A stretch of DNA of 28,153 bases from a virus, in the IMG/VR virus record IMGVR_UViG_3300027833_000182, positions 1 to 28,153 of that record; one strand, given 5' to 3'. A program made the translations under genes and the position numbers. Of the stretch, positions 1 through 28,153 are shown piece after piece (position 1 is the stretch's first letter; each line of letters begins with the position of its first letter). The notes below the pieces were generated by a model. It was not told the DNA's origin and made no database searches. It saw only the letters and a program-made list of their open reading frames with translations.

Positions 1-1445
1 TTATCTACTAACTTTTTATCTTTTTTGCTCATGTTTCTCTGGGCGTATGGAACCATGATATCTGTAGTCATCGTAGCAAAATCTGTAGATTTACCACCCA
101 TTTGATACGGGAAAAACAAGGGGGAACCTTCTGCACCGGGTAACTGCATCGCGCCTTTTGCGTTGTTCATCATCCCGGTTATTGCTCCAGCGTCTGAAGC
201 CCACAAAGCTCCCTTGTTGGCATTCCTTAACTGACGCATGTAGTCTTGCCCGCCTTCCATCAAGACGTTGTACTCACTCCCACTTATGGATTTAAGTGTC
301 TCTAACGCCCCTCTTGATGTGTCAGACATTCCAGCGACATACGGACGATTCACTATGTCTTCGGCTTTAACCATAGGGTTGTCTAATAAAGCTGGCCCTT
401 CCTCAAACTCAACATCCAAACTGTTTACAGATTTCGGATCACCCACTCTTTGCAGTAACTTCGTGTCGCGATCAACCTCCGGTATGTCTAAAGCCCCTTT
501 CGCATTCTTTGCTGGAAGTAACATTGAAGCTAACATACCTGTAGCCTCAAGACGTTTAGTTCCTGCATCGCCAAGCGCACTTGTTAAAGCTGGCCTTATC
601 GTACCTGTATACGCATCCATAGCTCCTTCTATGATGTCCATACCAGAAGGGCCACCCATAGCGCCCCTATAGTTCAGACCCCAATCCGCTACCTTAGATA
701 TAGCGTCTTTAATTTTTACCGCATCGCCCTCACTCTCTGGGGTTTCCATTAACCGACCGTCATCTTGCTTACCCGTCACGGCCTGCTTGCCGTACTTGTA
801 CACATCGTTGATAACGGTAGAAACCATTTCAGGTATAAGCGTAAGGCCACTCATATCTGCGTTGTCTCCAGGGTGTGTCCCTGCAAGCGTTCTGTTAGAT
901 TGGCTCATAGCCCCTACGCCCACAGCAGTTGCGGCGGAACCAGCTAGAATGTTTTTGCTTGTGGGGTCTTTGAACTGAGCGTGGACTGATCGAAGGTCTT
1001 TTGAGTCAAAAACATTTATTTCTGGCTGTGCGCCTCCTACCTCTCTTCCGGTAAACCCTTGTTCTTGCAGTACCCTGTTAGTTTCTGCGCCCCATGCCCG
1101 TCCTCCGACATTGGCATCTCTACCGCCCAAGTTAATAATTGCCTGTTCTCTAGCCTTATCGGTGTCTGCGGCTTTTGCTATTGGCCCACGCGCATATAAA
1201 GGAAGAACATTTGCGGTTCCAGAGTCTAGGTCGACGTAACGCTGCCCACTCTTAGGCTCTGGCAACGTATATATACCAGGGCCAAGTTTACCTCTTGTAG
1301 ATGGCTTTAACTGTTGTATGTCTTCAGCTTCAGTCCAGTGATACAGCAAACGATCCGTGTCTAAAGTTGGGTCATCGACAGCGCGTTTTAATCTGTCCGA
1401 CTTGCTTTCCACCAGTTTCTTACTTACAGCACTAAAAACAGACAT
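1..1445 (-). CDS. Ejection-type virion protein with N-terminal ADP-ribosyltransferase-like domain (partial)
   Basis: The frame is open from an ATG at 1445 to the left edge, giving 481 visible residues with no stop, so the C-terminus is missing. Residues about 32-165 look like an ADP-ribosyltransferase of the H-Y-[E/D/Q] class seen in phage polyvalent proteins: LLYHWT (H36), GKLGPGIYT (Y59) and a closing segment DSKDLRSVHAQFKDP (148-162) that resembles the IRS..A.FDP signature closing such domains. An Ala/Gly-rich, possibly membrane-active stretch follows near 165-180; the rest is helical and not recognised. It follows three other ejection-type proteins and starts 3 nt after the 178-aa gene, with GGAG ahead of the ATG. 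Inference: a virion protein injected with the DNA that could modify a host target. The fold call rests on motif reading only; the third catalytic residue is not fixed. Confidence 0.7.
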   Translation of the reverse strand, partial: MSVFSAVSKKLVESKSDRLKRAVDDPTLDTDRLLYHWTEAEDIQQLKPSTRGKLGPGIYTLPEPKSGQRYVDLDSGTANVLPLYARGPIAKAADTDKAREQAIINLGGRDANVGGRAWGAETNRVLQEQGFTGREVGGAQPEINVFDSKDLRSVHAQFKDPTSKNILAGSAATAVGVGAMSQSNRTLAGTHPGDNADMSGLTLIPEMVSTVINDVYKYGKQAVTGKQDDGRLMETPESEGDAVKIKDAISKVADWGLNYRGAMGGPSGMDIIEGAMDAYTGTIRPALTSALGDAGTKRLEATGMLASMLLPAKNAKGALDIPEVDRDTKLLQRVGDPKSVNSLDVEFEEGPALLDNPMVKAEDIVNRPYVAGMSDTSRGALETLKSISGSEYNVLMEGGQDYMRQLRNANKGALWASDAGAITGMMNNAKGAMQLPGAEGSPLFFPYQMGGKSTDFATMTTDIMVPYAQRNMSKKDKKLVD

Positions 1446-1448
1446 CAA

Positions 1449-1985
1449 CTACTCCGCAAGTTTGCCAGCTTTGATTAGGTCTTCGTCCTCGTCGATCAGC
1501 ACGGGGGTAGTCTCTTGGATGATCTCTGGGACAGGTGGCGCGTCTGGAACAGATGCGAGGTTATCTTCATACTCTTTGACATACCCTGGGACTGGGGCGG
1601 CATTGCCAGCTTGAAGGCTTGGAGGCGCAGAGGGCAATACTGGCAGACCACCTTGAAGCTGTGAGCTTGCGGGGTTCATAATTCCAGCCTGAGACATTAC
1701 GCCTTGAAGGCCAGCGGTCGCATCGACATATCCAGAGTTACCTAGTGAGTTTTCCAAGCCTATGCTTGTATAGTCCGACGCGCCGTGATTACCAGAACCG
1801 AAGTCGCCACCCGCAAAGGCTCGGTGCATTGGAGAGTCGAGCATTTTATCTTCAGCACCTTGAAAAGCCTCTTCAACTTTTGCAAGAGGGCTATCTGCAT
1901 ACAAGGAATCCATCGCAGAGTTTAGCCCCGCTGTTTTGGCCGCTACCGCTTCAGTCGCCCCTGTTATAAGTGCTAATAAATCCAT
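1449..1985 (-). CDS. Putative internal virion protein, 178 aa
   Basis: Not recognised as a named family. The start overlaps the stop of the 715-aa ejection protein by one base (TAATG), so translation is probably coupled. The N-terminus (MDLLALITGATEAVAAKTAG) is Ala-rich and could be a short amphipathic helix. The middle is Gly/Ser/Asn-rich, and residues 110-150 are Pro/Ala-rich, followed by an acidic tail with a DEDED run. The low-complexity, linker-like composition and the position between two large ejection-type proteins suggest a small virion component carried inside the head or tail. Nothing points to an enzyme. Confidence 0.6.
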   Translation of the reverse strand: MDLLALITGATEAVAAKTAGLNSAMDSLYADSPLAKVEEAFQGAEDKMLDSPMHRAFAGGDFGSGNHGASDYTSIGLENSLGNSGYVDATAGLQGVMSQAGIMNPASSQLQGGLPVLPSAPPSLQAGNAAPVPGYVKEYEDNLASVPDAPPVPEIIQETTPVLIDEDEDLIKAGKLAE

Positions 1986-4132
1986 TAATCCATATACTCC
2001 GACTCTGACAATGCGGCCTGATCTTCAAAGCTGTATTGCTCAAGACCTTGACGCAATAGCGTATTAAGTTTGATGTGGTTTTTATCTAGCTTCAGTATGT
2101 GATCAACGGTTTTTCTACCATCACTTTTAATAGCATTCTTGACCACATGTTTATCGCCAAGTTCTTTAAACCCAGCACCCATCGTGTACTGCAAACCTGT
2201 GAATATATTAAATACAGCATCTAATATCTTAGTTGCAGTGTTAGAGTAATTTACGGAGCCTTCTGGATGTATTGTTGCTTTTTTAACTGCATCCTGAAAT
2301 CCTCTTAGGTTAGCAAACTGCTCTGGTGTCAAGACGGCCTGCAAAACATCTGATTTATTTTTAATCAAAGTGTTTAGTTTTGCTCCTTGAAAAGACCCTA
2401 ACTCACCTTTGATAACGTTAGGGTTAACAGCTTGATCAAAAATATCTTTTAGCATGTAGGTTCGTAAATCGGCTACCGCTTGCTCGTTACCACTTTCGAT
2501 AAGTTTCTGTATGACAGTTCTTGCATTTTCTGGAGACCTAGTAACGACTTTTACAATGTCGCTTGGACTTTTTATTGGCGTGTCCGTGCCAACTTTCACA
2601 CCAGTGAGGCTGTGAAGAACATCTTTAGATTCCCACATAGATTGGTATTCTTTAAATGCGCTTCTAGCTTGTCTGGCTTGCTTCAAAAACTCTCGTCCAG
2701 ATTTACCATCAACTGCGCCAGCCAAAGCGTCATCAGCATTAGTGCTAACAGCATCCTTTAGTTTTGCCAGTATCATGTTGCCCGTTCTATCTGTAGGCGA
2801 ATACTTGGTGTTTAAGAATTTAACAAAGTCTTCAACATTGGCAACACTTAAAGGGCCGAAGTCACCGGCCAAACCCCTTCTAGGGATATCACCTTCAAAC
2901 TTTGCGGGGTCAAGGATGTCGTACTGCGCCAGCTTTCTACCAATATCTTCCAACAAACCCTGATGCGTACCTAAATGATCTCCCGCGATGTCATAGTAAG
3001 ATTGGGCTATGACAGATTGATTTAGGGGTATATCAACATCGTTTTCAACAGCAAGCTGTTTCGCTCTGTCGTACATTGCAACATAACCGTCTTTGTCATC
3101 TTGCTTGGCTTGGTCGAGTGCTTCTTTTAGTGACATCCCTGCGCTTTCGTTGTTTAAACCAGGCGCACCCCCCATCTCTTCGGCTAACTGGCCACTTCTT
3201 GCAGTGATGTCTTCATTCTGTTGATTTTTGAACTCACGCATCATGTCGCCAGCTTCTTGCGACTGACGGACGGCTGATTGCTCTGCGGATATCTGACCGA
3301 AATCACCGCTTGCCTCACCCGCTGTAAGGTTAAAACCTTGCTCATTTTCCACTGCTTTTTGGATAGCAACGTCAACATCTTCAGAACGACCTATGCTCTC
3401 AAGTATTTGCCTAGTAGATTGTTTGAGGTTGCTGTACTCATACCCCATTTCGCGCATCGCAGTGGATGCTTTATCTTTAATTGTGTCACTTAACCCGGCA
3501 ACCCTGTCAACCAACGCACCGAAGGGTATTCTTTTTAAAGTTTGCTGCAACAAAGTCGTAACAGGTTCGCTCAAAACACCGCCTGCGCCAGACATAGCAC
3601 TGTTACTTAAACGAGACTCGTCAGAAAACGGAAGTTCAACCCCGCCCTCAACAGCCCCTGCTACACCAGAAATAATAGAACGACCTAGCAGACCTAAAGT
3701 CTGTGGAGCCGCGTATGTTGCCGCTGCTGCGGTAGGGACTGCGGCTAACGTACCCCCCGCCATTCTGCCTGTAAAGTTTGCTGCGGGCGACTGCTCTGCC
3801 AACACACTATCGACAGTCTCAAGCTGTCTTGCTGTCTGTTCGCTAGGGCCAAATCCAAGCAGGTCAGCAACACCCATACCAAACTTATTCACGCCGACAC
3901 CGGCAGATAAAGCAAAGTCAGTTAGGCTGCTGTTGTCAGCCACAGCGTTTTTAATATCTTGGCGCTCTAAGTATTTACCGTATGCGGTAATGTCCTTCAT
4001 CATCTGGCTGGGGTTGCCAGATGTTTGCCTGGCCGCTGTTCGGTTTGCAAACTTTTGCTGCTCACGGGCAGGCATATCAAAGAAATTGTCAGGTACGTCT
4101 ACTATCTGACCGTTAATTTTTGCTTGAGCCAT
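1985..4132 (-). CDS. Large internal virion / ejection protein, 715 aa
   Basis: A long, mostly helical protein rich in Gln, Ala and Lys. Residues about 125-175 are hydrophobic and rich in Ala/Gly (GGTLAAVPTAAAATYAAP and following), as in phage proteins that insert into or cross membranes during DNA ejection. The N-terminus carries INGQIVDVPDNFFDMPAREQ, a short leading segment of a kind common in phage internal proteins. The C-terminal half is charged helix. The gene lies between a 399-aa virion protein and a 178-aa protein in the block beyond the tail genes, the usual place for ejection proteins in P22/T7-type phages. No lysozyme motif is visible, so a role as pore or scaffold of the ejection machine is an inference. 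Confidence 0.65.
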   Translation of the reverse strand: MAQAKINGQIVDVPDNFFDMPAREQQKFANRTAARQTSGNPSQMMKDITAYGKYLERQDIKNAVADNSSLTDFALSAGVGVNKFGMGVADLLGFGPSEQTARQLETVDSVLAEQSPAANFTGRMAGGTLAAVPTAAAATYAAPQTLGLLGRSIISGVAGAVEGGVELPFSDESRLSNSAMSGAGGVLSEPVTTLLQQTLKRIPFGALVDRVAGLSDTIKDKASTAMREMGYEYSNLKQSTRQILESIGRSEDVDVAIQKAVENEQGFNLTAGEASGDFGQISAEQSAVRQSQEAGDMMREFKNQQNEDITARSGQLAEEMGGAPGLNNESAGMSLKEALDQAKQDDKDGYVAMYDRAKQLAVENDVDIPLNQSVIAQSYYDIAGDHLGTHQGLLEDIGRKLAQYDILDPAKFEGDIPRRGLAGDFGPLSVANVEDFVKFLNTKYSPTDRTGNMILAKLKDAVSTNADDALAGAVDGKSGREFLKQARQARSAFKEYQSMWESKDVLHSLTGVKVGTDTPIKSPSDIVKVVTRSPENARTVIQKLIESGNEQAVADLRTYMLKDIFDQAVNPNVIKGELGSFQGAKLNTLIKNKSDVLQAVLTPEQFANLRGFQDAVKKATIHPEGSVNYSNTATKILDAVFNIFTGLQYTMGAGFKELGDKHVVKNAIKSDGRKTVDHILKLDKNHIKLNTLLRQGLEQYSFEDQAALSESEYMD

Positions 4133-4143
4133 TTAACACACCT

Positions 4144-5343
4144 TTAAATAGGTTCGATTGTTGCGTTGGGGTATAACTCTTTAGATTTACCCAAGAAATT
4201 TGTTACATCTTCGTCAGTGCCTTGTTTGTATCCAATTTTACCTTTGTGATAATCACGAACAGATTCGTACTTGTCTTCATAAGACTCAATAAGGTCTGTT
4301 GCCAGATTTCGCATCTCAGTTCTAGCTTTAGGCGTAAGCCCTTTACCTGTCTTGGCTTCTTCTGCAAGGTTTGATAGACTCTGAAATAAACCCGCAGCGT
4401 TTTTGGCTAACGCAAACTCACCTTCACGAACGACAGAATCTGGATCGAGTGTTTTCATGTAGTTAAATACAGCAGAAATATCACCGATACCCGTCTGCGC
4501 GTCTAACGCTTTAATCAGTTGTCGGTAGTTCATGTACGCAGCGCCAATGTCTTCGCTGATTCCTTGGAAGTTTTTGCCAATTTCTGTCATATCGTCGTAT
4601 GTTTGTTTTTCCATGAACCTTCTATTGGCACCAACAAACATTGCTTCCCCAGCGTTAACCCTTGCTTCTTGCGTAAGCTGCTGCAATTTGAGAGGGTCTC
4701 TGGAATTAAAGTCATCCATGCGGCCATTAAGACGGGCGTAGTCAAACACCAGCTTCCCTTGGGGGCTTACTGGAGAATTCAGGTCGCGTATTTGCTTTCG
4801 CATAGTCATATCATTGCGAGTGTTAGCTTCACGGATTGCGTCACGCTGATCAGCGTGTGCAATTGACTTCTCATACAAAGCTTTTGTGTACCCAACTGAC
4901 GATTCAAGCTGTGCGCGATATCCGCTTTTCCTAACCTCTGACGGATCGTACTTCCGGCTATCTTCTCCTGACAACCAAAATAGTGGTGACATAAAGAATC
5001 GGCCAGTGTCAGCTAACGTGTCACCAATCTTGAACATCGTTGAGTTGCCTTGCTCGTCGTATACCGCTTGACGAGCGTCACGCTTTGCCAACTCGTACTG
5101 CTGCATCTCAGTAGTGAGGTTGCGTACCGGGGATATAAACTCACCAGGGGTTCCGTTGTTTTGAAACCCAGCGCGTAAAAGTGCCTGCTCTTCAGCCGGA
5201 TTGCTGGCCTTTCGCACAGGCAGATTACGGATGTCTGACGCTTCGTTGATACCCGCAAGACGAGCATTATCTGCGCGATAGAGTTCGTTTTCTGTCGCTT
5301 CCGCTTCTGTGGGGTCGCGGAGCATGTCAAAATATCTTGCCAT
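4144..5343 (-). CDS. Internal virion (ejection-type) protein, 399 aa
   Basis: A helical, charged protein with no transmembrane segment. The stretch around residues 275-320 contains QTGIGDISAVFNYMKTLDP and SVVREGEFALAKNAAG, a block I recognise as recurrent in internal or structural proteins of marine podoviruses. The motif SPVSPQGKLVFDYARLNGR near 190 has the S..GK...D...L.GR pattern also seen in those proteins. AAGGA lies about 10 nt before the ATG. It sits between the Asn/Gln-rich virion protein and the 715-aa ejection protein, so it probably belongs to the same injected or core complex. The biochemical role is unknown. Confidence 0.65.
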   Translation of the reverse strand: MARYFDMLRDPTEAEATENELYRADNARLAGINEASDIRNLPVRKASNPAEEQALLRAGFQNNGTPGEFISPVRNLTTEMQQYELAKRDARQAVYDEQGNSTMFKIGDTLADTGRFFMSPLFWLSGEDSRKYDPSEVRKSGYRAQLESSVGYTKALYEKSIAHADQRDAIREANTRNDMTMRKQIRDLNSPVSPQGKLVFDYARLNGRMDDFNSRDPLKLQQLTQEARVNAGEAMFVGANRRFMEKQTYDDMTEIGKNFQGISEDIGAAYMNYRQLIKALDAQTGIGDISAVFNYMKTLDPDSVVREGEFALAKNAAGLFQSLSNLAEEAKTGKGLTPKARTEMRNLATDLIESYEDKYESVRDYHKGKIGYKQGTDEDVTNFLGKSKELYPNATIEPI

Positions 5344-5355
5344 TCTATCTATTCC

Positions 5356-6900
5356 TTATCCGAATCCGATGCCCATGCTGCTGGATTTACCACTCGCTTG
5401 CGATGAGGCGGTACTGAGGTTATTTGGCGCACCAACTATATTGTTATAGAAGTTCAAGCTGTTGTACGGAGACATACCCTGTTGAAACTGCTGTGCGTAT
5501 AGCTGTTGCTCGTATGCTCTCTGAGCATCTCCAGCGCCCTGACTCATGCCGACTCCCGTGTTCATCATGTTCTGGCCTGTCTGCATATTATTGACACCCT
5601 GCTGGCCGATGTTCTGAGCCATGTTTGCGCCAAACTGCTGATTCTGAAGTCCCGCACTTGTTCCGTATTGTCTTGCTGAGTTGAAGGCGTTTTGGTTGCC
5701 CATTCCAGATTGCTGTGATCGATTAAGATTGCTTTGCAACTGACTTGCGCCAATCTGGTAGCCCTGACCCATCATCTGGTTCTGCGCGTTCATATTCGCG
5801 CTGTTGGCCTGCTGACCAAAACCAGCGTTCTGCGATGCCGCACCGGAGGCGATGTTAAGCCCAGTGTTCATCATTGCGTTGCCAGCGTTCTGATTTGCAA
5901 GATTTGTCTGCTGCTGGAACCCAGCGTTCTGACTCGATTGATTACCCGCAATACCCAGACCTTGACTTGTCATTGCGTTCTGAGCATTTGCGTTAAATTG
6001 ATTACCACCTTGCTGAAGTTGCGCGTTTTGGTTAGCGCGACCAGCTTCAATGTTTAAGCCGGTGTTGTAAGCCTGCCCCCGCATGTTGGCCGATATGTCG
6101 CCAACCCGATCAGCCGCACCGCGCATCGCGATACCTGCCGCAACACCAGCGCGACTTGACCCGCTGTTGCCTGTGCCAGCCGCTTGAGACGCAATGCCTG
6201 TTAGCTGGTTCTCGTTGAGATTGCGAGTGATATCTCTGCTGGCCGCATCGATCTGACCGTTCAACACACTGTTGTTCATATAGCTGTTGAGGTTGTTAGT
6301 GTTGATGCCCTGGTTCTGGGCGATACCTGCACCAGTCGCCAAGCCGCCTGCCTGAGTAGCGGTGTTAGCGTTGAACCCGTTAGCAGATGCGGCTGTTGAG
6401 TTTTGTGCCAGACCACCGATGGCCTGCGCGTTCCCCATATTTATACCACTGTTGGTGGCCGCATTCATTTGACTGGCGTTACCTGCCATGCTGCCTGCCA
6501 TGCCATGATTGACACCGCCACCCTGCGCCGCGTTCAGTCGCATAACGCCATTAGCGTATGAGTTACCTGCGCCCATTGCTGTGTTCATCCCGCCGCGTCC
6601 CATTGCATTAGCAGCATAGTTCATAGCAGCGCCAGTGCCTGCCGTCTGCGTAGCACCAAGACCCATAACATTAGCACCCGCGCCAGCCTGCATTTGACCG
6701 CCTTGGTTCGCCATGCCCATCGCGTTTAATTGTGTTTCGTTCAGGCCAGCAACACCCTCCACAGGCATTCCCTGGGAATTTAGTTGTTGCGCTTGAGATC
6801 GAAGATCATCAAGATATGGCTGCTGACTTTCGTCAACATAAGTGTTTGCGTTACTGCTTGATTGGTTTTTACTTTTTGATTTACTAAATGAAAAGCCCAT
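5356..6900 (-). CDS. Asn/Gln/Gly/Ala-rich low-complexity virion protein, 514 aa
   Basis: An extremely biased protein dominated by Asn, Gln, Gly, Ala and Met. A Ser/Lys-rich head (FSKSKSKNQSSSN) precedes a short normal segment (QQPYLDDLRSQAQQLN, residues 27-42), then some 400 residues of imperfect short repeats built on NAGF/NAQN/NAM followed by MNTGLNIA or MTSQGLGIA. No domain, signal peptide or transmembrane segment is visible. It follows the nozzle and the 82-aa protein and precedes the ejection proteins, so it is probably a tail-tip or internal virion component. The repeats could form an elongated or disordered structure; an amyloid-like state is possible but speculative. Confidence 0.6.
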   Translation of the reverse strand: MGFSFSKSKSKNQSSSNANTYVDESQQPYLDDLRSQAQQLNSQGMPVEGVAGLNETQLNAMGMANQGGQMQAGAGANVMGLGATQTAGTGAAMNYAANAMGRGGMNTAMGAGNSYANGVMRLNAAQGGGVNHGMAGSMAGNASQMNAATNSGINMGNAQAIGGLAQNSTAASANGFNANTATQAGGLATGAGIAQNQGINTNNLNSYMNNSVLNGQIDAASRDITRNLNENQLTGIASQAAGTGNSGSSRAGVAAGIAMRGAADRVGDISANMRGQAYNTGLNIEAGRANQNAQLQQGGNQFNANAQNAMTSQGLGIAGNQSSQNAGFQQQTNLANQNAGNAMMNTGLNIASGAASQNAGFGQQANSANMNAQNQMMGQGYQIGASQLQSNLNRSQQSGMGNQNAFNSARQYGTSAGLQNQQFGANMAQNIGQQGVNNMQTGQNMMNTGVGMSQGAGDAQRAYEQQLYAQQFQQGMSPYNSLNFYNNIVGAPNNLSTASSQASGKSSSMGIGFG

Positions 6901-6909
6901 GCTTGTGTC

Positions 6910-7158
6910 CTATGCTATTTTTGTCCAGCCACTGTCGTAGTAATAGAGACCACGACCACCGCTGGGGTTCCAATTTGTACCATCTGCAAAAACAACCTGA
7001 CCGATTTGAGGCTTTGCAGGTTCTGCATTTATTACTGGTATTGTTGTTGTTTGCGACTCAGTTGAGATTGCCAGCGCCACCCGTATTAATTCGTTGCTGA
7101 TCCAACCGCGAAGGTCAGTGACTGTGCTTGCCGATGTCGGACTAAGCTGATAACTCAT
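6910..7158 (-). CDS. Small virion-associated protein, 82 aa
   Basis: Starts inside the stop of the nozzle gene (ATGA overlap), so the two are probably translated together. The N-terminal half is helical; the C-terminal half reads GQVVFADGTNWNPSGGRGLY then YYDSGWTKI, a small beta module that I see at the ends of many phage tail proteins, where an ADGT.W.P stretch precedes Y.Y...W. The linkage to the nozzle supports a structural role, perhaps decorating the tail tip. No enzymatic motif is present. Confidence 0.6.
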   Translation of the reverse strand: MSYQLSPTSASTVTDLRGWISNELIRVALAISTESQTTTIPVINAEPAKPQIGQVVFADGTNWNPSGGRGLYYYDSGWTKIA

Positions 7159-8711
7159 CGACCAGCTACTTCAGACACATCGATATCCAACCCAGTAAGT
7201 CGCCAGAAATCTTCAACGTGATTACTTTCAATTCTAAGCGCGAAATAACGTCCAGAAGTTCTAACGTCAATTTTATGATCTGACTCGATGTTGTAAATCA
7301 CTGGTGGTTTCCACCGTATGCCGCCTTGCGGTGAATCGCTAACACCTATAGAAATCGATACTTCGCCTTGGCCTTCGATCTGGGGGAGTATTCCAACCAT
7401 CTGCTTGATGGCGTTATTGGCTTTTCCAAGCACCGTGTCTAAATCTATTTTAGTGGCCTCCAGATAAGCATTTAGAGGCTGACCAGCCGCACCGTGGGTG
7501 CTGTTCATTTGGTACAGCTTACTATTTTCAGCACCGGCAGCATAAACTCCGATACCTTTATTGGTGGTGTTGAGGCTAGACGTTGACCAATACTCGTTGC
7601 TGTTCGCCCATGTCAAACTGTTAGCATCCCAGCCGCCAGTGGTGTCGAGAACATCGCTAGATGTCAGTGAGCGAACATTTGGCAAATCGATAAACGTAAA
7701 GGCGTTCTGCGCCCAGTTGTAAACTAGCGCCCTGTTTGCACTTAAAACATTGTCAGCATCTTCATCGGCGTAGCATATCCAAACTTCTGACTTATCTTCT
7801 ACGGTATGACAGAACACTGACCGGGTGTCTTGTACGGCGTTGAAGAATGTTCTTCGCACTCTCTTATCAACAATAGATTCTTTGCTATTTCCATCGTGAA
7901 CATAGATATCATTGTTGCCGACAACAAGGTGCTTGTTGAAAAAAGCAGCCACAGCCCCTCTGTTGATAATGCCGTCATCCCCAAACACTTCACGGAAACT
8001 AAATACAAAAGGTGCGCCGATGAAGTCCATCGCAAAAACACCCGACTCAGCGTAAATAATCTGAGAGTTGTTGAGCGTCATTTGATCTATCAACTCACCG
8101 TTGTTGCCGGAGAGAACATTCTCACCAGCGAGATTAGTCGTTGATGTGATGTCGTAATCGCCCGGTACGGATGTCGGATTGTATTCATCCGACCAACGCA
8201 CCGTGTACGGATGCTTCGTTGAAGCCGTCTCATAGCCAGCCATTATCAGAAAACTTCGATAGGGCTTTATGCAGTTACTTGTGACCGTTGACGGCCAGTT
8301 AGGTAAGTCAGCGAATCGTGCGCCCGTAGGCAGCATGTACTGCGGTGTCTGGCTACCGTTATTAAGCATCATCGCCAAGCCTAGCTGCTCTGACTGCCAC
8401 CGTGGCGAGTTGGAATAATTAGTCGCATCACTTGTCTTTGTTACGTTAGCAACGGCTGATCCGTTATATCGGTACAGCTTATTTAGCGATCCAATAATTA
8501 CGGTGTTGTTACCGGCGTATCGCCAACCTTGGACATGCGTCGGGTCAAACGCCAGTGCGTTTGAAATGCTGTGGCCCAAGGATTTACCAATGCGTCCTTC
8601 ATGGAATTGCACGTTGTTCCCGTCTGGGAACTGGGTTAATTCCAAATCGTATGGGTCTTGATCAGTGACTATACCGCCACTGCCAATTTTCCGAAGCGGA
8701 ACAAATGCCAT
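7155..8711 (-). CDS. Tail nozzle / tail hub protein (propeller type), 518 aa
   Basis: The N-terminus MAFVPLRKIGSGGIVTDQDP followed by a D.L....FPDGNNVQF..G segment matches the opening of podoviral nozzle or hub proteins (T7 gp12, P22 gp10 and SU10 nozzle type), which form a propeller closing the tail tube. Length is close to P22 gp10 (about 470 aa). The protein is beta-rich throughout, with repeated Y-N/W-R/Y blade-like segments such as KLYRYNGSAVANV and DIYVHDGNSK. The C-terminal region (EGQGEVSISIGVS, SGRYFALRIESN) is beta-sandwich-like. It abuts the upstream fibre gene (TAA directly before ATG). Exact orthology to gp10 or gp12 cannot be decided by eye. Confidence 0.7.
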   Translation of the reverse strand: MAFVPLRKIGSGGIVTDQDPYDLELTQFPDGNNVQFHEGRIGKSLGHSISNALAFDPTHVQGWRYAGNNTVIIGSLNKLYRYNGSAVANVTKTSDATNYSNSPRWQSEQLGLAMMLNNGSQTPQYMLPTGARFADLPNWPSTVTSNCIKPYRSFLIMAGYETASTKHPYTVRWSDEYNPTSVPGDYDITSTTNLAGENVLSGNNGELIDQMTLNNSQIIYAESGVFAMDFIGAPFVFSFREVFGDDGIINRGAVAAFFNKHLVVGNNDIYVHDGNSKESIVDKRVRRTFFNAVQDTRSVFCHTVEDKSEVWICYADEDADNVLSANRALVYNWAQNAFTFIDLPNVRSLTSSDVLDTTGGWDANSLTWANSNEYWSTSSLNTTNKGIGVYAAGAENSKLYQMNSTHGAAGQPLNAYLEATKIDLDTVLGKANNAIKQMVGILPQIEGQGEVSISIGVSDSPQGGIRWKPPVIYNIESDHKIDVRTSGRYFALRIESNHVEDFWRLTGLDIDVSEVAGR

Positions 8712-10016
8712 TTATGCTGTTCTCCGCCACATATACACCACGATATAGGGCTGCACGTTATTTATTATTTTATCTGCACTAGCGTGTGCCAAAGATTCAA
8801 GGTTTTCGCTATTTTCAGTTGTGCCGCTACCTGTAACCAAACGTCCAACTGTTGAAGGTTCTGGGAAATGTGTGCCAACCTGATAATCACCCCAGCCGTC
8901 TCGCGGAACAGTTGTCGTTTTGTTTCCACCAGTTTCTTGGGCCGTATCAAAGTCTGTATCAGTGCTGTCGATTCCCACAAGCACACGCCCTGCTCCGAAG
9001 CTGACCCAGGTGCCGCCAAGTGAGACAGATGGTGATGTTGCAACTGTCGATGTGAAAATTGCGCCAACCGGGTATGCAGCCAACGCACCTGCGGCTGATG
9101 CAGCATTGGTCGCGGCGGTAAAACCGCTAATATCACTAGTGCTTAAATTGCTTGATGCTGATATAGAAACATTTGCGGAACCGTCAAAAGCAACACTTCC
9201 ACTCAATACGCCGCCAAGCGAAATAGAACGTGCAGTTTGTAGCTTGGTCGCCGTTGCCGCATTTGATGTTGACTCTAGCTTTGCATTCAGAGCGCCTTGC
9301 AGCCCAGCAACATTAGCAATAGTGTGCGAGTGTGAATTGTCAACTACCGTTGCGGTTAGCGTTACGTTTGAACTGCCGTCGATGCTAACTGCTCCAGCCA
9401 AGTGGCCCGACAAAGATAGTGTACGAGGTGTTGTCCATTTGCTTGCAGAAGTAACCGCCGAACCAGAAACTAAACCTTGGATGCGTGAGAGTTCTGCCGA
9501 TAAGTCAGTTATGTCAGCCATTACATGTGTGTGCTGCGACCCATCAATAGCACATGTGATGGTCGCGTTCGCTGAACCGTCAAAAGAAGCAGTTCCCGTT
9601 ACATCGCCTGCCAAAGAAATTGTTCTGGCAGTCTGCAACTTGACGGCTTGTGCGGCCAAAACTGCATTCGATGCCGTTGAAGCATTGCCTGTGAGGCTGC
9701 CTGTCACGGTGCCTGTGATCGTGATATTGCCAGTCGTGATGCTGGTCGCTGTGATCTGGGAAGCGACAAAATTACCGCTCGCATCTCTTTTCACAACCGC
9801 ATTAGCTGTGTTCAAATTTGTTGCGGTATTAGCCAGTGCGATACCAGTGTTTATCTGCGTGTGCGTTGCCGTGACCGCACCTGCGATGGCCGGAAAAGTT
9901 TGCTTTATTGCACCTTTTGTCAGTCGAATGTGATTATCACCATCCCCAACATTGTCACTGGACGTTGGGTTAGTTGCTACCAATCCATCGATATAAGTTG
10001 TCGTTTCTAGCGCCAT
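8712..10016 (-). CDS. Tail fibre protein with repeats and collar-like C-terminus, 434 aa
   Basis: Three copies of a roughly 29-residue module of the type LQTAR.ISL.G...G...FDGSAN occur near residues 126-155, 195-222 and 258-287, as in side tail fibres. Two HxH motifs (HTH 162-164, HSH 229-231) lie between them; HxH motifs bind iron at the axis of trimeric T4-like fibres. The C-terminal domain begins at YPVGAIFTS (about 315), continues with LGGTWVSFGAGRVLVGID and ends in NNVQPYIVVYMWRRT, the classic ending of collar or baseplate-wedge-type fibre tips. N-terminal residues 1-45 are probably the virion anchor. It lies apart from the receptor-binding cluster, next to nozzle and holin, so it may be the main or central fibre. 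Confidence 0.8.
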   Translation of the reverse strand: MALETTTYIDGLVATNPTSSDNVGDGDNHIRLTKGAIKQTFPAIAGAVTATHTQINTGIALANTATNLNTANAVVKRDASGNFVASQITATSITTGNITITGTVTGSLTGNASTASNAVLAAQAVKLQTARTISLAGDVTGTASFDGSANATITCAIDGSQHTHVMADITDLSAELSRIQGLVSGSAVTSASKWTTPRTLSLSGHLAGAVSIDGSSNVTLTATVVDNSHSHTIANVAGLQGALNAKLESTSNAATATKLQTARSISLGGVLSGSVAFDGSANVSISASSNLSTSDISGFTAATNAASAAGALAAYPVGAIFTSTVATSPSVSLGGTWVSFGAGRVLVGIDSTDTDFDTAQETGGNKTTTVPRDGWGDYQVGTHFPEPSTVGRLVTGSGTTENSENLESLAHASADKIINNVQPYIVVYMWRRTA

Positions 10017-10017
10017 T

Positions 10018-10398
10018 TTACTTCTTCCTCAAATTCATCAGCTTGTCGGCTCCGCGAATACCGAAAGACGCTGACACTGCAATAAATAATAAGTATTGAT
10101 ACCATTCCGGTAATTCGCTTAGTGCGTTTAAGCCGTCTTTGACTCTCACCACAATTGTTGGATCATCCACCGCAATTGAATAACCTATGAAAAATATGGG
10201 AGCCGATAAAATAATTGTAAAAAACTCATCTTTCCAGCTAGACGCTGACGCATCAGCCATCTTCGATTCCCAGTCTGCATTGTTTTGGATAGTGGACATT
10301 GTTGCTTCGTGCTTGGCCGCTTTGACTGCGGCTTTATTCGCCAAGTAGGTTTTTCCGACCTCTGCGACTGATCCAAGAATTCCGCTTAAAATATTCAC
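10018..10398 (-). CDS. Holin-like membrane protein, 126 aa (GTA holin type)
   Basis: The start is GTG, placed immediately after the endolysin stop (TGAGTG). Two hydrophobic helices are visible (about 58-77 and 100-117), and the N-terminal 30 residues form an Ala/Lys helix. The motif SSWKDEFFTIILSAPIFF followed by a GL.AL.ELPEWYQ segment and SFGIRG matches the pattern of the three-helix holin family described from gene transfer agents. Role: time-controlled hole formation in the inner membrane to release the endolysin encoded just upstream. The conserved W.DEF...P block, the size and the neighbour make this fairly secure; topology is not verified. Confidence 0.75.
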   Translation of the reverse strand: MNILSGILGSVAEVGKTYLANKAAVKAAKHEATMSTIQNNADWESKMADASASSWKDEFFTIILSAPIFFIGYSIAVDDPTIVVRVKDGLNALSELPEWYQYLLFIAVSASFGIRGADKLMNLRKK

Positions 10399-10749
10399 TC
10401 AATATGTCCAGATGACTGAGGTGTCCATGCGGGTGTCAACATGTACAAACGTCTTAGCGATTCCGACCGAAAAACCCATCGCAGTGGCGTGTTTGACAAT
10501 GTCATGCTTCTGCTTACCGTTTGATACGGCTATATCTGCGGCCACTCCTTTTGTATGGTAGCCGCCACCATTCGCCTTGTTAATTTCAGCAGAGTGTGAC
10601 GTGTCTCGAAATCCTGATGTGACAACAAACGGCCAACCACAGGCTTCGCGCAAATGATCTAGTTTTTTAATAAATTCATCTTCCATAAAGTTGACCCCCG
10701 TCTCCTGGCAGTCAAAGTCAGATAGTTTGAAATATTTGTAATCACTCAT
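10399..10749 (-). CDS. Endolysin, peptidase M15 (D-Ala-D-Ala carboxypeptidase-like)
   Basis: The zinc-peptidase signature is complete: SGFR at 45-48, H65 in YHTKGVAADI with D72 seven residues later, and H103 in FVHVDTR. This is the H-x6-D ... H-x-D arrangement of M15 family enzymes, which cut peptide cross-links of peptidoglycan. Length 116 aa is typical of the single-domain phage version; there is no signal peptide, so export depends on the holin, whose gene starts directly after this stop. The ATG overlaps the stop of the upstream nuclease-like gene (ATGA). Confidence 0.9.
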   Translation of the reverse strand: MSDYKYFKLSDFDCQETGVNFMEDEFIKKLDHLREACGWPFVVTSGFRDTSHSAEINKANGGGYHTKGVAADIAVSNGKQKHDIVKHATAMGFSVGIAKTFVHVDTRMDTSVIWTY

Positions 10750-11093
10750 AAATGCTTACCAAGCGTATTCTCAAGAGATTCAATTTCTGCTCTAGCAGTA
10801 AATTCTGTTTCTCGTAATCTGAAAACAACAGAGTCAACTTCATCGACTGACCTAAATATAATTAAACGAAGAGGTAAGGCTACAAACGCAAAAAAATCAG
10901 TATCAGATTTTTTATAAACCCCGGATGTCATGCAGCTATTAAATCGCCAGTAAATATTGTCATTTACAACGCTTACCGCACTGCACGTCTTGACTTGGCA
11001 CTTTATAAAATTGCCAGTATAACTTTCACAGATAATGTCGTATGAGACGGGGGATGCGGGAAAAGCTATCGTCGCGAAATGACGTTGTAGCAC
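10746..11093 (-). CDS. PD-(D/E)XK-type nuclease-like protein, start uncertain
   Basis: Core motif: SYDIICESYTGNFIKCQVKT, reading as D-(x)n-E/Q-x-K of the PD-(D/E)XK fold, close to the YDL...QVKT style of the PDDEXK_5 group. Further on, DTDFFAFVALPLRLIIF resembles the D.fa.....iyi.p strand of that family. The first ordinary start codon is GTG at 11093, with no Shine-Dalgarno, but the same frame stays open up to a TGA at 11160-11162 and encodes QTGTSGEFLAAAV, the expected first helix with its conserved GE. The real protein therefore probably begins near 11150. It overlaps the endolysin start by 4 bp. Role unknown: resolvase, packaging helper or moron. Confidence 0.6.
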   Translation of the reverse strand: MLQRHFATIAFPASPVSYDIICESYTGNFIKCQVKTCSAVSVVNDNIYWRFNSCMTSGVYKKSDTDFFAFVALPLRLIIFRSVDEVDSVVFRLRETEFTARAEIESLENTLGKHL

Positions 11094-11129
11094 TGCTGCG
11101 GCTAAAAATTCGCCTGAAGTTCCTGTTTG

Positions 11130-11162
11130 AAGACTAGTTATATCGTCGATATCACCACCTCA
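11130..11162 (-). promoter_or_regulatory. Shine-Dalgarno with no canonical start codon ahead of the nuclease-like gene
   Basis: On the minus strand the text reads TTGAGGTGGTGATATCGACG, which contains a good match to the anti-SD target (GAGGTG). Within the spacing that would suit it, the coding frame offers only ATC (11148-11150) and ATA (11139-11141), not ATG, GTG or TTG. Either a rare start codon is used, the start codon has been lost by mutation, or the first canonical GTG at 11093 is used and the conserved first helix is untranslated. Confidence 0.4.
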
Positions 11163-11206
11163 AGTTTTCTATTCTACCACTAGTTGATAATCTGTCCTAA
11201 AATCCG

Positions 11207-11512
11207 CTACTTTCGGCTCTCTGTGATCATTAGTTGCACCAGTTCAGCAAGCCGCGCATCACTAGCCCTTGCAGTTTCCTCCATTCTCCGAAGTCCTTTG
11301 CTTATTTCAACAATGGCTTGCTGATTTAATCGGCTTCCAACACCTATTTCAGCAGTTTTCGCTGCTACTTCTTTGACGATTTTCTCAATTCGTTCACTGT
11401 TGGCTTCTTGCGCTGAAGCACGTTCAACCATTGCCGCGTATCCCATAAAGAATGATAATGCGCCAGCGACAATAGGAACTGACCAAGTTGGGATGGAGAT
11501 ACTTTGTTGCAT
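11207..11512 (-). CDS. Small membrane-anchored coiled-coil protein, 101 aa
   Basis: Residues 11-28 form a hydrophobic helix (VPIVAGALSFFMGYAAMV), followed by about 65 residues of charged, heptad-like helix rich in Glu, Ala and Arg. This single N-terminal anchor plus coiled coil is the architecture of inner-membrane spanins, but also of other small phage membrane proteins. It lies upstream of nuclease, endolysin and holin, so a role in lysis is plausible. No overlapping outer-membrane lipoprotein partner with a lipobox is visible, which weakens the spanin reading. Confidence 0.6.
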   Translation of the reverse strand: MQQSISIPTWSVPIVAGALSFFMGYAAMVERASAQEANSERIEKIVKEVAAKTAEIGVGSRLNQQAIVEISKGLRRMEETARASDARLAELVQLMITESRK

Positions 11513-11526
11513 GTTACTTCCTCTAA

Positions 11527-11979
11527 TTAGTGTAAAACCACGCTGCCTAAAATGCTAAAAATTATATATGCACCTCCACCAATTGCCGGTAGGCCAACTA
11601 GCACAGTACAAATGACAGCCATCATCTCTGCTAACCTCTGCCTAGTTTTAGCTTTTGCGTGAAGCCTGTCTTGCTCTTCCCGCGCTCTATCTTTTTTTGC
11701 TTGTGACTGAAACGCTAACCAATCGTCCCATAGCCCTGCGCGACCATGCCACTGCATAGCTTCTCTGAGTTCCGTCTCTTGTTCTTTTAAAGTTTCCAGA
11801 GCCATGAATGCTTCCATGTCTGACTTGCCGCCTGTTTTGTTCGCCTTCTTGGCAATGACGCTTTTACTGTTGAAATAGTTTGTTACTTGGTTGGCTACGC
11901 TGTGCAGTTCTTGGCCGTTACTTATTGCGTTCTTGATTACACCGAATGCCGCGTTCGCGACTGCGATTTCTGCAAGCAT
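11527..11979 (-). CDS. Conserved phage membrane protein, 150 aa, unknown function
   Basis: I recognise the overall plan from marine podo- and myoviruses: N-terminus MLAEIAVANAAFGVIKNAI, a helical middle, the block MEAFMALETLKEQETELREA then W..RAGLWDDWLAFQ, a basic linker, and a C-terminal transmembrane segment of about 28 residues (from MMAVICTVLVGLP to about residue 148). No function is established to my knowledge. GAGGTG lies 5 nt ahead of the ATG. It sits between the tail-adhesin chaperone-like gene and the lysis genes; the C-terminal anchor would leave the charged N-terminal part in the cytoplasm. Confidence 0.7.
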   Translation of the reverse strand: MLAEIAVANAAFGVIKNAISNGQELHSVANQVTNYFNSKSVIAKKANKTGGKSDMEAFMALETLKEQETELREAMQWHGRAGLWDDWLAFQSQAKKDRAREEQDRLHAKAKTRQRLAEMMAVICTVLVGLPAIGGGAYIIFSILGSVVLH

Positions 11980-11991
11980 GGCTCACCTCGA

Positions 11992-12285
11992 TCAAAGTTC
12001 TGGTCTAGTTGCAGGGAAATCAGAAGTTGACGGCCAGCCTCGTAATTCAGCCCTGTAGGTCAGGATGTTGTCACGGTTAGGCCAGTCTGCAATTCCTGCG
12101 GCTTTGTCGGTAGCTTCTAGTTCTGAGTTTCGCCATATTCTTGCAAGGTCTTCTTCTGGGATAGGGTCTGTTTCAAACACAACCTCTTCGTATCTACCAG
12201 CAAAATGCTCTGTAACAAAAGCCTCGTCAGCTTGGATGCGATTAATTTCTTCGTTACTTTCGTTCTTTATAATATAAATAGACAT
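11992..12285 (-). CDS. Tail fibre assembly chaperone-like protein (copy 2), 97 aa
   Basis: The ATG at 12285 was chosen over one 33 bases upstream because a perfect AGGAGG (12291-12296) sits 5 nt before it and overlaps the stop of the adhesin-like gene. The C-terminal half reads IWRNSELEATDKAAGIADWP, then ILTYRAELRGWPST and FPATRPEL. This follows the pattern of the phage tail assembly chaperone family (R/W-R-N-x-L-L-x-T-D ... YR..LR..P ... FP..P). A homologous 73-aa protein is encoded at 13811-14032. As in T4-like and Mu-like phages, such proteins usually follow the adhesin they help to fold or cap. The N-terminal 45 residues are not recognised. Confidence 0.65.
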   Translation of the reverse strand: MSIYIIKNESNEEINRIQADEAFVTEHFAGRYEEVVFETDPIPEEDLARIWRNSELEATDKAAGIADWPNRDNILTYRAELRGWPSTSDFPATRPEL

Positions 12286-12296
12286 CTTAGCCTCCT

Positions 12297-13496
12297 TTAA
12301 ATAAACATTACTATGCAAAGACCGTCACCGCCGGAAGCCCACACCCGCCCCGAAGCTGAGGTCATAGTGGAAAACGGCCCGTTGTAAGCTCCACTGCCAC
12401 CACCGCCAACGCCGCCATATCCTGCGCGTATTTCACCAGTAGCAGCATAGTTCTCCTGACTTACGAAGGAACAAGCACCCCCACCTCCAAAGCCTCCCCC
12501 ATTGCCAGCATAAGCGTAAGAGGATGTACTATTAGCGAAATTCCATGCGGAAGAACCGCCGCCGCCACCACCAAAGGAACCATCCGCAGAATAAGCAGTA
12601 GAGTTATAAGCAAATCGTGCGAACCCACCTTCACCTTGAGCATCAATAACGCTAATTGTGGGAGACCCTGTAGGCCCACCAGAAGTGGCAGTCCCTGCTA
12701 TAGTTGTTTGAGCGCCAACCACGCTAGATAGAACAGTGCTATCTTTAGTCGCACTCCCTCCACCACTAAGCAGTGCTAATCTATCACTACCAACACTATT
12801 AACAGCGCCCGCTGAACCTCCAACACCAGCCCCTCCAGTTGCTAAAAATCTGTTGCTTGGCACGGCGCCGCCGTGGTCAATTGTTATGTTGCCGCCGGTA
12901 TATGATGTTCCATATAGAGCAACAGAGCCGCCTCCTGTTACTGCTGCGCTGTATTGACTGCCAGCGGCACGAGTAACTGACCCTCCAGCACCCCCAGTAA
13001 AATTAAAATCTCCTCCAGAGGCTGTACCGCCAGTACCTCCGGCAACAACGTGGGCGTTATTGTTTCCACCTGACACCATCTGCCCACCGCCACCGCCATT
13101 TGCGATTAGGTTTACAGACACCGCTGCGGAAGCTGTAACAAAACTAGAATTACCAGCGTTATTTCCTACTCGTGTAGAATTAATACTGTTAACACCTGTT
13201 GAGCTGAACCCACCTGCGCCTATAGTTACAGTAAAAGTTTCTCCGGCTGTTACTTCAAATACTTTTTCGCTGTATCCACCGCCACCGCCTCCAGTACCAC
13301 TACCATAATTTGATTGAGCAAACCGGTTTTGATTCGCAACAAACGCCCCTTGGCCGCCGCCACCCGTTATAATAACTTTAATTTTACCTGTTGCTGGAGC
13401 CGTCCAAGTTTTAGATTGCCCTATAACAAATTGCTTGTAGGGTAGTGGGGCTGCATCTCCACCCCCGCCTGAGATAAGGTCTGTTAGATTTGACAT
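12297..13496 (-). CDS. Glycine-rich adhesin-like tail protein, 399 aa
   Basis: Long runs of Gly with interspersed Ser, Ala and Asn occur at about 48-60, 135-195, 225-245, 310-325 and 345-395 (for example GGGGGGYSEKVFEV and GNGGGFGGGGACSF). Patches of this kind form polyglycine-II helix bundles in the gp38 adhesin of T-even-type phages, where loops at the tip bind the receptor. The N-terminal segment QFVIGQSKTWTAPATGKIKV is a beta module resembling the openings of glycine-rich phage and bacterial proteins. The gene is followed immediately by a chaperone-like gene, as adhesins often are. Family membership is inferred from composition and context, not alignment. Confidence 0.7.
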   Translation of the reverse strand: MSNLTDLISGGGGDAAPLPYKQFVIGQSKTWTAPATGKIKVIITGGGGQGAFVANQNRFAQSNYGSGTGGGGGGYSEKVFEVTAGETFTVTIGAGGFSSTGVNSINSTRVGNNAGNSSFVTASAAVSVNLIANGGGGGQMVSGGNNNAHVVAGGTGGTASGGDFNFTGGAGGSVTRAAGSQYSAAVTGGGSVALYGTSYTGGNITIDHGGAVPSNRFLATGGAGVGGSAGAVNSVGSDRLALLSGGGSATKDSTVLSSVVGAQTTIAGTATSGGPTGSPTISVIDAQGEGGFARFAYNSTAYSADGSFGGGGGGSSAWNFANSTSSYAYAGNGGGFGGGGACSFVSQENYAATGEIRAGYGGVGGGGSGAYNGPFSTMTSASGRVWASGGDGLCIVMFI

Positions 13497-13811
13497 TTAG
13501 ATAAATACCCATGATGAAGTTGAAGTTCCAATAAGACCAATGCTCATATTAGCCACATCAATTGTTAAGTCTGAAGATTGTCCTGCAATAGTGCTGCTGT
13601 TGCGACCAACCACTGTGTCGGTAAAGTTACCTACAGTGACGTACACCTTCATGCCTACAGTAGGCGTTGGAAGCGTGAGAGTCACACCTGATGCACTGAC
13701 AAAGTGATGCGTATTAGCTGTAGCGTTCGCGTTGCTGCCCACAGTGGCCGTAGGAATACCAGCGGCTATCGTGTCAGCAAGGACGCCTGTTGTTACTTTC
13801 GTTAATGCCAT
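13497..13811 (-). CDS. Small fibre-tip-like protein, 104 aa
   Basis: The C-terminal 60 residues (VTLTLPTPTVGMKVYVTV, then VVGRNSSTIAGQSSDLTIDV and a final SSWVFI) align by eye with the C-terminal domain of the 484-aa collagen-like fibre ([33 protein letters not shown]). Both carry the TLP....G..V....V.RN.S.I pattern common at the ends of marine phage fibres. The N-terminus MALTKVTTGVLADT is a frequent opening of short tail proteins. It overlaps the chaperone-like gene upstream by one base (TAATG) and abuts the adhesin-like gene (TAAATG). Probably a virion component of the receptor-binding cluster. Confidence 0.65.
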   Translation of the reverse strand: MALTKVTTGVLADTIAAGIPTATVGSNANATANTHHFVSASGVTLTLPTPTVGMKVYVTVGNFTDTVVGRNSSTIAGQSSDLTIDVANMSIGLIGTSTSSWVFI

Positions 13812-14032
13812 TAGCCCACCTCTGGTTTTGTATCTGGGAATCCGTTGATGTATTCGCCATCGTCATTTTGTGCTGGCCAATCACGTAGTGCCTGACGGTA
13901 CAAAAGGATCGCTTCAGCGTTTGGATAGTCGGACACTGTGGCGGCTATGTCAGTTCGTAGTAGTTCTGCATCTCGCCAGAAGATTGCTGCTGATGTTGGC
14001 GATACCAAGTCAGCTTGAATTAGTAAAGCCAT
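13811..14032 (-). CDS. Tail fibre assembly chaperone-like protein (copy 1), 73 aa
   Basis: It reads FWRDAELLRTDIAATVSDYP, then ILLYRQALRDWPAQ and FPDTKPEV, matching the phage tail assembly chaperone pattern with the YRQALRD core. It is a shorter homologue of the protein at 11992-12285. It overlaps both neighbours by one base: its ATG lies in the stop of the propeller-type gene and its stop lies in the start of the 104-aa gene (TAATG each time). Inferred role: folding or trimer assembly of the receptor-binding protein encoded just before it. Confidence 0.65.
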   Translation of the reverse strand: MALLIQADLVSPTSAAIFWRDAELLRTDIAATVSDYPNAEAILLYRQALRDWPAQNDDGEYINGFPDTKPEVG

Positions 14033-14934
14033 TATTTAATCCTCGTGTAGTTTTGTCCAACACCCGCGACAGCAATGTTATTACTGCCTATGCCAATATT
14101 ATCGTCGTATCTGTAAACTGTCTTGTTAGTATTGCCCACCATTAAGAACTGAGTACCGTCATGACATATATCAGTTACGGAAGTGTCTTGTGGATACACA
14201 CTAGTTAAATGCCCAAGAAACGTACCGGTTCTGTCGTACTTCAAAAAGCTGTTATTCTGGGTACCAATAACGTAAAGATACGAGCCGTCCCATGTGATGC
14301 CATGAGCCGTAGTTTCTTTACCGGATATGTCGAAACTAAAGTTCTGATACACGCCCGCTTGGTTGTATTTGTAAACTCTGTTAAAGCCTTGGCTCACTAT
14401 CCAGTAGTCAGTGCCGTCGAATGTAATACCCTGATGGTTAGCGTAATTTGAGGTGTTATTAGCGTTTGCTAAGAAACTGCTTACATACGTCCCCGTAGTG
14501 GTGTACTTATACACTCCGTTTCTGGCGTTGTTGCTGTCTAAGATACATAAGTGTGTACCGTCCCACACCATGCCTGAAGGCGTAGCCATTTGATTGTATG
14601 TGAGCCATTCAATGTTTGTATAAACCCCATTACCGCTGCTGTTCACTGAGTACTTCTTAACATACGCATAGTAACTGTCAATTACGTAGTAATACGTGCC
14701 GTCAAACGCTAGACCCCTTGGAAGATTTGAATTACCGTGGTTCGCTGACCAGCTATCTCCAGTATATGAAATAGCAGCCGTGGCGTCAGGGTAAGTAGCC
14801 TTGTCCGTGGAAGCCACGCCACCTTTGAGATACACACGACCATCAGCAAGAGTAATTAGATTCTCTGTTGAGTTTAAATATACAACCTCATTTATCACTG
14901 AGGCACTACCGCCTCCACCCAAACTAATAGCCAT
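14032..14934 (-). CDS. Receptor-binding-like tail protein with NHL/propeller-type repeats, 300 aa
   Basis: Five repeats of about 45-50 residues carry the core G-x-x-x-DGT/S-(aromatic) ... V-x-(K/R)Y: GLAFDGTYYYVID (74-86), GMVWDGTHLCILD (121-133), GITFDGTDYWIV (169-180), GITWDGSYLYVIG (212-224) and DICHDGTQFLMVG (255-267). This is the layout of NHL or other six-bladed beta-propellers. Residues 14-52 (EVVYLNSTENLITLADGRVY) resemble a virion-anchor module. No signal peptide. It starts directly after the collagen-like fibre stop and overlaps a chaperone-like gene. Inferred role: cell-surface binding at the tail periphery. The number of blades that close the ring is not determined. Confidence 0.7.
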   Translation of the reverse strand: MAISLGGGGSASVINEVVYLNSTENLITLADGRVYLKGGVASTDKATYPDATAAISYTGDSWSANHGNSNLPRGLAFDGTYYYVIDSYYAYVKKYSVNSSGNGVYTNIEWLTYNQMATPSGMVWDGTHLCILDSNNARNGVYKYTTTGTYVSSFLANANNTSNYANHQGITFDGTDYWIVSQGFNRVYKYNQAGVYQNFSFDISGKETTAHGITWDGSYLYVIGTQNNSFLKYDRTGTFLGHLTSVYPQDTSVTDICHDGTQFLMVGNTNKTVYRYDDNIGIGSNNIAVAGVGQNYTRIK

Positions 14935-16389
14935 TTAAAGCTCCTTCCATCCAATTGCTGAGTCCAAAAACACTAGGGTTGCACCAGCGTCTGCCGCCAA
15001 TGTCCCGTCATCTGTTGTTGAATTAATTTTAGAGCCGTTACGGCCTACGGTTACTGCTGCTGTACCAGCATTCTTGATAAACACCACGTTGCCCGCTGAA
15101 GGGCTTGCAGGCAGAGTGATTGTCACTGCGCTACCTGAGTTTACGATTAGCTGGTCTTTGGTAGCGGCTGTGTAGTTTCCAGTTTTTATTGCAAAGTCGT
15201 TGAACGCACCACCAATGGTTGCAAATGCTAACGTGCCAGAACCATTCGTTGTAAGGCTTTGACCTGCTGTACCGTCAGTGACATTTAGCCTTGCTATGTC
15301 AACAGAGTTGTCAGCTATCTTTGCGGCTGTTATGGCATCATCAGCTATTTTTGCTGTAGTAACTGCACCATCGACAATCTTTGCCGTAGTCACTGTGTTG
15401 TCGCTGGGTGTGCCTACGTTTGTGACTGCAATAGCCGCTACCATAATCTCAATGGCTGACCCGTTTGCAGGAGCTTCAGAGAAAGTAACTACTGCGGGTG
15501 TTGCGCCAGATACTGCATACGTTGATTTGTTCTGATACACACCATCGACATACACCAGCGTGTTGTTTTCTATTGCTGCGCCAGATAGTGAGAAGGTTAC
15601 GTCACTACCATCACCAGTAAAGCTGTTGAGCAGCAGGTCAGCAGCACCGCCACCAATCTCGCCCCACTCTGTGGAGTAGCCTTCAAACTTGCCTTCCGTG
15701 GTGTTGTATCTGAACTGACCAGCTACGCCTGTGGGTCTTTGCGCTGTAGTACCTGCTGGTGTTCGCAAACTTGTGGGTATTACCAGCGAATCAATTGATA
15801 AAAATTGGAGAGTATCACCATCATTGACGTTGCCTGTCCCATCGCCATCGGCTCCAGCGGCACCTGTCGGGCCTGTCGGGCCTGTCTGACCTGTCGGGCC
15901 TTGCGGGCCTACTGCACCTGTCTGGCCTGTCGGGCCTGTCTGACCTGTTTGTCCATCTGTGCCATCCTGACCACTCGCGCCAGTTTGCCCTGTTATGCCA
16001 GTTGGGCCAGCAGGGCCGGTTGAGCCTTGAGGGCCAGTTGAGCCATTCGTTCCATCCTGACCTGTTGCACCCGTCTGACCTGTCAAGCCTGTTGGGCCAG
16101 TTGGGCCAGTTGGGCCAGCAGGGCCGGTTGGGCCAATGGGGGCTGAAACCCAAGCCGCGCCGTTGTAAAATCTAAGCAGGTCTAGCGTAGTATCAAAATA
16201 CAACGCACCCGCAATAAGATTTGTGGTTGGCGCACTTGTGAGAACACCGCGCCATGTTGAATTGAGTGTTGCAAGGCTTGCAGCCGCGTCTGTCGCTGAT
16301 GTTGCAGCCGCTGTTGCTTGGACAAGTGCATCGCCCTCTGCCGCGTCTTGCAGAGTTGCCGATGAAATATTTTCATAAAAACCTGACAT
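14935..16389 (-). CDS. Tail fibre with collagen-like stalk, 484 aa
   Basis: Order of modules: N-terminal Ala-rich helix plus a small beta module (1-85) ending in [20 protein letters not shown], a typical virion-proximal fibre element; an uninterrupted collagen-like run of 33 Gly-X-Y triplets (86-184), rich in GPT and GQT; a beta domain (255-320) containing [14 protein letters not shown]; four 10-residue repeats of the TTAKI type (331-370), a pattern of trimeric fibres; and a C-terminal tip (410-484) ending in GWKEL that is shared with the 104-aa protein. The architecture indicates a trimer with a triple-helical stalk. It follows the adaptor gene with one base between them. Confidence 0.85.
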
Positions 16390-16390
16390 A

Positions 16391-16990
16391 TTAGTACCCG
16401 CTTAAAACTAATTGTGTTGTCCCAGATACTTCCGCTTGCCGGGTGTGAGACACCACGCGGCCATATGCTGTCTGGTAGCCTGCCTCCCACCTAGAATCGT
16501 CAGCACCTAAAAACTTTGCAGCCTCTGAAAGTGCGCCATAAAGGTAAAGTTCAGGTACCGTTTTAAGAAGGTCATTGGTTGTCGCTGTATCTGACAAGGA
16601 TGGAACTTTGTAGTAGTAAATGACTTTTAACTTGTCGTTTACAGAAACAGTAGGTGTTGGGTGGAACCTAAACTCATTTGCCTCTCTAGCAAAAATAGTG
16701 GGTATGCCACTATTGGCAGTTTGGCTACTCAACAAACCCAATGAAACTCTATCGACAGGCTTGTCGTTAAAAAACACGTCTTTAATTTCTAAAAAGTCAG
16801 CAGGTATTGTTGCTTTACCCTGGCTGTCGGTAATAATGTATGCTGTCTTTTCAATGCTTGGAATTCGTAATTCATGCGCCAACCGGGACTCGACCAACGC
16901 AATAAAATCTGGTATTTCGGCTGACAAATCTGTTCGGTTTAACCAATTAGCAATTGAGTCTTTAAGCCCACTGTATGTTTCGATGCTCAT
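16391..16990 (-). CDS. Head-tail adaptor protein (SU10 / P22 gp4-like), 199 aa
   Basis: Opens with [19 protein letters not shown] and then [17 protein letters not shown], the helical start that I recognise from the adaptor proteins of SU10-like and other podoviruses. The middle is beta-rich ([28 protein letters not shown]) and the end helical ([18 protein letters not shown]). Size fits the P22 gp4 class. Role: a ring under the portal that closes the head and receives the nozzle. The ATG overlaps the stop of the preceding gene (ATGA), and the gene follows the capsid block, as expected. Confidence 0.75.
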
Positions 16991-17298
16991 AATCGACCGC
17001 CGCCTGTGCGAAGGTATGCGTACTCTGTAGAGTTAAGCTTTTGCTTCATGCGTTTAAGGTCTTCTGCATTCGGAGCCATCACGTTGATGCCTTCCTGCAT
17101 CCACTGCACAGCAACAACATCAGGTATGGTTGCTACGCGAACCATGTCACCCATGCGCTGCCCTTCCGCTTGCTCCCTGGCTCGCTTGTTAGCTTCAAGT
17201 ATCGCAGTTACGTCTTGAGAGTGGCTGATGTGGATTTTGTCTTCGCTCTGATCGTGTTGAACATTTGCGATCATTTCGCCAGTTGGGGAACTAGGCAT
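16987..17298 (-). CDS. Conserved small protein downstream of the capsid gene, 103 aa
   Basis: The start at 17298 (MPSSPTGEM) is preferred over an in-frame one at 17343 because GGGAGG (17305-17310) lies 6 nt ahead of it, and the longer form would run through the capsid terminator hairpin. Not recognised. The N-terminal half contains HISHSQDVTAILEANKRAR, the C-terminal half VQWMQEGINVMAPNAEDLKR and KLNSTEYAYLRT. Soluble, helical. Location between capsid and adaptor suggests a head accessory or assembly protein, but no motif supports a specific function. Confidence 0.7.
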   Translation of the reverse strand: MPSSPTGEMIANVQHDQSEDKIHISHSQDVTAILEANKRAREQAEGQRMGDMVRVATIPDVVAVQWMQEGINVMAPNAEDLKRMKQKLNSTEYAYLRTGGGRL

Positions 17299-17317
17299 TT
17301 GTAACCTCCCTAAATTA

Positions 17318-17345
17318 ATAAAAGGATGGCCCCGTAGGGCCACCC
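17318..17345 (-). terminator. Rho-independent terminator after the major capsid gene
   Basis: On the minus strand GGGTGGCCC - TACG - GGGCCATCC forms a 9-bp stem (one G-T pair) with a tetraloop, followed by TTTTATT. It starts 12 nt after the capsid stop codon and lies before the Shine-Dalgarno of the next gene. It probably lets only part of the transcription continue into the adaptor and tail genes, giving capsid mRNA in excess. Confidence 0.8.
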
Positions 17346-17357
17346 AGTTTTATTGCT

Positions 17358-18257
17358 TTAAGCAGTGAGGGCGTTAATCAGACCAGATGCTTTGTCGTTT
17401 TCACAAACCAAAGTTTGCTCAGTCAACATTTGCTTCTTCTCGCTGTCGCCGTTGCGAGCAAGATCGATAGTCTGCATTGGACGCAGAACTGCGCGTGACC
17501 AATATTCAGTATCGAGTACCAAGCACGAGTTAGCTTGTAGAAAGCGATTTGGTATCACGCTGCACTCGCCGAACGGCGACACGTATAAATCCACGCTGTT
17601 GACTAGCTTGGTGCCAGTGCTGAAGTCACGCTCACGACCCGCAGAGGCTGCGAAGTTTGCAACAGTTACAGAGTGAGATGGAGTCACCTGAATCTGGTTA
17701 GGATCGCCACCAGCTTCGTATACAGACTGCAAAGTAGCCAGTAAAAGTGCCTCAGTAAAAGTGCGGTTAGAACCAGCGGTGTTAGTTGTCGCGGCATTGA
17801 TCTGATTCTGAGCCGAAGTCAACTGACGAGCAGTAGTTGCGTTACCAGCGGTACCTGCCTGGCCAGCACCTACGAATGCGTGTTCGATATCTCGACGCAT
17901 TTCTTTTCCTTTCATCGCGATGTTCATCGCTAGGTCAGAACTACGAGCGTGGGTATCAACAGCTTCAGAAGTGCCTGAACTCTGAACTACTTTAGTGAAA
18001 ATCTGAGTATTCGCAGTTTTCATTGTAGTGGTGTTGTTAGAGGCTGCGCCTGCATCCGCGCCTTCAACGGCGGCATTCGAGCCTACAGCAGCAAGTTCTG
18101 CTTGCTGCCACTGATGTAAAGTTGCACGGGCAGTGCCTGTGCCGATTGAAGAGGTGAACGGGGTCAGGGTTGGGCTGATATCATATATAATTTCTTCGAT
18201 ACTCTGTTTTAGACCTACCTGGTCAAATGTCTTTAAGGTATTCGCTACTACTGGCAT
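17358..18257 (-). CDS. Major capsid protein, SU10 type (formerly DUF5309), 299 aa
   Basis: The N-terminus reads VANTLKTFDQVGLKQSIEEI, followed by IYDISPTLTPFTSSIG, the hallmark of the SU10 major capsid family with an HK97 fold. Further family-like segments are QIFTKVVQSSGTSEAVDTHA, MKGKEMRRDIEHAFVG (the E-loop/spine-helix region) and VDLYVSPFGECSVIPNRFL near 220-240. Length about 300 aa is normal for the family. AGGAAA lies ahead of the ATG. It follows the scaffold gene by 17 nt and is followed by a strong terminator, fitting the most abundant virion protein. Confidence 0.9.
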   Translation of the reverse strand: MPVVANTLKTFDQVGLKQSIEEIIYDISPTLTPFTSSIGTGTARATLHQWQQAELAAVGSNAAVEGADAGAASNNTTTMKTANTQIFTKVVQSSGTSEAVDTHARSSDLAMNIAMKGKEMRRDIEHAFVGAGQAGTAGNATTARQLTSAQNQINAATTNTAGSNRTFTEALLLATLQSVYEAGGDPNQIQVTPSHSVTVANFAASAGRERDFSTGTKLVNSVDLYVSPFGECSVIPNRFLQANSCLVLDTEYWSRAVLRPMQTIDLARNGDSEKKQMLTEQTLVCENDKASGLINALTA

Positions 18258-18274
18258 GATAAAATTTCCTAAAA

Positions 18275-19240
18275 TTAAGAGTTATTCAAGAGGGCTTGAA
18301 CAGCGTCTTCCATCCTTCCAGACTTCTTGAGACGTTCACGCGATTTGCGATGATTCTCTTTCTTGCCTAAATCTTTGGGTTCACCTTTCTTGCCCGACAA
18401 AGTTTTTTTGGCTGACGCTTTAACTTTCTTTTGCGTCTTCACCTTTGCCTGATCGAACTGCATGGCCTTGTACAATGCCGTAATCATTCGGTGATCGTGA
18501 ACGTCGTTAAACTCTTCACTGGTCACACCTAACGTACTCGTTGCGTACTCACCAATCGAGTAGTAAAGGTCGTTGTTCCAATTAGGGATTGTCGATTTTA
18601 GAACAGTCAGACTTTCTTTCGCATTCTCACGCGACATAGCCTGCTGTTGTTCTTGATTGCGTTTTTGATGCTCGTCAGCTTGTGACTTGATAAAGTTATA
18701 AGTCTGCTGTGTCTGCTCAAAAACAGCCTTGGCCTGCTTGTATTGCTCAGGATTTTCTACAGCGGCCTGCTCCCAATTCACATTGTCAAAACGTGATAGG
18801 TCAGCACCAGATGCAGTAAGAAGTGCGCTAAGAGTGGATTCGTAATTCGCAGTTTGTTCTTCTGCGGCCTTACGCTGTTCGGCAACTACCTGCGTCTTCT
18901 TGGTGTAATCGGCTTGTCTTAGATAACCAAGTTTAATCTCTTCAACCGACACGCTTTCGCCATCGATTTCAATATTGCCTTCAGTTATGTATTCAGGCGC
19001 GTCTTCAGTTTCATCTTCAGAATCTTCGGTTGGGTCTTCGACCTCCGCAGCTTCTTCTAACTCTTCTTCAACGTCCTGTGACTCGTCGATTACTTCGTCG
19101 GTGGCCTCATCGACCACGTCTTGCTCTTCTTTAGGCTCTTCGGGGTTGTCCTGGCTGGATTCCAAAACGGCCATCAGTCGCGCATTAATATCGTCTTTAT
19201 CGATGGTCTGGGAGTCCGTTGCGGTTTGCTCTTCTGACAT
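18275..19240 (-). CDS. Scaffolding protein, 321 aa
   Basis: Start: the ATG at 19240, with GGAGA seven bases ahead; the preceding in-frame TTG is not needed. Residues 20-85 are almost entirely acidic (long Glu/Asp runs). The middle (115-210) is a Gln/Ala/Glu-rich coiled coil. The last 60 residues are strongly basic (KTQKKVKASAKKTLSGKKGE) with a helical end (RERLKKSGRMEDAVQALLN), the form of scaffold C-terminal capsid-binding helices. Acidic-to-basic polarity, helicity and location directly before the capsid gene together identify it. It should drive procapsid assembly and then leave or be degraded; no protease gene is visible nearby. Confidence 0.8.
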   Translation of the reverse strand: MSEEQTATDSQTIDKDDINARLMAVLESSQDNPEEPKEEQDVVDEATDEVIDESQDVEEELEEAAEVEDPTEDSEDETEDAPEYITEGNIEIDGESVSVEEIKLGYLRQADYTKKTQVVAEQRKAAEEQTANYESTLSALLTASGADLSRFDNVNWEQAAVENPEQYKQAKAVFEQTQQTYNFIKSQADEHQKRNQEQQQAMSRENAKESLTVLKSTIPNWNNDLYYSIGEYATSTLGVTSEEFNDVHDHRMITALYKAMQFDQAKVKTQKKVKASAKKTLSGKKGEPKDLGKKENHRKSRERLKKSGRMEDAVQALLNNS

Positions 19241-19263
19241 CAAATTTCTCCAATTATACCTAT

Positions 19264-19518
19264 TTACTCAACAGGTTGTTGTGTCTTCAATTCATAGTTG
19301 TTTATTAGCCCGGCAAACTGCTGGACAAACATTTGTCCCGCCTTAAACATCATATAGAGCCTTTCACGCTCTGCATCTGCCTCTGGCGGGGTGGCAAGGA
19401 TTTGATCCATGATATTTGAGTTCATCATTTCAAACGCCCTGTTAAAAACATCGCTATGCAGCATTTCTTTTGAGGCTTCAGCTATCGTAGCCAGTTCGCC
19501 TATATCTTCTTCATTCAT
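19264..19518 (-). CDS. Conserved small protein between portal and scaffold, 84 aa
   Basis: Not recognised by function. Soluble and helical: ELATIAEASKEMLHSDVFNR, then MMNSNIMDQILATPP and LYMMFKAGQMFVQQFAGLIN. Met-rich. The start overlaps the end of the 74-aa gene by 8 bases. Position between portal and scaffold is a usual site for small head-assembly proteins in podoviruses. No zinc ligands or membrane segments. Confidence 0.65.
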   Translation of the reverse strand: MNEEDIGELATIAEASKEMLHSDVFNRAFEMMNSNIMDQILATPPEADAERERLYMMFKAGQMFVQQFAGLINNYELKTQQPVE

Positions 19519-19735
19519 CGGTTTTAGACTCCACGTCAGTGGTTGGTACTAATTTAATGGTCTTACCCCTCATCCTTCCGTGAGGTCGAGGCATGGCCGT
19601 TTCCTTATCTAGTTTTCCATCACGATAAGCCTGGTACTCGTTAAACGCCTGTTTGCGTGTTTTCTTTTTGGCGTACTTTTTGTCGTTAGCCTTTTTGATA
19701 AAGGCATCAAACTTACTCGTATCTTCAATCATCAT
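19511..19735 (-). CDS. Small basic protein after the portal gene, 74 aa
   Basis: Two ATG codons lie in a row at the start (19735 and 19732); the first overlaps the portal stop as ATGA, so translation is probably coupled. Residues 13-40 are rich in Lys, Arg and aromatic residues (FIKKANDKKYAKKKTRKQAF), followed by RPHGRMRGKTIKLV. The overall charge suggests nucleic-acid or portal contact, but no known domain is visible. Confidence 0.6.
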   Translation of the reverse strand: MMIEDTSKFDAFIKKANDKKYAKKKTRKQAFNEYQAYRDGKLDKETAMPRPHGRMRGKTIKLVPTTDVESKTDE

Positions 19736-21822
19736 CCAATACTCACGTTGCGTTTTTGCTCGGCCTCAAGTGCCAGTTCGGCCTCGTCAATCTCCATCTG
19801 GTGCGTCTGCTTTTCAGTGTCCAGCATTAACTTCGCTTCACCGATCTCATGCTCATGGTTCATGTTCTCCATAGCAATGATCATCTTGTTCTGCTCCTTC
19901 AGCGCGTCCAGTTCTAACTGACCTTCAAGCACAGCGACCTGACGTGCTGTCATGCCAGCGTTAAACTTCTCAACTTCTGACTGCTTGGCTGCTGCCTCTT
20001 CCTGCTGTTGCTGCATCTGCTGCTGCTGCTGCTGAAACTCAGGGCTGCTAGGATCGAACAGGTACATGCTGCTTGACTTGATATTCAACAACTCAAAGGC
20101 TCGACTCAGCATCGCGTGGCGCTGTGATGCGCCGTACATTCCTCCAAGATTTGGGTCTTGGGGATTCATCGTGAACTGCTGGTCAAGGCTCAACAGCATT
20201 TGCGCTTCCTGCGCCTGCTCATCAGGTGTCAGGGCCACAGCGACAGACATCTCTGTGCGATCACCTAAGAACTGAGGATTTACAGGCACAAACTGCCCAT
20301 CAAGCTGTATGGCTTTTTCTCCCTCGTACTCCACAGCCAGCTTATAAATGTCGTGCATCAGCGGCTTTAAAAAATTCTCTGCCAGATTTCTAGCCATGAC
20401 CATGATTCGACGGTTGCTGGCGTTCATAAAGGTCGTAATCAAGTCGCTTGAGTTCTGCTTGCTGACAGCAGTCGAGTCCATGCCACGCGCCATACGGCTC
20501 ATGCCGCTGCGCGACTCCTTCTCCACCTCCAGGTTCTCAATCGCCTGAAATACGGTGCCTGACAAGTTCGGCATCGGCAGAGGACGCACAACATTTTCAG
20601 GATTCGGGCTATTCACGTCGATAACTGCTCCAACGCGGTTGTCTAACAGGTCGCGTGGGTTTTTGACTAGTGATAAATTAGCGATAAAGCGTGAGGTGTT
20701 TGTCATAAATGTGTGATCGACTACGCCACGCTTCAAGCTGCTCTGCGTCTTCTGAATATCGAACAGAACATCCGCAAGGCTCATACCGTGGAAGCGGTGA
20801 GGCAACGGGAACGGTGTGAAATACCTAAACGGCTTCTCAGACACGATCTCTTTGTCCAGTAGCACGTTGCGGCTGTGCAGCACTTTCAGATACACGCACT
20901 TCTTCAAGTCATCGCGGTACTTTTTAATGTATGACTCGTAAATAGTGACGTGCTGCCTGTCGTTGTCAGCATCATAGTGATCGTCTTTGCGAAAACCATC
21001 AACTGAGTCTCGCCCAAGGCCACCGTCTTCAAACAGGTCGTGGTCTTCGTTCAACTTCGCAACAATCTCAGGATCGAAGCCTTCAGATAGCAACTCGCCA
21101 CGGCTGCGGGAGGTGCGGTGTGAGCAGAAGTCGGCATCATTCTCGTCGGTTGCGCGTGGCGATACTAGGAAGTCTTCTGGCGGTATTGTCTCAATACAGA
21201 TTTTCGACTTGTCGATCTTCCTCGCTATTTCGCCGCTGTACATGACCTGTGATGACTCGATAATCTGACCTGTCTGCGCGTCCTGCGCCTGCACAGCTTG
21301 GGCCTCTTCAGCAATCTCAAGGATAGTCACATCCGGGTCTTGCATGAGCATGTTGAAGGACGGCTCGTCTAACCCTTCAAACGTCTCCTCTTCGTACTCA
21401 TAAAGGTTTTTATAGTATCTCTTGATGATGCCCGTCTTAGCGATCAGCGCATCGTGGATTACATCGTGCAGAATTTTTGTGCCGTTGTTCTCGCGGTAAA
21501 AAATGTAGTTAGTCAGTGCCGTTGCCATTTTGGCAGGCATAAAGTCCTCTGCGGTTTGCGGATCAAATTTGCAGATATTTCTGTCAGCCGTAAAGGTTTC
21601 CATGAGCATCGATTTGACCGACTCCACTGCGTCAAAAACGTCCATGCTTACATGCTGTGATCTGCCAGCGCGTTCATTGCCTAGCGGCTGGCCGTAATAA
21701 TAGCGATGACCCTTGTCGCGCTGGTGGCCTATCTCGCTCTCAGCGTATGAGTCAGCCGAATCGATGTTATTTTCTAGCGATGCGAGTAACTCGTCATCGT
21801 TTATCTCAGAAACTATATTCAT
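19732..21822 (-). CDS. Portal protein (P22-like), 696 aa
   Basis: Opens with DDELLASLENNIDSADSYAE and later RYYYGQPLGNERAGRSQHVS, with DVFDAVESVKSMLMETFT: the N-terminal wing region shared by P22-like portals of marine podoviruses. Size (696 aa) matches P22 gp1 (725 aa). The central part contains PEDFLVSPRATDENDADFCS and LADVLFDIQKTQSSLKRGVV. The C-terminal part is a Gln-rich helix (QQQQQQMQQQQEEAAAKQSE, about residues 590-612) and coiled coil to the end, which in this class may build the barrel. It overlaps TerL by 17 bp. Role: dodecameric DNA gate at the capsid vertex. Confidence 0.85.
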   Translation of the reverse strand: MNIVSEINDDELLASLENNIDSADSYAESEIGHQRDKGHRYYYGQPLGNERAGRSQHVSMDVFDAVESVKSMLMETFTADRNICKFDPQTAEDFMPAKMATALTNYIFYRENNGTKILHDVIHDALIAKTGIIKRYYKNLYEYEEETFEGLDEPSFNMLMQDPDVTILEIAEEAQAVQAQDAQTGQIIESSQVMYSGEIARKIDKSKICIETIPPEDFLVSPRATDENDADFCSHRTSRSRGELLSEGFDPEIVAKLNEDHDLFEDGGLGRDSVDGFRKDDHYDADNDRQHVTIYESYIKKYRDDLKKCVYLKVLHSRNVLLDKEIVSEKPFRYFTPFPLPHRFHGMSLADVLFDIQKTQSSLKRGVVDHTFMTNTSRFIANLSLVKNPRDLLDNRVGAVIDVNSPNPENVVRPLPMPNLSGTVFQAIENLEVEKESRSGMSRMARGMDSTAVSKQNSSDLITTFMNASNRRIMVMARNLAENFLKPLMHDIYKLAVEYEGEKAIQLDGQFVPVNPQFLGDRTEMSVAVALTPDEQAQEAQMLLSLDQQFTMNPQDPNLGGMYGASQRHAMLSRAFELLNIKSSSMYLFDPSSPEFQQQQQQMQQQQEEAAAKQSEVEKFNAGMTARQVAVLEGQLELDALKEQNKMIIAMENMNHEHEIGEAKLMLDTEKQTHQMEIDEAELALEAEQKRNVSIG

Positions 21823-23296
21823 TTTGCTCGTATCCCGAATGTCCGTTAGTCAAATGCTCTCGCTCTACCTGGTTCTGCCCAAATCGCGTCACGCTTATCG
21901 CGGCATACCGCGTTGCGTCCATCAAATCGTCGAACTCTTTGTGTATTTTCCCCTTCTTGCGGTGATACCGCCTAAACTCTTCAAACCACGGCACCAAATT
22001 ACTGAACACCCGTAGCCGCCCTGTTCTGAATCGCTCCAGCATCTCCATCAGCCCCGGCTCAACATAGTTTGTCCCGTCAGGGTTGGTAAATTTTCCGATC
22101 ATCAACACCCCCGACTCCATGTACATCTCTGCCAATGTCTTGCCGCTTCCCTTTTCCGTGTTATCACCGTCGTGCGGATATATGACTGGAATGTCTTTCC
22201 CCCTCGACTTAATAACAGTTGAGTGGACGGCTGGAATCTCGCCTTCCTTCTTGTAAATGTCGTAGACATATATAGTGTCATTGTCTGGGTTATAGGCCGT
22301 CCAGACACAGGTGGTCGGGTGAGTAATTCCGAAGTCTACCGCGCATAATTTCTTGTAGTGCGGGGGTATCTCAAACGGATCGCACTTTAAAGCCTCTTCG
22401 GCTATGGGGAATACCATGCCCTCACCCAGAACGGGTATGCCCTTTGACCGCATATCCCGCTGATACTCAGGAATCGCTGCCAAAAGCTGGGTCTTAGTCT
22501 CTTCAGTGATGTGAGGCGCATCGTTCCATGTGACATTCTGGAGATACTGCCCCTTATTCGGGTTGTCCATGAACTGGCTTACCAGTTCAGTCATCCCGTT
22601 CTCTGGGGTCAAAGTGCCGACGAGGTAGCCGCCCTTCCCATCGTTACCTGTGGCTGTACGAGTTAGGCATTGAGGGTAAATTGTGGGGTCGGTTGGCTCC
22701 TCATCGATCCAAATGTAGTCCTGACTTGAACCCATTAGGACGTGTTGCCCCTGGGTGTAGGACTTAAAACTTACAAGGCTTGTATTGCCAGCCTTATGGC
22801 GTACCGCGACATCTCTTGGTAGCCGTGGCGTTCCCATCGCAGGGGTTACTTGGTAGATAAGCCTTTGAGGTATTAGGCCAGAGCCGTCGAACTTGCCTTC
22901 GCCAAGGTACATACCCATTAACTCTTTCACAATTACATCGCGTAACTGCTCACCGGATACACCCAAGCACCATATCTTGGTCGGCCTGGTGAACCTGATC
23001 CCCTCCCACCAGCTTGGATATAAGCCTGTGAGGTGAAACGCAACCTCTGCGGCCTGTGAAGCAGTTTTGCCTACGCGGTTTGCCGCCATAAGCATTCTTT
23101 GTTTATTTTCAGTGCCAGCATCGTAAAATTGCTTTTGCCATTCGTATGGCTCCCAATAGGCTAGACGGTTTTGCGCTTTGTGCAGCTTCACCACGCGGAT
23201 CGCTTCCGCAATTTTAAGCGCCTTATTTTTTGCGGCCTCATTTTTTGGAAGACCGTCTTTTTTGCGAACCGCTTTTTTTGAAGTCGTTTCTGTCAA
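21806..23296 (-). CDS. terL: Terminase large subunit, 496 aa
   Basis: ATPase: Walker A AANRVGKT (71-78), Walker B DYIWIDEEP (D198, E199), coupling motif region LVGTLTPEN (225-233). Nuclease: D321 in CAVDFGITHPTT, D376 in VIYPHDGDN and D457/D460 in EFDDLMDATRYA. This is a complete packaging motor and headful or site nuclease. The only start upstream of the conserved region is TTG (23294-23296), inside the TTGA that ends the preceding 51-aa gene; the next in-frame ATG is at residue 68, too close to Walker A. It overlaps the portal gene by 17 bp. Confidence 0.9.
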   Translation of the reverse strand: MTETTSKKAVRKKDGLPKNEAAKNKALKIAEAIRVVKLHKAQNRLAYWEPYEWQKQFYDAGTENKQRMLMAANRVGKTASQAAEVAFHLTGLYPSWWEGIRFTRPTKIWCLGVSGEQLRDVIVKELMGMYLGEGKFDGSGLIPQRLIYQVTPAMGTPRLPRDVAVRHKAGNTSLVSFKSYTQGQHVLMGSSQDYIWIDEEPTDPTIYPQCLTRTATGNDGKGGYLVGTLTPENGMTELVSQFMDNPNKGQYLQNVTWNDAPHITEETKTQLLAAIPEYQRDMRSKGIPVLGEGMVFPIAEEALKCDPFEIPPHYKKLCAVDFGITHPTTCVWTAYNPDNDTIYVYDIYKKEGEIPAVHSTVIKSRGKDIPVIYPHDGDNTEKGSGKTLAEMYMESGVLMIGKFTNPDGTNYVEPGLMEMLERFRTGRLRVFSNLVPWFEEFRRYHRKKGKIHKEFDDLMDATRYAAISVTRFGQNQVEREHLTNGHSGYEQNEYSF

Positions 23297-23448
23297 AATT
23301 CAATACCCGCGATTGGAACATATACTTCGACATACGCACCGCAACTAGGGCAGCTAAGATTAGAAACCATAGAAAAAGTATCTGACTCGTCATCAAGATC
23401 GTGATCACCGCCCCAAATTAACTCGCCTTTGCAGTGCCAACAATTCAT
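23293..23448 (-). CDS. Small zinc-ribbon protein, 51 aa
   Basis: Translation from the ATG at 23448 gives two metal-binding knuckles: MNCWHCKGELIWGG (CxxC, Cys3 and Cys6) and LSCPSCGAYVEVYVP (CxxC, Cys33 and Cys36). I have seen very similar short proteins (N-CWHC...LIWGGDHD...CP.CG..VEVY) in marine podoviruses next to terminase genes; no function is known. The stop overlaps the TTG start of TerL by 4 bp (TTGA). The close coupling suggests a helper in packaging or in late-gene control. Confidence 0.8.
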   Translation of the reverse strand: MNCWHCKGELIWGGDHDLDDESDTFSMVSNLSCPSCGAYVEVYVPIAGIEF

Positions 23449-23640
23449 AAATAAGACCGCCCTATATGTAACGAGATATGTGGGGGCGTACCGCCCCAGC
23501 GAGGCACCTCGATTTTGCGAATCGAACCTAAAAACGGCCCCTGGTGGGCGCTTTCCGACCTCAAATGCTCCAAGGGATGCTCCAAATAGCTGTAAGTCAT
23601 TGATTTATAACGATATCTTTCCAATGACCAATGGGTGCGA
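23449..23640 (-). other. Structured gap between the terminase genes
   Basis: About 190 bases between the TerS stop and the zinc-ribbon gene. It holds a perfect GGGGCG-TAC-CGCCCC hairpin (23483-23497), a small GAGG-TG-CCTC type hairpin beside it, a TCGAT-(7 nt)-ATCGA hairpin, and a 9-base direct repeat. A 51-codon frame with ATG at 23600 and TGA overlapping the zinc gene (ATGA) is open (MTYSYLEHPLEHLRSE...), but it has no Shine-Dalgarno and an unconvincing composition. Candidate uses: packaging recognition or cleavage site, mRNA processing structure, or a small gene. I cannot decide between them. Confidence 0.4.
23565..23585 (+). repeat. Direct repeat ATGCTCCAA x2
   Basis: ATGCTCCAA occurs at 23565-23573 and again at 23577-23585, a 12-bp period. 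It lies in the gap between the small and large terminase genes, so it could be a protein-binding pair such as a TerS recognition element; it could also be chance. Confidence 0.5.
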
Positions 23641-24021
23641 TCAAAGCGATGACGGATCAACGCCTGCATCCTTCAACGCTTGGAGGGCTTCATCGATGTC
23701 GTGTGTCACAGTGACATCAGCGTTTATGTTAGCGTCTACTTCCGTCTTATCCCGCCAGCCGCCTCGATTCTTTAGAAAGAATATCTGCGCTGAAGTGTTG
23801 GGCTTGTCCCCGGTTGCGCCTTCAAACAGCGCGTTCGTGACTGCCGATACGCCAGCCTGCTTGCCAGCCTTTAAGGTGCTACTAAATCGTTCATCTTCAC
23901 GCTTTCGTCGGCCTATCGTTGAGACAGATATGCCCAGGCTTACAGCTATCTGTTCTTCTGAAAGCCCTATCTTTGCTAAGTCATACAGCTTTTCGTAATC
24001 AATAACAATTGTGTTTGCCAA
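23641..24021 (-). CDS. terS: Terminase small subunit, 126 aa
   Basis: Helix-turn-helix at residues about 8-38: YDLAKIGLSEEQIAVSLGIS followed by STIGRRKRED. Then KAGKQAGVSAVTNALFEGAT and AQIFFLKNRGGWRDKTEVD, the oligomerisation core seen in many TerS proteins (F.L.NR.GW.DK). Start choice: TTG at 24021, preceded by a perfect AGAGGA (24029-24034) with 7-nt spacing. The longer in-frame ATG at 24057 overlaps a TATAAT box (24056-24061) and has no ribosome site. Role: recognises phage DNA and recruits TerL for packaging. TerL follows after a 51-aa gene and a structured gap. Confidence 0.8.
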   Translation of the reverse strand: MANTIVIDYEKLYDLAKIGLSEEQIAVSLGISVSTIGRRKREDERFSSTLKAGKQAGVSAVTNALFEGATGDKPNTSAQIFFLKNRGGWRDKTEVDANINADVTVTHDIDEALQALKDAGVDPSSL

Positions 24022-24028
24022 TGCTAAA

Positions 24029-24034
24029 TCCTCT
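24029..24034 (-). promoter_or_regulatory. Ribosome binding site deciding the TerS start
   Basis: AGAGGA on the minus strand, 7 nt before TTG at 24019-24021. It is the only good Shine-Dalgarno near the N-terminus and supports the TTG over the ATG at 24055-24057. Confidence 0.65.
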
Positions 24035-24055
24035 GTTAGATGTCCACTGAGGCGC

Positions 24056-24083
24056 ATTATATCCTATCTACAACCAGTGGTTG
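24056..24083 (-). promoter_or_regulatory. Promoter candidate of the packaging and structural genes with operator
   Basis: Minus strand: consensus TATAAT (24061-24056) preceded by a perfect 13-bp palindrome CAACC-N3-GGTTG (24071-24083), which covers the place where a -35 box would lie. No good -35 hexamer is present (TCAACC at 17-bp spacing). Transcription would start near 24049, giving a leader of about 28 nt before the TTG of TerS. The weak -35 suggests dependence on an activator or tight control through the palindrome. Confidence 0.5.
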
Positions 24084-24180
24084 AGTATCCCCTGCATGGT
24101 TGACCAAGATCGATGACAATATAGGCTGCATGGGTTCGCAAATCAGGCTACAACCCGCATAGGCTCTCACTTTTAAGCCT

Positions 24181-24489
24181 AACCTGCACAGCATGCACAA
24201 GTCCCAAAAAACAACCTGTGCAGCTCTAGGCCATGTCACCAGTGGCTTACAGCGATTCTGCACAGGTTCACAGGTTATTTTTATAAAATCCACATGAGAT
24301 TTATATGCACAGCACACACAGTAAACACAGTATTTGTATATTTATATTAGATATTAAAAATAACCTGTGCATCCTGAGTAACCTGTGTTTGGTCAGTACC
24401 CATGCGGCCTACAGCCGCACAGGTTATTTCCGTTTAAGAATAATAACCTGAGTAACCTGTGCAGTTGAACCTGTGCATCCTGTGCAGGT
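24181..24489. repeat. Array of AACCTGTGCAG repeats in both orientations
   Basis: Copies or part-copies on the plus strand: 24181-24186 (partial), 24213-24223 (full), 24362-24371, 24380-24387, 24445-24450 (partial), 24454-24464 (full), 24468-24477 and 24479-24487. On the minus strand: 24258-24268 (full), 24269-24276 and 24417-24425. The full copies at 24213 and 24258 are exact inverted repeats. Centres in the left and right clusters are 9-18 bp apart. The array lies in the one long non-coding region, between the replication and packaging modules, so iterons of a replication origin or binding sites of a regulator are the likely readings. Confidence 0.7.
24403..24419. repeat. Hairpin TGCGGC-CTACA-GCCGCA inside the repeat array
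   Basis: A perfect 6-bp stem with a 5-base loop, running directly into the inverted repeat copy at 24417-24425. The cluster of hairpin and repeats increases the resemblance to an origin or a regulatory node. It is not followed by a U-tract, so it is not a simple terminator. Confidence 0.5.
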
Positions 24490-24710
24490 AACACCGCCAG
24501 CCAGTTTCCCGCTGGAATTATTCTTTCCCAGATGGGAAGACATCATCATTTATACCGACCATCACCAACATCATCACCACATAAACACACCAATAAACCA
24601 TCATCACTTCAAAGCCTCACCGCTCAACTGTTTTTAGGGAGCGCATTCTAAGGTTATAAAGGTGTCCTCTCTAATGCTATATGGTTATATAGCTGATATC
24701 TTTGAGGCAT
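24490..24710. other. Non-coding region with G-free stretch and inverted repeats
   Basis: No gene is visible. The plus strand has no G from 24558 to 24613 (56 bases) and repeats CATCA/CACCA-type words. Inverted repeats: TTCCCA-GA-TGGGAA at 24525-24538 and GCTATAT-GGTT-ATATAGC at 24676-24693. Strong strand asymmetry beside a repeat array is usual at replication origins and at sites where a strand is kept single. No clear promoter was found here on either strand. Confidence 0.45.
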
Positions 24711-24733
24711 AAAAAAACCCCTCCGAAGAGGGG
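24711..24733 (-). terminator. Rho-independent terminator with UUCG tetraloop
   Basis: On the minus strand CCCCTC-TTCG-GAGGGG followed by seven T. The C(UUCG)G loop is exceptionally stable. It ends the early small-gene cluster (last gene 24808-24948) and isolates the repeat region. A second hairpin, CAGCAC-TGCTC-GTGCTG (24754-24770), precedes it. The plus strand also has TTTT after the stem, so weak bidirectional action is possible. Confidence 0.85.
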
Positions 24734-24807
24734 CTGTTTTGCTCTGCTTGACCCAGCACGAGCAGTGCTGTCATAGGACACGAGGGTTGCCCTTGGTCAC
24801 GAGGAAA

Positions 24808-24948
24808 CTATTTCTTTTTGGCCGTTTTGGCAGCCTTCTTAAAAGCCTTTGAGGTTGGCCGACCTTTGGCACCTGCTGGCTTCATTGTCTCTTTGCTGCC
24901 AGCCGCAATGCGCTTGCGCTTGGCGTGGATGTTTTTATATAACGACAT
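24808..24948 (-). CDS. Small highly basic protein, 46 aa
   Basis: ATG at 24948. The sequence begins MSLYKNIHAKRKRIAAGSKE, continues MKPAGAKGRPTSKAFKKAAK and ends TAKKK. Proteins opening MSLY.NI..KRKRIAAGS.E are widespread in marine podo- and siphoviruses as short conserved hypotheticals; no function is known to me. The Lys/Arg content suggests binding to nucleic acid. It follows the 95-aa gene by 9 bases and is followed by the terminator. Confidence 0.75.
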   Translation of the reverse strand: MSLYKNIHAKRKRIAAGSKETMKPAGAKGRPTSKAFKKAAKTAKKK

Positions 24949-24957
24949 ATGTATCTC

Positions 24958-25245
24958 TCAATGGATTAGTTCATCGTCATCAGCGACCCAATGCCGAAGA
25001 ATGTAGTCACTTTTGAGCATCTCAATTGCTCCAATCATCTCCGCTGGCGATATCCGCGTATACCAGCTATCGATGACGTTGCCGTCATCAGTTATCGCCA
25101 CAGCCGCAAAGGCTTTAGCCTTGTACTCAGAAAGCATCGCCGCGAACTCGCCAAGGGCTTCAATCATCTTCGGATCAACGCCATCGGGCTTCTTGTCGTT
25201 CGCGGCCATTGGTCTGATCGGCACAACCTTATCGTCATCGCTCAT
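24958..25245 (-). CDS. Unknown early protein, 95 aa
   Basis: The ATG at 25245 (MSDDDKVVPIRPM) overlaps the stop of the 48-aa membrane peptide as ATGA, and is preferred over a codon at 25299 that would run through that peptide. Acidic ends flank a middle with KMIEALGEFAAMLSEYKAKA and FAAVAITDDGNVIDSWYTRI, the latter an alternating beta pattern. I do not recognise a family. The acidic N-terminus and early position would fit an anti-host or regulatory protein, but nothing specific supports this. Confidence 0.65.
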   Translation of the reverse strand: MSDDDKVVPIRPMAANDKKPDGVDPKMIEALGEFAAMLSEYKAKAFAAVAITDDGNVIDSWYTRISPAEMIGAIEMLKSDYILRHWVADDDELIH

Positions 25246-25388
25246 AGCAGGTACTCTACAAACGACTCGACACTCAAAATAGCAACCAGCATCACGCACA
25301 CCGCCACCGCGCCACAGAACTCTTTAATGTCGCGGAACATTTGCTGACGATTTCCAGCTTTCTTTTGGCAAATCATTATCGTTTTCAT
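25242..25388 (-). CDS. Small membrane peptide, 48 aa
   Basis: Begins MKTIMICQKKAGNRQQMFRD and carries a hydrophobic helix at residues 26-39 (GAVAVCVMLVAILS), followed by VESFVEYLL. The basic N-terminus would remain in the cytoplasm. An excellent Shine-Dalgarno (AAAGGAGA, 25396-25402) and a promoter (25408-25435) lie just upstream; it is the first gene of that transcript. The stop overlaps the next start (ATGA). Function unknown; early single-helix peptides of phages often act against the host envelope or against superinfection. Confidence 0.65.
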   Translation of the reverse strand: MKTIMICQKKAGNRQQMFRDIKEFCGAVAVCVMLVAILSVESFVEYLL

Positions 25389-25407
25389 ATCACATCTCCT
25401 TTACCGA

Positions 25408-25435
25408 ATTATACCACCAAAGGTTGAGTTGACAA
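25408..25435 (-). promoter_or_regulatory. Early sigma70-like promoter P1
   Basis: Minus strand: TTGTCA (25435-25430), 16 bp, TATAAT (25413-25408). The start of transcription should fall near 25401, at the very edge of the Shine-Dalgarno of the 48-aa gene, leaving a leader of only about 13 nt. It overlaps two copies of the 13-bp palindrome, so strong control is expected. Confidence 0.7.
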
Positions 25436-25446
25436 CCAAAGGTGGT
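25413..25446. promoter_or_regulatory. Double operator over promoter P1
   Basis: Two 13-bp sites, CCACCAAAGGTTG (25414-25426) and CAACCAAAGGTGG (25433-25445), 19 bp apart centre to centre, each one base off the CAACCNNNGGTTG palindrome. Together they form a larger symmetric element (ACCACC ... GGTGGT at the ends). One lies between -10 and -35, the other across -35, the geometry of a repressor. Confidence 0.65.
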
Positions 25447-25454
25447 AATTGCGC

Positions 25455-25631
25455 TCAAGCGGCTACTCGCTTTCCGCACCGCGCACATCCGCTAATGAAA
25501 TCGCCTTCTGGCCTCTCGCACTTGCACAGTGCCGTGCGTAATGCTGGCGCTTCGTAAAAATCGAGGTGGCTTACCACCTTCACCTTGTTCGGGCTTTTCA
25601 GCCATCGGATATCTCGTTCAGTTAATGTCAT
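25455..25631 (-). CDS. Small zinc-ribbon-like protein, 58 aa
   Basis: The ATG at 25631 (MTLTERDIRWLKSPN) overlaps the stop of the 136-aa gene (TAATG) and has GAGGTGG a few bases ahead; an upstream in-frame codon at 25658 would only add residues inside the neighbour. The C-terminus carries CKCERPEGDFISGCARCGKR, with C-x-C and CxxC pairs that can hold a metal. The N-terminal 35 residues are a short helix plus strand. Not recognised as a named family. Confidence 0.65.
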   Translation of the reverse strand: MTLTERDIRWLKSPNKVKVVSHLDFYEAPALRTALCKCERPEGDFISGCARCGKRVAA

Positions 25632-26041
25632 TACGCCACCTCTTCCTTGGCAAACCACTTCTCAGCTTGCTCAGTAGTGAGGTCGTAGAAAGTGCCAGTG
25701 TTGATGTCAGAGGCAATGAATGGACGTTTACGAGCGCGTCGCTTAAAACCGACCAGCATTAGCTGCATACCATCTTTCTTGTGGACGATTTCAGCGTCTA
25801 ACGTCACAACCGCTGTGAACTTTTCTCTCCAAGATAATTCTTCATCTAAATCTTTTTGACTCTGCGTCTTGCCACCTTGCGTCTTAACCTTAAAGCCGTT
25901 GATCTTGGCAGAATCATCGTCATATCCGATGTTTCCCATTTCAAATTCCAGACCATACGCCTCTAAAATTGGAGTGAGTTCTTGTTGCAGAATTTCACGG
26001 ATTAGCTTTGCGTTTTCACGGTTCATGGTTTCAATTTTCAT
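25631..26041 (-). CDS. Unknown early protein, 136 aa
   Basis: ATG at 26041 with GGAG 7 bases before. The first 40 residues are helix (NRENAKLIREILQQELTPIL), then mixed beta strands (ITEMGNI-like FEMGNIGYDDDSAKINGFKV), a basic patch (VGFKRRARKRPFI) and FYDLTTEQAEKWFAKEEVA. Similar proteins occur in marine and Pseudomonas phage early regions, I believe, but without known function. It is the first gene after promoter P2 and is coupled to the 58-aa gene. Confidence 0.65.
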   Translation of the reverse strand: MKIETMNRENAKLIREILQQELTPILEAYGLEFEMGNIGYDDDSAKINGFKVKTQGGKTQSQKDLDEELSWREKFTAVVTLDAEIVHKKDGMQLMLVGFKRRARKRPFIASDINTGTFYDLTTEQAEKWFAKEEVA

Positions 26042-26091
26042 TTTGTATCTCCAGTTGTTTTATGGGTGTGGCCTCTCTCGACCACAAAGAC

Positions 26092-26120
26092 ACAATACGT
26101 TAACCCCTCATATCAGTCAA
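26092..26120 (-). promoter_or_regulatory. Early sigma70-like promoter P2
   Basis: Minus strand: TTGACT (26120-26115), 17 bp, TATTGT (26097-26092). Five of six and four of six consensus bases at ideal spacing. Transcription should begin near 26085, leaving a leader of about 44 nt before the 136-aa gene. Confidence 0.6.
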
Positions 26121-26131
26121 CCTTTAGTTGA
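26117..26131. promoter_or_regulatory. Operator over promoter P2
   Basis: TCAAC-CTTTA-GTTGA is a perfect inverted repeat. Its central 13 bp (26118-26130, CAACCTTTAGTTG) match the CAACCNNNGGTTG palindrome with one mismatch. It overlaps the -35 box. Confidence 0.6.
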
Positions 26132-26152
26132 TTATTAGACCAATTTAGGCAT

Positions 26153-26182
26153 AAAAAAGCCCCGACCCGGTCAGGTCGAGGC
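26153..26182 (-). terminator. Rho-independent terminator after the replication genes
   Basis: On the minus strand GCCTCGACC - TGACCG - GGTCGGGGC (9-bp stem, one G-T pair) followed by six T. It lies 38 bases after the zinc-ribbon gene and just ahead of promoter P2, so it separates the two early transcripts. A further inverted repeat TTGGCG ... CGCCAA (26189-26210) lies between the gene and the terminator. Confidence 0.85.
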
Positions 26183-26220
26183 AAAAGATTGGCGCGAGGG
26201 AGGTCGCCAACCTGGGGAAC

Positions 26221-26484
26221 TCAATGCACCTGCTCTACGTCACCTCCGCAATGCTCACAGGTCAACCAGCTTTCAGTTCTCTCGACAATTTGATCGCCAA
26301 ACGGTTCGTGATTGATCTCTATTTCTTGATGCACTTCACTGATATCGAGGCCACCACACTTGTGGCATTGATACTCGTAGCGCATATCTTCATCTTCACT
26401 ACGCTCTTCCTTTTCACCCCAAATAGCGTCCCAGTTTGTCCAAAACTCTTTGGCCGTTGGCCGTTGCTTACTGCCTTTACTCAT
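26221..26484 (-). CDS. Zinc-ribbon protein, 87 aa
   Basis: Two knuckles are visible: YQCHKCGGLD (CxxC at 40-43) and LTCEHCGGDVEQVH (CxxC at 75-78), separated by an acidic beta region (DISEVHQEIEINHE). The N-terminus is basic (SKGSKQRPTAKEF). This is a compact zinc-ribbon fold as in nucleic-acid-binding or regulatory proteins. Start ATG at 26484 with GGAGAA ahead, two bases after the primase/helicase stop, so it belongs to that operon. It could be the local transcription regulator, but no HTH is present. Confidence 0.7.
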   Translation of the reverse strand: MSKGSKQRPTAKEFWTNWDAIWGEKEERSEDEDMRYEYQCHKCGGLDISEVHQEIEINHEPFGDQIVERTESWLTCEHCGGDVEQVH

Positions 26485-26486
26485 GC

Positions 26487-28153
26487 TTATTCTCCATCCC
26501 AGTTTTCAGGGTCTAGCGGATCAGCCTCAACCACACCCGCGTCAATTTCATTCCAATCCACTTGAAGATTGTTGACTGAATCAAATATAAATCGGCATCC
26601 CTCAAGCGTATTTACTTCAATATGCCGCACACGCACACCTCCAACCGTTTGCTGCGTTGGTGTGTGAAACATCGCGTCATACTTTTTCAGGTCGCGCCAG
26701 AAAATGTTAGACTTTTTAGGAGTTTGATATCTGTTGTCGCGCAAAGTGCTGACATAAATATCGTGTATCTCTGACTTCGCAGCGTTGGTGCCAAACTGCA
26801 CCACGTTACCTCCGACACTTGCCTGACGCATTTCACCACTATGCAGGCAATTGAGAAGCCACTCTGAGACGTTGTCTAACGCCTCTAGCTTCTGGTCTTG
26901 CAGTGCCATTGTCTGCGGCACTAGGCGCAAATTTAACTGGCTCAGATCGAAGTTTCGTAGATAATGCAGCATTGCCGCAGCACCGCCAGCGTTGTACCAA
27001 GCGTCTAGCTTTGCAAAGTATTCGCTGTTCTGCATCCTGCTGTTGCCAACATCGAACACTGCAAACCGCCTCTCGTCGAGACTGGCCGGAACAACAAACT
27101 CTTCGTTTGAAGTAAATAAAATTCGCGTGTAGTTCTGCGCCGAATAAGCATCAACGCCTTTGCGCTCAATTTGAATTTTGTCGTTGGTAAGCAGGTCTTT
27201 CAAAGCACCTTCAGATGCTTTTGCGCCAGCCCAATATGCCTCATCGGCTTGGAGCAGCAGGCAGGACTCAAGATGCCTGTTAAAGTTACCAGTGACGGCC
27301 TCTGCCCTTGCAACTATCTGGTGATGTGCCGCAAACAAATGTCCCAGCAGCTCACCAAACTTGGTCTTACCCGTACCCTTTCGCCCTCTCAGGACAAGGC
27401 CAACACCGACCTTTGTCATAGGCTTCTGGATGATCTGCGCCGCCCAGCCGATGATGTAGTTGGCGTGTGTGGCATCACCGTCAGCGATAACTTCCGTGAC
27501 AAAATCGAGCCACGGGGCAACGTCACCCTCTTCAGCCTCAACCGACCAGCCTCGCCACAGGTTGTACCTGTCGAGCGTCTGCATATCAGGCGCGAAAGTC
27601 AGGCCAGCGGCATAGGTTCTACGCTCTGGATGCTCTAGCCACATATCTACTAAATTGAGCAGCTTGGGCTTTTCATCACCGCTAAGGACGCGGCAGTTCA
27701 TGTGTTCCTTTTTCAAATCGTCAAGCTTATATAAGACCATGTTGTCTTTGTTAAGGTCTTCACGCAGGACACGCGCTGAACCTTCGACGTGAACAAAGGC
27801 CCACTCTCGTAGCATCCGTGGAAGCCTCTCTTCAACTACCTGCTCAGACACAACGACCTGCTCCATAGCCTTAACGCTGGCAAGCGTAACTGGAGTCTTG
27901 CTACCGCTGTCGAAACTTTGATATCGACGCTCACACTGACCGTCTTGGTACTTTGTGCCAACACTTGACCACTCGTCCCAGATTTCCCAGCCGATATCCC
28001 GACCATCGAAATGGTGGTGCAGTGCCATGCCAACTTTGAGCCACTCGTCGTGGTGCGTGTCTGCGTCCAGCCCGTCAAGCATCTGCCGCACAGCCTCATC
28101 GTCCATCTCCATCTTGGCTTTAAACATCGACAGGTCGTCGGGATCGTGATGGA
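26487..28153 (-). CDS. Phage primase/helicase (DUF5906-type), partial at right edge
   Basis: The frame is open to the edge; the first ATG (28127) has no Shine-Dalgarno and is preceded in frame by HHDPDDLS, so the gene probably begins outside the window. Residue numbers are from that ATG. Residues 8-90: PriCT_2-like linker (DEWLKVGMALHHHFDGRDIG, then W..W). Residues 235-370: SF3-type helicase with Walker A GRKGTGKT (248-255), Walker B LLLQADEAYW (D295, E296), sensor ILFTSNEEF (N341) and an arginine segment DERRFAVF (351-358). C-terminus winged-helix-like. Role: unwinding and, with the missing N-terminal part, priming at the origin. Confidence 0.85.
   Translation of the reverse strand, partial: HHDPDDLSMFKAKMEMDDEAVRQMLDGLDADTHHDEWLKVGMALHHHFDGRDIGWEIWDEWSSVGTKYQDGQCERRYQSFDSGSKTPVTLASVKAMEQVVVSEQVVEERLPRMLREWAFVHVEGSARVLREDLNKDNMVLYKLDDLKKEHMNCRVLSGDEKPKLLNLVDMWLEHPERRTYAAGLTFAPDMQTLDRYNLWRGWSVEAEEGDVAPWLDFVTEVIADGDATHANYIIGWAAQIIQKPMTKVGVGLVLRGRKGTGKTKFGELLGHLFAAHHQIVARAEAVTGNFNRHLESCLLLQADEAYWAGAKASEGALKDLLTNDKIQIERKGVDAYSAQNYTRILFTSNEEFVVPASLDERRFAVFDVGNSRMQNSEYFAKLDAWYNAGGAAAMLHYLRNFDLSQLNLRLVPQTMALQDQKLEALDNVSEWLLNCLHSGEMRQASVGGNVVQFGTNAAKSEIHDIYVSTLRDNRYQTPKKSNIFWRDLKKYDAMFHTPTQQTVGGVRVRHIEVNTLEGCRFIFDSVNNLQVDWNEIDAGVVEADPLDPENWDGE

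Follow-up and report, generated by a model that had tools for sequence, protein, structure and literature searches.

A putative iteron-type replication origin in a phage with a PrimPol-PriCT_2-DUF5906 primase-helicase, and relatives that keep its plan while the repeat unit changes

The repeat array described here is very probably a phage replication origin that is recognised by the phage's own primase-helicase. It occupies positions 24181-24489 of the window, by which the whole stretch analysed is meant, namely a 28,153-bp IMG/VR virus record of a marine-type phage. An origin read by a DUF5906-type primase/helicase had been proposed in an initial annotation, and this proposal is supported by what was computed here: the array with its mirror symmetry, regular spacing and AT-rich core, the co-variation of the repeat unit with the primase, a predicted winged-helix C-terminus of the primase-helicase and the placement of arrays 3' of distant DUF5906 genes.

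When up to two mismatches are allowed on either strand, AACCTGTGCA is matched 13 times within the 309 bp: by five exact decamers (starting at 24213, 24362, 24454 and 24468 on the plus strand and at 24259 on the minus strand), three copies that deviate at one position and five that deviate at two. The octamer AACCTGTG is present in 8 copies, whereas no 8-mer was seen more than 4 times in 2,000 Markov-1 resamples of the region. Over the full window the 11-mer gives, with at most two mismatches, 22 matches against 9.96 expected, a number reached by 0 of 100 shuffles. The dense array in two orientations that the initial annotation had pointed out is therefore real, and its two exact inverted partners (24213-24223 and 24258-24268, 100% identity) as well as its GC-rich hairpin (24403-24419) are present. 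The copies are not scattered, as two oppositely oriented groups flank a core of 78% AT, compared with about 50% in the flanks. A single strand of the array folds strongly (z -9.0) because of this dyad symmetry of inverted iterons. An Rfam search returned no match, and among named phages with close DNA similarity none was found to cover the array. Its parts are as follows.

24181-24489, no strand: putative replication origin, two opposed iteron groups and an AT-rich core (from repeat counts; same architecture in 25 more family loci)
24213-24222, plus: exact AACCTGTGCA iteron at the outer position of the TerS side (forms an inverted pair with 24259-24268)
24259-24268, minus: inner iteron, exact AACCTGTGCA, TerS side (repeat scan of the array)
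24267-24276, minus: inner iteron AACCTGTGAA, TerS side, spaced 8 bp from the adjacent copy (an inner spacing of 8-9 bp is found again in relatives)
24277-24361, no strand: core with 78% AT, a candidate DNA-unwinding element (from AT content)
24362-24371, plus: inner iteron, exact AACCTGTGCA, primase side (repeat scan)
24380-24389, plus: iteron AACCTGTGTT, two mismatches (repeat scan)
24403-24419, plus: GC-rich hairpin TGCGGC-CTACA-GCCGCA (sequence not conserved in relatives)
24416-24425, minus: iteron AACCTGTGCG, inverted inside the primase-side half (repeat scan)
24454-24463, plus: iteron, exact AACCTGTGCA (repeat scan)
24468-24477, plus: iteron, exact AACCTGTGCA (repeat scan)
24477-24486, plus: iteron ATCCTGTGCA, spaced 9 bp from the adjacent copy (repeat scan)

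The main genes of the window are ordered on the minus strand as primase-helicase, Zn-ribbon protein, small genes, terminator, array, TerS, TerL, SU10-type portal, scaffold and major head protein. The array thus lies, as had been stated, between the replication and packaging modules, 124 bp from TerS and about 2.0 kb 3' of the DUF5906 primase-helicase, with several small ORFs in between. The earlier remark that no gene explains it holds as well, since there is no annotated family at the site and the lone ORF that reaches into it is an unsupported mechanical one. The following neighbours matter for the argument.

26487-28153, minus: primase-helicase (PriCT_2 and SF3/DUF5906), proposed initiator (N-terminal PrimPol domain cut by the contig end)
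24716-24735, minus: predicted intrinsic terminator that ends the small-gene operon ahead of the origin
24057-24317, minus: mechanical ORF of 86 aa with a GTG start, unsupported, reaching into the array (from the ORF list)
23641-24057, minus: terminase small subunit (TerS, phrog_309), neighbour of the array and, lacking co-variation with the unit, not its partner

Further repeats were observed in these genomes. Palindromic TTCCAnnTGGAA/TTTCCCnnnGGAAA-like elements, possibly operators, stand just outside the origin in the window (24495-24540), in L014 (6930-7050), in L040 (about 7280-7310) and in L184. Dense repeats of GGCCCAAC and CCGACAGG fill about 15750-16150 of the window inside a long ORF (14935-16389) that probably encodes a repetitive structural or tail protein, and L006, L028, L038 and L071 have similar GGGCCACA-rich repeats a long way downstream of their portal gene.

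Relatives were collected with a TerL-based scan, which yielded 80 relatives, and a primase-based scan, which yielded 70 loci, the contigs being often in common. Arrays are found in the equivalent location, downstream of the primase operon, and their letters differ: among close relatives the units include CCTGTGCA, CCTGTGAGT, CCTTGAACG, CCCTGAGT, CCCGTGCG, CCTTGACC and others. The unit AACCTGTGCAG is shared by the window, L009, L139 and L140, CCCTGTGCA/G by L012, L038 and L147, GCCTGTGAGT by L018, L019 and L021, TCCTGTGAGT by L026 and L034, CCTTGAACG by L028, L166 and L207, CCCTGAGT by L040 and L143, CCCGTGCG by L051 and L185, CCTTGACC by L046, L061 and L173, and CCCGTGCC by L071 and L075, while CCCCGTACG/CCTTGTACG occur in L057, CCTTTGACC in L189 and CCTGTGCCAC in L077. 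No recognisable array was seen in L084, and those of L006, L014 and L039 are degenerate. Clusters of the unit away from the array were absent from the near-complete genomes G051, G053 and G056. In relatives with a CCTTGACC origin a second direct repeat, ACCGCGACAAAT, adjoins the origin in 6 to 13 copies (L046/L047 about 5870-6000, L052-L054, L061 about 5420-5640, L172, L174, L181), and L061 has copies of AGCTGCAGAAAGTTA there as well.

The plan of the array is mirror-symmetric in 26 family arrays, with iterons oriented < < < > < < before the AT core and > > < > > > behind it. Spacings are mirrored too, around 19, 11, 20, 44-47 and 8-9 bp on one side and 8-9, 44-47, 19-20 and 10 bp on the other of a central gap of 90-124 bp (the gap size in most family arrays), so that the inner pair recurs at 8-9 bp, the inverted copy at 44-47 bp and the next copies at 19-20 and 10-11 bp. 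The AT content of the core was 67-78% in 14 of the 15 arrays measured, L071 with 47% being the exception. Mirrored repeats around an AT-rich centre are the anatomy of an origin, in which initiator sites flank a melting region.

It is conceivable, though we would put it at slightly under an even chance, that one phage group has repeatedly diversified the “password” of its origin, about a dozen dispersed iterons having been rewritten in concert and in place, in step with few to many changes of the reading domain, while the spacers, the symmetry and the AT core were kept. Higher conservation of spacers than of iterons in L031/L166 (0.85 against 0.70 identity) and in CCCGTGCG-type L051 against L057 (0.77 against 0.62) is consistent with rewriting in place; this was not so in window/L040 and L026/L019. 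Concerted rewriting in step with the reader would imply diversifying selection on the pairing of initiator and origin, for which origin-cutting nucleases, replication parasites and cross-initiation during co-infection are examples of possible pressures.

To which protein the unit belongs was addressed by Mantel comparison of array k-mer distances with protein distances in 19 non-redundant loci and a second set of 18. The primase domains correlate with array distance (r 0.30-0.45, p 0.0005-0.0065); in the set of 19 the values were r 0.45, p 0.0005 for the helicase and r 0.31, p 0.0035 for the primase C-terminus. No significant correlation was obtained in the same set for TerS (r 0.13, p 0.15) or the Zn protein (r 0.02, p 0.42), nor in the second set for the Cro-like HTH (r 0.22, p 0.08) or TerS (r 0.07). 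With the helicase controlled, the primase C-terminus adds nothing (r 0.04, p 0.35), hence the Mantel signal is that of the whole primase, and localisation to the C-terminus depends on a small number of natural swaps and a single pair with four substitutions. Among 70 close pairs, which are not independent, a different unit is predicted by the C-terminus with an AUC of 0.94 and by the middle domain with 0.91, in comparison to 0.62 for Zn, 0.58 for TerS, 0.55 for HTH and 0.42 for TerL.

The clearest natural swap is L061 (CCTTGACC) against L051/L185 (CCCGTGCG), where the unit cosine is 0.00 and the distance of the primase C-termini 0.39-0.40, whereas HTH (0.00), PrimPol (0.01-0.06), helicase (0-0.02), Zn protein (0.09-0.11) and TerL (0.01, L051 only) hardly differ. 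In this near-isogenic pair with unrelated units, then, the measured replication neighbours are at most 12% different. The converse is seen in L015 and L154, which keep the unit with a C-terminal distance of 0.08 in spite of distances of 0.44 for TerS, 0.50 for the Zn protein and 0.32 for HTH, and likewise in the window and L140 (Zn protein 0.50, g113 0.49, C-terminus 0.08). The letters of the unit track the primase-helicase rather than TerS, the regulator of Cro type or the gene for the Zn-ribbon protein. The Cro/YdaS-like HTH gene is located 5' of the primase (L006, 2227-2508), divergent from a DUF2800/Enc34-type ssDNA-binding module, and its product is identical in pairs with different origins.

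These comparisons bear directly on the alternative that the array is a cos/pac packaging start, its repeats being TerS sites beside terS. In many phages cos or pac is situated beside terS, and the array of the window lies 124 bp upstream of that gene. This explanation is nevertheless improbable: TerS and the unit do not co-vary (r 0.07-0.13, not significant; AUC 0.58), the unit was kept in L015/L154 although TerS is 44% diverged, and the array is placed about 2-4 kb from terS in L068, L070, L071, L075 and L076, in L075 with a run of opposite-strand ORFs between them. In addition, the arrays from bacterial genomes treated below sit 3' of the primase, and contig-end statistics gave no clear pile-up of contig ends at the array. 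The lack of co-variation and the distance of 2-4 kb were the grounds on which a TerS or cos/pac site was rejected.

Marginally less probable again is the reading of the array as an operator or enhancer through which a phage regulator controls late-gene transcription, which the initial annotation had named as its second option. With the terminator at 24716-24735 on one side and terS, the first late gene, on the other, the position would suit such a role, and the phage group does possess an HTH gene of the Cro/YdaS type 5' of the primase. However, L061 and L185/L051 have unrelated units but an identical regulator (distance 0.00), and in the three near-complete relatives G053, G055 and G056 the transcription units on either side converge towards the array, a context in which a promoter is not needed. 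Furthermore, the single sigma-70-like match near the array of the window falls outside it and is no more than expected by chance. The regulator's operator was rejected as the main role on account of the identical HTH and the convergent gene context; the array may have an additional regulatory role beside that of an origin.

If the array is an origin, its reader is to be sought in the primase-helicase, in which an SF3 helicase and a winged helix are both predicted; the full-length homologue in L140 has 758 aa and comprises Prim-Pol PF09250, PriCT_2 and DUF5906. The C-terminal 146 residues were modelled (m12b4873830be) with a mean pLDDT of 86.7 and the order H-H-E-E-E-H-H-E-E-H, and are predicted to be a winged helix. 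Its best PDB folds are Orc1/Cdc6 on origin DNA (2qby, E 0.008, prob 1.00) and ORC-Cdc6, and other matches are the replication terminator protein and PadR regulators. A 546-aa model matches the C-terminal region of NrS-1, with weaker matches to SaPI5 Rep and PriRep1; as its helicase part is poor (mean pLDDT 62.8), only the C-terminal domain was used. Two elements of this domain are proposed.

26538-26909, minus: C-terminal winged-helix domain, residues 407-530, proposed iteron reader (predicted structure and co-variation in close pairs)
26613-26711, minus: candidate specificity elements, recognition helix (473-483) and wing (487-505) (L185/L057 substitutions)

L185 (CCCGTGCG) and L057 (CCCCGTACG/CCTTGTACG) differ in the C-terminal domain at exactly 4 residues, all of which correspond to window residues 478 and 482, in the helix 473-483, and 491 and 492, in the first wing strand (487-495). 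About 5 further differences fall in the middle and helicase domains, and for this reason the pair is a strong lead, not proof, that residues of the predicted recognition helix and wing set the iteron specificity.

Outside the close relatives, the placement of arrays was followed in 46 bacterial-genome loci, i.e. contigs with distant DUF5906 relatives of the primase of the window. In 21 of the 46, a two-orientation 7-mer array was present at most about 700 bp downstream of the primase stop, compared with 2 of 1,123 control windows; the units include GGTCCA, CCTATGAC, CTTGGACC, ACCGACT, CTAGGAAC and ACCTGTCC, and opposing repeat groups were found in those arrays that were laid out. Among cultured phages, two-orientation arrays with an AT-rich stretch are located downstream of the DUF5906 primase in Roseobacter phage RDJL Phi 2 (L278, 7129-7404, GCTATACAA) and Ruegeria phage Tedan (L279, 8164-8463, GCCTTACA), both apparently unannotated. 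Bordetella phage BPP-1 (L261, NC_005357) has a compact 2+2 dyad of AACGAGGCA with 9-bp spacing and an AT-rich core at 4608-4711, about 470 bp 3' of its PrimPol-helicase. No array was found in the isolates YuA, VP2, RHph_I65 and PaMx28, whose primases are 30-45% identical. Long DnaA-box-like arrays of TTATGCACAGG/TTATCCACAGG were also encountered in L091 (6644-7164) and L126 (4886-4990), viral contigs unrelated to the phage group of the window.

The initial annotation had asked whether clusters of AACCTGTGCA occur away from primase genes. As pairs they do, in 50 unrelated viral contigs of which 49 are without DUF5906, but the architecture differs: among the 17 that were read, coding repeats and DnaA-box arrays prevail, and not the layout of the array. 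Sites for a host factor, such as DnaA boxes, in an origin used by the host machinery are very improbable. Resemblance of CCTGTGCA to the TTATGCACAGG arrays of L091 and L126 speaks for them; against them, TTWTNCACA has 0 matches in the entire window, which led to rejection of a DnaA-box origin, and the unit is wholly different between near-identical phages (CCTTGACC and CCCGTGCG), unlike the site of a conserved host protein. A chance or coding repeat without function, low-complexity or protein-derived, is hardly credible, for even though the AACCTGTGCA pairs of the 50 other contigs were mostly coding repeats where inspected, the array of the window is non-coding, runs in both orientations and is equalled in 0 of 2,000 resamples, and the conservation of position, symmetry and spacing while the letters change refutes it.

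How an origin read by the primase-helicase could work, from binding through melting, double-hexamer loading and priming to bidirectionality, can be pictured by analogy, the steps from binding onwards being drawn from SaPI Rep, SCCmec Cch2 and P4 alpha (PMC7581432, PMC6092414, PMC4234260). The C-terminal winged helix of the PrimPol-PriCT_2-SF3 (DUF5906) protein would bind the roughly 9-bp iterons on both flanks, and as the inner sites are 8-9 bp apart, about one helical turn, neighbouring subunits would be placed near one face of the DNA. The opposed groups would load two SF3 helicase rings face to face across the AT-rich core, the core would melt open between the rings, and the linked PrimPol domain would prime both strands, giving bidirectional synthesis. 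GC skew showed no inflection at the array of the window, and in six near-complete relatives it follows gene direction and transcription, so that it speaks neither for nor against an origin at this place.

The kind of origin is already known from PICI/SaPI elements, where two iteron sets surround an AT-rich region and the C-terminus of Rep reads them. Within the literature searched, an iteron origin is new for PrimPol-PriCT_2-DUF5906 phage replicases, for which a stem-loop without iterons was proposed before (PMC4234260), and so is the concerted switching of unit letters with a preserved layout. A concrete and testable origin is thereby offered for replicases widespread in phages and mobile elements, together with a natural series of initiator-origin pairs of differing specificities, of which one pair is only four reading-domain changes apart. 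Should the concerted switching be real, these pairs could give a readable protein-to-DNA specificity code for the winged helix of the primase-helicase, the joint change of specificity in an initiator and a dozen dispersed sites could be studied with them, and orthogonal phage-derived replicons would be on offer.

Of the known systems, the closest in PDB sequence and structure is the PrimPol-helicase of phage NrS-1 (6k9c, 6lrb), with PrimPol and an SF3 ring helicase in one chain. Its genome contains two copies of the 8-nt ssDNA priming site TTTGGTTA, and GTG priming is described as well (PMC7102993, PMC8718748). In the window TTTGGTTA occurs 2 times against 0.94 expected and 0 times in the array, and an NrS-1-type priming-site origin was rejected because of this absence; besides, several units of the window's family are without GTG. 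A P4 alpha-type replicon (ori/crr) was likewise set aside, as the P4 alpha primase is a bacterial-type TOPRIM enzyme whereas the window's family has an archaeo-eukaryotic PrimPol (PF09250 in the homologue L140). The pRN1 ORF904 and Bordetella BIP-1 replicases combine an AEP primase, in BIP-1 PriCT_2, an SF3 helicase and a winged helix (PMC4234260), and the replicase of the window is of the same domain class. In the BIP-1 study iterons were sought, the repeats were judged unlikely origins, and the origin proposed was one large stem-loop located immediately 3' of the gene (PMC4234260). The window, in contrast, has clear iterons, and its fold comes from their inversion and not from a lone stem-loop; BPP-1, a near-identical relative of BIP-1, has the AACGAGGCA iteron dyad despite the stem-loop proposal.

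Joint change of origin and initiator is documented for PLE RepA of Vibrio cholerae, in which the iterons of the origin and the specificity domain of the initiator are exchanged jointly among close relatives, the proposed pressure being attack by the phage nuclease Odn (PMC8263062). PLE differs in that its initiator is of the RepA_N family, its iterons are long and semi-palindromic, and it is a satellite and not a phage. In SaPI/PICI origins two iteron sets always flank an AT-rich region (PMC6092414), and the origin is 3' of an SF3-type initiator helicase, the C-terminal domain of which recognises the iterons, apparently as two hexamers (PMC7581432). The likeness extends to structure, since SaPI5 Rep (7ola) is a match to the protein of the window. 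The initiator of the window is, however, one PrimPol-PriCT_2-SF3 polypeptide of a phage that itself encodes capsid, portal and terminase, and since TerS, TerL, portal, scaffold and major head protein are all carried, the window is not filed as a PICI satellite. It further differs from SaPI/PICI in the displacement of the array by about 2 kb from the initiator gene and in that one closely related phage group has at least 10 different units.
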